A stretch of DNA of 64,000 nt from Plantactinospora sp. BC1. Its GTDB lineage: Bacteria > Actinomycetota > Actinomycetes > Mycobacteriales > Micromonosporaceae. Positions 1 through 64,000 of this stretch are shown here, piece after piece. Below the pieces are notes generated by a model. It did not search any database, was not told the origin of the DNA, and saw only the letters and a program-made list of their open reading frames with translations. The stretch spans positions 682,001-746,000 of the forward strand of contig NZ_CP028158.1 of assembly GCF_003030345.1 (NCBI RefSeq). The letters run 5' to 3'. Position 1 is the first letter of the stretch; each line of letters opens with the position of its first letter. A program made the position numbers and the translations under genes.

Positions 1-144
1 GACCCGGTGCCGGAGCGCGGCGTCGACCGCCGCGCCGCCGTCCGCCGCCTCGGCGACCACCTCGATGTCGCCGGCCGACTCCAGCACGGTGCGGATGCCG
101 GCCCTGATCAGTGGCTCGTCGTCGGCGAGCAGCACCCTGATCAC
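1..144 (-). CDS. Response regulator, N-terminal part only
   Basis: Only the first 48 codons lie in the window. They encode the start of a receiver domain: a hydrophobic strand ending in the acidic group LLADDEPLIRAG, which helps bind Mg2+, then helix 1 and the strand DIEVVAEA. The phospho-acceptor Asp would fall just outside. The GTG start (142-144) comes one base after the stop of the histidine kinase gene, so the two are cotranscribed and almost certainly partners. Kinases of that type usually pair with NarL/FixJ regulators carrying a LuxR helix-turn-helix, but the output domain is not visible here. Confidence 0.9.
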   Translation of the reverse strand, partial: MIRVLLADDEPLIRAGIRTVLESAGDIEVVAEAADGGAAVDAALRHRV

Positions 145-145
145 C

Positions 146-1453
146 TCACCGCACCCCCAGCAGCATGCTCGCCGGCATCGCCACGAACATCAGGGCCGCG
201 GTGGCGAGCCCGAGGGCCAGGGTACGGATCCCGCCCGGCGCGGGCAGCTCGGCGTCCGCGGCGTCCGGCTCCGCGACGGGCAGCATCGCGAGGAGTCGCC
301 AGCTCCGTGCGCCGCCGTCCGGCTGGGCGGGATCGCCGGGCTCGACGATCCGGTACGCGACCAGCCCGCCCGCCTGCTCGGCCCGCTCCCGCAACCCGAC
401 CAGCCCGTGCCCGACCGCTCCCGGCCCGTCGCCCTCGCCCTCCGCGCCTCCGATACCGCAACCGCCACCGTCCCGGGTGGGTCCGGGGCCGGGCGGCGTC
501 CCGGCCCGCTCGGGCAGCGGGTTGTCGACGGTCAGCAGCAGGGCGTCCGGCTCCCACCGCAGCCGTACCGTCACCGGCTGCCCCGGCGCGTGCTTCAGCG
601 CGTTCGTCAGCCCCTCCTCGACCACCCGGTACGCCGCCCGCCCCGCCGCGCCGGGCAACGGGCCCGGGGTACCCTCCTGTCGCAGCGTCACCGGGGTGCC
701 GGCCGCGCGGAACTCCGCGACCAGCGGGCCGATCCGCTCCGAGCCCGGCGACCGCTGATCGGTCCCCTGCCCGCCGCGCAGCGCACCGACCAGCTCGTAG
801 AGTTCGTCCAGGGCGCCGCGTGCGGCTCCGGCGAGCTGCCGCACCGCCTGGCGCTGCACCGGCGGCAACTCCGCCACCTCCAGCGCGGCGGCCTGCACCG
901 AGACCAGGCTGAGCCGGTGGCCGAGCGAGTCGTGCATGTCCCGGGCGATCCGCAGCCGCTCCCGGAGCTGCTCCTGCTCGGCGAGCAGCTCCCGCTCCCG
1001 GCGGAGCTGCCGGTTGTGCCGGTCCAGGGTGGAGACCAGCCGCTCCTGCTGGGCCAGGTAGCGGCCGACCAGCACCGGCAGTGCGGCGAAGACCAGGTAC
1101 GTCGAGATCAGGTTCGGGACCGTGCCGGGCTCCGCCGGGGCGGTCACCAGGTGTACGGCGAGCGCGCCGGTCAGCGCCCCGGCCACCATCACCGCACTGG
1201 TGCGGTCCAGCGCCTCCCGCCCCGCCTGGTAGGCGGCCCAGAGCAGCAGGACGTACCCGCCGTCGGAGAGTGCGACGAGCAGCAACGCGCCGATCAGCGC
1301 ACCGACCGGGGCCCGGCGGCGTACCGCGATCACCAGTGCGACCAGCACGACGTGGCCGACGACGTCCCAGGGCGACGTCCCGGGCCCGGAGCCGGCCAGC
1401 AGCAACGCGGTCTCCGCCAGCAGTACGACCACGGGCAGCAGGTGTCGGCGCAT
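146..1453 (-). CDS. Membrane sensor histidine kinase (HisKA_3 family)
   Basis: Inner-membrane kinase of 435 residues that phosphorylates the regulator encoded directly downstream. Residues 4-130 form about six hydrophobic segments with almost no extracellular loop, so the signal is probably sensed in or near the membrane. A coiled linker leads to the HisKA_3 dimerisation helix with phospho-acceptor His174 in ARDMHDSLGHRLS. The ATPase domain shows the N box (EGLTNALKH, Asn284) and a C-terminal G box (GHGLVGLRERA), separated by an unusually Gly-rich lid. The ligand is unknown. A TAACCT box six bases before the ATG suggests a leaderless message. Confidence 0.93.
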   Translation of the reverse strand: MRRHLLPVVVLLAETALLLAGSGPGTSPWDVVGHVVLVALVIAVRRRAPVGALIGALLLVALSDGGYVLLLWAAYQAGREALDRTSAVMVAGALTGALAVHLVTAPAEPGTVPNLISTYLVFAALPVLVGRYLAQQERLVSTLDRHNRQLRRERELLAEQEQLRERLRIARDMHDSLGHRLSLVSVQAAALEVAELPPVQRQAVRQLAGAARGALDELYELVGALRGGQGTDQRSPGSERIGPLVAEFRAAGTPVTLRQEGTPGPLPGAAGRAAYRVVEEGLTNALKHAPGQPVTVRLRWEPDALLLTVDNPLPERAGTPPGPGPTRDGGGCGIGGAEGEGDGPGAVGHGLVGLRERAEQAGGLVAYRIVEPGDPAQPDGGARSWRLLAMLPVAEPDAADAELPAPGGIRTLALGLATAALMFVAMPASMLLGVR

Positions 1454-1459
1454 GCCAGC

Positions 1460-1465
1460 AGGTTA
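1460..1465 (-). promoter_or_regulatory. Probable -10 box (TAACCT) of the kinase gene
   Basis: TAACCT ends six bases before the ATG of the histidine kinase. That spacing puts transcription start at or next to the start codon, as in a leaderless mRNA. No convincing -35 hexamer is visible. Confidence 0.4.
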
Positions 1466-1610
1466 CGTCCGCCGGCCACCCGCCGGCACCGACCGGCACA
1501 CCGGTGGCACCCCGCCGGCCGGCGCCCCGGCGGTGCCGCCCCTTGGCCCCGTCGACATTGGTGGGCGGGGTGGACGACTTTCGAGGACTGTTCCGGCTGG
1601 CGGCGCTGCC

Positions 1611-1616
1611 TAGCGT
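1611..1616 (+). promoter_or_regulatory. Probable -10 box (TAGCGT) of the ABC transporter operon
   Basis: TAGCGT lies seven bases before the GTG at 1624, and no Shine-Dalgarno sequence is present there. The spacing fits a leaderless transcript and is the reason for choosing the GTG at 1624 over the in-frame GTG at 1615. Confidence 0.4.
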
Positions 1617-1623
1617 GGCGGTC

Positions 1624-2547
1624 GTGATCGAGGTGTGCAATCTCAGCAAGCGCTACGGGCGGACGGTCGCGGTCGACGGGATCTCCTTCACGGTCCGGGC
1701 CGGACAGGTGACCGGCTTCCTCGGCCCGAACGGTGCGGGCAAGTCGACGACGATGCGGATGATGCTCGGCCTCGACCGCCCGAGCGGCGGTCGGGTACTC
1801 ATCGACGGCCGGAGCTATCCGGAGCACGTCGCCCCGCTGCGCTCGGTCGGCGCGCTGCTGGAGGCCCGGTCGGCGCATCCGGGGCGCACCGCGTACCACC
1901 ACCTGCTCTGGTTGGCGCAGAGCAACCGCATCCCGCGCGCCCGGGTCGCCGAGGTGCTCGCCCTGGTCGGGCTGGAGAGCGTGCCGAAACGGCGGGTCGG
2001 CGGCTTCTCGCTCGGCATGGTGCAGCGGCTCGGGATCGCCGCCGCGCTGCTCGGCGACCCGCCGGTGCTGCTCTTCGACGAGCCGGTCAACGGACTCGAC
2101 CCGGAGGGCATCCGGTGGATCCGGGAGTTGATGCGGGGGCTCGCCGGGCAGGGCCGGACCGTCTTCGTCTCCAGCCACCTGATGAGCGAGATGGCGCTGA
2201 CCGCGGACCACCTGGTGGTGATCGGGCAGGGCCGGCTGCTAGCCGACACCGGGATGCGGGAGTTCGTCGAGGCGAACTCCGGCACGACGGTACGGATCCG
2301 GGCGCCGGAACCGGAGCGGCTGCGCGGAGTACTGGCGGCCGCCGGCATCCGGGTCGAGGCGGAGCCGGACGGGACGCTGCTGGCGTACGACAGCGAGGCC
2401 GCCCGGATCGGGGAGCTGGTCGCGGCCAACCGGCTGACGGTGCACGAGGTCGGCGTGCAGCGGGCGTCCCTGGAGGAGGCGTTCATGCGGCTCACCGCGA
2501 CCGCGGTGCGGTACCGGGCCGACGTCGAGGCGGAGGGTCGGCGATGA
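1624..2547 (+). CDS. ABC transporter ATP-binding protein
   Basis: Nucleotide-binding subunit of about 307 residues, of the CcmA/NatA-like type that drives drug or lipid exporters. Walker A is GPNGAGKS (residues 34-41), the ABC signature is FSLGM (128-132), and Walker B is VLLFDEP (148-154) with the catalytic Glu. A C-terminal regulatory region of about 90 residues follows the ABC domain. Its stop overlaps the permease start by four bases (ATGA), so the two subunits are translationally coupled. The divergent two-component system probably controls this exporter, as is common for such pairs (inference). Substrate unknown. Confidence 0.93.
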   Translation: MIEVCNLSKRYGRTVAVDGISFTVRAGQVTGFLGPNGAGKSTTMRMMLGLDRPSGGRVLIDGRSYPEHVAPLRSVGALLEARSAHPGRTAYHHLLWLAQSNRIPRARVAEVLALVGLESVPKRRVGGFSLGMVQRLGIAAALLGDPPVLLFDEPVNGLDPEGIRWIRELMRGLAGQGRTVFVSSHLMSEMALTADHLVVIGQGRLLADTGMREFVEANSGTTVRIRAPEPERLRGVLAAAGIRVEAEPDGTLLAYDSEAARIGELVAANRLTVHEVGVQRASLEEAFMRLTATAVRYRADVEAEGRR

Positions 2548-3305
2548 GCGCGGTGCTGCGGGCCGAGCTGACGAAGATCCGGACCGTCCGGTCGACGATC
2601 TGGACCCTGTTGCCGACCTTCGTCGTCGGCGTCGGCATCAGCCTGCTGGCCGGGCTCAGCTTCGGCGCGCAACCGCCGGAGCGGCAGTTCGGCTTCGACC
2701 CGCTCTTTCCCGCCTTCTACGGCCTGACGCTCGGCCAGCTCGCCCTGGTGGTCTTCGGGACACTGGTGATGGCGAGCGAATACAGCTCCGGCACGATCCG
2801 GGCCACCCTGGTCGCCGTGCCGCGCCGGGGACGCTGCTACGTCGGGAAGATACTCGCCGCCGCCCTCTTCGCCACTGCGGTGGCGGTACCGACCGTACTG
2901 GTCGGCTTCTTCGCCGCCCAGGCCGCGCTCGGCCGGTACGGCGTCGGGCTCGGCGCCGACGGTGCGGTGGCCGCCGTGCTCGGTGGCTGCCTGCACCTCG
3001 TACTGCTCTGCCTCTTCTCCCTGGGGGTGGCGGCGATGCTGCGCAGTCCGGTACGCGCCCTGGCGGTACTGTTGCCGATCTTCTTCCTCGGTTCGCAGGG
3101 CCTCGGCAACGTCCCCGGACTGCGTACCGTCACCCAGTACCTGCCGGACCAGACCACCTGGGTGATCCTGCACCTCGCCGGGTCGCAGGACGAGGCCCGG
3201 TGGGCCCGGGACTACGGCCCGTGGACCGGGGTCGCCCTGCTGGCGCTCTGGACCGCCGCCTCGCTGCTCGGCGGCTACCTCGTGCTGCGCCGCCGGGACG
3301 CCTGA
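2544..3305 (+). CDS. ABC transporter permease (ABC-2 type)
   Basis: Integral membrane subunit of 253 residues partnering the ATPase encoded upstream. It begins with the short cytoplasmic amphipathic stretch typical of ABC-2 permeases (LRAELTKIRTVRSTIW), followed by about six transmembrane segments. The motif MASEYSSGTIRATL in the first cytoplasmic loop is characteristic of the family, where it contacts the ATPase. The last segment ends in the positively charged tail LRRRDA. The ATG overlaps the upstream stop by four bases. Confidence 0.9.
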   Translation: MSAVLRAELTKIRTVRSTIWTLLPTFVVGVGISLLAGLSFGAQPPERQFGFDPLFPAFYGLTLGQLALVVFGTLVMASEYSSGTIRATLVAVPRRGRCYVGKILAAALFATAVAVPTVLVGFFAAQAALGRYGVGLGADGAVAAVLGGCLHLVLLCLFSLGVAAMLRSPVRALAVLLPIFFLGSQGLGNVPGLRTVTQYLPDQTTWVILHLAGSQDEARWARDYGPWTGVALLALWTAASLLGGYLVLRRRDA

Positions 3306-3338
3306 CCGGCCGCTCCGCCCGGGGGGCAGGATGGTCGG

Positions 3339-3977
3339 ATGAGGGTCCGTCCGATCAGCCCCGAGCTGCTGGTGCAGGAGTTGGCCGACCGGCTGGCCGG
3401 CGAGCGTGCCGGCGGCTGGCTGCGGGTGGCGGTCGACGGGCCGCCGGCCGCCGAGCCGGGCCGGCTCGCCGACGCGCTGGTCGACCCGCTGCGGGTCCGG
3501 GGCCGCCCGGCCGTCCGGATCGACACGGCGGACTTCCTCCGGCCGGCGTCGCTCCGCTACGAGCAGGGCCGCACCAACCCCGACGCGTACTACTTCGGCT
3601 GGCTCGACGAGGCGGGCCTGCGTCGGGAGGTACTCGATCCCGCCGGCCCGGCCGGTTCGGGCCGGATCCTGCCGTCGCTGTGGAACGCCGAGACGGACCG
3701 GGCCACCCGGGCCGACTACCTCACCCTGCCGCCCGGCGGTGTCGTCCTGGTGAGCGGGGCGCTGCTGCTCGGCGGCGGCCTACCGTTCGACCTGGCGGTG
3801 CATCTCGTGCTCTCGCCCGGCGCGCTGGCCCGGCGTACGGCCCCGGCACAGCGGTGGACCCTGCCCGCCTTCGCCCGCTACGCCGACGAGGTCGGACCGT
3901 CGGCCTTCGCCGACGTGGTGGTCCGGCTGGACGACCCCCGGCACCCCGCGCTGGTCGAGGCGGACAGCGTCGGATGA
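3339..3977 (+). CDS. Uridine kinase-like protein without a P-loop
   Basis: Protein of 212 residues with the overall layout of actinobacterial proteins annotated as uridine kinase: a strand VAVDGPP, an ADALVDPL helix, the segment RIDTADFLRPAS that resembles the substrate DDFY region, and an LVSGALLLGG strand. The normal Walker A (GxxGxGKS/T) is absent: the sequence after the first strand is DGPPAAEPGRLAD, with neither Lys nor Ser/Thr in place. Phosphotransfer by the usual mechanism is therefore unlikely. It stands alone, 33 bases after the ABC permease. Function not known. Confidence 0.7.
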   Translation: MRVRPISPELLVQELADRLAGERAGGWLRVAVDGPPAAEPGRLADALVDPLRVRGRPAVRIDTADFLRPASLRYEQGRTNPDAYYFGWLDEAGLRREVLDPAGPAGSGRILPSLWNAETDRATRADYLTLPPGGVVLVSGALLLGGGLPFDLAVHLVLSPGALARRTAPAQRWTLPAFARYADEVGPSAFADVVVRLDDPRHPALVEADSVG

Positions 3978-4125
3978 CCCGGTGGCCGGGGGGTCGGGGC
4001 GGGTCGGGAAATCGACGGTTTGCCGGCGACGGCGGTGGGGTAATCGCGCTGCTCATGACGGAGCGACCCGGACAATAACGTCCAGGACCGCAGATCCGTT
4101 CCTTCGACGGAAAGGCAGGCAGCGC

Positions 4126-4524
4126 ATGCTCGTCAACGAGGCAATCGGTACGCGCCGCTCGGCGGCCGACAGCGACCAGATCCGCCGCGCCCTGCAGGCC
4201 CGCTTCGACGAGCTGACCGTCGAGTACGACGAGGCGTTGGCACAGAGCCAGGTGCTGCGACTGGTGGAGGTCGGTGACACGGCCGGCGACGACCAGGCCG
4301 ACAGCGGCACCAAGACGGCCGAGCGGGACACCGCGCAGTCGCTGCTGCGGACCATTCTCGACCGCCGGGCGCAGTTCGAGCACGCGCTCAGCCGGCTGGC
4401 CGAGGGGACGTACGGCTGGTGCGAGGGATGCGGCGACTCGATCCCGGTCGAGCGGCTGGAGATCTTCCCCTCCGCGACCACCTGCGTCACCTGCAAGCAG
4501 TCCCGGGAGCGCCGGGCGGCCTGA
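4126..4524 (+). CDS. TraR/DksA-family zinc-finger protein
   Basis: Protein of 132 residues with a long N-terminal coiled coil (about 15-90) and a C-terminal dksA/traR zinc finger whose ligands are Cys99, Cys102, Cys120 and Cys123 (CEGC and CVTC). Such proteins enter the RNA polymerase secondary channel or bind RbpA-like sites; actinobacterial members are stress-related, but the exact role is not established. The ATG at 4126 is used because homologous sequence starts there and the upstream in-frame stretch is low-complexity Arg/Thr. Expressed as a single gene. Confidence 0.85.
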   Translation: MLVNEAIGTRRSAADSDQIRRALQARFDELTVEYDEALAQSQVLRLVEVGDTAGDDQADSGTKTAERDTAQSLLRTILDRRAQFEHALSRLAEGTYGWCEGCGDSIPVERLEIFPSATTCVTCKQSRERRAA

Positions 4525-4597
4525 CCGGACGCGACCGACGACGGAGGTGGACCGCGCTCGGCTTGCCCGTCCCGTTCGGGGCGGGTGAACTGGAGTC

Positions 4598-5467
4598 ATG
4601 GGTGAGATCAAGGTCGGCACGGCCTCGTGGACCGACAAGACCCTGCTGGAATCGGGTTGGTATCCGGCGGGCGCGGACACCCCGGAACGGCGGCTCGGCC
4701 ACTACGCCGAGCGGTTTCCGCTGGTCGAGGTCGACGCCACCTACTACTCGCCGCCGGCCGAGCGGACCGCCGAGCTGTGGGTCGGGCGCACCCCGCCCGG
4801 GTTCACCTTCAACGTGAAGGCGTTCAGCCTGCTCACCGGGCATCCGACCCGGGTCTCCGCGCTCTACAAGGACCTGCGGCCGGAGACCGAGAAGAAGAAC
4901 GTCTACCCGGGCGACCTGCCGGCGCAGGCGTACGAGGAGGTCTGGACCCGCTTCCTCTCCGCGCTGGAGCCGCTGGCCGAGGCGGGCAAGCTCGGCGCGC
5001 TGCTGTTCCAGTTCCCGCCGTGGTTCACCATCCGCCGGGACAACAAGCAGTACCTGCTGGAGGTGCGGCGGCGGTGCGGCCCGCTGCGGCCGGTCTTCGA
5101 GTTCCGGCACGCCTCCTGGTTCGCCGACGGCAACCGGGAGGAGACCCTGGAGTTCCTCCGCAAGCACGAGCTGGCGTACGTCTCGGTCGACATGCCGCAG
5201 GGGCACCGCTCGTCGGTGCCGCCGGTGCTGGCCGCCACCGCCGACCTGGCGGTGGTGCGGTTCCACGGGCACAGCGACAAGTGGACCAGCAAGAACATCT
5301 ACGACAAGTTCGGCTACCACTACTCGGATCGGGAGCTGGCGGACTGGGCGCCGAAGTTGCGCGAACTCGCCGACGACACCGCCGAGACACACGTGTTGTT
5401 CAACAACTGCTATCGGGACTACGCGCAGACGAACGCCGAGAAGCTCCGTGATCTCCTCTCGGCCTAG
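4598..5467 (+). CDS. DUF72 domain-containing protein (first copy)
   Basis: A 289-residue protein with a TIM-barrel-like DUF72 domain over its whole length. The opening KVGTASWTDKTLLESGWYP, the EVDATYYSPP segment, FNVKAFSLLTGHP, the LLFQFPPWF strand and the closing LFNNCYRDYAQTNA are hallmarks of the family. Biochemical function is unknown; relatives in bacteria lie near DNA-repair and stress genes. A second, shorter DUF72 gene lies on the other strand at 6010-6759. The spacing of 73 bases from the DksA-like gene suggests its own promoter. Confidence 0.88.
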   Translation: MGEIKVGTASWTDKTLLESGWYPAGADTPERRLGHYAERFPLVEVDATYYSPPAERTAELWVGRTPPGFTFNVKAFSLLTGHPTRVSALYKDLRPETEKKNVYPGDLPAQAYEEVWTRFLSALEPLAEAGKLGALLFQFPPWFTIRRDNKQYLLEVRRRCGPLRPVFEFRHASWFADGNREETLEFLRKHELAYVSVDMPQGHRSSVPPVLAATADLAVVRFHGHSDKWTSKNIYDKFGYHYSDRELADWAPKLRELADDTAETHVLFNNCYRDYAQTNAEKLRDLLSA

Positions 5468-5564
5468 CCGCCGGAATCACCCGCTGCGGGTGAGCGGCGG
5501 TCACCCGTCCCAGGGCGAGCATGGCAAGGGTGGGCAGTAGCCGAGACGGGACGGGGGATCAGTC

Positions 5565-5993
5565 GTGCCGAACAATTCGTACTCGATCTTCGAGTCGTCG
5601 ATAGACAAGACCAACCTCATCCTCAAGGACATCGAGCAGGCGTACGGGTGGCCGAAGGAACGCCGCAACCAGTCGTACGCGGCGCTGCGGACCGTACTGC
5701 ACCTGCTCCGGGACCGGCTGCCGGTGCAGGAGAGCGTGCACTTCGCCGCCCAGTTGCCGGTGCTGGTCCGCGGGGTCTACTTCGACGGCTGGGATCCGAG
5801 CGTCGTCCCGATCAAGCTGAACCGCGAGGAGTTCCTCTACGAGGTACGCGCCGGTTTCCCGTTCGACGTCGAGGGTGGCCCGGCGACCGTGGTGAACACG
5901 GTGCTGAACGCGCTGCGCCGGCACGTCACCGACGGGGAGTGGGACGACGTCAAGTCGACCATGCCGAAGGACCTCACCACGATCATGCCGTAG
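5565..5993 (+). CDS. DUF2267 domain-containing protein
   Basis: A 142-residue all-helical protein of the DUF2267 family, recognisable from YAALRTVLHLLRDRLPV, the FAAQLPVLVRGVYFDGWDP segment and the C-terminal VVNTVLNALRRHV. The family is common in actinobacteria and cyanobacteria near stress and envelope genes but has no assigned activity. A GTG start is used, preceded by a purine-rich stretch. It sits between the two DUF72 genes and is convergent with the second. Confidence 0.85.
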   Translation: MPNNSYSIFESSIDKTNLILKDIEQAYGWPKERRNQSYAALRTVLHLLRDRLPVQESVHFAAQLPVLVRGVYFDGWDPSVVPIKLNREEFLYEVRAGFPFDVEGGPATVVNTVLNALRRHVTDGEWDDVKSTMPKDLTTIMP

Positions 5994-6009
5994 CCCGGCG
6001 AGCGGTTGC

Positions 6010-6759
6010 TCAGGGCGTCCGGCTGATCGGGACGCCCCGGCGCCCGGCGATCGCGGCCAGCGCGGCGGCGTCGACGATCGCCGCGCCGCCGGGATCGTTG
6101 TTGAAGTAGACGTAGACCGGTTCGTCGCCGGGGAAGGCCGCGCCGATCCGGTCCAGCCAGGAGCCGAGCGCGGTCCGGCCGTACCGGGGCCGGGGTTCGG
6201 CCCGCCCCTCGTGCAGCCGCAGGTAGCCGAAGTCGGCGGTACGCCACAGCGGCGTCACCGGTCGGCCGCGCCGGTCGGCCCAGCAGAGCGCGGCGCCGTA
6301 CCGCTCCAGCACCTGCCGGGTCTGCCCGGTCCACCAGGACGGATGCCTCGGCTCCACGGTGACCCGTACCTCGGGTGGGAAGAGGGAGAGCACCTCGGCC
6401 AGCGCGCCGGTGTCGGCCGGCAGGTTCGGCGGCAGTTGCAGCAGTACCGGACCGAGCCGGTCGCCGAGTGCGGTGGCCCGGCCGAGGAACCGGGCGATGG
6501 GTTCGGCCGGTTCCCGCAGCCGCTTGATGTGCGTCAGGTAGCGGCTCATCTTCACCGCCACGCAGAAGTCGTCCGGGGTACGGGCCCGCCAGGCGGCGAA
6601 GACGTCCCGTTCGGGCAGCCGGTAGAAGGCGTTGTTCACCTCGACCGTGCCGAACCGTTCGGCGTAGTGCTCCAGCCAGCGTCGTTGCGGCAGACCGGTC
6701 GGATAGAACCGATCCCGCCAGTCGCGGTACTGCCACCCGGAGGTGCCGACGAGGATCAT
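6010..6759 (-). CDS. DUF72 domain-containing protein (second copy)
   Basis: A 249-residue member of the same family as the protein at 4598-5467 but clearly diverged: ILVGTSGWQYRDWRDRFYP at the start, EVNNAFYRLP, FCVAVKMSRYLTHIKRL, the LLQLPPNLP strand and VYVYFNNDPGG near the end. It is shorter than the first copy, mainly in the middle. The YRDWRDRFYP/LTHIKRL version is the more widespread bacterial type. Function unknown. It is convergent with the DUF2267 gene, with 16 bases between stops. Confidence 0.87.
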   Translation of the reverse strand: MILVGTSGWQYRDWRDRFYPTGLPQRRWLEHYAERFGTVEVNNAFYRLPERDVFAAWRARTPDDFCVAVKMSRYLTHIKRLREPAEPIARFLGRATALGDRLGPVLLQLPPNLPADTGALAEVLSLFPPEVRVTVEPRHPSWWTGQTRQVLERYGAALCWADRRGRPVTPLWRTADFGYLRLHEGRAEPRPRYGRTALGSWLDRIGAAFPGDEPVYVYFNNDPGGAAIVDAAALAAIAGRRGVPISRTP

Positions 6760-6872
6760 CCCCGGTCAGTATGCCGGCTCGGCCGCCCGTCCACCCGTCG
6801 GGCGACGCCCGAGGCCCCGCCGGGTGTGGGCCCGGCGCCCCAACCGCCGACCATCGGGGCGCCGGGCGGCTG

Positions 6873-9419
6873 TCAGTGCAGCGTCACCTCGGCGACGAGC
6901 TGCCGGCGGTGGTCCACCCGCCGCTCGGGGCCGGTCAGCTTGACTGGGACGGTGTGCCGGTGGTCGTCGCTGGAGGCGGAGAGCCGCAGCTCCAGGTCGC
7001 CGGGCTCGACCACCCGGTGGCCGCGCCGACCGGTGAACGAGGAGAGGTCGGCGTGCACCCGGAAGTCCACCTGCCGGGTCTGGCCCGGTTCCAGCGGCAC
7101 CCGGGCGTAGCCGATCAGTCGGACCACCGGGCGGTTGACCTGGGCGACCGGGTCGTGCAGGTAGAGCTGCACCAGCTCGGTGCCGGCCCGGTCGCCGTCG
7201 TTGCGGACCGAGACCGAGACGGTGACGCTCCCGTCGGTGGGCACCTCCACCGGCCGGTCCGCGACCGGTGCCGCACCCTCCACCCGCACCTCGGGCCAAC
7301 TGAACGCCGTGTACGACAGGCCGTGGCCGAACGGGAAGAGCGGGGTGGGGTCGACGCTGCTGACGTCGGTCTTCTGGCCCAGCTTCGGGTTGAGGTAGCT
7401 GTTGGGCTGGCCGCCCGGGGTGCGCGGGACGCTCACCGGCAGCCGGCCGGAGGGGTTGACCGAACCGCTGAGCACCCGGGCTACCGCCGGCCCGCCCTCC
7501 TCGCCGGGGAAGAACGCCTGCACCACCGCGGCGAGCCGGTCGATCGAGTCGCCGAGCGCGTAGGGGCGGCCGGCGAGCAGCACCAGCACCACCGGGGTTC
7601 CGGTCTCCAGCAGTGCGGCCAGCAGTTCCGCCTGGGCACCGGGCAGCCGCAGGTCGTCGCTGTCGCAGCCCTCGCCGGAGGTGCCCCGGCCGAAGAGTCC
7701 GGCCCGGTCACCGAGTACGGCCACGCAGACGTCGGCCTCGGCGGCGACCGCGGCGGCGGCGCTGATCGCGTCGGCGTCGAGTTCGGCGGAGCCGTCGACG
7801 GTGCTGCCGGGGGCGTACTTGATCGGGGTTTCGGGCAGCTCGGCCCGGAGCGCGGCCAGCAGGGTGGGGATCTCGACCCCCTCCGGCAGCTCCGGGTGCT
7901 GGCTGCCGACGTGGCTGGGGAAGGTGTAGCAGCCGAGCATCCCGGCGACGTCGTCGGCGAGCGGCCCGACCATGGCGATGCGGCTCTCCGGCCGGAGCGG
8001 CAGTGCCCCGGAGTTCGCCAGCAGCACCACCGACTCCTCGGCGATCGTCCGGGCCAGCGTCCGGTTGGCCGGCGGGTCGAGGTCGACGGAGCCCTCGACG
8101 ACGCCGGGGATGTCGCCGTTGCTCCGCTCGGCGGTGCCGGCCAGTGCCGCCGGCAGCGGCGACCAGTCGGGGTCGAGGAGGCCGAGTTCGCACTTCTGCC
8201 GGAGGATCCGGGTCACCGCCCGGTCGACCAGGGACTCCGGCACGGCGCCGGCCCGGACCGCGTCGATCAACAGGTCGCCGTAGCAGTGCGCGGAGGGCAG
8301 TTCGACGTCCACCCCGGCGGTCAGCGCCAGCGCCGCGGCCTCGCTCAGGTCGCCCGCGACGTTGTGCAGCCGTTGCAGGAAGCTGATCCCGAAGTAGTCG
8401 GAGACGACGGTGCCGGTGAAGTCCCACTCGTCGCGGAGCAGCCGGGTGAGCAGCTCCGGGTCGGCGGCCGGCGGGATGCCGTCGATCTCGTTGTAGGCGT
8501 GCATCACCGATCTGGCACCGCCGTCCCGCAGCGCCATCTCGAAGGGCGGCAGGAGCACGTCGGCCAGCTCGCGGTGCCCGGCGCTGACCGGTCCGTGGTT
8601 GCGGCCGGCCCGGGAGGCCGAGTATCCGACGAGGTGCTTGAGGGTGGCGACCACGCCGGTGGACTCCAGGCCCCGGACGTACGCGGTGGCGATGGTGGCG
8701 ACCAGGTAGGGGTCCTCGCCGATCGACTCCTCGCAGCGCCCCCAGCGCAGGTCCCGGATCACGTCGAGCACCGGGGCCAGCCCCTGGTGTACGCCGAGCG
8801 CCCGCATCGCCGACCCGATCTGCCCGGCCATCCGCTCGACCAGCTCGGGGTTGAAGGTCGCGCCCCAGGCCAGCGGCGTGGGATAGACGGTCGCCTTCCA
8901 GGTCATGATGCCGGTCAGGCACTCCTCGTGCGCGATGGCCGGGATGCCGAACCGGTTGGCGGCGACGATCTCCTCCTGCATCCGGGCCAGTGCCCGGGCG
9001 CCGAGGGCGGGGTCGACGGGCGCGGTGCCGAACGCCCGGGTGACCTGGCCGAGGCCGTTGCTGATCAGTGCGCGCCAGTCCGGGGCCTCGCTGGTCATCT
9101 CGTGCTGGTGCGGCGCCAGGTCCTCGCCGGTGGAGTCGCCACCGACCCAGACGCCGTACAGTTGGGCTGCCTTCTCTTCCAGCGTCAGCCGGGCGAGCAG
9201 GTCCTCCACCCGCCGCGCGACGGGCAGCCGCGAGTCCTGCCAGCCGGGCAGGGTGTCGGGAGCGGGGCTGTCGCTGGGCGCTGCGTCGTCCGCCGGGACG
9301 GTCGCGGTCGCGGTGAGCTGTCCGTCGTGTGGATGCCCATCGTGCACCCCCGTCACCTCAAGCCGCTCGACTTCGGTGGTTGTCCGACTGGTGTCGGCGG
9401 CATTGCGGTTGCTGCTCAC
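6873..9419 (-). CDS. Glycoside hydrolase family 3 (beta-glucosidase/xylosidase type)
   Basis: An 848-residue exo-acting beta-glycosidase. The GH3 N-terminal barrel starts near LLARLTLEEKAAQLYG, and the nucleophile is Asp341 in VVSDYFGISF. The GH3 C-terminal domain and a fibronectin-III-like domain (LFPFGHGLSYTAF onward) follow. There is no signal peptide, so it should act inside the cell on imported oligosaccharides. The GTG at 9417-9419 is chosen because AGGAGG precedes it by six bases; the open frame runs 70 codons further upstream without family similarity. The substrate cannot be read from sequence. Palindromes upstream suggest sugar-responsive control. Confidence 0.9.
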   Translation of the reverse strand: MSSNRNAADTSRTTTEVERLEVTGVHDGHPHDGQLTATATVPADDAAPSDSPAPDTLPGWQDSRLPVARRVEDLLARLTLEEKAAQLYGVWVGGDSTGEDLAPHQHEMTSEAPDWRALISNGLGQVTRAFGTAPVDPALGARALARMQEEIVAANRFGIPAIAHEECLTGIMTWKATVYPTPLAWGATFNPELVERMAGQIGSAMRALGVHQGLAPVLDVIRDLRWGRCEESIGEDPYLVATIATAYVRGLESTGVVATLKHLVGYSASRAGRNHGPVSAGHRELADVLLPPFEMALRDGGARSVMHAYNEIDGIPPAADPELLTRLLRDEWDFTGTVVSDYFGISFLQRLHNVAGDLSEAAALALTAGVDVELPSAHCYGDLLIDAVRAGAVPESLVDRAVTRILRQKCELGLLDPDWSPLPAALAGTAERSNGDIPGVVEGSVDLDPPANRTLARTIAEESVVLLANSGALPLRPESRIAMVGPLADDVAGMLGCYTFPSHVGSQHPELPEGVEIPTLLAALRAELPETPIKYAPGSTVDGSAELDADAISAAAAVAAEADVCVAVLGDRAGLFGRGTSGEGCDSDDLRLPGAQAELLAALLETGTPVVLVLLAGRPYALGDSIDRLAAVVQAFFPGEEGGPAVARVLSGSVNPSGRLPVSVPRTPGGQPNSYLNPKLGQKTDVSSVDPTPLFPFGHGLSYTAFSWPEVRVEGAAPVADRPVEVPTDGSVTVSVSVRNDGDRAGTELVQLYLHDPVAQVNRPVVRLIGYARVPLEPGQTRQVDFRVHADLSSFTGRRGHRVVEPGDLELRLSASSDDHRHTVPVKLTGPERRVDHRRQLVAEVTLH

Positions 9420-9512
9420 GAGCAGCCTCCTGTCGCTTGTTGCTGGCCTCTTCCGGAGCCGCCGCACGTCGAAGTGAGGTTTGGACGCGGGCGCACACGT
9501 ACTTCCGACATG

Positions 9513-9522
9513 TTTCCGGAAA
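9513..9522. promoter_or_regulatory. Palindrome TTTCCGGAAA upstream of the GH3 gene
   Basis: A perfect 10-base palindrome 94 bases before the GH3 start. The same core, TTCCGGAA, recurs at 38948-38955 in the GH43/LacI intergenic region. LacI-family operators are CG-centred palindromes, so this is a candidate operator for the LacI-type regulator encoded at 39110-40132 (inference). Confidence 0.4.
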
Positions 9523-9563
9523 GTCCGGCCCGCGTCGAGAGGGTACTTAGGCCGAAAGTAGCT

Positions 9564-9588
9564 CGCAAGCCTCCGGAGGGCGCAAGCC
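9564..9588. repeat. Octamer direct repeat flanking a CCTCCGGAGG palindrome
   Basis: CGCAAGCC occurs at 9564-9571 and 9581-9588, 17 bases apart, with the palindrome CCTCCGGAGG at 9570-9579 between them. It lies 145-169 bases before the GH3 start and may be a regulator site. No known box is recognised. Confidence 0.35.
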
Positions 9589-10020
9589 TTGACCGTTTGT
9601 TCACCACGTCGTAGCGTGCGCCGCATCACGGCGAATTATCGGGCCGGCACCGAAAGTTTGCGGATGCTTCGGCTCGGGCCCGGCGCGGGAGACGTCCGGC
9701 CGCCCCGAGCGGCGCAGGTCCGCGACGGCGGCGTGAAAAGGGACGAGGACTCGTGCGACGACCCGGGACCACCGAAACGGTAGCCCACCGGCCGGGCGGG
9801 GGTCGGCGAAAGTGATGGTCATCTCCGGTTTACCGGGTGTGGGTCGGCAGGTGTGCGGCTCCGGTTGTGACCGGCGGCCGGGCGTCGGCCGTCGGCCCCG
9901 CGACACCCCGGGTCGGGGCGTGGTCACACCCGGATGACGTGGCGGGCGGGGGAGCCCGCCGAGGACGCGGGCGGGTCGGCCGGGCGGGGACCGGCTCGCC
10001 CGCCCTCGGCGGAGCTGATC

Positions 10021-10059
10021 TAGACCGCGCCCGGCCCCGGTGTTACATTGACACGTGTC
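10021..10059 (+). promoter_or_regulatory. Promoter and palindromic site for the secreted dehydrogenase
   Basis: A -35-like TAGACC (10021-10026) and -10-like TACATT (10044-10049) are 17 bases apart. GACACGTGTC, a perfect palindrome at 10050-10059, lies where transcription would start, so a bound repressor could block it. The start codon follows 53 bases later with TGGAGG as ribosome-binding site. Confidence 0.45.
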
Positions 10060-10112
10060 TCTGTCTCGTCGGGCGGCCGTGCCCACGGAAGAGTGGTCCC
10101 TGGAGGTGCGGC

Positions 10113-11612
10113 ATGCGGAGTAGTCGGCTTCTCGTCACGGGTGCGGCGCTCGCCGTCGTACTCGGCGGCGCCGGGTTCGCCGTCGCCGACACGACCTCGG
10201 CGCCGGGCGACGGGGCGGGGGTGCTGGCGGCCGGAGACTTCGACTTCAGCCGCCCGGAGACCGTCGCCACCAACCTCCAGGCGCCCTGGGGGATGGCCTT
10301 CCTGCCCGACGGCAGCGCACTGGTCGCCGAGCGGGACACCGCCCGGGTCGTGCAGATCCGCCCGGGGCAGAGCCCGCAGCAGGTCGCCACCATCTCCGGC
10401 GTCTCGCCCGGCGGCGAGGCCGGGCTGCTCGGCCTGGCCGTCTCGCCGACCTACGCCAGCGACCGCTACGTCTACGCCTACTTCACCTCTTCCAGCGACA
10501 ACCGCATCGTCCGGTTCCGGCTCGACGCGCCGCAGACCCAGACGCCGATCCTCACCGGACTGGCCCGGGCCAACTTCCACGACGGCGGCCGGATCGCCTT
10601 CGGACCCGACGGCATGCTCTACGCCGGTGTCGGCGACGCGGGCCAGACCGCCAACTCGCAGAACCCGTCCAGCCGCAACGGCAAGATCCTGCGGATGCGC
10701 CCCGACGGCAGCGCCCCGCCGGACAACCCGACCGCCGGCTCGCTGGTCTACAGCCTCGGGCACCGCAACGTGCAGGGGCTCGCCTGGGACGCCCAGGGCC
10801 GGCTCTACGCCAGCGAGTTCGGGCAGAACACCTGGGACGAGGTCAACTACATCGTGCCCGGCGGCAACTACGGCTGGCCGACGGTGGAGGGGCAGGGCAA
10901 CGACCCCCGGTTCCGCAACCCGATCGTCACCTGGACCACCGCCGAGGCGTCGCCGAGCGGTGCCACCATCGACGGCAACATGCTCTTCGTCGCCGCGCTG
11001 CGCGGTACCCGGCTCTGGCAGGTACCGCTGAACGGCAGCGGCGGGGTCAGCGGCAGCCCGATCGCCCGGCTCACCGGCCAGTACGGCCGGCTGCGTACCG
11101 TCGAACGCGCCCCCGACGGCTCGCTCTGGGTGGCCACCAGCAACCGGGACGGCCGGGGCTCGCCGGCCGCCACCGACGACCGGATCCTGCGCTTCCTGCC
11201 GGTCGGCACCACCCCGACGCCCACCGCGACCACCCGGCCGCCCACCTCCTCGCCGACCCCGAGCCTCCCGCCGACGGTCCCGCCGACCAGCACCCCGCCG
11301 GGCAGTGGTGCCTGCACCGCGACCTACCGGCAGGTCAACCAGTGGCAGAGCGGCTTCCAGGGCGAGGTGACGGTCCGCAACAACGGCACCAGCACGCTGA
11401 ACGGCTGGACCGTGCGCTGGACCTTCGCCAACGGGCAGACGATCAGCCAGCTCTGGAACGGCACGCTGACCGCGAGCGGATCGTCGGTCACGGTCCGCAA
11501 CGTCGGCTGGAACGGCACGCTCGGCGCCAACGGCTCGGCCACGTTCGGCTTCCAGGGCTCGTGGACCGGGACCAACACCCCGCCGAGCGACCTCGCCTGC
11601 ACCAGCCCCTGA
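10113..11612 (+). CDS. Secreted PQQ-type sugar dehydrogenase fused to CBM2
   Basis: A 499-residue exported protein. A signal peptide (basic start, then LLVTGAALAVVLGGAGFAVA) leads to a six-bladed propeller of the glucose/sorbosone dehydrogenase family (about 45-365), seen in NLQAPWGMAFLPDGSALVAE, GGEAGLLGLAVSP, FHDGGRIAFGPDGMLY and SEFGQNTWDEVNYI. A Thr/Pro linker joins it to a family 2 carbohydrate-binding module (about 395-499) with its conserved Trp residues and a Cys near each end. It would oxidise sugars while bound to cellulose or chitin, possibly feeding electrons to lytic polysaccharide monooxygenases (inference). TGGAGG precedes the ATG. Confidence 0.88.
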   Translation: MRSSRLLVTGAALAVVLGGAGFAVADTTSAPGDGAGVLAAGDFDFSRPETVATNLQAPWGMAFLPDGSALVAERDTARVVQIRPGQSPQQVATISGVSPGGEAGLLGLAVSPTYASDRYVYAYFTSSSDNRIVRFRLDAPQTQTPILTGLARANFHDGGRIAFGPDGMLYAGVGDAGQTANSQNPSSRNGKILRMRPDGSAPPDNPTAGSLVYSLGHRNVQGLAWDAQGRLYASEFGQNTWDEVNYIVPGGNYGWPTVEGQGNDPRFRNPIVTWTTAEASPSGATIDGNMLFVAALRGTRLWQVPLNGSGGVSGSPIARLTGQYGRLRTVERAPDGSLWVATSNRDGRGSPAATDDRILRFLPVGTTPTPTATTRPPTSSPTPSLPPTVPPTSTPPGSGACTATYRQVNQWQSGFQGEVTVRNNGTSTLNGWTVRWTFANGQTISQLWNGTLTASGSSVTVRNVGWNGTLGANGSATFGFQGSWTGTNTPPSDLACTSP

Positions 11613-11678
11613 GTCCGACGCCGCCTGCACCAGCCCCTGAGTCCGACCTCGCCTGCACCAGCCCCTGAGTCCGACGCC
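11595..11678 (+). repeat. Three 28-base tandem repeats across the dehydrogenase stop codon
   Basis: A 28-base unit beginning GCCTGCACCAGCCCCTGA is present three times head to tail (starts 11595, 11623, 11651), differing only in the last few bases. The first copy encodes the C-terminal residues ACTSP and the stop; the other two lie in the 3' untranslated region. As 28 is not a multiple of three, extra copies would change frame if the first stop were lost. Confidence 0.9.
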
Positions 11679-11682
11679 GCCA

Positions 11683-11719
11683 CCGGGCAGGGCCGGCCGG
11701 GATGCCGGCACCTGCCCGG
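11683..11719. terminator. Probable bidirectional terminator hairpin
   Basis: Arms CCGGGCAGG (11683-11691) and CCTGCCCGG (11711-11719) are perfectly complementary, and an inner GCCGGC/GCCGGC pair extends the stem. It lies between convergent genes ending at 11612 and 11728. There is no T run, which is usual in high-GC actinobacteria. Confidence 0.6.
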
Positions 11720-11727
11720 GCGGGTGC

Positions 11728-12987
11728 TCAGCCCCGGGCGGGATCAGCCGTCGGCACCGGCACGAGTTCCGGACGCGGCGCCCTGATCGGGGTCAGCACG
11801 GCGACTGCGGCGATGCCGAGGCAGGTCAGGCCGGCGGCGAGGCAGACGGCGGCGGTGCCGTACCGGGCAACCGCCCCGGTCAGCACCGCCGCGCCGAGCG
11901 GGCCGAGCGCGGAGTGCAGGGTCCAGAACGCCGACGTCACCCGGCCGAGCAGGTGCTCGGGGGTGACCTGCTGGCGCAGCGACATCGAGCAGATCCCGGC
12001 GAGGCTGGTCCCGAACGTGTAGGCGGCCACCAGCAGCGCCAGTGCCGGTACGTCCCGGGTCAGTCCGGCACCGGCGACGGCGAGCCCGCTGACCGCGTAC
12101 GCCCCGATCCAGCACGCGCCGAAGCCGAGTGACCGGCGGACCGGCGCGACCAGCAGCGCGGCCACGATCGTGCCCCCGGCTGCGGCGGCGAGGACCTGCC
12201 CGACGGTGCCGTCGGGGCGGCCGAGGTCGTGCTTGACGTGGTAGATGAAGACGTCGGTCAGCCCGATGGTGAGGAAGGTCAGGAACGACAGCAGGACGGT
12301 CAACGTCCGCAGCACCGGATGCCGCCAGAGGAACCGGACCCCGACCAGCAGCCCGGACCAGCCGGAACGGCCACCCCGGACGCTCGGGGCCGGCGCGCTG
12401 CGGAGCCGGACGAGGCAGAGGCCGAGCGCGGAGAGCGCGAAGGTGCCGGCGTCGACGGCGAGCGCGGCGGTCGGCCCGACGGCCGAGGAGAGCAGCCCGG
12501 CCAGCATCGGCCCGACGATCCCGGCCGCCGCGTAGGTCGCGTAGAGCTGGCCGTTCGCCCGGGTGATCCACTCCGGGCCGACCAGCGCCGGCACGGCGGC
12601 GACGTAGCCGACCTGGAAGACCATCCCGGCGGCGGCGCAGGCCGGCGCCACCAGGTAGAGCAACCAGAGCTGCGGCGCGAAGAGCCAGGTGACCGGGATG
12701 CTGGCGTATCCGGCGGCCCGGAACAGGTCGCAGCCGAGCAGCAGGAGCCGCCGGTCGACCCGGTCGACCAGATAGCCGGCGAAGATGCCGGCGAGCACCG
12801 ACGCCGCCCCGACCAGTCCGGTCAGCAGCCCCATCCGGGCCACCGAGCCGGTCGCGTGCAGCACCAGCAGCGGTACGGCGAGCAGCGAGAACGAGTCACC
12901 CAGCGCGGAGAGCGCCTGCCCGGCCCAGAAGAGCGGGAAGTCCCGGCTGCGCCAGAGCGTGCCGGCGTCCGGTCTCGCCGCCTTCAC
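11728..12987 (-). CDS. MFS transporter (enterobactin exporter-like type)
   Basis: A 419-residue membrane protein with about 12 transmembrane helices. The start (FPLFWAGQALSALGDSFSLLAVPLLV) and YLVDRVDRRLLLLGCD in the A loop are typical of the actinobacterial MFS_3 family, mostly of unknown substrate. The GTG at 12985-12987 overlaps the stop of the upstream Clp-N/HTH gene as GTGA, so the two are translationally coupled. A longer frame from GTG at 13036-13038 has its ribosome-binding sequence too close. Coupling suggests the export activity is under that regulator's control. Confidence 0.88.
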   Translation of the reverse strand: MKAARPDAGTLWRSRDFPLFWAGQALSALGDSFSLLAVPLLVLHATGSVARMGLLTGLVGAASVLAGIFAGYLVDRVDRRLLLLGCDLFRAAGYASIPVTWLFAPQLWLLYLVAPACAAAGMVFQVGYVAAVPALVGPEWITRANGQLYATYAAAGIVGPMLAGLLSSAVGPTAALAVDAGTFALSALGLCLVRLRSAPAPSVRGGRSGWSGLLVGVRFLWRHPVLRTLTVLLSFLTFLTIGLTDVFIYHVKHDLGRPDGTVGQVLAAAAGGTIVAALLVAPVRRSLGFGACWIGAYAVSGLAVAGAGLTRDVPALALLVAAYTFGTSLAGICSMSLRQQVTPEHLLGRVTSAFWTLHSALGPLGAAVLTGAVARYGTAAVCLAAGLTCLGIAAVAVLTPIRAPRPELVPVPTADPARG

Positions 12988-13745
12988 CTGCCGGAACTGG
13001 CCGACCGGGACAGTACCCGGAGGGTGTCGACGATCCACTCCTCGGCCCGGTCCCGGGTGATGCCGAGGTCGACGAGGATCCGGGCGCCCGGCTCGATGTC
13101 GACGGCGAGCAGGCCGAGCAGGAGGTGTTCGGTGCCCACGTAGTTGTGGCCGAGCCGCAGCGCCTCGGCGAAGACGCGGTCCCGGACCCGCTTGGCGCCG
13201 GGGGAGAAGGGCAGGTGTTGCGCGGTCTCCGCCGGCCCGGTCGGTTCGGTGGACTCCGCTGATGTGCGTGTGCTGGCGTGGACGGCGGCCCGGACCGCCT
13301 CGGCGGAGACGCCGAGCGCACTGATCGCCCGGCCGGCCAGGCCGTCCGGCTCGTGCAGGATGCCGAGCAGCAGGTGTTCGGTGCCGACCTCGGGGCTGCC
13401 GGCGCCGCGCGCCTCCGCCTGGGCCTCGGTCAGGACGTGCCGGGCCCGGTCGGTGAACCGGGCGAGGACGCCGGCCGGGACCGGCTCGTCCAGCTCCGAG
13501 CGGCGGGTCACGAAGCGCTTCTGCACGGCCTGCTTGGTCACACCCATGCTCTGGCCGATTTCGGTCCAGGAGGCACCGGCGCGGCGGGCCTGGTCGACGA
13601 AGTGTCCGATCAGGTGGTCGGCGAGGTCGCCGAGGTAGTCACCGACCAGTACCGCGTCGGTGAGCCGTTCCAGGGCGTCCCCGCTGGGGTGCTGGCGGCG
13701 GACGTACTCGATGAGGTCGTCGAGGCGTACCGGTAGTCGCTCCAT
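12984..13745 (-). CDS. Regulator with HTH and two Clp N-terminal repeats
   Basis: A 253-residue protein. A helix-turn-helix (about 58-78, SWTEIGQSMGVTKQAVQKRF) is followed by two Clp-N repeats (about 95-155 and 178-245), each with the GTEHLLLG signature. In ClpA/ClpC such repeats bind adaptors or substrates; here there is no AAA+ ATPase, so it is a DNA-binding protein with a Clp-type sensing module. Two perfect 17-base inverted repeats cover its own promoter, implying autoregulation. The ATG sits where transcription should start, so the message is probably leaderless. Confidence 0.85.
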   Translation of the reverse strand: MERLPVRLDDLIEYVRRQHPSGDALERLTDAVLVGDYLGDLADHLIGHFVDQARRAGASWTEIGQSMGVTKQAVQKRFVTRRSELDEPVPAGVLARFTDRARHVLTEAQAEARGAGSPEVGTEHLLLGILHEPDGLAGRAISALGVSAEAVRAAVHASTRTSAESTEPTGPAETAQHLPFSPGAKRVRDRVFAEALRLGHNYVGTEHLLLGLLAVDIEPGARILVDLGITRDRAEEWIVDTLRVLSRSASSGR

Positions 13746-13747
13746 GC

Positions 13748-13792
13748 GTCAACCCTAGGTTGACGATGGCTAGCCGTCAACCGGCGGTTGAC
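13748..13792 (-). promoter_or_regulatory. Leaderless promoter with two 17-base operators
   Basis: GTCAACC-CTA-GGTTGAC (13748-13764) and GTCAACC-GGC-GGTTGAC (13776-13792) are perfect inverted repeats, centres 28 bases apart. On the minus strand the promoter reads -35 TTGACG (13780-13775), 17 bases, -10 TAGGGT (13757-13752), with the ATG at 13745 six bases on. One operator overlaps each promoter element, so binding should block RNA polymerase. The likely ligand is the HTH protein encoded immediately downstream. Confidence 0.8.
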
Positions 13793-13808
13793 TCCGGGGC
13801 GGCCCGGC

Positions 13809-14285
13809 TCAGGCCGGTACGGCCGAATGGCGGCCCCGCCCGGCGGCCGCCTCCCGCATGCCCCGCACGGCGAGCTGGTCCGCCCGCTCGTTCTCCGGAT
13901 GCCCGGCGTGCCCCTTCACCCAGTGCCACCGCACCTGGTGGCGGGCGGCGGCAGCCTCCAGCCGCTGCCACAGGTCGGCGTTCTTGACGGGCTGCTTCGC
14001 GGCGGTCTGCCAACCGTTGCGCTTCCAGTTCGGCAGCCACTTGGTGATGCCGTCCCGGACGTACGTGCTGTCGACGTAGATCTGCACCGTCACCGGGCGG
14101 GTCAGGCTCTCCAGCGCCCGGATCGCCGCCATCAGCTCCATCCGGTTGTTGGTGGTGGCCGCCGCCTCCCCGCCGAGAAGCTCCTTCTCCACCGTGCCGT
14201 ACCGCAGCACGGCGCCCCAGCCGCCCGGACCGGGATTGCCACTGCACGCACCGTCGGTGTAGATCTGCACGACCTGCTCTGTCAC
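13809..14285 (-). CDS. rnhA: Ribonuclease HI
   Basis: A 158-residue enzyme that cleaves the RNA strand of RNA-DNA hybrids. All catalytic residues are visible: Asp11 ([14 protein letters not shown]), Glu50 (NNRMEL), Asp72 (VDSTYV), His126 ([11 protein letters not shown]) and Asp136 (ERADQLA). The basic [13 protein letters not shown] segment is the substrate-binding handle seen in the E. coli-type enzyme. Length matches the family. It lies 22 bases after the PRPP synthetase gene stop and may be cotranscribed with it. Confidence 0.95.
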
Positions 14286-14307
14286 CGGGGCAACATACCC
14301 TGCCCGG

Positions 14308-15246
14308 TCAGCCGAAGAGGGCGCTGACCGACTCCCCGTTGTGGATCCGGCGCATCGCCTCGGCCAGCGCCGGGGCGACCGAGAGCACCGTCAGCTTGTC
14401 GGTGTGGTCCGCCGCCGGGATCGGCACCGTGTTGGTGCAGACGATCTCGGCGATCTCCGGCTCGGCGGAGAGCCGACGCAGTGCCGCCGAGGCGAAGAGC
14501 CCGTGCGTGCAGGCCACCCGTACGCTGCGCACCTTCTGCTCGCGCAGCCGGTCGAGCAGCTCGAAGACCGTACTGCCCTTGGCGATCTCGTCGTCGAGCA
14601 CGATGACGTCCCGGTCGACCACGTCGCCGATCACCGCACTGATCACCACCTTGTCGTCGGAGAACCGCTGCTTGGCCCCGGCCGCCACCGGCACCTTCAG
14701 CATCCGGGCGAACGCCGCCGCCTGCTTGGCGTTGCCCAGGTCCGGCGAGACCACCACCGTGTCGGTCAGGTCGTAGCCCCGGAAGTGCGTCGCCAGCTCG
14801 CGCAGCGCGTGCAGGTGGTCGACCGGGATGCTGAAGAAGCCGTGCACCTGCGGCGAGTGCAGGGTGATCGCCAGGATCCGGCTGGCACCGGCCGTGGTGA
14901 GCAGGTCGGCGACCAGCCGCCCGCCGATCGAGATCCGCGGGGCGTCCTTCTTGTCGCTGCGGGCGTAGGCGTAGTGCGGCATCACCACCGTGATCCGGCC
15001 GGCCGAGGCGCCCCGGGCCGCGTCCAGCATCAGCAACAGCTCCACCAGGTGCTCCTGCACCGGCGGCACCAGCGGCTGGATCAGGAAGACGTCCCGCTCC
15101 CGGCAGTTCGCCTGCAACTGCACCTCCAGGCAGTCGTTGGCGAACCGGGAGATCCGGGTCGGGAGCAGGGGAACGCCGAGGTGGTGGCAGATCTCGGTGG
15201 CCAACTCGGGATGGGCACTGCCGCTGAAGACCGCGATGTCGCGCAC
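14308..15246 (-). CDS. Ribose-phosphate pyrophosphokinase, divergent type
   Basis: A 312-residue enzyme of the PRPP synthetase family: [15 protein letters not shown] at the start, [16 protein letters not shown] and [18 protein letters not shown] are all present. The PRPP loop reads [13 protein letters not shown] instead of the classical LVDDMIDTAGT, and the flexible-loop region is AKQRFSDDK rather than the usual DKRR. It therefore belongs to a divergent branch and is probably not the housekeeping prs. The GTG at 15244-15246 is preferred over GTG at 15270 because the homologous part starts there and a TAGACT box lies seven bases before it. Confidence 0.82.
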
Positions 15247-15253
15247 CCGGCAG

Positions 15254-15259
15254 AGTCTA
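15254..15259 (-). promoter_or_regulatory. Probable -10 box (TAGACT) of the PRPP synthetase-like gene
   Basis: TAGACT ends seven bases before the GTG at 15246, consistent with a leaderless transcript. It lies inside the longer open frame, which argues against the start at 15270. Confidence 0.4.
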
Positions 15260-15468
15260 GTGAACGCCACCCCGCCGGCCGGTGTCCCGGCCCGGAGCGC
15301 CGCGACCGCGTCGCCGGGGACGTCCGCGCACCGCCCGCCGGTTCACCGGCTGCCGGGTTGACGGTGGTGTGCCGGTGTTGACAGCGGTGTGCCGGCGTTG
15401 TCGCTTTGATCAGCGACCCCGATTCTCCGCCCGATCGAGTTCCGTCGACGGATGCCGAGGGTAAGGCG

Positions 15469-15501
15469 CGATCATTTCGCGCCGGCAACGATCACTTCGC
15501 G
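15469..15501. repeat. Direct repeat upstream of the cholesterol-oxidase-like gene
   Basis: CGATCATTTCGCG (15469-15481) and CGATCACTTCGCG (15489-15501) differ at one base and are spaced exactly 20 bases, about two helical turns. They end 37 bases before the ATG, a plausible place for a tandem regulator site. Upstream, TTGACA at 15378-15383 could be a -35 box, but no good -10 is visible. I see nothing else in the 292-base divergent region. Confidence 0.45.
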
Positions 15502-15538
15502 GCCGGCCTCGACCACGTCCGAGCAGAGGGGGAACGAG

Positions 15539-17233
15539 ATGGCTCTCACCCGACGCGGCTTCCTCGAGGCGTCCGCCGTGACCGCATTCGGTGCACTGTG
15601 GACGCCGGGGGAGCGGCCGGCACCGCCGGACTTCCCGGCCGACGTACCCGTGCAGCGCGAGGCGTACCGCAACTGGGCCGGTGAGATCCAGGCGGACGGC
15701 GTCTGGACCTGCGCCCCCCGGACGGCCGCCGACGTGGTGACGGTGACAAACTGGGCGTACCGGCACGGCTACCTCGTCCGGGCCCGTGGCTACCGGCACA
15801 CCTGGGCACCGCTGACCCTCCCGGCCGACGGTACCGCCGACCGGACGATCCTGGTGGACACCACCCGGCACCTGACCTCGATGACCGTGCTCTCCACCGC
15901 ACCCGAGGCGGCGGTACGCGTCCAGGCCGGCGCCTCGATGGACGACCTCCTCGCCTTCCTCGAGGAACACGGGCTCGGCGTCACCAACACCCCCGCCCCG
16001 GGCGACCTGAGCGTCGGCGGGGTACTCGCGATCAACGGCCACGGCACCAGCGTGCCGGCCGACGGCGAGACCCGAACCCCCGGGCACAGCTACGGGTCGC
16101 TGAGCAACCTGATCCTCTCGCTCACCGCCGTGGTCTGGGACGCGGCGACCGGCGGGTACGCGCTGCGCACCTTCGACCGGGCCGACCCGGAGTGCGCGGC
16201 GCTGCTCACCCACGTCGGCCGGGCGTTCGTCACCGAGGTGACGCTGCGGGTCGGAGCCAACCAGAACCTCCGGTGCGTCAGCCGGGTCGACATCCCCGCC
16301 TCGGAACTCTTCGCCGCACCGGGCACCGGCGGCCGTACCCTGGCCAGCCACGTCGCGGCGGCCGGCCGGGTCGAGGCGATCTGGTTCGCCTTCACCGACA
16401 ACCCCTGGCTGAAGGTCTGGAGCGTCAGCCCGACCCGACCGCTGACCTCCCGCCCGGTGGTCACCCCGTACAACTACGTCTTCTCCGACAACGTCCCCGA
16501 GCCGGTCTCGGAACTGGCCGAGCAACTGCTGAACGGGGCGTGGGCGCTGGCCCCGACCTTCGGGCAGGTGCAGTACACCACCGCCGCCGCCGGGCTGACC
16601 GGCACGCTCGCCACCGACCTGTGGGGACCGTCGAAGAACCTGCTGCTCTACGTCAAGCCGACCACGCTGCGGGAGACCGCCAACGGGTACGCGGTGCACA
16701 CCGCCCGGGGCTCCATCCAGCGGGTGGTGCACGAGTTCGCCCGGTTCTACCAGCGGCAGTTGGCCGCGTACCAGGCCCGGGGCGAGTTCCCGGTGACCGG
16801 CCAGGTGGAGATCCGGGTCGCCGGGGTCGACCGGGCCGCCGACGTGGGCGTACCCGGGGCGGAGCCGCCGGCACTCTCCGCGGCCCGGCCCCGGGCCGAC
16901 CACCCGGAGTGGGACAGCGTGGTCTGGTTCGACGTGCTCACCTTCCCGACCGCGCCCCGGGCACACGCCTTCTACCGCGAGATGGAGACCTTCTTCTTCA
17001 CCAACTACACCGGCTCGTACGCCGGCTGCCGGGTCGAGTGGTCCAAGGGCTGGGGCTACACCGACTCCGCCGCCTGGGCCGATCCGACCATGCTGACCCG
17101 GACCGTGCCGGACTCCTACCGGCACGCGCCCGACCCGACCTGGGACGCGGCGGTGGCGGAGCTGAACTCCCACGACCCGCACCGGGTGTTCAGCAACGCC
17201 TTCCTCGACGTGCTGCTGCCCGGCACACCGTGA
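15539..17233 (+). CDS. Cholesterol oxidase-like flavoprotein (vanillyl-alcohol oxidase fold)
   Basis: A 564-residue Tat-exported oxidase: MALTRRGFLEASA is a twin-arginine signal. The FAD_binding_4 domain contains RARGYRHTWAPL, in which His87 aligns with the covalent FAD attachment site of the Brevibacterium class II cholesterol oxidase. The whole C-terminal part (NYVFSDNVPEPVSELAE, LWGPSKNLLLYVKPTTLR, RPRADHPEWDSVVWFDVL, DPHRVFSNAFLD) follows the cholesterol-oxidase substrate-binding domain. It should oxidise a sterol or similar alcohol with O2 outside the membrane; substrate not proven. A purine-rich AGAGGGGG precedes the ATG. Confidence 0.88.
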   Translation: MALTRRGFLEASAVTAFGALWTPGERPAPPDFPADVPVQREAYRNWAGEIQADGVWTCAPRTAADVVTVTNWAYRHGYLVRARGYRHTWAPLTLPADGTADRTILVDTTRHLTSMTVLSTAPEAAVRVQAGASMDDLLAFLEEHGLGVTNTPAPGDLSVGGVLAINGHGTSVPADGETRTPGHSYGSLSNLILSLTAVVWDAATGGYALRTFDRADPECAALLTHVGRAFVTEVTLRVGANQNLRCVSRVDIPASELFAAPGTGGRTLASHVAAAGRVEAIWFAFTDNPWLKVWSVSPTRPLTSRPVVTPYNYVFSDNVPEPVSELAEQLLNGAWALAPTFGQVQYTTAAAGLTGTLATDLWGPSKNLLLYVKPTTLRETANGYAVHTARGSIQRVVHEFARFYQRQLAAYQARGEFPVTGQVEIRVAGVDRAADVGVPGAEPPALSAARPRADHPEWDSVVWFDVLTFPTAPRAHAFYREMETFFFTNYTGSYAGCRVEWSKGWGYTDSAAWADPTMLTRTVPDSYRHAPDPTWDAAVAELNSHDPHRVFSNAFLDVLLPGTP

Positions 17234-17353
17234 CCCGGTCGCCGGGGCGCCGAGGTCGACGACCTGCGCCCTGAGCGAACAGGGCTGGCCCGGGCCGCCG
17301 CGCCGTGCGGGAATGGAATCGGCATCGGTGCGGCCGACCGGGGGAGGAACCGG

Positions 17354-18022
17354 ATGCGTGGTGGTGCGGCGTACGACGAGATCGCCGACTGGTACGAGGC
17401 CGAGTTCCTGCCCCGGCACACCGGCAGCGACGAACTGGAGATCGACCGGAGCCTGCGGCTGCTGCTCGGCCCCGGCGACGGGCCCTGCCTGGAACTCGGC
17501 TGCGGCACGGGTGCGTACGCCGGCTCGATCCGCGCCCTCGGCCGGACCCCGGTCGGCGTCGACATCTCGGCCGGCATGCTCCGGTACGCCCGCGACCGGC
17601 TGCCGGTCGTCCGGGCCGACGCCGCCCGGCTGCCGGTCCGGGACGGTGCGCTGCCGGCCGTCGTCGCGGTGATGGTGCACACCGACATGCCGGGATATCC
17701 GGCGGTGCTCCGGGAGGCGGCCCGGGTGCTGGCCCCCGGCGGGACCTTCGTGCACGTCGGCGTCCACCCGTGTTTCTGCGGCGGGTTCGCCGACCGCACC
17801 GACGGCGACGCGATCCTGATCCGCCCCGGCTACCGGGACAGCGCCTGGACGAGGGAGTCCTGGACCGACCGGGGGATCCGGGACAAGGTCGGCGCGACGC
17901 ACCATCCGCTGCCGGAGTTGCTGCACATGTTCCTGGACGCCGGGCTCACCTTCGAGCGGTTCGCCGAGGGCGGCGCGCCCACCCCGATCGTCCTCGCCGT
18001 CCGGGCCCGCCGGTCAGGCTGA
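17354..18022 (+). CDS. SAM-dependent methyltransferase (class I)
   Basis: A 222-residue Rossmann-fold methyltransferase of the Methyltransf_11 type. Motif I is LELGCGTGAYAG (about 48-59), followed by VGVDISAGML, the acidic DAARLPVRDG loop and REAARVLAPGGTFVHVG. The C-terminal region contains a Cys/His patch (HPCFCGGF) of unknown meaning. Substrate unknown. It follows the oxidase gene by 120 bases on the same strand and overlaps the convergent phosphatase gene by nine bases. Confidence 0.85.
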   Translation: MRGGAAYDEIADWYEAEFLPRHTGSDELEIDRSLRLLLGPGDGPCLELGCGTGAYAGSIRALGRTPVGVDISAGMLRYARDRLPVVRADAARLPVRDGALPAVVAVMVHTDMPGYPAVLREAARVLAPGGTFVHVGVHPCFCGGFADRTDGDAILIRPGYRDSAWTRESWTDRGIRDKVGATHHPLPELLHMFLDAGLTFERFAEGGAPTPIVLAVRARRSG

Positions 18023-18841
18023 GCCGGTCGCCGAACCGGTGCGCCCGGCGGCGCCGAGCTGCCGCAGCGCGGCGTCGTGCAGCGCCGGGGTCCCGGCGAA
18101 CAGCGCCGATCCGGCGGCCGGTCGGGACCGCCCGTCGAATCCGCTGTACCGGCCACCGGCCTCGGTCACGATCAGGCTGGTGGCGGCGAAGTCCCAGACC
18201 TGTCCCCGGGTCTGCACGGCGAGGTCCAGTTCGCCGCGCGCCACCAGCAGCGCCGGGTGGGTGCGCCACGGGGTCGGCGAGGTGACCGCCAGCAGCGGGG
18301 CGATCATCTCGCGTTCGGCCGGGTAGACCTGCTCGTCCGGCGGTACCACCCCGAGCCGGCCGCCGGGCAGCGGATCGGTCGGGTCGGATCCGCCGGTGCG
18401 CAGCGGTCGTACCCCGGTCACCCCGGTCCCGGAGATCTCCGCCTGGTGGGCACCGGAACCCCGCCGGGCCCACCAGATCGTCCGCTGCGCCGGCACGGCG
18501 GCGACCCCGACGACGATCTCGCCCGCCTCCTCCAGCGCGACGAGCACCTGCCAGCGCTCGTCACCGGCGACGAACTGCGCCGTACCGTCGATCGGGTCGA
18601 CGATCCAGCGCCGGGCGGCCTGCCCGGTCTGCCCGACCTCCTCGCCCAGGATCGCGTCGTCGGGCCGCGCCCCGGCGAGTACCTCCCGGACGGTGGCCTC
18701 GACGGCCCGGTCGGCCTCGGTCACCACGCTGCCGTCCGACTTCCGCTCCCGGTCGAGCCGGCCGAGGTCGGCGAAGTACCGGAGGGCGACGGCGGCGCCG
18801 GTCAGCGCGGCCCGCCGGGCAAGGAGAAGATCGTCTTCCAC
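18014..18841 (-). CDS. Inositol monophosphatase-family phosphatase
   Basis: A 275-residue Mg2+-dependent sugar or nucleotide phosphatase. The metal site is visible as GEE (67-69) and WIVDPIDGT (79-87, Asp82 and Asp85), with the C-terminal GQVWDFAATSLIVTEAGG supplying the last Asp. The overall pattern is nearest to actinobacterial histidinol-phosphatase (HisN-like) or CysQ-type members, but these cannot be separated here. Length is normal. It overlaps the convergent methyltransferase gene by nine bases. Confidence 0.85.
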   Translation of the reverse strand: MEDDLLLARRAALTGAAVALRYFADLGRLDRERKSDGSVVTEADRAVEATVREVLAGARPDDAILGEEVGQTGQAARRWIVDPIDGTAQFVAGDERWQVLVALEEAGEIVVGVAAVPAQRTIWWARRGSGAHQAEISGTGVTGVRPLRTGGSDPTDPLPGGRLGVVPPDEQVYPAEREMIAPLLAVTSPTPWRTHPALLVARGELDLAVQTRGQVWDFAATSLIVTEAGGRYSGFDGRSRPAAGSALFAGTPALHDAALRQLGAAGRTGSATGSA

Positions 18842-18884
18842 CGACCCATCCTCCCGGTCGACCGGGAGGATGGGCCGACCGGGG

Positions 18885-20354
18885 TCAGCGGTCGACCGGG
18901 GTCATCCGCAGGGCCAGGGCCGGGCACATCCGTACCGCCTTGCGGGCGCCCCCCTCCAGCCAGGTCGGCACCGGGGTGGACGGGAACGACGGGAAGCCGT
19001 TGGAGTCCAGCCGGACGAACTCCGGCACCACGCTGGCGCAGAGCCCGTGCCCGTCACAGCGCGACCAGTCCACCACCAGCTTCGAGGTCGGGGCGTCGGC
19101 CGCGTTGGGCAGCCCGAGGAGGCCCTTCACCTTCTTGCCGCAGGTGCCCCGCGCGGCGTGCGCCTCCAGGTCCTCGGTGAAGATCTCCAGCGCCGAGGTG
19201 GCGAACCGGGCCGTGCCGTCGGGGTGGCTGCACGCGCCGCGACCCTTCACCGCACCGGCCGCCGCCCGGACCACCTCGGCGGCGGCGCTGCCACCGACGA
19301 TCAGGTCCAGCGAGCGGGCCAGGTCCGGCAGGCCGAGTCGGCACGGCCCGCACTGCCCGGCCGACTCGCCGGCCAGGTAGGTGACGACCTGGGCGGCCTC
19401 GCCGAGCGGGCAGACCTCGGCGCTCAGCGGCATGATGATGCCGGCGCCGAGCGCGCCGCCGACCTTGGCGAAACCGGCCCGGGAGACCTCGGCGGTGGCG
19501 GCACCCTCGGCGCTGATCCACTTGCCGTGGTAACCGCCGGTGAGCACACCCGGCCCCTCCGGCGTCTCGCAGAGTTCCAGCACGTCCCGCAGCGGGATGC
19601 CGGTCGGGCACTCCACCACGGCAGGTCGCCCGGCGGCCCCGGTCACGGTGAGCAGCACCGTGCCGGGCTCGTCGGCGGTGCCGACCGTGCCGTACTCGTA
19701 CGGGCCGAGGCGGGCGGCCAGGGCGAGCTGGGCGTACGTCTCGGCGTTGGAGAGCAGCGTCGGCAGCCCGCCCACCCCGGTGTCGCTGGCCCGTACCTTG
19801 CGCCCCGGCGGGATGTGCGCCTCGCCGTTGATCCCGCGCACCAGGGCGCCACCCTCGCCGGAGATGAACCGGTGCGGCACGGTGACGATGCCGGTGCGTA
19901 CCGGCATCCGGCGCTCGGCCAGCGCGGCGGTCAGCGACGCCTCACCGATGCCGTCGTCGGCGACCCCGATGACGATCTCGTCGGCGTCCAGCGCGTAGGC
20001 GGCGATCGCGGCCCCGTCGAGGATCAGGTGCGGCGCGCGGGTGAGCAGCGCCTTGTCCTTCCAGGCGCCCGGCTCGCCCTCGGTCGCGTTCACCACCACC
20101 ACGGTCGGCAGGTCCTGCCGGTCCGCCGACTCCAGTACCGCCCGGAACTTGCGGGCGAACGGGAAGCCGGCGCCGCCCTTGCCCTTGAGTTCGATCCCCT
20201 CGACGAGTCGGAGCAGGCCCTTGGGGGAGAGCGGGTTGACGGCACCGTGCACCATCTCGTGCGCGGTCAGGTCGAGCCGGCCGAACTCGTCGAAGCCGGC
20301 GGTGAGCCGGGGTTCGCCGAAGCAGGCGACCGGGGGTACGGCGGTCAGACTCAC
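18885..20354 (-). CDS. NuoF-like flavoprotein fused to a ferredoxin domain
   Basis: A 489-residue electron-transfer protein. The N-terminal part has the NuoF FMN/NADH region (GKGGAGFPF, 58-66; NATEGEPGAWKD), then an SLBB segment and the NADH_4Fe-4S domain. The N3-cluster motif is degenerate: SAGQCGPCR has Ala332 where SCGxCxPC would have its first Cys, leaving Cys335, Cys338 and Cys375. The C-terminus is a small ferredoxin with Cys433, Cys439 and Cys477 (RCDGHGLC and MCPAL), the spacing of [3Fe-4S] ferredoxins. The GTG start overlaps the stop of the membrane reductase gene (GTGA), so the pair probably forms one NAD(P)H-to-haem chain. Confidence 0.85.
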   Translation of the reverse strand: MSLTAVPPVACFGEPRLTAGFDEFGRLDLTAHEMVHGAVNPLSPKGLLRLVEGIELKGKGGAGFPFARKFRAVLESADRQDLPTVVVVNATEGEPGAWKDKALLTRAPHLILDGAAIAAYALDADEIVIGVADDGIGEASLTAALAERRMPVRTGIVTVPHRFISGEGGALVRGINGEAHIPPGRKVRASDTGVGGLPTLLSNAETYAQLALAARLGPYEYGTVGTADEPGTVLLTVTGAAGRPAVVECPTGIPLRDVLELCETPEGPGVLTGGYHGKWISAEGAATAEVSRAGFAKVGGALGAGIIMPLSAEVCPLGEAAQVVTYLAGESAGQCGPCRLGLPDLARSLDLIVGGSAAAEVVRAAAGAVKGRGACSHPDGTARFATSALEIFTEDLEAHAARGTCGKKVKGLLGLPNAADAPTSKLVVDWSRCDGHGLCASVVPEFVRLDSNGFPSFPSTPVPTWLEGGARKAVRMCPALALRMTPVDR

Positions 20355-22147
20355 CGCGCTTCACCTTTCAGACTGGTCCAGTACGCGCCCTCCTCGGCCG
20401 CCTCGTCCGGGTCGTCCCGACGCCGGGAGGACCGGCCGGACGGCTCGTCGGACCTGCGGGACCGGCGGGTGGCGAGGTCGATCAGGGCAGGCTTCTCGTC
20501 GTCGTCATCGTCGTCGTCCGCCCGGGCGACGAGATTCGGCTCGTACCGGGCGGCCCGGCCCCACTCCGCGGTGCTCTCCTCGGCGTCGTCGGCGCCGCGG
20601 GCGCGGCTGTGCCGTCCGGAGCGGTCGTCCGGTTCCTCGTCGGCGGCCCGCCGTCGCCGGCCGGCCCGGGTGGCACCGCTCGGCGTCGGCTCGTCGTCGG
20701 GCTCGCGCCAGGAGCGCCGTCCCGACCCGTCGGTGTCCCGTCGGGACCGCCGGCTCTCGCCGGGCTCGTCACCGGCCGAGGTGTCGTCCCAGGCGCGTGG
20801 CGGGCGGTACATCGCGTCGTCCTCGCCGCCCCGTGGCCGATCCCACGGGTCGCCCGGCTCGTCGCCGGCCGCCCAGCGTCGGGGGCTGTCCCAGGGCAGT
20901 TCGGCGTCGCTGAACGCGTCGCCCTGGTCCCGGCCGCCCGACATGCTGCCCGGCGGCGGCACCTCGGGTACGGCGAAGCGGTCGGAGCGGCTGCGGGGGG
21001 CGTACGTGCTGTCGAGTTCTCCGGCCCGGGCCCAGGCGTCGATCGCCGACTCCGAGCCGCCGCGCAGGTCGGAGAGGCTCTCCCGGCGACGCCGGCCACC
21101 GCCCTGGGTGTCGTCCGGCCGGCCGCCGTAGGTGTCCCGCTCGTCGCGGCCGGCCCGGCCCGCCGGCTGGCCGCGCCGCCCGCTCACGGCGTCCGAGTCG
21201 TCCCAGCGGTTGCCCCGGCCGCCGCCGCGCCGGCCGGCGAGGGTGTCGTCCTCCCACCGGCTGCGCCGGCTCCGGCCGCCCTCCCGAGCGGGGGAGTTGG
21301 CCCGGCTGGCCCGGATCTCGTCGGCGGTGCGCCGCTTGGCCGGCGCCATCGAGCTGGTCCGGCCGACCGGACCCGGCTTGCCCGGCCTGCCGGCCCGTCC
21401 CGGCTTGCCCGCCCGGCCGACCGGGGAGAGCGCGCCGGTGGTCTGGCCCAGTTCCGCCCGCTTGCGACCCAGCGACACGGAGAGTCGGACACCCAGCAGC
21501 GCCAGTACGAGAGCCACGCAGAGCAGATAACTCAGGGTGACCCAGGTGGCCGCGGCCCGGCCGGCCTGGAGGCCGTGCACCAGCGCGATCGGCCAGGCGG
21601 CGTACGAGATGCTGTGCAGGGTCCGCCAGAGCCACGGCTTGCCGACCCCGGCGAACCGGGCCCGGACCAGTCCGGTCCAGAGCACCGCCACCATCATCGC
21701 CCCGGCCACGGTGCCCAGCCCGACGTAGACGTCGGCACCGTTGACGAAGGGCAGCAGCGCCTTGTCAGGGCTGATGTGACCGGCCGCGATCTTGGTCAAC
21801 ACGTGCAGCACCAGGGCGAAGACCGCGATGATGCCGAGGGACCGGTGGGCCGACTGGAGCAGCACCCGGTGCCGGATCAGCAGGACGATCCGGTCGGTCG
21901 CCACCAGACCGACCATCACGGTCAGGCTCAACGCGACCAGGGTGGCCGGTCCGGCGAAGAACGCCATGTAGACGAACATGTAGGCGTTGATCAGCCCACC
22001 GATCGGGCTCAGCATCGCCGCCGCCCAGAGCACCGCCAGGGCCGAGACGACGAGCAGGGCCACCGCACCCTGCGGCTTGGGTGTGCTGCCCCGGCTGGTG
22101 AAGCTCATGGGGACGCTGGCACGCTGAATCTGTCTCGTCCGGGCCAT
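20351..22147 (-). CDS. Ferric reductase-like haem membrane protein with long disordered tail
   Basis: A 598-residue protein. Residues 25-220 hold six transmembrane helices of the ferric-reductase-like domain, with two His pairs, His101/His115 and His178/His191, at spacings typical of bis-His haems. Residues from about 225 are disordered, first Gly/Pro/Lys-rich, then a long Arg/Asp/Glu/Gly stretch with an Asp run, ending with WTSLKGEAR. No flavin domain is fused; the coupled NuoF-like gene downstream probably supplies electrons. The ATG at 22147 is used, with GAGGAG close before it. Confidence 0.82.
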   Translation of the reverse strand: MARTRQIQRASVPMSFTSRGSTPKPQGAVALLVVSALAVLWAAAMLSPIGGLINAYMFVYMAFFAGPATLVALSLTVMVGLVATDRIVLLIRHRVLLQSAHRSLGIIAVFALVLHVLTKIAAGHISPDKALLPFVNGADVYVGLGTVAGAMMVAVLWTGLVRARFAGVGKPWLWRTLHSISYAAWPIALVHGLQAGRAAATWVTLSYLLCVALVLALLGVRLSVSLGRKRAELGQTTGALSPVGRAGKPGRAGRPGKPGPVGRTSSMAPAKRRTADEIRASRANSPAREGGRSRRSRWEDDTLAGRRGGGRGNRWDDSDAVSGRRGQPAGRAGRDERDTYGGRPDDTQGGGRRRRESLSDLRGGSESAIDAWARAGELDSTYAPRSRSDRFAVPEVPPPGSMSGGRDQGDAFSDAELPWDSPRRWAAGDEPGDPWDRPRGGEDDAMYRPPRAWDDTSAGDEPGESRRSRRDTDGSGRRSWREPDDEPTPSGATRAGRRRRAADEEPDDRSGRHSRARGADDAEESTAEWGRAARYEPNLVARADDDDDDDEKPALIDLATRRSRRSDEPSGRSSRRRDDPDEAAEEGAYWTSLKGEAR

Positions 22148-22372
22148 CTGCTCCTCGATCTTCCGCCTCGGCGCCCACCACCGCGCCCCGCCTGCCCACC
22201 CGTCGCGTGACGGGCACGGCCGCCTATTGTGCCCCGCCCCGATCACGCCACTTTGGGCGGAGTCGTACCGCCGCGCGTCGCTCGACGGCGGTCCGACCCC
22301 CATCAGGTACGGGAAAACGGGCCGGGGGGATGAGTCCCGTGCCGATTATGTTTCACGATCGGTGGAGTTGGC

Positions 22373-22391
22373 TGCCCCCGGGGGGTGGGCA
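22373..22391. terminator. Possible terminator after the OFA transporter operon
   Basis: TGCCC (22373-22377) pairs with GGGCA (22387-22391) around a CCCCCGGGGG centre, nine bases past the stop of the small membrane protein (minus strand). The rest of the 252-base gap up to 22400 should hold the promoter of the ferric-reductase-like gene; no clear box is seen. Confidence 0.4.
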
Positions 22392-22399
22392 ATCCGGGG

Positions 22400-22522
22400 T
22401 CAACCGGTGAAGAGCTTCGCCGCGGTGATGACGGTCTGTACGACGCCGTACCCGAGGAGTGCCGCGACCAGCAGCCACGAGATCCAGAGTCGGCCGGACT
22501 GGTTCTTCGGTTGCCCGGTCAT
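22400..22522 (-). CDS. 40-residue single-helix partner of the MFS transporter
   Basis: A 40-residue protein: a polar start (MTGQPKNQSGR), one transmembrane helix (about 12-34, WISWLLVAALLGYGVVQTV) and a short tail. Its ATG overlaps the stop of the OFA-family transporter gene by four bases (ATGA). Small proteins of this kind directly after oxalate/formate-type transporters are annotated in actinobacteria as MFS small subunits. A structural or stabilising role is inferred. Confidence 0.75.
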   Translation of the reverse strand: MTGQPKNQSGRLWISWLLVAALLGYGVVQTVITAAKLFTG

Positions 22523-23997
22523 CGGGTGCTGCTCCTCTCGGTGCCGGTCGCGTCGGCGGCCGTCGCGGCGGGGGTGGTGGGGTCGGGGCGCTCGCCCTCC
22601 GTCGGCTCCGGAACGGGTGCGTCCGTCGTCCGGGCCGGCTCGTGGAAGCGGTCCGGCACCGGCCGGATCAGCAGGTTCGCCACGAACCCGATGGCCAGTA
22701 CGCCGACCATGGTGAACAGTGCGGGCTGGTAGGCGGCGGCGGTGAGCGTACCGGGCTTGCCCTGTGCGTCGAGGAAGCCGTTGATGATCAGGGGACCGGC
22801 GATACCCGCCGCCGACCAGGCGGTCAGCAGCCGGCCGTGGATGGCGCCGACCTGGTAGGTGCCGAAGAGGTCCCGCAGGTAGGCCGGCACGGTGGCGAAG
22901 CCGCCGCCGTAGAAGGAGAGGATGACGCAGGCCAGCAGGACGAAGAGTGCGGTCGCGGTGGAGCCGACCAGGGCGAGCAGGGCGTAGAGCACCATGCCGA
23001 CGCCGAGGTAGACCATGTAGATCGGCTTGCGCCCGATCACGTCCGAGGTGGACGACCAGGCGAACCGGCCGGCCATGTTGAACAGTGAGAGCAGTCCGAC
23101 GAAGCCGCCGGCCGCCGCGATGGTGACGCTGGAGGTGCCGCCGTCCCGGAAGAAGTCCTGGATCATCGGGCTGGCCTGTTCCAGGATGCCGATCCCGGCG
23201 GTGACGTTGCAGAAGAGCGCGATCCAGAGCAGCCAGAACGAGCGGGTGCGGATCGCGTTCGACGCCGAGACGTTCGCCGTGGTCACCAGGGGCTTGGCGG
23301 CCACCGTACCCGGGTCGAAGCCGGCGGGGCGCCAGCCCGGCGCCGGGACCCGGACGTTGAAGACCCCGAACATCATGATGGCGAAGTAGCCGATGCCGAG
23401 GGTGACGAAGAGCCCGACCAGGGCGCCGCCGGAGGCGACCGAGGCGGAGTTGGCCGGGTCGTAGCCGGGGTCGTAGAGCGAGAGCAGTTGCCGGCTCAGC
23501 GGGCTGGCCAGCATCGCGCCGCCGCCGAAGCCCATGATCGCCAGGCCGGTGGCCAGGCCGGGACGGTCCGGGAACCACTTGATCAGCGTGGAGACCGGCG
23601 AGATGTACCCGATGCCGAGGCCGATCCCGCCGAGGAAGCCGTAGCCCAGGTAGACCAGCCAGAGCTGCCCGGTCGCGATCCCCAGCGCACCGACCAGGAA
23701 GCCGGCGGCCCAGAAGGAGGCCGAGACGAACATCGCCTTGCGGGGGCCGTTCGACTCCACCCAGGTGCCGCCGAGCGCTGCCGAGAGGCCGAGCATCACG
23801 ATGGCGATGCTGAAGATGACCCCGATCGCGGTCTGGCTCGCGTCGAAGTGCGCGATCAGCGAGTTCTTGTAGACGCTCGTCGCGTACGCCTGACCGATGC
23901 AGAGGTGCACCGAGAGGGCCGCCGGAGGTATCAGCCAGCGACTGTATCCCGGTGGAGCGACGGTGTGCTGGTGGTCGAGTGCGGTCATCAGCGACAC
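22519..23997 (-). CDS. OFA-family MFS transporter (oxalate/formate antiporter type)
   Basis: A 492-residue, 12-helix transporter. IGQAYATSVYKNSLIAHF in helix 1, ALGGTWVESNGPRKAMF in the A loop, GIGLGIGYISPVSTLIKWFPDRPG and the domain-joining segment RTRSFWLLWIALFCNVTAG are typical of OFA family members, which exchange oxalate, formate or related carboxylates. The GTG at 23997 is preferred to ATG at 23988 because AGG lies at suitable distance before it. It is coupled to the 40-residue protein downstream. Substrate is not determined. Confidence 0.88.
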   Translation of the reverse strand: MSLMTALDHQHTVAPPGYSRWLIPPAALSVHLCIGQAYATSVYKNSLIAHFDASQTAIGVIFSIAIVMLGLSAALGGTWVESNGPRKAMFVSASFWAAGFLVGALGIATGQLWLVYLGYGFLGGIGLGIGYISPVSTLIKWFPDRPGLATGLAIMGFGGGAMLASPLSRQLLSLYDPGYDPANSASVASGGALVGLFVTLGIGYFAIMMFGVFNVRVPAPGWRPAGFDPGTVAAKPLVTTANVSASNAIRTRSFWLLWIALFCNVTAGIGILEQASPMIQDFFRDGGTSSVTIAAAGGFVGLLSLFNMAGRFAWSSTSDVIGRKPIYMVYLGVGMVLYALLALVGSTATALFVLLACVILSFYGGGFATVPAYLRDLFGTYQVGAIHGRLLTAWSAAGIAGPLIINGFLDAQGKPGTLTAAAYQPALFTMVGVLAIGFVANLLIRPVPDRFHEPARTTDAPVPEPTEGERPDPTTPAATAADATGTERSSTR

Positions 23998-24168
23998 GAC
24001 GTACCTCGTTTGCGGCAGGGCGGGCGTGGCGCGGTGCTACGGATCGGTCGTCCCGCGTTGACGCCAGCCGCGGTGGCTTTGCTCTTCGCCCGGAACCTAT
24101 TCCCCGATCCGGGCTACCTTGATCATCGATGTCTCACCGATCGGCGGACGGTCGATCGGCTGAGCCGA

Positions 24169-24187
24169 ACGGTAGTTCGTATACCGT
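24169..24187. promoter_or_regulatory. Inverted repeat ACGGTA-N7-TACCGT
   Basis: Perfect six-base arms with a seven-base spacer, 172 bases upstream of the OFA transporter start and 67 bases past the sirtuin stop. It could be an operator for the transporter. No regulator of obvious fit is encoded next to it. Confidence 0.4.
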
Positions 24188-24253
24188 ACGCGGTCGCCAG
24201 CGTCGCTCGTCCGGGGCGCGTCCGGCCCGGCGGGGCGGGCCGGACGCACTCGA

Positions 24254-24982
24254 TCAACGGGTAGCTCGGGCGGCGGCGGTGAGCGCGGCGGTGATCCGGG
24301 GCAGCGCGCTGCCGATCGGCTCCCTGACCACCTCGTCGGCCAGGCCGTCGTACGGGGTCGGGTCCCGGTTGACGATCACCAGCCGGGCACCGGCACCCAC
24401 GGCGAGCCGGCAGAGCGAGGCGGCCGGCTCGACCAGCAGCGACGAGCCGACCGCGAGCATCAACTGACTCGCCGCCGCGATCCGCTTCGCGTTGTCCAGG
24501 GTGTCCGGGTCGAGGTACTGCCCGAACAGCACGACGGCGAGTTGCAGGATCCCCCCGCACTCCCGGCACCCCGGATCCGGCTCGCCCGCCGCCACCCGGT
24601 CCAGGGTGGCCCGCGCCTCGGACCGCGCCCCGCAGCCGGTGCAGACCACCGAGCGCATGCTGCCGTGCAGCTCCAGTACCTTCCGGGCGGCGATCCCGGT
24701 CATCTGGTGCAGGCCGTCGACGTTCTGGGTCAGGATCCGCACCGCGATCCCGGCCCGGTCCAACTCCGCCAGCGCGTGGTGCGCGGCGTTCGGCTCGGCC
24801 CGCCACGCTGCGTGCCCGAGATAGGTACGCCAGAACCGGGCCCGCACCTGCGGGTCCGCCATGAAGCGGTCCCGGGTGAACGCGTCGGTGAGCTTCGGAT
24901 CCCGGGTCCAGACCCCGTCCGGTCCCCGGTAGTCGGGGACCCCGGAGTCGGTGGAGATGCCCGCCCCGGTGAGCACCGCCAC
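24254..24982 (-). CDS. Sirtuin-type NAD-dependent deacylase, N-terminus clipped
   Basis: A 242-residue Sir2-family protein that removes acyl groups from lysines using NAD+. It shows GAGISTDSGVPDYRGP, TQNVDGLHQMTG with the catalytic HGSM, and zinc ligands in CTGC and CRECGG. It starts abruptly at VAVLTGAGIST: family members usually have 10-20 residues before this strand, and no earlier in-frame start exists. Just upstream the DNA changes to the 3' end of an unrelated ligase gene on the other strand, so the 5' end was probably lost in a deletion. Activity may persist because the NAD-binding strand is intact. Confidence 0.85.
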   Translation of the reverse strand: MAVLTGAGISTDSGVPDYRGPDGVWTRDPKLTDAFTRDRFMADPQVRARFWRTYLGHAAWRAEPNAAHHALAELDRAGIAVRILTQNVDGLHQMTGIAARKVLELHGSMRSVVCTGCGARSEARATLDRVAAGEPDPGCRECGGILQLAVVLFGQYLDPDTLDNAKRIAAASQLMLAVGSSLLVEPAASLCRLAVGAGARLVIVNRDPTPYDGLADEVVREPIGSALPRITAALTAAARATR

Positions 24983-24984
24983 CG

Positions 24985-25182
24985 GTCGACACCGCCGCGG
25001 TCGAGGAGCTGCTCTGCCGGCTCGGTCAGCTCGCCGAGGACCTGCCGGAGGTGGCCGAACTCGATCTCAACCCGGTGCTGGTCGGCCCGGACGGGGTGGC
25101 GGTGGTCGACGCCAAGCTGCGGCTCGCGCCGGTCGGCGCGGAGCCGCACCGCACGCTGCGGCAGCTGCGGGCCGCGCGGTGA
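24985..25182 (+). pseudogene. 3' remnant of an ADP-forming acyl-CoA ligase (ATP-grasp)
   Basis: An open stretch of 65 codons plus stop with no start codon and an in-frame stop just upstream (24970-24972). Its translation, with AVEELLCRLGQLAEDLPEVA, ELDLNPVLVGPDG and VVDAKLRLAP, is the C-terminal end of the ATP-grasp domain of ADP-forming acetate-CoA ligase/protein acyltransferase fusions. The rest of that gene, well over 600 codons, is absent. It abuts the clipped 5' end of the sirtuin gene, marking a deletion junction. The metabolic link (protein acylation and deacylation) suggests the two genes were once neighbours. Confidence 0.8.
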
Positions 25183-25246
25183 GCCGGTGGTGGCGCGGCG
25201 GGCGCGAGCTGATCATCGCGCCTGCCGTGCGGCCCGGTGCCGGGGA

Positions 25247-26983
<1,737 letters not shown>

Positions 26984-27002
26984 GCGCTCGGCCGAGCCGG
27001 TC

Positions 27003-27056
27003 CGGTGTCGGGGTCAGTGCCGGTGCGGGGGTCAGTGCCGGCGTCGGGGTCAGTGC
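27003..27056. repeat. Three 18-base tandem repeats at the DevR-like gene stop
   Basis: An 18-base unit resembling CGGTGTCGGGGTCAGTGC is repeated at 27003, 27021 and 27039. The last copy contains the stop codon of the DevR-like gene (minus strand, 27050-27052). Because 18 is a multiple of three, every copy holds an in-frame TGA, giving a stack of stops. Confidence 0.85.
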
Positions 27057-27688
27057 CGCTCGCCGAGCAGTCGGGTGGCGAGCACCGCCGCCTGGGTGCG
27101 CCGTTCCAGGCCGAGCTTGGCCAGCAGGCTGGAGACGTAGTTCTTCACCGTCTTCTCGGCCAGGAACATCTTGCCGGCGATCTCCCGGTTGGTCAGCCCC
27201 TCCGCCACGTACTCCAGGATCCGGCGCTCCTGCTCGGTCAGCGACTGGAACTCCCGAGGCTGCTCGACGCCGGTGCGGATCCGGTCCAGCACCCGGGCGG
27301 TCACCGCCGGGTCCAGCAGCGACTGGCCGGCGGCCACCCGGCGGACCGCGTCGACCAGGTCGGTGCCGCGGATCTGCTTGAGGACGTACCCGGCGGCGCC
27401 GGCCATGATCGCCGCGAAGAGCGCCTCGTCGTCCTCGTACGAGGTCAGGATCAGCCCCTTGATCGCGGAGTCGACCGCCCGGACGTCCCGGCACACGTCG
27501 ATGCCGTTGCCGTCCGGCAGCCGGGCGTCCAGGATCGCCACGTCCGGGCGGAGCGCCGGGATCCGGCGCGCCGCCTCCTGCGCCGAGCCGGACTCGCCGA
27601 CCACCTCGATATCGCCGTCGCTCTGCAGCAGCCCGGCCAGGCCGCGCCGGACCACCTCGTGGTCGTCGAGCAGGAAGACCCTAATCAC
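27050..27688 (-). CDS. DevR/DosR-like response regulator (NarL family)
   Basis: A 212-residue regulator. The receiver domain has DDH (8-10), phospho-acceptor Asp54 (VAILDARLPDGNG), a Thr/Ser at LTSYEDDEA and Lys in GYVLKQIRG. The LuxR-type helix-turn-helix (about 148-205) shows LTEQERRILEYVAEGLTNREIA and EKTVKNYVSSLLAKLG, very close to mycobacterial DevR. It should bind promoters of the neighbouring Acg and DoxX genes once phosphorylated by the DevS-like kinase. GTG start, with GGAAGGAC before it. Divergent from the nitroreductase gene. Confidence 0.92.
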   Translation of the reverse strand: MIRVFLLDDHEVVRRGLAGLLQSDGDIEVVGESGSAQEAARRIPALRPDVAILDARLPDGNGIDVCRDVRAVDSAIKGLILTSYEDDEALFAAIMAGAAGYVLKQIRGTDLVDAVRRVAAGQSLLDPAVTARVLDRIRTGVEQPREFQSLTEQERRILEYVAEGLTNREIAGKMFLAEKTVKNYVSSLLAKLGLERRTQAAVLATRLLGERH

Positions 27689-27723
27689 CCGTCCTTCCTA
27701 TCCGGCCGACGCCCCGACCGGCA

Positions 27724-27793
27724 GGGCCGAAGGTCCCGAACGCCGGTCGCCGGGATCGGGGACTGGGTCCCGCCGGCACGGGACCTGCGGCCC
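27724..27793. promoter_or_regulatory. Cluster of DosR-box-like palindromes
   Basis: The mycobacterial DosR core is GGGACTWWAGTCCC, from established knowledge. Here GGGCCGAAGGTCCC (27724-27737, followed by GAA as in the consensus) matches 11 of 14 positions, GGGACTGGGTCCC (27759-27771) is a perfect GGGAC/GTCCC repeat one base shorter, and GGGACCTGCGGCCC (27780-27793) matches 10 of 14. They lie in the divergent space between the DevR-like and nitroreductase genes, so could serve both. Confidence 0.55.
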
Positions 27794-27856
27794 TGCCGGC
27801 GCGCCCCGGCGGCGGCGCACGGTGGTGGGGCAGGCAGCGAACGAGGAGGAAGTGCG

Positions 27857-28885
27857 ATGAGCCCCAACCGGAGCGACGCGACGACGCCCGCCGACGGAAC
27901 CGCCGTACCCGCCGACGAGGTCCGCGCCGCGTTCGGTGCGGCCGCCGGGTACGCGCTGCTGGCGCCCTCGGTCTTCAACACCCAGCCGTGGCGCTGGCGG
28001 GTCGGCCCCGGCGCCGTACTGACGCTGCGGGCGGACCGCTCCCGGCAGGTGCACAGCGTCGACGAGGCCCGACGGCTGCTGCTGGTCAGCTGCGGCGCGG
28101 CCCTGCACCACGCGCGGTTGGCGCTCGCCGTGGCCGGATACCGCACCGAGGTGGTGCGGTTCCCGGAGGCGGCCGACCCGGACGTGCTGGCCAGGATCAC
28201 GGTGACCGGACGACAGGAGCCGGATCCGGAGCAGTCGCGACTGCACGCGGCCGGGGAGCGGCGACGTACCGACCGGCGGGCCTTCGACGACCGCCGGGTC
28301 GCCGAGCCGACCCTGCGCCGGCTCCGCCAGGTCGTCGAGGCCGAGGGGGCGTACCTGCACCTGGTCCGCGAGGACCAGATGCCGATGCTGGCCGTCGCGA
28401 CCGCCAACGCCGCCGCCGTCGAGCTGGAGGACCCGGCGTACCGGGCCGAGTTGCGGCGCTGGACGAACCGCCCGGCCGGGAGCCGGGACGGGGTACCGGC
28501 CGCCTCGGCGGTCCGCCCGGGACCGCGCCGGGTGCCGATCCGCGAACACGCGTTCGGCGGCACACCCGGGCTGGAGACGGGCGACGGCATGGACCGGGGC
28601 GCCGCCTACGCGATCCTGTTCGGCAACGGCGACGCCCCGGCCGACCTGCTCGCCGGCGGCGAGGCGCTCTCCGCCCTGCTGCTGACCGCCGTGGCGGAGG
28701 GGCTGGCCACCGCACCGCTGAGCGATCCGATCGAACTGGAGTGGCCCCGCTGGCTGATGCGCAACCTGCTCGCCGCGATCGGTGAGCCGTACGTGGTGGT
28801 CCGGCTCGGCTTCGTCGCCGACCCGAGTCCGCTGCCGCCGGTGCTCCGGCGGGACCCGACCGACGTGATCGAGTACGCCGACTGA
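27857..28885 (+). CDS. Acg-family nitroreductase-like protein
   Basis: A 342-residue flavin nitroreductase-fold protein of the Acg type. The segment LLAPSVFNTQPWRWRV is the family hallmark, and the second half (YAILFGNGDAPADLLAGGEALSALLLTAVAEGLATAPLSDPIE) is the FMN-binding region. In mycobacteria, Acg proteins (Rv2032, Rv3131) are strongly induced by DosR in hypoxia and are thought to sequester flavin rather than reduce nitro compounds. GAGGAGGA precedes the ATG at 27857. DosR-like sites lie in its promoter region. Confidence 0.88.
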   Translation: MSPNRSDATTPADGTAVPADEVRAAFGAAAGYALLAPSVFNTQPWRWRVGPGAVLTLRADRSRQVHSVDEARRLLLVSCGAALHHARLALAVAGYRTEVVRFPEAADPDVLARITVTGRQEPDPEQSRLHAAGERRRTDRRAFDDRRVAEPTLRRLRQVVEAEGAYLHLVREDQMPMLAVATANAAAVELEDPAYRAELRRWTNRPAGSRDGVPAASAVRPGPRRVPIREHAFGGTPGLETGDGMDRGAAYAILFGNGDAPADLLAGGEALSALLLTAVAEGLATAPLSDPIELEWPRWLMRNLLAAIGEPYVVVRLGFVADPSPLPPVLRRDPTDVIEYAD

Positions 28886-29016
28886 GCCGAGCGGTCCCGG
28901 CACGGCGCCGAGTCCGGCCGCGCACCGTCGACGGCCGGGTCCGGTGCCGGACGGGTCCCACGCACGGCCGATCCGCCGCCCGTCGACCCGGGCGGGACGG
29001 GGCGAGGAGAAGCAGG

Positions 29017-30051
29017 ATGAGTCCGACGGGCTACACGCGGGAGGACCTGGAGCTGGCCGTTGTCGCCGCCGCCCGGGCGCCGGTGCCGGAGCAGAGCCAA
29101 CCGTGGCTGCGGCTGCACGGCGGCGCCATCGACGTGCTGGTCAGCCCGCCCCGGGCGAGTCCGGCCGGGGCGCACGCCGGGTGGTGGGCCGCCCGGATCG
29201 GCGGTGGTGCCGGGCTGTTCAACGTACGGCTGGCGCTGAGGCAGCTCGGGCGGCCCGCGCTGGTCCGGCTGCGTCCGTACCGCGACGAGCCGGACCTGCT
29301 GGCGCGGCTGCATCCCGGTCCGGCGCAGCCGCCCGGTCCCACCGAGCGGGAGTTGTTCGCGGCGTTGCCGCTGTGCCGGGTCGATGCCGGACCGGTCGTC
29401 CCGACGCCGGTACCGCCCGAGGTCCGGCGTCGGCTGATCGACGCCGCCCGGACCGAACACGGCTGGCTGGAGCTGATCGTCGGTCATGCCGCGGTGGCCG
29501 CCTTCAGCGAGATCGAGGCGAGCGCCGGGCGGGTGCTGGACCGGGCCCGGACGGACCCGGTCCGCTGGCGCACCGCCGCGCCGCCGTTCGACGGGTCGTT
29601 CCACCTGCCGTGTGACGTGCCGGCCGGTCGGGGCGACCGGGCCGGGACGGCCGACGAGCCGGCTCAGCGGTCGGATCAGGGAGCCGGTCAGGAGCCGGAC
29701 CAGGAGCCGGTGGTCGCCGTGCTGGGGAGCCCGGCGGACGGCCCCGGTGCGCAGTTGCGGGCCGGGCAGGCGTTGCAGCGCGTCCTGCTGACCGCCGCGG
29801 CGGCCGGGCTGACGACCTGCCTGCACAGCCAGGTGATGGCGGTGCCGGCGGCACGCGAGCAGCTCCGGCTGGCGCTCGGGCGGTTCGGCAGACCGCAGAT
29901 GGTGCTGCGGATCGGGCACCGACCGGCGCACCGGGGAACGCCGCCGGCGGTGGCGGACCCGAACCGGACGTCCCGGGAAGACGGGTCCAAGGTCCCGGCG
30001 GCGAGCGGCCCGTCGGCCCTGCCCCGCCCGGTGGTGCACGGCGTCGAATAG
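29017..30051 (+). CDS. Second, diverged Acg-like nitroreductase-fold protein
   Basis: A 344-residue protein related to its upstream neighbour but strongly diverged. The hallmark is reduced to ARAPVPEQSQPWLRLHGG, with the Asn of FNTQPW replaced. The flavin-site half has [20 protein letters not shown] and RLALGRFGRPQMVLRIGH. A low-complexity Asp/Glu/Gln insertion (about residues 205-235) separates the halves, and the C-terminus is a Pro/Ser-rich tail. Flavin binding may be lost. AGGAGAAGCAGG precedes the ATG. It lies 131 bases after the first copy. Confidence 0.8.
   Translation: MSPTGYTREDLELAVVAAARAPVPEQSQPWLRLHGGAIDVLVSPPRASPAGAHAGWWAARIGGGAGLFNVRLALRQLGRPALVRLRPYRDEPDLLARLHPGPAQPPGPTERELFAALPLCRVDAGPVVPTPVPPEVRRRLIDAARTEHGWLELIVGHAAVAAFSEIEASAGRVLDRARTDPVRWRTAAPPFDGSFHLPCDVPAGRGDRAGTADEPAQRSDQGAGQEPDQEPVVAVLGSPADGPGAQLRAGQALQRVLLTAAAAGLTTCLHSQVMAVPAAREQLRLALGRFGRPQMVLRIGHRPAHRGTPPAVADPNRTSREDGSKVPAASGPSALPRPVVHGVE
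29983..29996. promoter_or_regulatory. DosR-box-like site before the DoxX gene
   Basis: GGGTCCAAGGTCCC matches 11 of 14 positions of the mycobacterial DosR core and shares AAGGTCCCG with the site at 27724-27738. It lies inside the 3' end of the second Acg-like gene, about 104 bases before the DoxX start. Confidence 0.45.
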
Positions 30052-30099
30052 AGGTAGCCGCGAGGGACAGCGCGGACGACACGAGAGGACGTGACGACG

Positions 30100-30663
30100 A
30101 TGACGGCGACCAGCAACCAGCCCGTCGCCCGCCAGACCGCTGCGGCGGCCGACCCGGTGGGTGCGGAGACCGGCGCCCAGCGGGCCACCCGGTACGTTTT
30201 CGCCGGCATCCGGCTCGCGCTGGGCTGGACCTTCCTGTGGGCGTTCCTGGACAAGATGTTCGGCTTCGGCTTCGCGACCGAGAGCAAGGCCGCCTGGGTC
30301 AACGGTGGCAGCCCCACCAGGGGCTTCCTGGCGTTCGGCGCGGAGGGACCGTTCAAGGGGTTCTACCAGGGCATCGCCGGGGCGGCCTGGGCGGATGTGC
30401 TGTTCATGGTCGGCCTGCTCGCCATCGGCGTCGCCCTGCTGGCCGGGATCGGCCTCCGGGTCGCCGCGGTGGCCGGCGGCCTGCTGTACGTGCTGATGTG
30501 GACGGTCGTACTGCCTCCTGCGAACAACCCCTTCCTGGACGAGCACCTGGTCAACGCGGCGCTGCTGGCCGGTCTGGCCCTGGTCGGCGCCGGTGACACC
30601 TGGGGACTGGGCCGGGTCTGGGCGAGGCTGCCGATCGTGCGGCGGCAGCCCTGGCTCAGGTGA
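30100..30663 (+). CDS. DoxX-family membrane protein
   Basis: A 187-residue protein with four transmembrane helices (from about residues 35, 95, 120 and 150). RIALGWTFLWAFLDKMFGFGFA-like sequence opens the DoxX domain, and a long periplasmic loop (WVNGGSPTRGFLAFGAEGPF) follows helix 1, as in thiosulfate:quinone oxidoreductase DoxD-like proteins. ATG at 30100 is used: GAGAGG lies 11 bases before it, whereas it is only 2 bases before the GTG at 30091. Position behind two Acg-type genes suggests a redox role under low oxygen (inference). Confidence 0.85.
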   Translation: MTATSNQPVARQTAAAADPVGAETGAQRATRYVFAGIRLALGWTFLWAFLDKMFGFGFATESKAAWVNGGSPTRGFLAFGAEGPFKGFYQGIAGAAWADVLFMVGLLAIGVALLAGIGLRVAAVAGGLLYVLMWTVVLPPANNPFLDEHLVNAALLAGLALVGAGDTWGLGRVWARLPIVRRQPWLR

Positions 30664-30796
30664 CGCCGGTTTCCGCTGCGGCGGGCATCACCCCCGGGTG
30701 GTGCCCGCCGCGCCGTCGTCCGGGTGCGGCACTACGGTCTGATCTGTAGGGATACGCGCCGGTCCGCCCGGACCGCTCACCTTCTGGGGGAAGCTC

Positions 30797-31597
30797 ATGA
30801 CCGTGCAGATCGACCTGACCGGCCGGACCGCGCTGGTGACCGGATCGACCCAGGGCATCGGGGCGGCCATCGCGACCGGGCTGGCCAGGGCCGGTGCGCG
30901 GGTGGCCGTCAACGGTCGTACGCCGGAGAGCGTCGCGCGGGCCGCGACCGCGCTGCGGGCCGAGGTGCCGGACGCCGAGCTGGTCGAGGTCCCGGCCGAC
31001 GTGGCCACCGACGACGGTACGGCGCGGACCCTCGAACTCCTGCCCAGCGTCGACATCCTGGTCAACAGCCTGGGCATCTTCGCCGCCCGGCCGGCGCTGG
31101 AGATCGACGACCAGGAGTGGCGGCGCTACTTCGAGGTCAACGTGCTGGCGGCGGTCCGGCTGACCCGCAGCTACCTGCCCGGGATGATGGAACGCGGCTG
31201 GGGACGGGTGCAGTTCATCGCGAGCGACTCGGCGGTGGTCATCCCGACCGAGATGATCCATTACGGGGTCTCCAAGACGGCGCTGCTCGGCGTCTCCCGG
31301 GGCTTCGCCAAGGCCGCCGCCGGGACCGGGGTGACGGTCAACTCGGTGATCGCCGGACCGACCCACACCGGCGGGGTGGAGGACTTCGTCTACCAGCTTG
31401 TCGACCGGAGCGTGCCGTGGGAGCGGGCGCAGCGCGAGTTCATGCGACTGCACCGGCCGCAGTCCCTGCTGCAACGGCTGATCGAGCCCGTCGAGATCGC
31501 CAACATGGTCACCTACCTGGCCTCGCCGCTCGCCTCGGCGACCACCGGCGCGGCCGTCCGGGTCGACGGCGGGTACGTCGACGCCATCCTCCCCTAG
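30797..31597 (+). CDS. SDR-family oxidoreductase
   Basis: A 266-residue classical short-chain dehydrogenase. The cofactor motif is TGSTQGIG (about 16-23), then NSLGIF, a catalytic Ser in FIASDSAVV, and YGVSK containing catalytic Tyr and Lys. VAVNGR at the end of the second strand, with Arg, suggests NADPH. The PTHTGGVEDF segment after strand 6 forms the substrate loop. GGGGGAAG precedes the ATG. Substrate unknown. Confidence 0.9.
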   Translation: MTVQIDLTGRTALVTGSTQGIGAAIATGLARAGARVAVNGRTPESVARAATALRAEVPDAELVEVPADVATDDGTARTLELLPSVDILVNSLGIFAARPALEIDDQEWRRYFEVNVLAAVRLTRSYLPGMMERGWGRVQFIASDSAVVIPTEMIHYGVSKTALLGVSRGFAKAAAGTGVTVNSVIAGPTHTGGVEDFVYQLVDRSVPWERAQREFMRLHRPQSLLQRLIEPVEIANMVTYLASPLASATTGAAVRVDGGYVDAILP

Positions 31598-31671
31598 CCG
31601 GTGCACGGGGCCCCGGTAGCGCGCCCGTCGGCGCCGTCTCCGGCTCGTCCAGCCCGACAAGTCTTCTGTTC

Positions 31672-31700
31672 TTGACAAATTGAGTTGTCGGTGTGAGAGT
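31672..31700 (+). promoter_or_regulatory. Promoter with GACAA/TTGTC operator
   Basis: TTGACA (31672-31677) and GAGAGT (31695-31700) are 17 bases apart, the first a perfect -35. GACAA (31674-31678) and TTGTC (31685-31689) form an inverted repeat overlapping the -35 and spacer; another GACAA lies at 31656-31660. This looks like a repressor site for the DHFR-like gene at 31777. The regulator is not identified here. Confidence 0.55.
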
Positions 31701-31776
31701 TGCTGGCAGGCGCGGGAGAACGCGCCGACGACGACGGTCCGCCGCACAGCGGGGCCCGATGGAGAGGACACCGACG

Positions 31777-32388
31777 ATGCGGAAACTGGTGGTGAGCACC
31801 TTCCTGACCCTCGACGGGGTCATGCAGGCCCCGGGCGGCCCCGGCGAGGACGACGACAACGGCTTCGCCCACGGCGGCTGGATGGTCAACTACTGGGACG
31901 ACCAGGTGGCCGAGGCCATGACCGACCTGATGGACAAGCCGTTCGACCTCGTACTCGGGCGCAGGACCTACGACATCTTCGCCTCGTACTGGCCGCACGC
32001 CTCCGAGGAGGAGGGCGCCGGGCCACTCAACCGGGCCACCAAGTACGTCGCCTCCCGGGGCCGCCCCACGCTCGACTGGGACAGGTCCGTGCTGATCGAG
32101 GGTGACGCCGCCGAGGGCGTCGCGGCGCTCAAGCGGCAGGACGGACCCGAGTTGCAGGTGCACGGCAGTGCCAACCTCATCCAGACGCTGCTGCGGCACC
32201 GCCTGGTCGACGAGTTCCGGCTGCTGGTCTTCCCGGTCGTCCTCGGCTCGGGCAAGCGGCTCTTCGCCGACGGCACCGTCCCGGTCGGGTTGAAACTGGT
32301 GCGGAGCACGGTCTCGCCGAACGGGGTGATGATCGGCAGGTACGAGCCGGCCGGCGAGATCGTCGTCGGCTCGTTCGGGGCGGAGTGA
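31777..32388 (+). CDS. Dihydrofolate reductase/RibD C-terminal-like protein
   Basis: A 203-residue protein of the RibD_C family (YyaP/YjjI-like). MRKLVVSTFLTLDGVMQAPG starts the domain, LVLGRRTYDIFASYW forms the nucleotide-site region, and VHGSANLIQTLLRHRLVDEF with VFPVVLGSGKRLF completes it. These proteins bind NADPH but their substrates are mostly unknown; some reduce pterins. GGAGAGG precedes the ATG. A well-formed promoter with an inverted repeat lies upstream. The small monooxygenase gene follows after 52 bases and may be cotranscribed. Confidence 0.88.
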   Translation: MRKLVVSTFLTLDGVMQAPGGPGEDDDNGFAHGGWMVNYWDDQVAEAMTDLMDKPFDLVLGRRTYDIFASYWPHASEEEGAGPLNRATKYVASRGRPTLDWDRSVLIEGDAAEGVAALKRQDGPELQVHGSANLIQTLLRHRLVDEFRLLVFPVVLGSGKRLFADGTVPVGLKLVRSTVSPNGVMIGRYEPAGEIVVGSFGAE

Positions 32389-32440
32389 CCGGCCACACCA
32401 CCGGCCACACCGCTCGCCGGGGACGCGAAGGGAAGGTGCC

Positions 32441-32734
32441 ATGGCCGAACTGCTCGTGGTCGCACACTGGACGATCGCTGCGGGGGCGGAGGAGGAGGTC
32501 CGCGCGCTGTTGCCCGAGTTTATCGAGGCGAGTCGCGGCGAACCGGGCTGCCTCTCCTTCGTGGGCTACCAGCAGTTGGACGACGACCGGACCGTGGTGC
32601 TGCTCGAACGGTACGCCTCCCGCGAGGCGTTCGAGGCGCACCGCGACACGCCCCACTTCCAGCGGCTCGCCCTCGAACAGATCGTGCCGCGCCTTGCGCG
32701 CCGCGTCGTGCAGACGTACGACGTACCCGGGTAG
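32441..32734 (+). CDS. Antibiotic biosynthesis monooxygenase (ABM) family protein
   Basis: A 97-residue ferredoxin-like-fold protein that dimerises: VVAHWTIAAGAEEEVRALLPEFIEASR, GCLSFVGYQQLDDDRTVVLLERYAS and FEAHRDTPHFQRL are the standard ABM segments. Family members act as cofactor-independent quinol monooxygenases or haem-degrading enzymes, and sequence alone does not tell which. Length is normal. AAGGTGCC precedes the ATG. Confidence 0.85.
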   Translation: MAELLVVAHWTIAAGAEEEVRALLPEFIEASRGEPGCLSFVGYQQLDDDRTVVLLERYASREAFEAHRDTPHFQRLALEQIVPRLARRVVQTYDVPG

Positions 32735-32809
32735 CGCCGAAGGGTCGGGCCCGCCGCCCGGCCGCTGGTAGACAGGGGTTCGACCGGCCGGCGGACCGGA
32801 GGAGGCAGG

Positions 32810-33988
32810 GTGCGGATCGAGGTTGCCCAGCGGCGGGCCAGGATCGGCCGGCGACACCGGCTCGCGGCCGAGGCCCGCGCCGACGACCCGGTCGAGGTCG
32901 CCCGGGACATGGTGGCGCTGCACGCCTCCGACCCGCCCACCGTCTATCTGGCCCTCTTCGCCCGGCTGGCCGGCGCCGCCGCCGACGTGCGGACCGTCGA
33001 CCGGGCGCTGTACGAGGACCGGACCCTGATCCGGATGCTCGCGATGCGCCGGACCATGTTCGTGACCCCCGTCGAGTCCGTACCGGTGCTGCACGAGGCG
33101 GCGGCCCGGACCGTCGCCGGCCGGGAACGGCGCAAGCTCCTCGGCTTCCTCGCCGAGGCGGGCGTGGCCGACGACGTCGAACGCTGGCTCGCCGAGGTCG
33201 AGGCGGTGGCGCTCGCGGCGATCGAGGCGCGCGGCGAGCTGACCTCGGCGGAACTCGCCGAGCAGGACGAGCGGCTGCGCCAGCCCCTGGTGCTGGCCCG
33301 GGGCAAGTCCTACGAAGGCCGGCAGCGGGTGGTCGCCCGGCTGCTCCTGCTGCTCGCCGCGGAGGGGCGGATCGTCCGGGGACGGCCACGCAGCACCTGG
33401 CGGTACAGCCCGTACCGGTGGTCGCTGGCGCAGCGCTGGTATCCGGTGGCTCCCGAGCCGTGGACGGCACAGGACGCCGAGGTCGAGTTGGCCCGCCGCT
33501 GGCTCGCCGCGTACGGGCCGGCGCCGGTCGAGGACCTGCGCTGGTGGACCGGGTGGACGGTCACCCAGACGCGTCGGGCGCTCGCCGGGGTCCGGCCGGT
33601 GGAGGTGGAGTTGGACGGCGGCACCGGGCTGCTGCTCCCCGACGACCTCGAACCGGTACCTCCGGTCGAGCCCTGGGCGGCGCTGCTGCCCGGCCTGGAC
33701 CCGACCCCGATGGGCTGGTCCCGCCGGGAGTGGTTCCTCGGTGGGCACGGCCCCCGGCTCTTCGACCGGAACGGCAACATCGGCCCGACCGTGTGGTGGG
33801 ACGGCCGGATCGTCGGCGGCTGGGCGCAGCGCAGGGACGGCGAGATCGTCCACCGGCTGCTTGAGGACGTCGGCGCCGAGGCGGCCCGCGCGGTGCTGGC
33901 GGCGGTGGCGGAGCTGGCCGGACGGCTCGGCGAGGCGCGGATCACGCCGCAGTTCCGTACCCCGCTGGAGCGGGAACTCGCCGGCTGA
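32810..33988 (+). CDS. Winged helix DNA-binding protein (AlkZ/HTH_42 family)
   Basis: A 392-residue member of the HTH_42 winged-helix family that includes the AlkZ/YcaQ DNA glycosylases. Repeated winged-helix units are suggested by VARDMVALHASDPPTVYLAL, RTLIRMLAMRRTMFVTP, ELTSAELAEQ and WRYSPYRWSLAQRW; the C-terminal part holds LLPGLDPTPMGW and NIGPTVWWDGRIVGGWAQ, both typical. The catalytic Gln motif of YcaQ cannot be assigned with certainty, so it may be a non-catalytic paralogue. GGAGGAGGCAGG precedes the GTG start. Confidence 0.85.
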   Translation: MRIEVAQRRARIGRRHRLAAEARADDPVEVARDMVALHASDPPTVYLALFARLAGAAADVRTVDRALYEDRTLIRMLAMRRTMFVTPVESVPVLHEAAARTVAGRERRKLLGFLAEAGVADDVERWLAEVEAVALAAIEARGELTSAELAEQDERLRQPLVLARGKSYEGRQRVVARLLLLLAAEGRIVRGRPRSTWRYSPYRWSLAQRWYPVAPEPWTAQDAEVELARRWLAAYGPAPVEDLRWWTGWTVTQTRRALAGVRPVEVELDGGTGLLLPDDLEPVPPVEPWAALLPGLDPTPMGWSRREWFLGGHGPRLFDRNGNIGPTVWWDGRIVGGWAQRRDGEIVHRLLEDVGAEAARAVLAAVAELAGRLGEARITPQFRTPLERELAG

Positions 33989-34012
33989 CCGGCCGGACCG
34001 CGACTCGGCCGG
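33989..34012. terminator. Possible hairpin between convergent genes
   Basis: CCGGCCG (33989-33995) pairs with CGGCCGG (34006-34012) across a 10-base loop, between genes ending at 33988 and 34035. In sequence of this GC content such short stems are frequent, so support is modest. Confidence 0.3.
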
Positions 34013-34034
34013 CCCGACGGCACCGGCCCCGGGC

Positions 34035-35042
34035 TCAGTGCCGGGCGCTGCCCTGCGGCGGGGCGAGCAGCTCCGGACGGGCGCCGGTCCGGGCGGCCCA
34101 GCCGAGTACGTCCGGCACGGTGACGTTGCCACCGCAGCAGAGCAGTCCGAGCACCGCGTCGGCGCCGACCCGCTCGACCACCCGGCGGGCGGCCGGCAGC
34201 AGGCAGCCGGCCGCCGGCTCCAGCCACAGTTTGGCCTCCTCGGCGACGGTCAGTACCCCGTCGACCGCCTCGGCGTCGGAGACCACCAGCACCTCCTCGA
34301 CGTACGCCCGGACGTGTGCCAGGGTCAGCTCGGTGACGGTCGGCGCGCCGAGCGTGGTCGAGATCGAGGTGACGTCGACCCGCACCGGGTGCCCGGCGGC
34401 CAGCGCCCGGGACATCGACTCCGCCCCGACGGTCTCCACGCCCCAGATCCGTACCCCCGGCTTCGCCGCCTTGATCGCGGTGGCGACCCCCGAGATCAGC
34501 GCGCCCCCGCCGATGCTGACCAGGACGTCGGTCAGGTCCGGCCGGTCGGCGACGAACTCCGCGCCCGCCGTGCCGTGCCCGGCGACGATCGCCGGGTCAC
34601 CGAGCGGGTCGACGTAGGTCATCCCCGCCTGCCGACGCTGCTCGGCGACGTCGAACGCGGCGCCGACGTCCGGGGTCAGCACCAGCTCGGCACCGCTGGC
34701 CCGGACCCGGGCGGCGGACCGGGCCGGCGCCTTCGCCGGCATCACGACGGTGGCCCGGACACCCGTCCGGGCGGCCATCGCGGCCAGCGCGATCCCGTGG
34801 TTGCCGCCGCTGACCGTGACCAGCCCGGCGGCGAGTTCCGACGGCGACAGCGACAGCAGCCGGTTGGCGATGCCCCGCGGCTTGAAGCTGCCGGAGTGCT
34901 GGAGCGTCTCCAGCTTCAGCGCCACCGGCACGCCGAGCACCTCGGCCAGCCCCGGACTGGGCACCGTCGGGGTACGCAGCACGTGCGGCCGGATGCGGCT
35001 CGCCGCCTCCGTGATCCGTTCGGCGGGAATCAGCTCGACCAT
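34035..35042 (-). CDS. Threonine/serine dehydratase-like PLP enzyme
   Basis: A 335-residue fold-type II PLP enzyme. The Schiff-base Lys sits in HSGSFKPRGIANR (about residue 54), the Asn loop is SGGNHGIA, and the phosphate-binding tetraglycine loop is SIGGGALISG. The C-terminal CCGGNVT matches serine/threonine dehydratases. No ACT domain is present, so it is probably the catabolic or racemase-like form rather than IlvA. Substrate within the family is uncertain. It is a single gene, convergent with the winged-helix gene. Confidence 0.88.
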   Translation of the reverse strand: MVELIPAERITEAASRIRPHVLRTPTVPSPGLAEVLGVPVALKLETLQHSGSFKPRGIANRLLSLSPSELAAGLVTVSGGNHGIALAAMAARTGVRATVVMPAKAPARSAARVRASGAELVLTPDVGAAFDVAEQRRQAGMTYVDPLGDPAIVAGHGTAGAEFVADRPDLTDVLVSIGGGALISGVATAIKAAKPGVRIWGVETVGAESMSRALAAGHPVRVDVTSISTTLGAPTVTELTLAHVRAYVEEVLVVSDAEAVDGVLTVAEEAKLWLEPAAGCLLPAARRVVERVGADAVLGLLCCGGNVTVPDVLGWAARTGARPELLAPPQGSARH

Positions 35043-35183
35043 GCCGACGGACGTTACCGGGTGCCCGGCCCGGCCCGCCCCGCCCGGCGCCGCCCGTCCG
35101 CCCGACCGGGCGGTACCCGGTGTGCGGGCGGACTATCCGGGTAGGCGGGCCCGGACAGCGGTACCGGCAGAGCGGAGCGACCG

Positions 35184-35654
35184 ATGAACGTGTCCCATCT
35201 TCCGCTGCGCGTCGCGATCGGCGCGTTCGTCCTGAACTCGGGCGTCTCCAAGTGGAACCTGGAGGGGGAGGAGGCGGCCGGCATGCACGGGATGGCGTCC
35301 GGGGCGATCCCGCCGATCAAGCAGATCCCACCGGACCAGTTCGCCCGGCTGCTGGCCGGCACCGAGGTGGCGCTCGGCGCCGCGCTGCTCTTCCCGGTGG
35401 TCCCGTCCGCGCTGGTCGGGCTCGGCCTGCTCGCCTTCGGCGGCGGCCTGATGCGGCTGTACTGGGCCACGCCCGGCATGCACGAGCCCGGCAACCCCCG
35501 GCCGACCCAGCAGGGCGTACCGATCGCCAAGGACAGCTGGCTGGTCGGGGCCGGTCTCACCCTGCTCCTCGACGACCTGCTCGGCCGGGCCGCCGGCAAG
35601 CGGCGCGGCGTGGGCCGGCAGATCGCGCGCCGGTGCGGCAAGCGGCGCGGCTGA
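35184..35654 (+). CDS. DoxX-like small membrane protein
   Basis: A 156-residue protein with about four hydrophobic segments: RVAIGAFVLNSGVSKW, LLAGTEVALGAALLFPVVPSALVGLGLLAF and DSWLVGAGLTLLLDDLLG. The layout resembles short DoxX/DUF-type proteins, but similarity to the DoxX at 30100-30663 is low. The C-terminal tail is strongly basic (KRRGVGRQIARRCGKRRG) and presumably cytoplasmic. The divergent neighbour is the dehydratase gene. Function unknown. Confidence 0.7.
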   Translation: MNVSHLPLRVAIGAFVLNSGVSKWNLEGEEAAGMHGMASGAIPPIKQIPPDQFARLLAGTEVALGAALLFPVVPSALVGLGLLAFGGGLMRLYWATPGMHEPGNPRPTQQGVPIAKDSWLVGAGLTLLLDDLLGRAAGKRRGVGRQIARRCGKRRG

Positions 35655-35787
35655 CCGTGCGCCGACCCGGCCGGCGGCTGTTTCGGCCCGCCCACCCCGG
35701 GTACGCCCGGAAGAACACGAGCGGCCCCACCGGCGTTCTCGGCCGGTGGCGTCCGGAGAGGTCCCGAACCGGGAGGAGGGCGACGCG

Positions 35788-36240
35788 ATGGCCGGGATTC
35801 TGATGCGCAGCCGCGCCTTCAACGACCACGACCGGCTGCCGGACCGGTTCTCCCGGGACGGCGGCAACATCTCGCCACCGCTGGAGTGGTTCGACGTACC
35901 GGACGAGGCGACCGAACTGGTGCTGCTGGTCGAGGACCGGGACGCCGGGCGTACGCCGTTCCTGCACTGGCTGGTGACCGGGATCGAGGCGACCTCCGGC
36001 GGCGTCGACGAGGGCGAGACCCCACCGGGCGGCCGGGTCTGGGAGAACGGCTTCGGCACGGCGGGCTGGGGCGGCCCGCATCCGCCGACCGACGACGACC
36101 CGCACCGGTACTTCTTCCGGCTCTACGCCGTGAACCGACCGCTGGAGCTGCCCGGCGCGCCGCAGGCGTCGGACGTGCACGCCGCGGTGCGGAAACTCGA
36201 ACTGGCCAGCGGCAACATGGTCGGCACCTTCGCCCGCTGA
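35788..36240 (+). CDS. YbhB/YbcL family PEBP-like protein
   Basis: A 150-residue phosphatidylethanolamine-binding-protein-like protein. Ligand-pocket signatures are present: SRDGGNISPPLEW, VLLVEDRDAGRTPFLHWLV and a final HRYFFRLYAVNRPL. Eukaryotic relatives inhibit Raf kinase; bacterial ones have no settled role. The ATG at 35788 is chosen because GGGAGGAGGGCG precedes it and family similarity begins there. Transcribed alone. Confidence 0.9.
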   Translation: MAGILMRSRAFNDHDRLPDRFSRDGGNISPPLEWFDVPDEATELVLLVEDRDAGRTPFLHWLVTGIEATSGGVDEGETPPGGRVWENGFGTAGWGGPHPPTDDDPHRYFFRLYAVNRPLELPGAPQASDVHAAVRKLELASGNMVGTFAR

Positions 36241-36281
36241 CCCTCGGCGGAAATCCCCGCCGGTCCTCGCCGGAGAGTCGG

Positions 36282-36307
36282 CGCCGATTCTCGGCGGAAA
36301 ATCGGCG
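36282..36307. terminator. Possible terminator after the YbhB-like gene
   Basis: CGCCGATT (36282-36289) and AATCGGCG (36300-36307) form a perfect eight-base stem with a 10-base loop, in a stretch of TCGGCGGAAA-like repeats between 36242 and 36309. It lies 26 bases before the next start codon, so it could also act as an attenuator. Confidence 0.4.
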
Positions 36308-36332
36308 GCGGAGCAGGGCCGGCCGGGGTTAG

Positions 36333-37310
36333 ATGCACGACATGCCCCTGCCGCCCGGCTGGTCGGTGCGCCGGCCCCGCCTCGTCGACGTGCCGGCGAT
36401 CCTGGCCGTCGTGCACGCCAGCGACATCGCCGCGCTCGGCCACCCCGACTTCAGCGCCGACGACGTACGCGAGGTGCTGACCGCGCCCGACCTCGACCCG
36501 GCCCGGGACAGCTGGCTCGCGATCGACCCGGACGGCGAGGTGCGCGGCTGGTCCTATCTGGAGGACTCGAACCGGGGGCCACGGGAGACCGTCGAGGTCT
36601 ACGTGCACCCGGAGCGGGGACTGCCGGCCCAGGTGCCGCTGCTGGAGATGCAGCTGGCCCGCTCCGCCGAACGCGCCGCCGAGTTCGGTCTCGCCGCGAT
36701 GACCGTACGGGCGCTCGCGCTGCCGACCGAGGAACGCTGGATCGGGGTACTCCGGGACGCCGGCTTCGAGTTCGTCAAGCGGTACGCCCGGATGCGCCGG
36801 CCGCTGGCCGGGGTGGCCGCCGAGCCGCCACCCCCGCCGCCCGGGGTGCTGGTCCGGCCGGTCCGGTCCACCGACGACGCGGAGCTGCGCACCTTCCACC
36901 GGATCCTCGACTCGGCCTTCCGGGACACCCCGGACTACCAGCCGGCGAGCTACGAACAGTGGCGGGCCCAGGTGGCCGCGCTGCCCAGCGTCGCCTGGGA
37001 CGAGTGGTTCGTCGCCGAGGTGGCCGGCGAGCCGGTCGGCGTCCTCCAGTCCGCCGACCAGACCCTCGACCAGAACGAGGGCTGGGTGAAGCAGTTGGCG
37101 GTGCTCCGGGAGCACCGGCGGCGGGGCGTCGGCGCGGCGCTGCTGGCCCGGGCCTTCGCCTGCTATGCCGGCAAGGGCCGGGAGTACGCCGGGCTCGGCG
37201 TCGACCTGGCCAACCCGATCGGTCCGGTCCGGCTCTACGAGTCGGTGGGGATGACCCCGCGCTACGAGGCGGTCGTCTTCGAACGGAGCGTCGACGCCGA
37301 CGGGAAGTAG
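36333..37310 (+). CDS. Two-domain GNAT acetyltransferase
   Basis: A 325-residue protein with two tandem GNAT folds. The N-terminal domain (about 8-155) has a degraded acetyl-CoA loop (PERGLPAQVPLLEMQ). The C-terminal domain (about 170-322) has a good one: VKQLAVLREHRRRGVGAALL with RRRGVG, then GLGVDLANPIGPVRLYESVG. This arrangement resembles MshD-like mycothiol synthases and other double-GNAT proteins, but the enzyme cannot be identified. An alternative ATG lies three codons further on. Convergent with the GH43 gene, nine bases between stops. Confidence 0.85.
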   Translation: MHDMPLPPGWSVRRPRLVDVPAILAVVHASDIAALGHPDFSADDVREVLTAPDLDPARDSWLAIDPDGEVRGWSYLEDSNRGPRETVEVYVHPERGLPAQVPLLEMQLARSAERAAEFGLAAMTVRALALPTEERWIGVLRDAGFEFVKRYARMRRPLAGVAAEPPPPPPGVLVRPVRSTDDAELRTFHRILDSAFRDTPDYQPASYEQWRAQVAALPSVAWDEWFVAEVAGEPVGVLQSADQTLDQNEGWVKQLAVLREHRRRGVGAALLARAFACYAGKGREYAGLGVDLANPIGPVRLYESVGMTPRYEAVVFERSVDADGK

Positions 37311-37319
37311 TCGGGCGGC

Positions 37320-38852
37320 TCAGGCGTCGACGAGGTCGTCGTCGACCACCTCGGCCCGGTCCAGCGAGCCGAGCACCCGGTAGTCGTACCAGTCGACCCC
37401 GATCGCGTCGGCGGTGGCGTAGCAGCCGATCACCCGGCCGGTGAAGCCGCCGGCGACCTCGGTGGAGAGGTAGCGGCCGTCGAGTTCGGCGAGGACGACG
37501 AACTCGCCGCCGGGTGCCTCGTAGCCGAGCCGCACCACGTCCGGCTCCTGCCGGGGATGGTCCATGCCCGGCCCGGAGGCCCAGGTCTCGACGCGCAACA
37601 CCACCGGGCCGGTCACCGGACGGCTGCCGATCCGCTGGCAGAGCGGCCCGATCCGGGCCCGTACCCAGACCTCGCCGTCGCCCAGCTCGACCGCGTAGTG
37701 GTGGGCCTCGTCGAGGCGTACCGCCAGGCCGCCCCGGCCCACCCCGGGGTCGACCAGGGCGCGTACCCGGACGTCGTGCTGCTCCTGCCGGCGGCCGACG
37801 AAGGTCACCGTCGGCTCGTCGAGCGAGTTGCCCCGGGAGCGCAGGGTCAGCCAGCCGGGGCGATCGATCAGCGAGACGTCCTCCGGCGGCCGGGCCCGGA
37901 CGGAGATCCACCGCGGGTGCAGTTCGGTGGTGTCGAAGTCGTCCCGCACCGGCGCGGCACCCACCGGCGCGGGGGACAGGGTGGGGGTACGCGGCACCGC
38001 GCCGACCGGCCCGACCACCGGCCAGCCGTCGGACCAGGTGACCGGGGCGAGGAAGGTTTCCCGGCCGAGTACGTGCCAGCCGGGTGTGCCGCCCCGGGCG
38101 CGTACCCCGAGAAAGACCAGCCACCAGGAGCCGTCGGCGGCCCGCACCAGGTCGCCGTGCCCGGTGTTCTGGATCGGGTGGTCGGTGCTGCGGTGGCTGA
38201 GGATCGGGTTGGCCGGGCAGGGTTCGAAGGGCCCGTCCGGAGCCGGCGCCCGGGCCACCGAGATGCCGTGGCCGCGCTCGGTGCCGCCCTCGGCGATCAG
38301 CAGATACCACATGCCGTCGATCTGGTAGAGGTGTGGCGCCTCGGGCGCCTGCGCACCCGGGGTGCCGGACCAGATCCGCTTCGGCCGGCTCAGCGCCGTG
38401 CCCCGGACCGGGTCGATCCGCAGTTGGTCGACGCCGGCCACGGTGCACCAGCAGGTGCCGTCGTCGTCCCAGGCCAGGTCCGGGTCGATGCCGAGGACGT
38501 CGGGCAGGTGCACCGGCTCCGACCAGCGGCCGGCCGGGTCCTCGGCGGTGACCAGCAGGGTGCCGCCGTGCGGGACGTTCGAGGTGATCAGCCAGAACCG
38601 GCCGTCGTGGTGCCGCAGGGTGGGCGCGTAGACCCCGCCGGAGGAGGGGGTGCCGGGCGGCAGGACGAGCTGGCTGGGCCGGTCGAGGACGTTGCCCAAC
38701 TGGGTCCAGTGCACCAGGTCCCGGCTGTGGAAGATCGGCACGCCCGGGAAGTACTCGAAGCTGGAGCAGGCCAGGTAGTAGTCGTCGCCGACCCGGCAGA
38801 TGCTCGGGTCCGGATGGAAGCCGGGGATGACCGGAGCGCCGGAGGGCACCAT
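37320..38852 (-). CDS. Glycoside hydrolase family 43 (xylosidase/arabinofuranosidase type)
   Basis: A 510-residue enzyme with a five-bladed GH43 propeller (about 5-310) and a C-terminal beta-sandwich (DUF1349/XynB-type, about 320-510). PVIPGFHPDPSICRVGDDYY carries the catalytic base Asp15, GIDPDLAWDDDGTCW the second Asp, and APEAPHLYQIDGMWYLL the general-acid Glu. The two-domain layout matches beta-xylosidases that trim xylo-oligosaccharides. No signal peptide, so intracellular. Divergent from the LacI-type gene, which probably represses it. No strong ribosome-binding site is seen. Confidence 0.9.
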   Translation of the reverse strand: MVPSGAPVIPGFHPDPSICRVGDDYYLACSSFEYFPGVPIFHSRDLVHWTQLGNVLDRPSQLVLPPGTPSSGGVYAPTLRHHDGRFWLITSNVPHGGTLLVTAEDPAGRWSEPVHLPDVLGIDPDLAWDDDGTCWCTVAGVDQLRIDPVRGTALSRPKRIWSGTPGAQAPEAPHLYQIDGMWYLLIAEGGTERGHGISVARAPAPDGPFEPCPANPILSHRSTDHPIQNTGHGDLVRAADGSWWLVFLGVRARGGTPGWHVLGRETFLAPVTWSDGWPVVGPVGAVPRTPTLSPAPVGAAPVRDDFDTTELHPRWISVRARPPEDVSLIDRPGWLTLRSRGNSLDEPTVTFVGRRQEQHDVRVRALVDPGVGRGGLAVRLDEAHHYAVELGDGEVWVRARIGPLCQRIGSRPVTGPVVLRVETWASGPGMDHPRQEPDVVRLGYEAPGGEFVVLAELDGRYLSTEVAGGFTGRVIGCYATADAIGVDWYDYRVLGSLDRAEVVDDDLVDA

Positions 38853-38945
38853 CAGGACTCGACCCCGGCCAGGTCACCGGTCGCCCGAGCCGGCGGGACC
38901 GTGGGCGCGGCGAGACGGGGCATGGACGATCCTCTCCGGCGTAAA

Positions 38946-38978
38946 CTTTCCGGAATTGTTCCGTAACTCGTTCGGAAC
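38946..38978. promoter_or_regulatory. Operator-like palindromes upstream of the GH43 gene
   Basis: TTCCGGAA (38948-38955) is followed by GTTCCG (38958-38963) and its complement CGGAAC (38973-38978) with a nine-base spacer. All lie about 95-125 bases before the GH43 start in an AT-richer stretch, fitting control by the LacI-type protein encoded divergently. TTCCGGAA recurs upstream of the GH3 gene. Confidence 0.5.
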
Positions 38979-39061
38979 GTTATGGCCCACCGTGCGGTCA
39001 GTCAACCCCGAAAGCTGCGGCAAAATACTGGGAGGGCACGTGACCGACGCCGGTGCACCCT

Positions 39062-39084
39062 CGAAAGTGTTTCGGTCGTAGGCT
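39062..39084 (+). promoter_or_regulatory. Operator and -10 box of the LacI-type gene
   Basis: CGAAA-GTG-TTTCG (39062-39074) is a perfect inverted repeat, immediately followed by TAGGCT (39079-39084) as a likely -10. A repressor there would occlude RNA polymerase, indicating autoregulation. Streptomyces xylo-oligosaccharide regulators of the BxlR kind are reported to bind CGAA-N-TTCG motifs, from memory of that literature. Confidence 0.6.
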
Positions 39085-39109
39085 GAACCCTCAACGAAGG
39101 AGCTGCCTC

Positions 39110-40132
39110 GTGACGGTCGACGAAGGACGCAGGATCACGATCACCGCCATCGCACAGGAGGCGGGCGTGTCGGTGCCGACGGTCTCCCGGGTGCTCAACG
39201 GCCGCAACGACGTGGCGCCGCAGACCCGGGAACGGGTGGAGGAACTCCTCCGCCGGCACGGCTACCGCCGACGGGCCACCCGACCGCGGGCCGGGGCGAG
39301 CCTGATCGACCTCATCTTCAACGACCTGGACAGCCCCTGGGCGGTCGAGATCATCCGAGGGGTGGAGGACGTCGCGCACGCCTCCGGCGTCGGCACCGTG
39401 GTCTCGGCGATCCACCGTCGCTCCACCTCGACCCGGCAGTGGTTGCAGAACCTGCGTACCCGGGCCACCGACGGGGTGATCCTGGTGGCCAGCGACCTCG
39501 CCCCGCCGGTGCACGCCGAGCTGCGCCGGCTCAACGTGCCGATGGTGCTGGTCGACCCGGCCGGAGTGCCCAACCTCGACATCCCGACCATCGGCGCGAC
39601 CAACTGGGCCGGCGGGCTGCGCGCCACCGAGCACCTGCTCTCGCTCGGCCACCGCCGGATCGGTTTCATCGCCGGGCCGCCGCGACTGCTCTGCAGCCGG
39701 GCCCGGCTCGACGGCTACCGGGCCGCCCTGGACGCCGCCGGCATCCCGCTCCGCGACGAGCTGGTCCTGCCCGGCGACTTCTACCACGAGTCCGGCTACT
39801 CCGGCGGGGCCGCACTGCTCGACCTCGACGAGCCACCGACGGCGATCTTCGCCTCCAGCGACCAGATGGCGTTCGGGGCGTACGAGGCGGTCCGGCGGCG
39901 CGGTCTGCGGGTCCCCGACGACGTGAGCGTGGTCGGCTTCGACGACCTGCCGGAGGCGCGCTGGGCCTCGCCGCCACTCACCACCGTACGCCAGCCGCTG
40001 GCCGAGATGGGGCTGCTGGCCGCCCGGACGGTGCTCCGGCTGGCCGGCGGCGAGCCGCTGGACACGCCCAGGGTCGAACTCTCCACCGACCTGGTGGTCC
40101 GGGACAGTTCGGCGCCGTACGCCCGCCGTTGA
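39110..40132 (+). CDS. LacI-family transcriptional repressor
   Basis: A 340-residue regulator. The N-terminal helix-turn-helix (about 10-30, TAIAQEAGVSVPTVSRVLNG) is followed by the hinge and a type I periplasmic-binding-like effector domain: LIFNDLDSPWAVEIIRGVED, GFIAGPPRLLCSRARLDGY, AIFASSDQMAFGAYEAVRR and VVGFDDLPEARWASPPLTTV. It should bind a sugar released by the GH43 or GH3 enzymes and then leave DNA. The GTG at 39110 is used because AAGGAG lies seven bases before it. Confidence 0.92.
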   Translation: MTVDEGRRITITAIAQEAGVSVPTVSRVLNGRNDVAPQTRERVEELLRRHGYRRRATRPRAGASLIDLIFNDLDSPWAVEIIRGVEDVAHASGVGTVVSAIHRRSTSTRQWLQNLRTRATDGVILVASDLAPPVHAELRRLNVPMVLVDPAGVPNLDIPTIGATNWAGGLRATEHLLSLGHRRIGFIAGPPRLLCSRARLDGYRAALDAAGIPLRDELVLPGDFYHESGYSGGAALLDLDEPPTAIFASSDQMAFGAYEAVRRRGLRVPDDVSVVGFDDLPEARWASPPLTTVRQPLAEMGLLAARTVLRLAGGEPLDTPRVELSTDLVVRDSSAPYARR

Positions 40133-40428
40133 CCCCGAGGCCGTTCCGGCAATGCCGGGGTGAACTTCCGGGAGATTTCCGGTAGCTGTCGAGGGCGGCT
40201 GACCGGGTGTTCCGGGACCGTCGTCGGCCGCGCACGGGCACGCGTTTTGCCCCGAACCGCGTCGCCTGCCGTACCGGCTGACCGCCAGCGCTGCGCTGGG
40301 TCGCGAGGCACCCCCGCGCGGGAGAAGGACCGGTTTGCCGGGTTAGAGGTGATCGCGCGCGGGGTACCACCACCCGCGTAGCGACGCCCGGCCGGCGCGG
40401 CGGGGCGCTGACCCGAGGGAGCAACCCG

Positions 40429-40734
40429 ATGAGACTCGACGACGACGACATCCGGACCACGGGCGGCGGCGGTGGTGAGGGCCCGGCCGACGGCGGAGCC
40501 AACCCGCAGGGCCGGGACGGTGGCGCGGACGGTGCCGCCGAAGGCCCGGCCGACGCCGGAGCCACCCAGGGGCAGCACGACGGTGGCGCCGACGGCAGCG
40601 CCGAGGGTCCGGCCGACGGCGGCGCGACCCCCGGGCAGCACGACGGCGGGGCGGACGGTGCCGCCGAGGGCCCGGCCGACGCCGGAGCCACCCCGGGGCA
40701 GCAGGACGGCGGCGCCGACAGCGCCGCCCGGTAG
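40429..40734 (+). CDS. Short repeat protein, possible modified-peptide precursor
   Basis: A 101-residue protein with no Cys, Lys, aromatic or large hydrophobic residues after a short start (MRLDDDDIRTTGGGG). One partial unit (EGPADGGANPQGRDGGA) is followed by three 21-residue units of the type DGAAEGPADAGATxGQHDGG and the end DSAAR. The protein is acidic and surely unfolded. An Asp-rich leader-like start, repeated cores and an adjacent JmjC oxygenase nine bases downstream suggest a ribosomal peptide hydroxylated at Asp, Asn, His or Pro (inference). GAGGGAGC precedes the ATG. It could instead be a simple acidic linker protein. Confidence 0.75.
   Translation: MRLDDDDIRTTGGGGGEGPADGGANPQGRDGGADGAAEGPADAGATQGQHDGGADGSAEGPADGGATPGQHDGGADGAAEGPADAGATPGQQDGGADSAAR
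40528..40716 (+). repeat. Three 63-base in-frame tandem repeats
   Basis: Units at 40528-40590, 40591-40653 and 40654-40716 encode 21 residues each. Variation is mostly at third positions or Ala/Gly and Pro/Gln swaps, so the protein pattern is conserved more than the DNA. A diverged partial unit precedes them. Confidence 0.92.
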
Positions 40735-40743
40735 CGCCCGACG

Positions 40744-42183
40744 ATGACCGAGTACGACGGGTCGACCGGCACGGTCGCGGCCCGGTACCGGCCGGAGGCT
40801 TCCCGGGCGGACCTGCCGGACGCACCGCCGACCGGGACACCCCGACCGGCGGTACCGACCCTGCCGGGATCCGATCCGACGACCGGGGCGGGCGGCGACG
40901 GTCGCCCGGCCCGGTCCACCGGCCCGGCGACGGGGCCCGCCCCGGCCAACGGATCGGCGCTGACCCGCTGCGTGGCGGTCGAGCCGGCGAAGTTCGCCGC
41001 CGCGTACTGGGGACGGGCCGCGCTGCTCTCCCGGGCCGCCGAACTCGGCAACCCGGACGGCTTCCGGGACCTGCTCAGCCCGGACGACGCCGACGAACTG
41101 CTCAGCCGGCGCGGACTGCGTACCCCGTTCCTGCGGGTGGCCAGGAACGGCCAGGTACTGCCGACCGGGCAGTACACCGGCGGTGGCGGGGCCGGGGCCG
41201 AGATCACCGACCAGGTACTCGACGAGCGGGTCCTCGCGCTCTACGCCGACGGCGCCACCCTGGTGCTCCAGGGACTGCACCGGACCTGGCCCCCACTGAT
41301 CGACTTCACCCGGGAGCTGAGCCGGCAACTCGGCCAGCCGCTCCAGGTGAATGCCTACCTGACGCCGCCGGGCAACCAGGGCTTCGCCACCCACTACGAC
41401 ACGCACGACGTCTTCGTGCTCCAGGTCGACGGGCACAAGCACTGGCAGATCCACGAGCCGGTGCTGCCCGACCCGCTGGAGCGGCAGCCGTGGGGCGGCC
41501 GGGCCGACGAGGTCGCCGCGGTCGCCGACGGGCCACCGGCGCTGGACGTGGTGCTGGGTCCCGGTGACGCGCTCTACCTGCCCCGGGGCTGGCTGCACAG
41601 CGCCCGGGCCCAGGACGAGAGCAGCCTGCACCTGACCGTCGGGGTCCGGGCACTCACCCGGTACGCGATGGTCGAGGCGCTGCTGGAGTTGGCCACCGAG
41701 GATCCGCGACTGCGCGCCACGCTGCCGTTCGGGATGGACGTGGCCGAGGTCGACCAGGTCGAACCGGAGCTGACCGAGACCGTCGAGGCGCTGCGGGACT
41801 GGCTGCTGCGGGCCGATCCGGGCGAGGTCGCCGCCCGGCTACGGGCCCGGGCCTGGCCGGCGGCCCGCCCGGCGCCGATCCGGCCGCTGGCCCAGGCGGC
41901 GGCGATCAGTGCGGTGCACGCCGACACCCGGCTGGTGCCCCGGGACGGCCTGCGCTGGCGGTTGACGAGCCAGCCGGCCGGCGGGGACGGCAGCCCCGGT
42001 CGGGTCGTGCTGTCGCTCTTCGACCGCACGGTGACCTTCCCCGCCCAGTGCGGGCCGGCACTGCGGGCGTTCCTCTCCGGGGCGGCGGAGCGGGTCGGTG
42101 ACCTGCCCGGGCTGGACGACGACGCCGACCGGATCGTGCTGGCCCGGCGGCTGCTCCGCGAGGCGGTCGCGGTACCGGTCTGA
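40744..42183 (+). CDS. JmjC/cupin-4 family 2-oxoglutarate oxygenase
   Basis: A 479-residue enzyme of the ribosomal-oxygenase-like (cupin_4) family, which hydroxylates protein side chains using Fe(II), O2 and 2-oxoglutarate. Fe ligands are His217 and Asp219 (THYDTHDVF) and His285 (LPRGWLHSA); the Lys in VDGHKHWQIHEP probably binds 2-oxoglutarate. The first 75 residues are Pro/Thr/Gly-rich and disordered; the C-terminal part is a winged-helix-like dimerisation region. It begins nine bases after the repeat protein's stop, so that protein is the likely substrate (inference). No strong ribosome-binding site; translation may be coupled. Confidence 0.85.
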   Translation: MTEYDGSTGTVAARYRPEASRADLPDAPPTGTPRPAVPTLPGSDPTTGAGGDGRPARSTGPATGPAPANGSALTRCVAVEPAKFAAAYWGRAALLSRAAELGNPDGFRDLLSPDDADELLSRRGLRTPFLRVARNGQVLPTGQYTGGGGAGAEITDQVLDERVLALYADGATLVLQGLHRTWPPLIDFTRELSRQLGQPLQVNAYLTPPGNQGFATHYDTHDVFVLQVDGHKHWQIHEPVLPDPLERQPWGGRADEVAAVADGPPALDVVLGPGDALYLPRGWLHSARAQDESSLHLTVGVRALTRYAMVEALLELATEDPRLRATLPFGMDVAEVDQVEPELTETVEALRDWLLRADPGEVAARLRARAWPAARPAPIRPLAQAAAISAVHADTRLVPRDGLRWRLTSQPAGGDGSPGRVVLSLFDRTVTFPAQCGPALRAFLSGAAERVGDLPGLDDDADRIVLARRLLREAVAVPV

Positions 42184-42215
42184 GCCCGGCCGCACCGCCT
42201 CCCGGGCCGGCGTCC

Positions 42216-42890
42216 TCAGCGGAGCAGGCCGAACAGGGCCCCGGTGGTGACCAGCCCGGCGACCACGACCACCAGCGCGGAGCGTACGTCCAGGCCGGCG
42301 TGCCGCCGGTCGGCGAGTACCCGGGCCGGTGCCAGCCCGACGACCGGGCCGAGGAGCGTCACCAGCAGCCCGAGCACCGGCATGCCCACCGCCAGGTCAC
42401 CGCCGTACCGGTCGCCGACGGTCCGGGCGGCCAGCCCGAGGGCGTACGCGGCGGCCGCGCCGAGCACCCCGAAGAGGGCCAGCAGCGGCCGGGTGGCGCT
42501 CGGCAGCTCGCCCGGTTTCCGGGCCCGGTCCAGCAGCTCCCGGACCCCGTCGAGCAGCGCCTCGACGTCGGCCGGTACGCCCACGCCGTTGCGCGGCACC
42601 GGTGGCTCGCCGACCCGCCGGTCCGCCGCACCGAACTGCCCGCGCAGGATGCTCCAGAGGTGGATCGACTCGGCCTCGGTGCGGTCCACCTCCTGCTGGG
42701 CGTCGGCCACCTCCGCCTCGGCCCGGCGTACCGCCTGCTCCGCGTCGCGTACCGCCCGTTCGGCGGCGGCGCACTGCCGCTCGTACCAGGCGTCCGCCTC
42801 GGCGCGCTCCGCCTCGGCCCGGCCGGTCAGTTCGGCGAGCCGCCGGATCGCCTGCGCGTAGCCGGCCTCCCGTTCCAGGTCGCCGCTCAT
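42216..42890 (-). CDS. Coiled-coil membrane protein of the FtsK-like operon
   Basis: A 224-residue protein. Residues 1-78 form a long charged coiled coil (ERAEADAWYERQCAAAERAV and similar), followed by a linker with a small helical region (90-130). The C-terminus has three hydrophobic segments: about 134-158, 166-192 and 204-223. It is thus a membrane-anchored protein with a cytosolic coil. I do not recognise a family. Its ATG overlaps the stop of the FtsK-like gene (ATGA), so the proteins are made together. It may anchor the ATPase to the membrane (inference). Confidence 0.8.
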   Translation of the reverse strand: MSGDLEREAGYAQAIRRLAELTGRAEAERAEADAWYERQCAAAERAVRDAEQAVRRAEAEVADAQQEVDRTEAESIHLWSILRGQFGAADRRVGEPPVPRNGVGVPADVEALLDGVRELLDRARKPGELPSATRPLLALFGVLGAAAAYALGLAARTVGDRYGGDLAVGMPVLGLLVTLLGPVVGLAPARVLADRRHAGLDVRSALVVVVAGLVTTGALFGLLR

Positions 42891-45718
42891 CGGGACGGTC
42901 CATAGGGGATGATCACTTGACCGGTCCGGTGCACCGAGCGGTCGAAGAAGAGCCCGCGCCACGGCCGGGGGTACCAGTCCGGGCCACCGCCGGCCCCGGG
43001 ATAGAGCGCGGAGGTCAGCTCCGCACCCTGCACGTCGAGCGCGACCCAGGCGCCGATCTGGTCGGTACGCGACGCCGGGCCGCCGAGGTCCGCCCGCAGC
43101 CGGGCCACCCCCCGCCACCAGGCCAGCACGTGGGTACGCCGCTCCGGCCCGTTGTGCAGCACGTGCCGCAGGTGGTCCAGCCCGGTGCGCCGCCCGATCG
43201 TGGTGCCGAGCTGGCCGGCGGCGGCGTCGACGGCGTAGAGCAGCAGGTAGTGCGGCTCGCCCGGGGCGCCGCCCGAGCCCAGCCCGTCGGCGGTCTCGGC
43301 CATCAGCTCGCCGATGTCCTCCTCGGAATACCAGGCGGCGTCGGCGCCGAGCGCCTCGTAGAGCGACCGCGCGGCGGTGTCGGCGTCCGGGTCCAGGCAG
43401 GCGATGGAGAACCGGGCGGTACCGGGGCGGTGCTGGCGGCGCAGCGACCGGGCCGCCGCGTCCAGCACCGCGCAGGCCTCGTCCACCCCGGTGCCCAGCA
43501 CGGCCAGGTTCCGGCCCGGTGCCCGGGGCAGTCGCATCCCGGCCGAGCGCGCCTGCACGTCGATGATCTCGCCGAGCAGCGCCACCGGCCCCCGGGCCCC
43601 GCCACCGGTCCGCTCCGGGCCGCCCGGCCGGTCTCCGCCGGGCTGCGCCGGTGTGCCGCCGTTCGGCACTCCGCCCCGCTCCGGCCCGACCCCCTCGGGC
43701 CAGATCGCGCCGCCGGCCGCGCGGTCCCGGGGGGCGCCGACCGGGGTCGCCTCGCCCGGCGGCCGCAGCGCGACGAAGTCCGGCGCCTCGTCCAGCCGGG
43801 GGATCGCGTCGCCGTCGAAGAGCCGGGCCGGGGCCGCGTCCGGCGGGCGCATCCGCCAGAGCCGGTGCTGGAGGTCGCTCCAGGTGCCCCAGTCGCTGGC
43901 CGCCGGGATCCGGGCCACCTGGTTGCCCTCGGACATCCCGGACTCGGCGTTCACGATCGCGTGGTGCCGGGGCAGCACCTGGGCGGCGTCGTTGCGCTCG
44001 GCCAGGATGCGCAGCGCCTTGGGCAGCGCGATCCGCAGGGTGAACTGGGCGACCAGCGCGGGCCGGCCCCAGAGCGCCTCGATGCCCCGGACGTCCTGCG
44101 AGGCGAGCACCAGGTGGATGCCCTGGGAGCGGCCCCGCCGGGCCAGGTCCTCCAGCAGGTCGGCGGCCTCCCTGGCCACCGCGTCCCGGCCGGCCAGCAG
44201 CATCTGGAACTCGTCCACCACCGCGACGATCCGTGGCCAGCGGCCGGTCGGGTCCACCGCGCGCAGCTCGGACAGCTTGGTCACCTCGTGCCGCTTGGCC
44301 GCGTCCGCCCGGCGGCGCAGCTCCTCGGCAAGGAACCGCAGCAGGGCCAGCCCGAACTCCCGGTCGGTGTTGACGTTGATCCCGACCAGCCGCATGTGCG
44401 GCAGCCAGCTCGGGTCGCGCCGGCCCTGGGCGAACCGGGCGAACGACACCCCCTCCTTGAAGTCCAGCAGATAGAACTCCAGCTCGGCGGGGGAGTAGCG
44501 GGCGGCGAGCGAGCCGATCCAGGCGAAGATCAGGTTGGTCTTGCCGGTACCGGAGGGGCCGCCGATCAGCGCGTGCGGCGGATAGTCGCCCAGGGTCAGC
44601 GTCACCGGCCGGCCCTGTGGACCGTCGCCGATCGGCGCGACCAGACCGGCGGCGGAGTCCTCCCGCCACATCTGGTCGGCCGGCGGGAGCAGGTCGGTGA
44701 AGGGCGTCGGCGGCGGACCGGCGTTGACCCGGGTCGCCACCTCCCGGCAGGTCTCGGTGACCAGCCCGGCCGGCGGGGGCGGGTCGGGAAGCACCGGCAG
44801 GTCGGGGCAGGTGTCCAGCCAGGCGGTGCCGTCGTCGACCACCACCCGGTGCACGTCCGGCCCGTCGGGCAGCTCGATGCCGCGTACCACCAGGTGCACG
44901 CCGCAGGCGGCGCCGGTCCGGGCCACCCGGTCGAGCTGGCCCCGCTCGTGCCGGGAGAGTTCGTCGCCGCCGAGCAGCACCGCGACCCGCCACGGCTCGG
45001 GGCGCCGGCCGGTCGCCGCGGCCAGCTCGCGCAGCGAGGAGTACTCGCCGGCCAGCACCGTCTCGTTGATCCGGCGGATCTGGTCGACGAGGTCGTCGAG
45101 GAGCCGGGCCAGGCCACCCGGCCCGACGAAGGTCAGCAGCCCGGCGGTCGAGAGCGGGGCGAAGCCGGCCAGCCCGCCGCCGAGGTGTTCCGGGTCGTAG
45201 CCGACCAGCCGCAGCGCGCCGGGATCGGCCCGGCCCAAGGCCCGGAGCAGCAGCGCGGCGACCACCTCGTCGCAGCCGCCCCGGTCGGCCCCGGAGAGGT
45301 GTACGTGGCCGGCGTCGAGCAGCGGCACCAGCGCCGGTACCGGCACGGCGCCGTCGACCCGTACGGTGCCGATCCGCAGCGGTCCCGGTGCCTCGCCCCG
45401 GATCACCGGGGTCGGTTGCCAGCCGGCCCAGTCCGTACCGGCGGCACCGGGCGCCTCCCGGGCGGCGGCCTCGGCGGCCCGGGTGGCGAGCCGGCCGATC
45501 TCCGCCGCGTACCGGTCGGAGAGTTCGGCCACCCGACGGTCCCGTTCCGCACCGACCCGGTCGGGTACCCGGGCAGCGGCGTCCCGGATCCGGCGCAGCC
45601 GGTCCTGTGCGCCGCCGAGTTCGGTCCGCGCCGCCGTGAGCCGGGCCCGGGACGCGCCCAGGGCGTGCGACAGCATGGTGCGGACCCGGTCGACGAGCTG
45701 GGTCCGTAGGTCAGGCAT
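42887..45718 (-). CDS. FtsK/SpoIIIE-type ATPase, single motor domain
   Basis: A 943-residue protein. Residues 1-95 are coiled coil, 100-340 hold a diverged Rossmann-like half (VHLSGADRGGCDEVVAALLL, WRVAVLLGGDELSRHERGQL), and 360-640 the FtsK/SpoIIIE motor with Walker A IGGPSGTGKTN (Lys393), LLDFKEGVSFARFA and Walker B IVAVVDEF (Asp502-Glu503). The C-terminal third contains another nucleotide-binding-like region (GRNLAVLGTGVDEACAVLDA) without a full P-loop. There is no transmembrane helix. It differs from ESX EccC proteins, which have three motor domains, and from FtsK itself. Overlaps both neighbouring genes. Confidence 0.88.
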   Translation of the reverse strand: MPDLRTQLVDRVRTMLSHALGASRARLTAARTELGGAQDRLRRIRDAAARVPDRVGAERDRRVAELSDRYAAEIGRLATRAAEAAAREAPGAAGTDWAGWQPTPVIRGEAPGPLRIGTVRVDGAVPVPALVPLLDAGHVHLSGADRGGCDEVVAALLLRALGRADPGALRLVGYDPEHLGGGLAGFAPLSTAGLLTFVGPGGLARLLDDLVDQIRRINETVLAGEYSSLRELAAATGRRPEPWRVAVLLGGDELSRHERGQLDRVARTGAACGVHLVVRGIELPDGPDVHRVVVDDGTAWLDTCPDLPVLPDPPPPAGLVTETCREVATRVNAGPPPTPFTDLLPPADQMWREDSAAGLVAPIGDGPQGRPVTLTLGDYPPHALIGGPSGTGKTNLIFAWIGSLAARYSPAELEFYLLDFKEGVSFARFAQGRRDPSWLPHMRLVGINVNTDREFGLALLRFLAEELRRRADAAKRHEVTKLSELRAVDPTGRWPRIVAVVDEFQMLLAGRDAVAREAADLLEDLARRGRSQGIHLVLASQDVRGIEALWGRPALVAQFTLRIALPKALRILAERNDAAQVLPRHHAIVNAESGMSEGNQVARIPAASDWGTWSDLQHRLWRMRPPDAAPARLFDGDAIPRLDEAPDFVALRPPGEATPVGAPRDRAAGGAIWPEGVGPERGGVPNGGTPAQPGGDRPGGPERTGGGARGPVALLGEIIDVQARSAGMRLPRAPGRNLAVLGTGVDEACAVLDAAARSLRRQHRPGTARFSIACLDPDADTAARSLYEALGADAAWYSEEDIGELMAETADGLGSGGAPGEPHYLLLYAVDAAAGQLGTTIGRRTGLDHLRHVLHNGPERRTHVLAWWRGVARLRADLGGPASRTDQIGAWVALDVQGAELTSALYPGAGGGPDWYPRPWRGLFFDRSVHRTGQVIIPYGPSR

Positions 45719-46577
45719 GGGTGTCCCGGGGTGCGCGAGCGGTGACGGGGCGCTGGTCGACGCCGAGCCGGCGCATCAGCAGTCCGGTGAGGACCCCGGC
45801 GGCGACCGCCGGGTCGGCCGGGTGCGGCTGCTCGACGGGTTCCTTCGGCGGCGGCATCCGGCAGAGGCGGCTCAGCACGGTGTCGAGCACCCCGGGTGGC
45901 AGGTTGGGCACCAGGTCCTTGACCCCTCCGGTGACCTCGCGGCGCAGCCTCGGCAGGTCCGCCGCCCGGGGCGGGTGGCCGAGCAGGGCGGTGGCCAGGT
46001 CCCGCAGCATCGGCGGGGCGACCGAGGCGAGGCCCAGCCCGACGTTCGCCTCCACGGCGCGCAGCTCGGTGTGCAGCCGGGTCCGGTCGCCGGAGCGGAC
46101 CCCGCTGGTCACCCGACGGAGCAACTCCTCCGGGTCGGTGATCTCACGGTCCGGCTTGGGTGCCGGGGTGTCCCGCCGGTCGAAGAGTTCGGCGACCCGG
46201 ACCGACCACCAGCCGCCGGTCGCGGCGGGAGCGGCCCGCCGGACCGGCCCGGACGCGTCGGTCGGGCCCCGGGTGCCGGGACGACCCGCCGGCCGCTGCG
46301 GGCCGCCGGCCGGCGGCCCGTCCCGGCCCAGCCCGATCGCCGCCAGGTACGTCGCGAACTGGTCCTGGGCGAGCCGCAGCGCGTGCCCGGCCGTCTCCAG
46401 GTGTTCGGTGGCGGCGGAGAGTTCGGGTACGCCCATCGGGTCGGCCGACTCCTGCCGGACCCAGCGCAGCCGCTCGGAGGCGAGTTTCAGGTGGTCGAGT
46501 GCCTTGATGACCAGCTCGACCGGCAGCTCGTCGGAGGCGGCCCGGACCCGGGCGCCCAACTCCTCGATGATGGACAT
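45711..46577 (-). CDS. Helical protein of the FtsK-like operon
   Basis: A 288-residue soluble protein without recognised family. The N-terminal 85 residues are helical (LPVELVIKALDHLKLASERL, TEHLETAGHALRLAQDQF) and similar in size to a WXG100-like hairpin. A Gly/Pro-rich linker (90-120) follows, then a second helical domain ending about residue 270 with Pro-rich turns. Its ATG lies eight bases after the 86-residue protein's stop, and its end overlaps the FtsK-like start by eight bases, so the order is substrate-like protein, this protein, ATPase, membrane protein. Role unknown. Confidence 0.78.
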   Translation of the reverse strand: MSIIEELGARVRAASDELPVELVIKALDHLKLASERLRWVRQESADPMGVPELSAATEHLETAGHALRLAQDQFATYLAAIGLGRDGPPAGGPQRPAGRPGTRGPTDASGPVRRAAPAATGGWWSVRVAELFDRRDTPAPKPDREITDPEELLRRVTSGVRSGDRTRLHTELRAVEANVGLGLASVAPPMLRDLATALLGHPPRAADLPRLRREVTGGVKDLVPNLPPGVLDTVLSRLCRMPPPKEPVEQPHPADPAVAAGVLTGLLMRRLGVDQRPVTARAPRDTHA

Positions 46578-46585
46578 CCGCTGCT

Positions 46586-46846
46586 CTACAGCGTCGAGAC
46601 GTAGAGCTGGGCGTGTTCGACGGCGGCGAGCGTCGCGGCGAGGCACTCCTCCAGCTCCTGGGCGGCCTGCGACAGCGACGCCTGCGCGGCGTCGACAGTG
46701 GAGTGTCCACTCCCCTCCAGCGCCCCGGCCAGGGTCTGCTGGGCCTCGGCGAGCTTGTCGCTGGCGGCCTGCACTGCGGCCTGGCCGTCGCCGATCTGCT
46801 GCAGTGCGGCGTCGATGGCCGCTTTCAGCTCGGCGACACTCGCCAC
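46586..46846 (-). CDS. 86-residue helical protein (WXG100-sized)
   Basis: An 86-residue, Ala-rich protein predicted as two long helices: VAELKAAIDAALQQIGDG to QTLAGALE, a turn at GSGHST, and VDAAQASLSQAAQELEECLA to the end. Size and helix-turn-helix hairpin layout resemble ESAT-6/WXG100 secreted proteins, but the turn has no Trp-x-Gly and there is no C-terminal YxxxD/E export signal. First gene of the FtsK-like operon. GTG start, with AGGAGG seven bases before it. A perfect palindrome lies 26 bases upstream. Confidence 0.78.
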   Translation of the reverse strand: MASVAELKAAIDAALQQIGDGQAAVQAASDKLAEAQQTLAGALEGSGHSTVDAAQASLSQAAQELEECLAATLAAVEHAQLYVSTL

Positions 46847-46871
46847 GGCGAAACCTCCTGGGGGCGGGAAG

Positions 46872-46885
46872 GCTCTAATTAGAGC
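46872..46885. promoter_or_regulatory. Palindrome GCTCTAATTAGAGC upstream of the FtsK-like operon
   Basis: A perfect 14-base palindrome in one of the few AT-rich spots of the window, 26-39 bases before the operon's first start codon. It overlaps plausible -10 sequences (TCTAAT or TAATTA), so a bound dimer would control the whole operon. Confidence 0.65.
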
Positions 46886-47011
46886 TTATCCCGATCAGCG
46901 CTCTGCGGCGCCCTGGGCGTTTGCTGCCCCGCTGTCCGTTCCCAGGTGGTCCCGCCGGACCGGGTCACCCGCCCCGCTTCCTCCCACTTTGCGTCACCGG
47001 ACGATTACTCA

Positions 47012-47025
47012 GTCGGATCTCCGAC
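47012..47025. promoter_or_regulatory. Inverted repeat GTCGGA-TC-TCCGAC
   Basis: Perfect six-base arms with a two-base spacer, in the 250-base gap between the NYN-like gene and the FtsK-like operon, 166 bases before the operon start. It may be an operator or part of a terminator for the NYN-like gene. Confidence 0.4.
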
Positions 47026-47096
47026 AGTTGTCTGGCGGCCACCGGCGGGCCCAGCTCAGCGCCGCAACTTCCAGGCCGTCCCGAGTCGGTTCTCCG

Positions 47097-47486
47097 TCAC
47101 CCGTGCGGCGGTGCGGTCAACCAGCGCGGTCCGCGTACCTGCGCGCCGAGCGCGGTGACGCGGTCCCGCAGCGCCCGGTCGGCGGTGACCACCACGCAGC
47201 TCCGACCGGTGCCCTCCGCACCGACCAGGCCGACGATGGCGTCGTCGCCGGAGCCCTCCGCGGCGACCACCCGGACGCCCTCGGCCGGCTCCACCCGGCG
47301 GGCCGCGCCCTCCACCACCAGCACCACCGCCACCGGCGGGGGCAGCCCCGGCAGGCCGTGCCGGGCGATCGGCGCCAACCGGTCCCGCAACCGTGCCGTC
47401 GCCCCGGCCCGGTCCCGCCACCAGCCGTCCGGGCGGGAGCCGACCACGTTCGCGGCGTCCACGACGAGGAGAGCTTCGACTGCCAT
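47097..47486 (-). CDS. NYN/PIN-like ribonuclease-fold protein
   Basis: A 129-residue protein opening with LLVVDAANVVGSRPDGWWRDR, the NYN-domain pattern with Asp-Asn, then AVVLVVEGAARR, EGSGDDAIVGLV with a second Asp pair and CVVVTADRALRDRVTALG. These acidic positions match the metal site of NYN/PIN RNases (YacP-like). Many actinobacterial relatives are annotated simply as hypothetical. ATG at 47486 fits the family start; two earlier codons in frame are less likely. Confidence 0.75.
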   Translation of the reverse strand: MAVEALLVVDAANVVGSRPDGWWRDRAGATARLRDRLAPIARHGLPGLPPPVAVVLVVEGAARRVEPAEGVRVVAAEGSGDDAIVGLVGAEGTGRSCVVVTADRALRDRVTALGAQVRGPRWLTAPPHG

Positions 47487-47598
47487 CCGCCCAGCCTGCC
47501 AGCACAGCCGTCCCACCTGTGGTTAGGGCGCGTTTGTCGGGCCTTCCGCCGGGTAGCCGAGATGACGCCAGTGCCCGCGCCCGTGAGGGGGACAAGAG

Positions 47599-50166
<2,568 letters not shown>

Positions 50167-50357
50167 GCCGACGACCGGCCGGCGGCTCGCCCGGACCCCG
50201 GACCTACCGGACCGGCGGGCCCGGCCGGGAACCGCGCCCACTGGCCGGAAGCCTGGGAGCCCCGCGCGGCCACCGCGCCGGGGCCCCGCTGACCGCAGAC
50301 CCGGACCCGCGGGTACGACCCGCCTGGCGGGGACCGGGCCGAGAGGAGGAGAGCGAC

Positions 50358-50522
50358 GTGAGCCAGCCCGAGGAGAACCGCGAGAAGAGCGCGAAGACCG
50401 ACGCCGTGCTGCGGCCACCGACCGCCGGGGGACCGGCACGGCCCCAACCGCCGCAGGGAAACCGGAACCGTACCGAGGAGGAGGCCGACCGATCCGCGCC
50501 GCCGTCGACGGAGGAGGCGTGA
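50358..50522 (+). CDS. Small disordered hydrophilic protein
   Basis: A 54-residue, highly charged protein (PEENREKSAKTDAVLRPP to the acidic end PPSTEEA) with no hydrophobic core, likely disordered. The GTG at 50358 follows GAGAGGAGGAGAGCGAC, a strong ribosome-binding sequence; the frame is open back to 50163, but that part is Arg/Pro/Gly low complexity. Its stop overlaps the DUF3140 gene start (GTGATG), so both are coupled. No family recognised. Confidence 0.55.
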   Translation: MSQPEENREKSAKTDAVLRPPTAGGPARPQPPQGNRNRTEEEADRSAPPSTEEA

Positions 50523-50872
50523 TGGCCCGACAGCAACGGGTGGAGCCGGAGGTGGAGCAGCTGTGGCAGGACTTCCACAGCCGCGTCAACGTCACCTCGG
50601 AGCAGCTGCGCAGCTGGCTGCTCACCCAGGGCTCCGGTGAGCAGGCGTTCGGCGCCGACCCCGATCTCGGGCTGCCGGAGCCCGGCCGGCAGATCCTGAT
50701 GATCCTGGGCAAGCGCAAGGTCGACCTGACCGACGGCGACATCCAGGTGATGCGGGAGACGGTCGACGAGATCCAGGACCTGATCGACACCCGACCCCCG
50801 GACGGCGCGACCGACGAGCAGTGGCGGCGGGCCCTGCTCGACCTCGGCCACGACCCGCTGATCGAGCGGTAG
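50522..50872 (+). CDS. DUF3140 family protein
   Basis: A 116-residue helical protein: VEPEVEQLWQDFHSRVNVTS, LRSWLLTQGSGEQAF and GRQILMILGKRKVDLTDGDI are DUF3140 hallmarks. The family often accompanies other small stress-associated proteins in actinobacteria; the activity is unknown. ATG at 50522 is used because GGAGGAGGC lies at suitable distance; GTG at 50519 is an alternative one codon earlier. A strong hairpin follows directly. Confidence 0.82.
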   Translation: MARQQRVEPEVEQLWQDFHSRVNVTSEQLRSWLLTQGSGEQAFGADPDLGLPEPGRQILMILGKRKVDLTDGDIQVMRETVDEIQDLIDTRPPDGATDEQWRRALLDLGHDPLIER

Positions 50873-50879
50873 TACGACC

Positions 50880-50938
50880 CGACCCGACCGACCACGCCGT
50901 TCGCCGTCACACGGAGACCGGCGTGGTCGGTCGGGTCG
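50880..50938. terminator. Strong bidirectional terminator, 20-base stem
   Basis: Bases 50880-50899 pair perfectly with 50919-50938, and the 19-base loop contains its own CCGT/ACGG stem. It fills the space between the DUF3140 gene (ends 50872) and the convergent small gene (ends 50941). Confidence 0.85.
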
Positions 50939-50940
50939 AG

Positions 50941-51177
50941 CTACGCGCCGCCGATCGACGGTACGTTCAGTCCGGCCGTGTCGGCGGCATCGGTCCGCTG
51001 GGTACGCAGCGCCTCCTCCCGGGCCAGCAGCGCCGCGTACTCGGCGATGTCCTCGGGAGTCGGCAGCGCCGGTACCCGGCGAAGGAACGCCTCGACGTCC
51101 CGGGAGGCGGCGGTGTGCGCGGCGGCGACCCGGCGTACGGTCTCCCGGTCGTCCTCGGGCGGGATCATGTCGGTCAT
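50941..51177 (-). CDS. Small hypothetical protein
   Basis: A 78-residue acidic protein, mostly helical (RETVRRVAAAHTAASRDVEA, TPEDIAEYAALLAREEALRT) with a disordered end. No family recognised. No good ribosome-binding site precedes the ATG at 51177, and a second in-frame ATG lies three codons on. The codon pattern (third-position GC bias) supports coding on this strand. It is convergent with DUF3140 behind a strong terminator. Confidence 0.6.
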   Translation of the reverse strand: MTDMIPPEDDRETVRRVAAAHTAASRDVEAFLRRVPALPTPEDIAEYAALLAREEALRTQRTDAADTAGLNVPSIGGA

Positions 51178-51546
51178 GCCGGTACCCGTACCCGCTCCCG
51201 GCCGCTTCGCACCAGTCCGTCACGGGTGGCGGTCTCGGCCGGTCGGGCCGTGCGCCGTCCGGCCCGGAACCGGACGGCGCACGGTGGCAGGTGCCCCGCC
51301 GACCGGGGGTCAGTCCCGCCGGCCGGGGCGATGTCGACGGTCGCCTCGGTACCGGAGGTTCTGGGTCGGGCAGGGCACCGTCAAGGTAACCGGCCACGAT
51401 CGACCGAGGTATATCCCGGCTAGCTCATACCGCCTCGTGCGGCGGGCCGGGCGGATCTTCCGATCCGTGCCGGCGCCTCGTAATCTTGGGCGCCCGATCG
51501 ACCCGTCGCTGCGCACCCCGCACCGCACCGCCGCCGAGGAGCCCCC
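51178..51546. other. Intergenic region between divergent genes
   Basis: 369 bases between the small gene (minus) and the MFS gene (plus). It contains a perfect 15-base-stem hairpin at 51248-51284. An AT-richer patch (51411-51432, TATATCC and GCTAGCTCATA) is the most likely promoter zone. I see no coding frame of convincing character. Confidence 0.5.
51248..51284. terminator. Perfect 15-base-stem hairpin
   Basis: 51248-51262 (CCGTGCGCCGTCCGG) pairs perfectly with 51270-51284 across a seven-base loop. It lies 70 bases upstream of the small minus-strand gene and about 260 bases before the MFS gene, so it is not placed as a normal terminator for either. It may insulate the two promoters or mark a lost gene. 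Confidence 0.6.
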
Positions 51547-52791
51547 TTGCCCGTCACCCGACCCGGCCGGCGGCCGGCGGTCCTGCTGGCCTATGCCGCC
51601 TTCGTCCTGGTCGGCCTGAGCGCCGGGGTCGGCGGCGTGCTGCTGCCGGCCCAGATCGACGACTACGGGATCGACAAGGCCACCATCGGGATCACCTTCT
51701 TCACCTTCTCCGCCGGCTTCCTGCTGGCCGGGATCACCACCGGCGGCCTGATCGACCGCCTCGGCACCCGGACCGCGCTGGCCGTCGGCGGCGGCGCCTT
51801 CGTGCTCGCCGCCCTCTACACGGCGCTCCGCCCACCCTTCCTGGCTCTGGTGGCCGTGCAGGTGCTCGCCGGCTACGGCATCGGGGTACTGGAGTCGGTA
51901 CTCAACGCCTACCTCAGCGAGCTGCCCGGGGCGACGACACTGCTGAACCGGCTGCACGCGTTCTTCGGCGTCGGGGCGCTGCTCGCACCCGCGCTGGCCG
52001 CCTGGATGCTGCGTTCGCTGCCGTGGACGGCGGTGTGGCTGGTACTGGCCCTGGCCGGGCTGCCGCTGGTCCTCGGCTTCCTCTGGGCGTACCCGGGTCG
52101 GCGCGGCCCGGAGCACGGCCCGGCGCCGACGGCCGCCGACGGCCCGGTGGCGGTCGACGGCCCGCCGCCCGGCGGTGCCGGTCCGCCCGACCGGCCCGGC
52201 GGCGGCGGGCTGCTGCGCGCGGCGCTGCGGCAGCCGGCGGTGGTGCTGGCGGCGGTCTTCCTCGCCGTCTACGTAGGACTCGAGATCAGCGTCGGCAACT
52301 GGGGCTTCAGCCTGCTGGTCGACGGCTACGACCAGTCGACGGTGCTGGCCGGCTACGCGGTCAGCGGCTACTGGCTGGGCCTGACCGCCGGGCGTTTCCT
52401 GATCAGCCCGCTGGCCACCCGGGCCGGCCTCACCCCGGCGGCCACCAGCGCCGGCTGCCTGCTCGGGGTCACCGCCAGCGCCCTGCTCGCCTGGGCGGTA
52501 CCGGTCGCGGCGGTGGCCAGCGTCGCGCTGGTACTGCTCGGCTTCTTCCTCGGGCCGCTCTTCCCGACCGCGATGGCGATGGTGCCCCGGTTGACGGCCA
52601 GCCGTCTGGTGCCGACCGCGATCGGGGTGCTGAACGGGGTCTCGGTGATCGGCGGGGCGGTCTTCCCCTGGCTGGCCGGCGTCGTCGCCCAGGGGGTGGG
52701 TGTCTGGACCCTGCTGCCGTTCGCCCTGGTCCTGGCGGTCGGTCAGCTCGGGATCTGGTGGCGGCTGACCCGGCGGGTCGCCCCGGGCTGA
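51547..52791 (+). CDS. MFS transporter with sugar-transporter-like layout
   Basis: A 414-residue, 12-helix transporter. AYAAFVLVGLSAGVGGVLLP in helix 1, LIDRLGTRTALAVGGGAFVL in the A loop and NAYLSELPGATTLLNRLHAFFGVGALLAPALA resemble FucP/YbjJ-like members, but no substrate can be assigned. A Pro/Gly-rich loop (about 185-220) separates the halves. The likely start is TTG at 51547, preceded by GAGGAG. Short repeats surround the stop codon. Confidence 0.87.
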   Translation: MPVTRPGRRPAVLLAYAAFVLVGLSAGVGGVLLPAQIDDYGIDKATIGITFFTFSAGFLLAGITTGGLIDRLGTRTALAVGGGAFVLAALYTALRPPFLALVAVQVLAGYGIGVLESVLNAYLSELPGATTLLNRLHAFFGVGALLAPALAAWMLRSLPWTAVWLVLALAGLPLVLGFLWAYPGRRGPEHGPAPTAADGPVAVDGPPPGGAGPPDRPGGGGLLRAALRQPAVVLAAVFLAVYVGLEISVGNWGFSLLVDGYDQSTVLAGYAVSGYWLGLTAGRFLISPLATRAGLTPAATSAGCLLGVTASALLAWAVPVAAVASVALVLLGFFLGPLFPTAMAMVPRLTASRLVPTAIGVLNGVSVIGGAVFPWLAGVVAQGVGVWTLLPFALVLAVGQLGIWWRLTRRVAPG

Positions 52792-52833
52792 CCGGCCCGG
52801 CCGCCTCGCCCCGGCTGACCGGCCCGGGCGCTT
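52779..52833 (+). repeat. 28-base duplication of the MFS gene stop region
   Basis: 52779-52806 (CGCCCCGGGCTGACCGGCCC and onward, containing the TGA at 52789) is repeated with one base missing at 52807-52833. A more diverged copy may precede it from about 52763. The second copy is untranslated. Confidence 0.75.
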
Positions 52834-52853
52834 CGGCCGTTTCGGGCGCGGCA

Positions 52854-52952
52854 GAGCCGGACGGCGGTCAGGCGGGGGAGCCGGACGGCGGTCAGCCGGG
52901 CCGGAGCCGGACGGCGGCCAGGTGGAGGAGCCGGACGGCGGCCGGGCGGCGG
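52854..52952 (-). repeat. Four imperfect repeats next to the LysR gene stop
   Basis: GAGCCGGACGGCGG starts at 52854, 52878, 52904 and 52928 (24-26 base period), each followed by TCAG- or CCAG-type sequence like that at the end of the LysR gene (stop at 52953). The gap between the two convergent genes is almost wholly made of stop-adjacent repeats. Confidence 0.75.
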
Positions 52953-53924
52953 TCAGGCGGCGGCCAGGTCCTGCGGGCCGAAGTTCGGGTTCCGGGCCAG
53001 CCAGGCGAGGTAGTTCGGGTTGCGGGACAACGAGTCGGTGTAGGCGGCGATGGCGTGTCCGAGCACCCGGGCGGCGATGCCGGCCGCCGGGGCGTCCGGG
53101 TGCCAGCCGAGCAGCAGCCGCCAGCGCAGCGGCGTGTTCGCCAGCGGGCGGGTGACCAGTCCGGAGACCGGTCGAAAGGTGGCCTGGGCGAGCGCGATCG
53201 CCTCGCCCGCCTCGACCAGGTCGATGCAGCTGCGGATGTCGGTCTCGTAGATCTTCGCCGGGGTGAAGCCGGCCCGGGCGCAGGCCGCCACGAAGCAGTC
53301 GGCGAAGCAGCCGTCACCGGGCGCCGCCGCCCAGCGCTCCCCGGCGAGCGCCGCCAGGTGCACCTCGTCGTTGGCGGCCAGCGGATGCGCCTCCGGCAGC
53401 AGCACGAAGACGGCGTCCATCGCCACGGCCCGCCAGGTCAGCCCGAACTCCGCCGACGGTACGGCGTCACCGCAGACCCCGGAGAGCACGAAGTCGAGCC
53501 GGCCGCTGAGCACCATCTGGGCCAGCTCGTCCACCGACCAGGACGCGTGGGTGCTGATCTGCGCGTGCGGCTGGTCGGCGGCGAGCCGGTGCACCAGTCC
53601 ACCGAGGATCGGACTGTTCACCCCGCCGAACCGGAACCGGGTCATCGTGGTGCCGGTTCCGGCCAGCCGGGCCGCCTCGTCCTGCAACCCCTTCATCGCG
53701 GGCAGCAGCACCCGGGCCCGGGCCAGCACCAGCTCACCCAGCGCGGTCGGTCGGGCGCCGCGTCGATCCCGCTCGAACAGCGGGCCGCCGAGAGTCCGCT
53801 CGATGCGCTGGAGCTGTGCGGTGAGCGCGGGCTGTGCCAGGCCCAGGGTCGAGGCCGCCTTCGTCACGCTGCCCGTCTCCGCGATCGCGCAGACCACCTT
53901 GAGGTGCCGCAGCTCCAGGTTCAT
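52953..53924 (-). CDS. LysR-family transcriptional regulator
   Basis: A 323-residue regulator. The winged HTH (about 1-60) has VTKAASTLGLAQPALTAQLQ, and the rest is the two-lobed effector domain (RFRFGGVNSPILGGLVHRLA, GRLDFVLSGVCGD, VFVLLPEAHPLA). Inducer unknown. The neighbouring ThuA gene is on the same strand upstream, so the usual divergent target is missing. A near-perfect palindrome 40 bases before the start is the likely autoregulatory site. Confidence 0.9.
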   Translation of the reverse strand: MNLELRHLKVVCAIAETGSVTKAASTLGLAQPALTAQLQRIERTLGGPLFERDRRGARPTALGELVLARARVLLPAMKGLQDEAARLAGTGTTMTRFRFGGVNSPILGGLVHRLAADQPHAQISTHASWSVDELAQMVLSGRLDFVLSGVCGDAVPSAEFGLTWRAVAMDAVFVLLPEAHPLAANDEVHLAALAGERWAAAPGDGCFADCFVAACARAGFTPAKIYETDIRSCIDLVEAGEAIALAQATFRPVSGLVTRPLANTPLRWRLLLGWHPDAPAAGIAARVLGHAIAAYTDSLSRNPNYLAWLARNPNFGPQDLAAA

Positions 53925-53963
53925 AGCGTGACGGTAGGACCCGAAAGGGATTCACGGCTAGAC

Positions 53964-53979
53964 CTTTGACTAGTGAAAG
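53964..53979. promoter_or_regulatory. Probable LysR-type binding site
   Basis: CTTTGACTAGTGAAAG is a 16-base palindrome with one mismatched pair, centred on ACTAGT. It contains T-N11-A, the LysR-family core, and ends 40 bases before the LysR start codon, the usual place for autoregulation. Confidence 0.55.
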
Positions 53980-54018
53980 ATCCCCCAAAGGAAACCCAAA
54001 CTGCAACCGAACGGACAC

Positions 54019-54705
54019 CTAATTCTGACGGGCGGCCCAGAGCAGGCCCCGTTCGGTGATCGTCCGGATCGGCGGCAGGGTCAGGTCGTCGAGCTTGTGC
54101 CCGACCGTCGAGACGAAGACCCGGCCGGCGCCCCAGGATCTGGTCCAGACCGCCGGCAGGGTGACCGACCGGTCCCACGGGGTACGCTCCGCCGCCCCCA
54201 CCTCCGCGACCGGCTCCGGGTCGAAGGTCACCGTCGCGAGTACGTCGTTGAGCGGATCGGTCAGCACCCAGTACTTCTCGGTGTGCAGCCGTACCGTCCC
54301 GATGTCCCGGACGATCGGATGGTCGGCCCGCTCCGGGCGTACCGTCAGCTCGTGGTCGAGGAAGCCCGGCGGATGGTGCACGAAGACGCCGCCGGTGAGC
54401 TGGTGGTAGGCGTTGTGGTGGAAGGCGCCGACGATCCCGCCGTGCCAGCCGGCGAACCCGGTACCGGCCCGGACCGCCGCGGTCAGCCCGGCCGCCTGCG
54501 CGTCGCTGATCGTCCCGATCGACCAGCACTGCACCACCAGGTCGGCGGCGGCCATCCGCTCCGGGTCGGCGTAGACGGCCAGGTCGTCGTGGACCTCCAC
54601 CGCGAAGCCCGCGTCCCGCAGGAACGGGACGAACAACTCCGTCGCGGCCACCGGGACGTGCCCCTCCCAGCCGCCCCGGACCACCAACGCGTCTCGCACC
54701 GCCAC
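54019..54705 (-). CDS. ThuA-like domain protein
   Basis: A 228-residue protein of the trehalose-utilisation ThuA family, a glutamine-amidotransferase-like flavodoxin fold. DALVVRGGWEGHVPVAATEL, DLVVQCWSIGTIS, GFAGWHGGIVGAFHHNAYHQ, HEKYWVLTD-type sequence and RVFVSTVGHKLDDL are characteristic. ThuA members convert 3-keto-disaccharides or act in related sugar oxidation paths; specific activity here is unknown. It lies 94 bases upstream of the LysR gene on the same strand. Confidence 0.88.
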   Translation of the reverse strand: MAVRDALVVRGGWEGHVPVAATELFVPFLRDAGFAVEVHDDLAVYADPERMAAADLVVQCWSIGTISDAQAAGLTAAVRAGTGFAGWHGGIVGAFHHNAYHQLTGGVFVHHPPGFLDHELTVRPERADHPIVRDIGTVRLHTEKYWVLTDPLNDVLATVTFDPEPVAEVGAAERTPWDRSVTLPAVWTRSWGAGRVFVSTVGHKLDDLTLPPIRTITERGLLWAARQN

Positions 54706-54784
54706 ACCTCCGTCCGGTAACGCACCCCGGCCCGACGCGGGGTCCGCGCCGGGCCGAGCAGGATCATGCCATCCGGGCGGACGT

Positions 54785-55447
54785 TCAGGTCGCCGCCGCC
54801 GGCGGCGTCGCCGTGGTCGCCGGTGGCGTCAGGTCCTCGACGTACGTCGGCCGGCCGCTCACCGCGTCGCGTACCTTGTCCACCACGCCGAGCGCGGGTT
54901 CGACCACCCGGTTCCACGGCGGTGTCGCCGGGGTGTCCGGGTGCGGCCGGGTCGGGGCGGCCTCCTCGGCGATCTCCACCCGGTTGCCGAGCCGGATCAG
55001 CTCGGCGTCACTGGCCGCCGCCCGCAGTGCCGGGAAGATCTCCGTCGAGGCGGTCGACGCGTGCCGGCGCAGCTGCCCGGTCACCTCGTCGGCGAGTTCG
55101 GCGAACCGGGGCTCGGTCGGGGTGACCTGCGCGAGTTCCCGCAGCGTACGCAGCACGTCGGTGTCCGCCGCCAGCTCCCGGTCGGCCAGCGGTCCGCCGT
55201 CGGGCAGCGCGCTGCGCACGGTCGGGTAGAGGTACTGCTCCTCGCCGGAGAGATGCCGGGCGACGGTCGCGGTCAGCACCTCGGCGACCTGGCTGCGCCG
55301 CTCCGGCGCGATCTCCCCGGTCAGCTCCCCGCAGAGCGCCACGATCTGGTCGTGCTCCTCGGCGAGCAGTTCCACCATGCTGCGCCCGCCGGGCCGGTAG
55401 TCCTCCTCGTCACCGGTCGGGGGCAGCGGCGGCAGTGGCACGCTCAC
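54785..55447 (-). CDS. Hemerythrin HHE domain protein
   Basis: A 220-residue protein. Residues 25-155 form a four-helix hemerythrin-like bundle: LAEEHDQIVALCGEL, VARHLSGEEQYLYPTVR and RRHASTASTEIFPAL carry the His/Glu iron ligands. The C-terminal 65 residues are Pro/Thr-rich with a conserved KVRDAVSGRPTYV segment. Such proteins bind a di-iron centre and respond to O2 or NO. The GTG at 55447 is chosen because AGGAGG precedes it by six bases. Confidence 0.87.
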   Translation of the reverse strand: MSVPLPPLPPTGDEEDYRPGGRSMVELLAEEHDQIVALCGELTGEIAPERRSQVAEVLTATVARHLSGEEQYLYPTVRSALPDGGPLADRELAADTDVLRTLRELAQVTPTEPRFAELADEVTGQLRRHASTASTEIFPALRAAASDAELIRLGNRVEIAEEAAPTRPHPDTPATPPWNRVVEPALGVVDKVRDAVSGRPTYVEDLTPPATTATPPAAAT

Positions 55448-55588
55448 GGTTGGCCTCCTCACTCCAGGTCCGCCGGTCCGGTCCATCCATCGACCGGCGC
55501 TGTTGGGCGGACACCCGCAGGTACCCTCGGGTCCAGATGGCGAAACCCGACACCGGGTGGGGGCGGACGCGTGGAGCCGCCCGGCTGG

Positions 55589-55594
55589 TATGAA
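55589..55594 (+). promoter_or_regulatory. Possible -10 box (TATGAA) of the M20 peptidase gene
   Basis: TATGAA ends seven bases before the ATG at 55602, and no ribosome-binding sequence precedes that ATG. The resulting leaderless start would exclude the earlier in-frame ATG at 55590, which overlaps this box. Confidence 0.35.
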
Positions 55595-55601
55595 GAACCG
55601 C

Positions 55602-56930
55602 ATGACTAGCGAGTCCGCGTCCACCCACCCGAGCGCCGCCGACGAGGTCGTCGAACTCTGCCGGGACCTGCTCCGGATCGACAGCAGCAACACCGGCGAC
55701 CCCGAGACCACCGTCGGGGAACGGGCCGCCGCGGAATACGTCGCGGGCAAGCTCGCCGAGGTCGGCGTGGAGTCGCAGCTGCGCGAGTCCGCGCCCGGCC
55801 GGACCAGCCTGGTCGCCCGGATCCCCGGTACCGACCCGGGCCGGGGCGCGCTGCTGGTGCACGGGCACCTGGACGTCGTACCCGCCGACGCGAGCGAGTG
55901 GTCGGTGCACCCGTTCTCCGGCGAGATCGCCGACGGCTACCTCTGGGGCCGGGGCGCCATCGACATGAAGGACTTCGACGCGATGGTCCTCGCGGTGGTG
56001 CGCCAGTGGCAGCGCACCGGGGTACGCCCGCCCCGCGACCTGGTGCTCGCCTTCACCGCCGACGAGGAGGCCGGCGGCGAGTACGGCGCGCACTTCCTGG
56101 TCGACCGCCACCCCGAGCTGCTGGAGGGCGCCACCGAGGCGATCGGCGAGGTCGGCGGCTTCTCCTACACGGTCAGCCCGGACCTGCGGCTCTATCTCAT
56201 CGAGACCGCCGAGAAGGGCCTGGAGTGGCTGCGGCTGCACGCCCGGGGCCGCCCCGGACACGGCTCCATGGTGCACGACGACAACGCCGTCACCGCCCTC
56301 GCCGAGGCGGTGGCCCGGGTCGGCCGGCACCGCTTCCCGATCGTGGTCACCCCGACCGTACGGGCGTTCCTGGAGCAGGTCTCCGAGGCGCTCGGCATCG
56401 AACTCGACCCGGACGACCCGGAGCTGGCGATCGCCAAGCTGGGGCCGATCGCCAACCTGATCGGGGCGACGGTCCGGAACACCGCCAACCCGACCCGGCT
56501 GGCCGCCGGCTACAAGGACAACGTGATCCCGAGCCGGGCCAGCGCCACCATCGACTGCCGGAGCCTGCCCGGCCAGTCCGAGCTGCTGATGGAGCAGTTG
56601 CGCGAGGTGATCGGGCCGGACATCGAGATCGAGCACGTCCAGCGGCAGCCGGCGCTGGAGACCAGTTTCGACGGCGACCTGGTCGACGCGATGGCGGCGG
56701 CGCTGCGGGCCGAGGACCCGGGTGCCCGGCCGGTGCCGTACATGCTCTCCGGCGGCACCGACGCCAAGGCGTTCGCCAAGCTCGGCATCCGCTGCTTCGG
56801 CTTCGCGCCGCTGCGGCTGCCGGCCGACCTGAACTTTTCCGCGCTCTTCCACGGCATCGACGAGCGGGTGCCGGTCGACGGACTACAGTTCGGCGTGCGG
56901 GTGCTCGACCGGTTCCTCCGGCAGAGCTGA
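55602..56930 (+). CDS. M20-family metallopeptidase
   Basis: A 442-residue di-zinc peptidase. Metal and catalytic residues are in LLVHGHLDVVPAD, WGRGAIDMKDF (bridging Asp), FTADEEAGGEYG (catalytic Glu pair) and a final LFHGIDERVPV (His). The dimerisation lid lies between about 200 and 330 (RGRPGHGSMVHDDNAVTAL). Nearest relatives are actinobacterial M20/DapE-ArgE-type proteins annotated as peptidases; substrate unknown. The ATG at 55602 is used; ATG at 55590 is an alternative. Confidence 0.9.
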   Translation: MTSESASTHPSAADEVVELCRDLLRIDSSNTGDPETTVGERAAAEYVAGKLAEVGVESQLRESAPGRTSLVARIPGTDPGRGALLVHGHLDVVPADASEWSVHPFSGEIADGYLWGRGAIDMKDFDAMVLAVVRQWQRTGVRPPRDLVLAFTADEEAGGEYGAHFLVDRHPELLEGATEAIGEVGGFSYTVSPDLRLYLIETAEKGLEWLRLHARGRPGHGSMVHDDNAVTALAEAVARVGRHRFPIVVTPTVRAFLEQVSEALGIELDPDDPELAIAKLGPIANLIGATVRNTANPTRLAAGYKDNVIPSRASATIDCRSLPGQSELLMEQLREVIGPDIEIEHVQRQPALETSFDGDLVDAMAAALRAEDPGARPVPYMLSGGTDAKAFAKLGIRCFGFAPLRLPADLNFSALFHGIDERVPVDGLQFGVRVLDRFLRQS

Positions 56931-57107
56931 CCACCCGTCCGCCTGGCACATCCGGCGGCACTCGTCTACGGTTCCCCGGTTGATCCATCTACTTCCGGTT
57001 CCACCCAGTCCCGGTCCACCCAGCCCCGGCCGCGTCGGCGTATCGACTTCCCGCCCGCGCCGGGCTCGGCGGGCCGGCGACATCGCAGCGAAGGGACAGG
57101 CCACACC

Positions 57108-57776
57108 ATGACCGACCAGCACGCCGAGCTGGACGCCGCCCTGGAACGGGTCATCGAGACCGCTCGGGCGCACCTCGCCGCCGTCCGGGCCGCCGAGGGC
57201 CGGATCGACGACGATGCCGTCTGGCAGGCGTACGTCGAGCTCAACAACGCGTCGTACGAGTACGACGAGCAACTGCTCGACGCCTTCGGCGAGGTCACGC
57301 CCTGGGACGTGGAGGCGATCGACCCGGACGAGGCGGACGAGCGCTTCGGGGTGGGCCTGGGCGGTGCCGACGGCTCCGAGCCGAGCGACCCGCACCCGCT
57401 GGTCCTCTCCGTACGCCACCGGCGCGACTACCGGGTGCCGAGCGTCGCCGCCCTGCTCCGGGTGGCCCAGGCCGCTCGGCGGGCCGCCGTACCGGAGGAC
57501 GACGAGTCGCCGGTGGTGGAGGGTGTCGGCGAGGCGGTGCTGGAGCTGTTGCAGACCGGGGACGGGTCGCTGGGCGCCCTCGACATCCCCGAGCTGGAGC
57601 CGCTGGACGGCGTGGTGATGGTCAGCGAGGTCTCCGTCCCGCTCGACCTGGAGTCCTTCGACGACGAGGACAGCAGCGGGCCGTTCACGCCGGGGGCCGA
57701 CGACCGGCTCGTCGGTCGGCTGGACGAGCACCCGTTCCTGTCGGACGCCGACGAGGAGACCGAGCGGGCCCGGTAG
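57108..57776 (+). CDS. Acidic hypothetical protein
   Basis: A 222-residue, strongly acidic protein. The N-terminal part is helical (ELDAALERVIETARAHLAAV, AVWQAYVELNNASYEYDEQL), a central RHRRDYRVPSVAALLRVAQA segment follows, and the end is Asp/Glu/Ser-rich and probably disordered. Such proteins recur in Micromonosporaceae genomes without assigned function, as far as I recall. GAAGGGACAGG precedes the ATG. Convergent with the DUF5703 gene, seven bases apart. Confidence 0.75.
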   Translation: MTDQHAELDAALERVIETARAHLAAVRAAEGRIDDDAVWQAYVELNNASYEYDEQLLDAFGEVTPWDVEAIDPDEADERFGVGLGGADGSEPSDPHPLVLSVRHRRDYRVPSVAALLRVAQAARRAAVPEDDESPVVEGVGEAVLELLQTGDGSLGALDIPELEPLDGVVMVSEVSVPLDLESFDDEDSSGPFTPGADDRLVGRLDEHPFLSDADEETERAR

Positions 57777-57783
57777 GGGTGGT

Positions 57784-57975
57784 TCAGTAGGAGAGGCCCG
57801 GTTGCGACTGGTTGGCCACCCGGCGGCGCAGCACCACCTGTCGGGTGCCGTCCCGGAACAGTCGCACCCGGGCCAGCTCCCAGCCGGAGAACTCGGCCTG
57901 GATCGCCAGTTGCGCCATTGCGGTCTTCCGGTCGACATTCGGCGGTAACCGCAATGGCGCGTATTCGTAGTCCAT
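57784..57975 (-). CDS. DUF5703 family protein
   Basis: A 63-residue protein matching the actinobacterial DUF5703 family: MDYEYAPLRLPPNVDRKTAM, LAIQAEFSGWELARVRLF and DGTRQVVLRRR. It is a small beta-rich protein with no known activity. The ATG at 57975 matches the family start and has AGAGG close before it; an earlier start at 57993 adds only MGRIED. Confidence 0.85.
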   Translation of the reverse strand: MDYEYAPLRLPPNVDRKTAMAQLAIQAEFSGWELARVRLFRDGTRQVVLRRRVANQSQPGLSY

Positions 57976-58053
57976 GTCCTCTATCCTGCCCACGCGCGCG
58001 GGGCGGCACCAGTCCTTCCGCGCCGGTGCGGTGTGCCGTGTCCCCGTCCGGGG

Positions 58054-59025
58054 TCAGCTGTCCCGTTCCGGGTAGCCGACCGGAACGGACGAGACGTCGT
58101 CGAGGGCCCGGGTGATCTCCAGCGGCAGCGTCATCCGCTCCACCTGGAGTGCGCCGAGCAGCTGACCAACGGTGCGGGCGCCGAGGATCGGGGCGACCAC
58201 CCCGGGCCGGTCCCGGACCCAGGCCAGCGCCACCTCCAGCGGTGACACGCCCAGTCCGCCGGCCGCGGTCGCCACCGCCTCGACGATGCTGGAGCAGCGC
58301 GGCTCCAGATAGCGGGCGACGAAGGGTTCGAAGTGTGCCGAGGCGGCCCGGGAGTCGGCCGGTCGGCCGTGCCGGTATTTCCCGGTCAGCACCCCGCGAC
58401 CCAGCGGTGACCAGGGCAGCACGCCGAGCCCGAGCTCCTCGCAGGCGGGCAGCAGCTCCCGCTCGATGCCGCGCTCCAGCAGGGAATACTCCACCTGGGC
58501 GGCGACCACCGGCGCCCGGCCGGGGAACGCCGCCTGCCAGGTGGCGGCCCGGGCGGTCTGCCAGCCGGAGAAGTTGGAGACGCCGACGTAGCGCACCCGG
58601 CCGCTGGTCACCGCGTGGTCCAGCGCGGCCAGCGTCTCCTCCAGCGGGGTGGCCGGGTCGTAGCCGTGCACCTGCCACAGGTCGACGTGGTCGGTGCCGA
58701 GCCGGCGCAGCGAGGCGTCCAGGGTGCGCAGCAGGTGGCCCCGGGAGGTGTCCCGGCGGCGGCCGGGACCGGGCCGCAGCCCCGCCTTGGTGGCGATCAG
58801 CAGGTCGTCGCGGGGGACCAGGGTGCCGAGCAGTGAGCCGATCACCGCCTCGGCGTCCCCGTCGCCGTAGACGTCGGCCGTGTCGACGATGTTGCCCCCG
58901 GCGTCCAGGTAACTCTTCAGTTGCGCGGCAGCGTCGTCCGCATCGGTGTCCCGACCCCAGGTCATGGTGCCGAGCGCGAGCCGGGAAACCGCCAGCCCGC
59001 TTCGGCCGAGCGGTCGCTGTTGCAT
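58054..59025 (-). CDS. Aldo/keto reductase
   Basis: A 323-residue NADPH-dependent TIM-barrel reductase. The catalytic tetrad is visible: Asp and Tyr in DTADVYGDGDAE, Lys in IATKAG, His in LWQVHGYDP. The C-terminal ILGARTVGQLLGAL forms the cofactor phosphate site. It resembles YajO/tas-like members; substrate unknown. TAAGGT six bases before the ATG suggests a leaderless message. Divergent from the LLM oxidoreductase. Confidence 0.92.
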   Translation of the reverse strand: MQQRPLGRSGLAVSRLALGTMTWGRDTDADDAAAQLKSYLDAGGNIVDTADVYGDGDAEAVIGSLLGTLVPRDDLLIATKAGLRPGPGRRRDTSRGHLLRTLDASLRRLGTDHVDLWQVHGYDPATPLEETLAALDHAVTSGRVRYVGVSNFSGWQTARAATWQAAFPGRAPVVAAQVEYSLLERGIERELLPACEELGLGVLPWSPLGRGVLTGKYRHGRPADSRAASAHFEPFVARYLEPRCSSIVEAVATAAGGLGVSPLEVALAWVRDRPGVVAPILGARTVGQLLGALQVERMTLPLEITRALDDVSSVPVGYPERDS

Positions 59026-59031
59026 GGTTGA

Positions 59032-59037
59032 ACCTTA
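59032..59037 (-). promoter_or_regulatory. Probable -10 box (TAAGGT) of the aldo/keto reductase gene
   Basis: TAAGGT ends six bases before the ATG at 59025, with no ribosome-binding site between, consistent with leaderless transcription. Confidence 0.4.
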
Positions 59038-59206
59038 TTCAGAACATCGCCCCGCCGATATCCTCGCTCCCGCCATCCCGCTGCGGGTCGAGAGGTACAA
59101 AAACGACGTCCAGGCACGGGTCCGGCATCGGCGGGTCAGCGGAGGAGGGTCGGGGGTCATTGCGTACCCTGATGCGACTTGCGCCACGGATGGGGGAGAA
59201 GAAGCA

Positions 59207-60259
59207 GTGCGACTCGGGCTCAGCCTCGGATACCAGACGGCGTGGAGCACTCCGGCGGACCACCTCGCCCTCACCCGGGAGGCGGACCGGCTCGGCTACT
59301 CGGTGGTCTGGGCGGCGGAGGCGTACGGCTCGGACTCGCCCAGCATGCTGGCCTGGCTGGCCGGGCAGACCGAGCGGATCGACGTCGGCTCGGCGGTGAT
59401 GCAGATCCCGGCCCGCAGCCCGGCGGCGACCGCGATGACCGCCGCCACCATCGACGCCGTCTCCGGCGGCCGGTTCCGGCTCGGTCTCGGCGTCTCCGGC
59501 CCGCAGGTCTCGGAGGGCTGGCACGGGGTGCGGTTCGCCAAGCCGCTGGCCCGGACCCGGGAGTACGTCGACATCGTCAAGCTGGCCATCGCCCGCAAGC
59601 CGGTGGAGTACGACGGCGCGCACTACCGCCTGCCGCTGCCGGACGGCCCCGGCAAGGCGCTCCGGCTCGGCTTCCATCCGCCCCGGGAGGAGATCCCGAT
59701 CTACCTGGCCGCGGTCGGGCCGAAGAACCTCGAACTCGCCGGTGAGATCGCCGACGGCTGGCTGGCGATCTTCTACGCGCCGGAGTTCGCCGCCGAGCAG
59801 CTCGGCGCGGTGACCGCCGGCCGGGCGAAGGTCGGCAAGGAACTCGCCGGCTTCGACGTGGTGCCCAGCGTGCCGGTGGTGGTCGGTGACGACGTCGCCG
59901 CCTGCGCCGAACTGGTCCGCTGGTACGCCGCGCTCTACGTCGGCGGGATGGGCAGCCGGGAGCAGAACTTCTACAACCAGCTCGCCACCCGGATGGGGTA
60001 CGGCGACGCCGCCCGCGAGGTGCAGGACCTCTACCTGGCCAAGCGGCAGCGCGACGCGGCGGCGGCCGTACCACTCGAGTTCATCGACCGGACCTCCCTG
60101 CTCGGCCCGAAGGAGCGGATCGCCGACCGGATGCGCGAGTACGCCGCTGCCGGCGTCACCACGCTCTCGCTGACCCTCTTCGTCGCCGACGCGGAGAGCG
60201 GGATCGAGACCCTGCGTACCTGCGCCGAGGCGCTGGACCTCGCCGGGGTCGGCGAGTGA
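59207..60259 (+). CDS. LLM-class F420-dependent oxidoreductase
   Basis: A 350-residue luciferase-like monooxygenase-fold enzyme. [61 protein letters not shown] and [19 protein letters not shown] follow the F420-dependent family commonly annotated as LLM class F420-dependent oxidoreductase. It would transfer hydride with the deazaflavin F420, consistent with an actinobacterial host. The GTG at 59207 follows GGGGAGAAGAAG. Substrate unknown. Confidence 0.9.
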
Positions 60260-60323
60260 GCGGGCCGGGAGAGCACGGGCCGGCGGGCGAGCGGCGGGGT
60301 ACGGGAACGAGCGGGGTGCGCGG

Positions 60324-61157
60324 GTGAGCTGGATCGAGGCAATCGTCCTGGGGATCGTCCAGGGCCTCACCGAGTTCCTGCCGGTCAGTTCGTCGGGTCA
60401 TCTGCGGATCACCTCGGCGATCTTCTTCGACCAGGACGCCGGGGCGTCCTTCACCGCGGTCACCCAGCTCGGCACCGAGGCGGCCGTGCTGCTCTACTTC
60501 GCCAAGGACATCTGGCGGATCACCCGGGTCTGGGTGGTCGGGATCTGGGACAAGTCCGTGCGGTCGAGCCTCGACTACCGGATGGGCTGGTACGTCATCA
60601 TCGGCTCGATCCCGATCGGCGTCTTCGGCTTCCTCTTCAAGGACCAGATCCGGGACACCGCCCGGAACCTCTGGCTGGTCGCCACCACGTTGATCGTCTT
60701 CGCCTTCGTGCTCGCCTTCGCCGAGTACTGGGGCCGGCAGACCCGCCGGCTGGAGAACTTCACCCTCAAGGACGGCGTCGTGATGGGCTTCGCCCAGGCG
60801 ATGGCGCTGATCCCCGGGGTGTCCCGGTCCGGCGGCACGCTGACCGCCGGGCTCTTCCTCAACCTGACCCGCGAGGCGGCGGCCCGGTACTCCTTCCTGC
60901 TGGCCATCCCGGCGGTGGTGATGTCCGGGATCTTCAGCCTCCCCGACGTCTTCGACACCAGCGGCGGCGGCTCGATCCCGACCCCGGCGCAGATGATCGT
61001 GGCCACGGTGATCGCCTTCGGGGTCGGCTACGCCGCCATCGCCTGGCTGCTGCGCTATGTCGCGCACCACACCCTCTACGTCTTCGTGCTCTACCGGGTG
61101 GCGCTGGGCAGCCTGGTCCTGGCCCTGCTGCTGACCGGCACGATCAGCGCCACCTGA
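60324..61157 (+). CDS. uppP: Undecaprenyl-diphosphatase
   Basis: A 277-residue, eight-helix membrane enzyme that dephosphorylates undecaprenyl diphosphate, recycling the lipid carrier for peptidoglycan synthesis and giving some bacitracin resistance. The two active-site motifs are [13 protein letters not shown] (17-29) and PGVSRSGGT (164-172). Length agrees with BacA/UppP. GTG start; the upstream ribosome-binding sequence is poor (GAGCGGGG). It stands between the LLM gene and the phosphomutase-like gene. Confidence 0.95.
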
Positions 61158-61283
61158 TCCACCCGCCACGGCCGTCGGTGGTCGGCCCGCCGGCCGTCAC
61201 CGGGGCCCGGCCGCCGGGCCGGTGACCCTCCGGTCGGGGCGGCCGACCTGGCGGCTCGCCGGGGCGGCCGGACGGCCGGAACG

Positions 61284-61289
61284 TAGGGT
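61284..61289 (+). promoter_or_regulatory. Probable -10 box (TAGGGT) of the phosphomutase-like gene
   Basis: TAGGGT ends six bases before the GTG at 61296, the same arrangement as at the DUF3090 gene and the Clp-N regulator. It supports a leaderless start at 61296. Confidence 0.45.
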
Positions 61290-61295
61290 GTGGTC

Positions 61296-62030
61296 GTGGC
61301 GACCCTTCTGCTCCTCCGGCACGGCCGGACCACGGCGAACGCCGACGGCGGCCTGGCCGGACGGCAACCCGTGGAACTCGACGAGACCGGCCGGGCCCAG
61401 GCGACGGCGGTGGGCGGCCGGCTCCGGGCGATCCCGCTGGCGGCGGTGGTGACCAGCCCGCTGATCCGGTGCCGGCAGACGCTGGAGCTGGCGCTGCCCG
61501 ACGCCGTACCGACGGTCGAGGAGGGACTCGTCGAGTGCGACTACGGCGCCTGGCAGGGCCAGCCGCTGAAGAAGCTGGCCAAGGATCCACTGTGGCAGGT
61601 GGTGCAGCAGCACCCGAGCGCGGCGGTCTTTCCGGACGGGGAGTCGATGGCCGGGATGGCGGCCCGGGCGGTCGAGGCGGTACGCCGCTGGGACGCCCGG
61701 ATCACCACCGAGCACGGGCCGGAGGCGGTCTGGCTGGCGTGCAGCCACGGCGACGTGATCAAGGCCATCGTGGCGGACGCGATGGGCGTACACCTGGACC
61801 AGTTCCAGCGGATCGTGGCCGACCCGGGGTCGGTGACCGGAATCCGCTACACCCCGGTCCGCCCGTTCGTGCTGCGGCTCAACGACACCGGCGGCGACCT
61901 GACCAGCCTGGTCCCGCCGCGCCCGACCCGGCGCCGCCGGGCCCGCCCGGTCTCCTCCGACGCGGCGGTCGGCGGTGGGGTGGGGGTGGCCGGCGCCGGA
62001 TCGGCTGGCCCCGCCGGGCGGCGGCGGTGA
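61296..62030 (+). CDS. Histidine phosphatase superfamily protein (MSMEG_4193 family)
   Basis: A 244-residue protein with the phosphoglycerate-mutase fold: LLLLRHGRTTANADGG carries the phospho-His, VVTSPLIRCRQTLELAL the second Arg, and WLACSHGDVIKAIVADAMG the distal His. It belongs to the MSMEG_4193 group of putative phosphomutases, constantly found with DUF3090, SCO1664-family and mshC genes. Its substrate is unknown. The C-terminal Arg/Gly tail is variable. An in-frame GTG at 61290 overlaps the end of the -10 box region and is less likely. Confidence 0.87.
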   Translation: MATLLLLRHGRTTANADGGLAGRQPVELDETGRAQATAVGGRLRAIPLAAVVTSPLIRCRQTLELALPDAVPTVEEGLVECDYGAWQGQPLKKLAKDPLWQVVQQHPSAAVFPDGESMAGMAARAVEAVRRWDARITTEHGPEAVWLACSHGDVIKAIVADAMGVHLDQFQRIVADPGSVTGIRYTPVRPFVLRLNDTGGDLTSLVPPRPTRRRRARPVSSDAAVGGGVGVAGAGSAGPAGRRR

Positions 62031-62129
62031 CCGGGCGGCGCTGCCGTCCCGGGCGGTGCCCCGCAGCGACCGGACCGGGGCGTACGGTGATTCGGGTCGG
62101 TGGGCTGCGCGGTGTGGTACCGGGCCGGA

Positions 62130-62135
62130 TAGGGT
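62130..62135 (+). promoter_or_regulatory. Probable -10 box (TAGGGT) of the DUF3090 gene
   Basis: TAGGGT ends seven bases before the ATG at 62143 and there is no ribosome-binding site, so the message is probably leaderless. Confidence 0.45.
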
Positions 62136-62142
62136 CGTGGGT

Positions 62143-62718
62143 ATGACCCACCAGGTGCACGCATTCGAGCCGCCCGAGCGGTTCGTCGCCGGAACTGTGG
62201 GTCCGCCGGGTGAGCGGACGTTCTTCCTCCAGGCGCGCGGCGGCGGCCGGCTGGTCAGCGTCGCCCTGGAGAAGGTCCAGGTCTCGCTGCTGGCCGAGAA
62301 GCTGGAGGAGCTGCTGACCGAGGCGCACCGGCGGTTCGGTGTCGAGCTGCCCGAGCCGCCCCCGGTCACCTCCGACAACGAGCCGCTGGACACGCCGGTC
62401 GACGAGGAGTTCCGGGTCGGCACCCTCGGTCTCGCCTTCGACGTCGACACCGCGACGGTGGTGATCGAGGCGATCGCGGCCGGGGAGGCCGAGGCGGAGG
62501 TCGAACTCGGCGGCGAGGAAGAGGTCGACGAGGACGAGGAGGAGCCCGACGACGACCTCGACCGGCTCCGGGTCCGGTTGACCCCGCAGGCGGCCCGCGA
62601 GTTCATCGAGCGGGCCCGCCGGGTGGTGGCGGCCGGCCGGCCGCCGTGCCCGCTCTGCGGCCAGCCGCTCGACCCGGCCGGCCACCTCTGTCCCCGACAC
62701 AACGGCTACCACCGGTGA
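62143..62718 (+). CDS. DUF3090 family protein
   Basis: A 191-residue protein: FEPPERFVAGTVGPPGERTF and FLQARGGGRLVSVALEKVQV open the domain, a long acidic insert (Glu/Asp run, about 118-140) follows, and the end has a probable zinc site, CPLCGQPLDPAGHLCPRHNG. The family is restricted to actinobacteria and relatives and lies between the phosphomutase-like and SCO1664-like genes, whose functions are likewise unknown. The SCO1664-like gene starts 32 bases later, so they are probably one operon. Confidence 0.9.
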   Translation: MTHQVHAFEPPERFVAGTVGPPGERTFFLQARGGGRLVSVALEKVQVSLLAEKLEELLTEAHRRFGVELPEPPPVTSDNEPLDTPVDEEFRVGTLGLAFDVDTATVVIEAIAAGEAEAEVELGGEEEVDEDEEEPDDDLDRLRVRLTPQAAREFIERARRVVAAGRPPCPLCGQPLDPAGHLCPRHNGYHR

Positions 62719-62749
62719 CGGTCGCCGTGCTGCCGCCGGGACCGCCCCG

Positions 62750-63568
62750 GTGACCTCCTCCGAACTGCGACCCGTGCTGGACGAGAGCGACGCGCTGCGC
62801 CTCCTGGAAGGGGGCGAATTCGAGCTGGAGGGTCGGCTGGTCGACGCCTCCAACACGACCCTGCGGGGGTTCCTGACCCTGGACGGGGTGACCGCCCGCT
62901 GCGTCTACAAGCCGATCCGGGGTGAGCGGCCGCTCTGGGACTTCCCGGACGGGACCCTGGCCGGTCGGGAGGTCTCGGCGTACCTGCTCTCCCGGGCCAC
63001 CGGGTGGGACCTGGTCCCGCCGACCGTTCTGCGGGACGGTCCGCTCGGCCCCGGCGCCTGCCAGCTCTGGATCGACGAGCCGGAGCAGGCCGAGCCGCTG
63101 GTCGGGTTCGTACCCGCCCGGAGCCTGCCGGCCCGGTGGTTCCGGGTCGCGGCCGCCCGGGACGAGGACGGCGCCCCGTACGCCCTGGCGCACGCCGACG
63201 ACCCCCGGCTGGCCCGGCTCGCCGTCCTCGACGCGGTGATCAACAACGCGGACCGCAAGGGCGGGCACGTGCTCGTCGGGGCGGACGACCGGATCTACGG
63301 CGTCGACCACGGCGTCTGCTTCCACTTCGAGGAGAAGCTCCGCACGGTGCTCTGGGGCTGGGCGGGCCGGGACCTGCCGCCGGACGCGCTGGAGATGCTG
63401 ACCGAGCTGTCCCGGGGGCTGACCGGCCCGCTGGGGGAGAGCCTGGCCGAGCACCTGACCCTCGGCGAGGTCGCCGCGCTGGCCCGCCGGGTCGACCGGC
63501 TGCTCGCGACGGCCCGGTTTCCGGAGCCCTCCGAGGAGTGGCCGGCCATCCCCTGGCCGCCGATCTGA
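62750..63568 (+). CDS. SCO1664 family protein (PI3/4-kinase-like fold)
   Basis: A 272-residue protein. ARCVYKPIRGERPLWDFPDG carries a lysine resembling the ATP-binding Lys of atypical kinases, LAVLDAVINNADRKGGHVLV the catalytic Asp and Asn, and IYGVDHGVCFH the metal-binding Asp, so it has the key residues of a PI3/4-kinase-like phosphotransferase. Activity has not been shown for this family as far as I know. GTG start. It precedes mshC by 119 bases. Confidence 0.88.
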   Translation: MTSSELRPVLDESDALRLLEGGEFELEGRLVDASNTTLRGFLTLDGVTARCVYKPIRGERPLWDFPDGTLAGREVSAYLLSRATGWDLVPPTVLRDGPLGPGACQLWIDEPEQAEPLVGFVPARSLPARWFRVAAARDEDGAPYALAHADDPRLARLAVLDAVINNADRKGGHVLVGADDRIYGVDHGVCFHFEEKLRTVLWGWAGRDLPPDALEMLTELSRGLTGPLGESLAEHLTLGEVAALARRVDRLLATARFPEPSEEWPAIPWPPI

Positions 63569-63674
63569 GCCGCGCCTCCGGCGCCGCCGTCCCGGGTCTC
63601 CGGGCGGGCCGGTCGGTGCTGTCGATCTGATCACCCCTGCCCTCGCGCCGGGGATTCGCGTCGGTCCGGCTGAC

Positions 63675-63680
63675 TAGGCT
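63675..63680 (+). promoter_or_regulatory. Probable -10 box (TAGGCT) of mshC
   Basis: TAGGCT ends seven bases before the ATG at 63688. With no ribosome-binding site present this fits a leaderless mshC message. Confidence 0.4.
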
Positions 63681-63687
63681 GGTGACC

Positions 63688-64000
63688 ATGGAAACCTGGA
63701 TGGGTCACGAGATTCCGCGGCTGCCGGGCAGGGGACCGCGGCTCGCGCTGTACGACTCGGCACGCCGCGGCGTGCACCCGACCCGCCCCTCCGGGCCGGC
63801 GACGATGTACGTCTGCGGGATCACTCCGTACGACGCGACCCATCTGGGGCATGCCGCGACGATGATCGCCTTCGACCTCGTACAGCGGGTGTGGCGGGAC
63901 GGCGGCCATCAGGTCAGCTACGTGCAGAACGTCACCGACATCGACGATCCGCTGCTGGAGCGGGCCGAACGGGACGGCGAGGACTGGGTGGTCCTGGCGA
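63688..64000 (+). CDS. mshC: Mycothiol ligase MshC, N-terminal part
   Basis: The first 104 codons of the Cys:GlcN-Ins ligase, which joins cysteine to glucosaminyl-inositol in mycothiol synthesis. [17 protein letters not shown] contains the zinc-binding Cys43 and the class I adenylation motif HLGH (52-55); [15 protein letters not shown] is typical of MshC and cysteinyl-tRNA synthetases. The opening ([19 protein letters not shown]) separates it from CysS. The gene runs off the right edge. It anchors the organism to the actinobacteria. Confidence 0.95.

Follow-up and report, generated by a model that had tools for sequence, protein, structure and literature searches.

A probable RiPP-like pair of an acidic tetrapeptide-repeat protein and a JmjC_2 oxygenase in Actinomycetia

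A 64,000-nucleotide stretch of the Plantactinospora sp. BC1 genome (the window) carries a gene for a short, acidic repeat protein directly followed by a gene for a JmjC-type oxygenase, which raises the question of whether the enzyme acts on the peptide encoded beside it. We consider it probable that the two form a RiPP-like system, in which a JmjC_2 enzyme hydroxylates Asp residues of a tetrapeptide-repeat substrate. The system has two genes in the window and three in most of the related loci seen. The peptide gene and the elements ahead of it are located as follows.

40340..40371, + strand: conserved upstream element GGGTTAGAGGTGATC...GGGGTACCACC, a possible promoter or regulatory site, recognized from Micromonosporaceae upstream regions
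40415..40421, + strand: probable ribosome-binding site of the peptide gene, GAGGGAG (CGAGGGAGCA in 35 of 60 upstream regions)
40429..40734, + strand: acidic repeat peptide of 101 amino acids, a putative precursor or substrate; open reading frame without a Pfam or NCBIfam family
40429..40476, + strand: leader-like N-terminus MRLDDDDIRTTGGGGG, residues 1-16, with the pattern M-x-L/I-[N/D/S]-D-D-D-[I/M] in alignment A1
40477..40728, + strand: four tandem 21-residue units EGPADGGATPGQHDGGADGSA (TRF), residues 17-100, composed of [D/E]-x-x-A tetrads

Within the 60 Micromonosporaceae upstream regions, GGGGTACCAC occurs in 34, and GGGTACCAC lies 49-68 nt ahead of the peptide start codon in the 36 regions that have it. 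The first-pass annotation of this DNA described a 101-residue acidic protein starting with MRLDDDDIRTT, and the open reading frame bears out both points, with a net charge of -16. That annotation counted three repeat units of exact length. The exact length holds, but the number is four (TRF: 40477-40728, period 63 nt, 4.0 copies, 80% matches), with bounds at residues 17-37, 38-58, 59-79 and 80-100. Among the positions it took to be fixed, Asp, most Gly and the E-G-P stretch are indeed constant across the units, but His varies (R, H, H and Q from the first unit to the fourth), as does the second Pro. DNA change between the units was said to be mainly silent; the six unit pairs together contain 32 synonymous and 39 non-synonymous changes, and dS exceeds dN in all six, in one pair barely. 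Selection on the peptide, also proposed at that stage, is evident between species: dN/dS is 0.11 and 0.13 against the nearest two equal-length orthologues (L002 and L004), and the median is 0.13 for pairs with dS below 2 among 188 equal-length pairs. The peptide gene is thus under purifying selection between species. The window peptide has no match in NCBIfam, Pfam or PADLOC, and four other peptides have none in Pfam at E 10.

The enzyme gene begins nine bases after the peptide gene, as first reported, and its assignment to the cupin-4/JmjC group is confirmed by a PF08007 match of 102.7 bits (curated cut-off 22; E 1.3e-29), the only one in the 8.33-Mb, one-contig genome. Its features are given below.

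40744..42183, + strand: JmjC_2 (PF08007) 2OG/Fe(II) oxygenase of 479 amino acids with NO66/MINA53/YcfD architecture (PF08007 profile)
41392..41400, + strand: iron ligands H217-Y-D219, with H and D kept in 50 of 50 enzymes of the clade defined below
41596..41598, + strand: third iron ligand H285, kept in 49 of 50 clade enzymes, the exception (L178) being a fragment gapped there
41881..42180, + strand: C-terminal winged-helix domain, residues 380-479, a candidate leader-binding (RRE-like) domain, placed by the model and by the NO66/YcfD alignment, which extends to residue 479

The iron site is intact, with H217, D219 and H285 at the numbers originally given. By sequence and predicted fold, the alignment of the enzyme with NO66, MINA53 and YcfD spans residues 63-479 and takes in the winged helix, and its model shows the JmjC, dimerisation and winged-helix architecture of ribosomal oxygenases (RIOX/YcfD). 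This model was built on 26 sequences, with a mean pLDDT of 73 and a large rmsd to NO66 (8-10 A). In the model, the C-terminal domain runs through strands and then helices. Pfam PqqD did not match this domain at E 10, and a PDB search with the last 87 enzyme residues returned nothing meaningful. There was no PqqD/RRE chain among the 50 structure matches listed, a result that is uninformative.

A scan with the enzyme as query, in which 84,980 species were represented by a single genome each and close relatives alone are detected, gave 62 loci, all in genera that we take to be Micromonosporaceae; among the named relatives found, Plantactinospora mayteni comes closest, at 88% enzyme identity. The peptide is encoded directly upstream on the same strand in every one of the 62. 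Complete open reading frames are present in 57 (including L029, which has an N gap), the gene is split by an assembly gap in L026, the L059 peptide goes out of frame after two units, and in L021, L031 and L036 the contig begins within the gene so that the last units alone are visible. An alignment of 20 peptides gives M-x-[L/I]-[D/N/S]-[D/N/E]-D-D-[I/M/L/F], followed by E-G-P-x-D-[G/A]-G-A ... D-G-G-A-D units. Comparison of repeat counts across relatives, recommended in the first-pass annotation, revealed a variable number of units in peptides of 58 to 222 residues. The gap between the predicted peptide and enzyme genes is -26 to +15 nt where an enzyme start was found (none lies within -30 in L044 and L048), and the pair may be translated from one message. 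The longest peptide, from Micromonospora pattaloongensis (L012:7307-7975), has expanded to 222 residues and contains long stretches of GAD-type tetrads.

The association extends through the class. PF08007 is present in 109 of 296 class genomes, and the peptide profile A1, for which scoring was limited to 16 first-look candidates per genome, matches 40 of them with 45 matches. All 45 lie 332-658 nt upstream of a same-strand JmjC_2 match, and none sits apart from a JmjC_2 gene. We assembled 90 JmjC_2 loci (the window, 29 others and 60 more; further, mostly weaker PF08007 places lie outside this set), and their similarity to the window enzyme is bimodal, with 50 loci at 244 bits or more (the clade) and 40 at 150 or less (the distant loci). 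DGGA repeats, defined as at least four D[GA]G[AS] motifs in 80 residues, are encoded upstream in 46 of the 50 clade loci and in 0 of the 40 distant loci, none of which reaches three. The other four clade loci have acidic peptides of different composition, two with the leader kept (L147, ALDDSDMKTT; L152, ALTDDDILTT) and two with it missing (L132 and L137). A quick tree of 90 rows, from which the fragments L178 and L164 were dropped and to which Streptomyces clavuligerus and Pseudanabaena proteins were added, places 49 clade rows together with support of 85, and 47 of these with support of 97. The clade spans 19 family codes of the sample, 17 of them with DGGA repeats. In a phylum sample, the profile matches 9 of 296 genomes, all nine in the same class as the window. 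The enzyme had no match in phages. On plasmids, 117 JmjC records were found, all below 60% identity; two of these loci were examined, and the JmjC_2 rows listed are described, where annotated, just as 'cupin' or 'cupin domain-containing protein'.

A lack of conserved pairing in related genomes had been named as the observation that would speak against the system, and the pairing was instead found in 62 of 62 Micromonosporaceae loci and 50 of 50 clade loci, the four with non-DGGA acidic peptides included. This is the linkage of precursor gene and modifying enzyme by which RiPP systems are recognized, with the peptide as the presumed substrate.

The composition of the repeats suggests which residue might be modified. 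Across 107 peptides (the window's counted twice), 60% of acidic residues recur at lag 4, compared with 18% in shuffles; because of this periodicity, we take the basic unit to be the tetrad [D/E]-x-x-A. The repeat is almost pure DGGA in some lineages, and the number of D[GA]G[AS] motifs within 80 residues ranges from 4 to 17 in the 46 clade peptides. D, G and A are the sole residues common to all 46 repeat regions, and in L149, whose enzyme has all three iron ligands, the repeats contain nothing else. Since Asp alone among these three has a functional side chain, any modification of the repeats would most plausibly target it, and from sequence comparison Asp, not His, is the likely site of hydroxylation. 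We propose that the short gene would yield a disordered, strongly acidic peptide of [Asp/Glu]-x-x-Ala tetrads, which in the window form four 21-residue units after an M-x-L-D-D-D-D-I leader, and that the JmjC_2 enzyme would be its dedicated maturase. The C-terminal winged helix would probably capture the leader while the Fe(II)/2-oxoglutarate site moves along the repeats, hydroxylating most probably the Asp beta-carbon. Several residues that the clade conserves (R126, Q176, H179, W182 and P208) differ for the most part from those of the 40 distant actinobacterial enzymes. R126 is present in 50 of 50 clade enzymes, with E at that place in 25 of the 40 distant ones, and invariant residues of this kind could bind an acidic substrate.

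The third gene of most clade loci encodes a Suc_Fer-like [2Fe-2S] protein. By tblastn, 38 of the 50 have this gene, starting about where the enzyme gene ends (the weakest matches being L152 at 2e-07 and L147 at 3e-19), and PF06999 was confirmed for the three genes tested (L197, L189 and L204). For most of the 12 clade loci without a match, the DNA covered reaches no more than about 1.5 kb past the JmjC match; the gene is absent from the wider DNA of L185, L186, L191 and L202. It was found by tblastn in 0 of 62 Micromonosporaceae loci and in one of the 40 distant loci (L182), and the whole genome of the window contains no PF06999. In the wider loci L214-L216, three Suc_Fer genes lie near distant JmjC genes on the opposite strand. 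Where it is present, this protein might be a redox partner supplying electrons. Besides Suc_Fer, no gene recurs in at least 3 of 20 wider clade loci under crude calling of open reading frames.

The hydroxylated peptide might be a metal-binding agent, with beta-hydroxy-Asp at every fourth residue forming an iron (or calcium) buffer, intracellular or released, that the Fe-S partner reduces or unloads. We regard this as rather unlikely; it extends the Asp-hydroxylation explanation and does not exclude it. Beta-hydroxyaspartate is a classical Fe(III) ligand, and ribosomal peptide metallophores exist as a precedent. The position of the Suc_Fer-like gene directly downstream in those 38 loci also favours a metal buffer, as does an FhuF-like protein in another JmjC group, which recurs at a distance of 1.3-7.4 kb on the downstream side in 5 of 20 wider loci (in the one tested, PF11575 scored above its cut-off at 5.4e-05 and PF06276 below). 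Against it, the genome of the window lacks PF06999, the Fe-S protein may instead hold the oxygenase iron reduced, and no IdeR/DmdR-type iron box was found upstream of the pair. The best matches have at least 8 mismatches and do not surpass those of shuffles, and the conserved upstream element is not an iron box.

The first-pass annotation saw no ATP-grasp, YcaO, lanthionine or radical-SAM enzyme nearby, and none is present among the nine neighbouring open reading frames that we scanned (eight with Pfam, and the ClpB-like one at 47599-50166 with NCBIfam). A point against the proposed system, as regards maturation and release, is that no protease or transporter gene recurs within 8 kb of the pair in Micromonosporaceae; housekeeping proteases might take part. 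The commonest recurring downstream neighbours in this family are FtsK-like, 86-residue and 311-residue proteins on the opposite strand, with ClpB farther away, a neighbourhood that looks like ordinary synteny. In the window, positions 42887-46846 (- strand) encode an FtsK/EccC-like ATPase (943 aa, found in 48 of 63 loci), the 311-aa protein and the 86-aa protein, syntenic in Micromonosporaceae; the last has a sub-threshold WXG100 match (E 0.0011). This region is possibly a type VII-like secretion module beside the pair.

Returning to hydroxylation of the repeats, the enzyme could act on a residue other than Asp, namely His, as do NO66 and MINA53, or Pro in the GQHDGG stretch. His precedes DGG in many units, for example in Salinispora and the f2 genomes. 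Yet His and Pro are each found in only 37 of the 46 repeat regions, and the repeats of L149, L090 and L126 have neither, so we judge such a target unlikely. It is similarly improbable that the peptide is a partner and not a substrate, that is, an acidic disordered inhibitor, chaperone or delivery factor for an enzyme whose true substrate is elsewhere. The window peptide is predicted to be disordered (mean pLDDT 47, uninformative as a fold), and its many repeats could titrate the enzyme, but the variable motif number and low-complexity expansion better suit a processive substrate, and JmjC enzymes have precedents in RiPP pathways.

The leader motif was detected in 33 of 50 clade peptides with a strict pattern, or in 36 when L141, L150 and L134 are scored by eye, and is missing in 14, L144 (MNDDDTM) being scored as missing; this minority speaks against the proposed system. 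With those three scored by eye, leader and window-like C-terminal domain occur together in 35 loci, the leader alone in none, the domain alone in one and neither in 13. On the tree, which included the C-terminal columns, no more than one or two independent changes underlie this co-variation, and it does not reach significance.

Relatives of the window enzyme with solved structures act on ribosomal proteins, and another substrate is possible for this reason; that it is an ordinary ribosomal oxygenase (of a uL16 Arg or a His) beside an unrelated or regulatory peptide is nevertheless unlikely, for although NO66, MINA53 and YcfD are nearest in sequence and fold, every clade locus examined is paired, none of the 45 peptide matches lies away from a JmjC_2 gene, and a ribosome modifier would not be expected to be confined to 40-50 of 296 genomes.

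Short acidic peptides are also encoded at the distant loci, where a short open reading frame in 30 of 40 carries a conserved acidic tail of one of four kinds: '...EVTSRDITAGGDSDGTDSSSDFI' in 12, the '...SDGGGTGRSDxND' type in nine, the '...SDSDGSDG' type in eight and (STDADAD)n in one. These patterns were written after inspection of the open reading frames and match 0 of 40 loci on the reverse strand and 0 of 50 clade loci. No match was found in the other ten distant loci (L076, L123, L130, L153, L155, L156, L157, L163, L164 and L181). Together with the clade, 80 of 90 JmjC_2 loci have a short acidic peptide. We tentatively raise the possibility that the clade represents a class of ribosomal peptide, new and ancient, across Actinomycetia, in which a JmjC enzyme, acting alone and equipped with an RRE-like arm, would hydroxylate the aspartate at every fourth residue of poly-(Asp-Gly-Gly-Ala) chains and so produce a genetically encoded poly-hydroxyaspartate metal buffer with a [2Fe-2S] partner. 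It would then be the best-defined branch of a wider rule, by which most actinobacterial JmjC_2 enzymes (80 of the 90 loci seen) may be maturases of short Asp-rich peptides and not ribosome modifiers.

Individual distant groups have features of their own. Twelve loci (L159-L162 and L165-L172) form a separate JmjC_2 group behind a peptide of about 35 residues, MDPIEVEVEDLAEVTSRDITAGGDSDGTDSSSDFI, with an S9 prolyl oligopeptidase upstream in 4 of 20 wider loci and, in 5 of 20, the FhuF-like protein on the downstream side (Pfam was run on one of each); this is likely a separate RiPP pathway. Nine loci (L065-L067, L069, L078, L080, L086, L125 and L135) have an upstream short peptide ending in SDGGGTGRSDxND or a close variant, and in eight others (L158, L173-L177, L179 and L180) a LVVAVETLxxVxDR-like stretch precedes the acidic SDSDGSDG-type tail. 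L182, outside the DGGA clade, encodes the (STDADAD)n repeat peptide upstream of JmjC_2 and the Suc_Fer-like protein downstream, possibly a convergent repeat. On the Streptomyces clavuligerus megaplasmid pSCL4 (L183:5772-12187), a 48-residue DPxDP peptide ending in AIADPDPFDPVI lies ahead of a JmjC gene, followed by the genes of an S9 peptidase, on the opposite strand, and of an ABC transporter, in what looks like an uncharacterised RiPP cluster. A Pseudanabaena plasmid (L184:1-4167) encodes a LanM lanthipeptide synthetase near a JmjC (cupin) gene.

The pair is a conserved one with a substrate-like peptide, found in 19 actinobacterial family groups that include the antibiotic-producing Micromonosporaceae, and no characterised member was found. 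It gives actinobacterial JmjC_2 proteins a testable substrate and, as a minimal RiPP-like system of one enzyme and a tetrapeptide repeat, lends itself to studies of processive hydroxylation. It also points to a possible evolutionary meeting place of ribosomal oxygenases and RiPP maturases.

The first-pass annotation knew no characterised system of this make-up, and our full-text literature search, with most subscription papers outside its reach, likewise turned up no description of the DGGA-type peptide with its JmjC_2 enzyme. RiPP pathways with JmjC hydroxylases are already known. An aKG-dependent dioxygenase reportedly carries out macrocyclisation in RiPPs (Xia et al. 2025). NO66, MINA53 and YcfD share the fold over residues 63-479 and the iron site with the window enzyme, whose clade differs in its own conserved residues listed above and in its dedicated peptide gene. 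FIH is a JmjC Asn/Asp hydroxylase of folded ankyrin repeats; unlike the window pair, it has a folded substrate and no gene linkage. Bufferins, which are MNIO-modified peptide metallophores, resemble the pair in combining an iron oxygenase with a small, widespread peptide, but they depend on another enzyme family and on Cys chemistry.

Closer parallels are found among RiPPs. The JmjC or JmjC-related Orn hydroxylases BipG, BpmG and PbsQ are described as acting on ribosomal precursor peptides of biphenomycin type (PMC12257519, PMC12707348), the feature that the window pair would share if its peptide is the substrate. As those pathways are described, JmjC provides one tailoring step alongside those of MNIO, arginase, B12-rSAM and a TldD-type protease, whereas in the window it is the only recognised modifying enzyme and the putative substrate is an Asp-rich repeat. 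The window precursor has no FHAFRF-like motif, and neither MNIO nor B12-rSAM occurs among the nine neighbours scanned. Fusions of PF08007 with RRE-like domains are described in fish and algae, with the closest bacterial homologues in RiPP-like contexts (PMC12710340). The passage concerned does not specify a peptide family, a repeat, an Fe-S partner or a taxonomic range, unlike what is found for the window system, but the bacterial JmjC homologues it describes combine PF08007, a winged-helix domain and a short peptide neighbour, as does the window pair.
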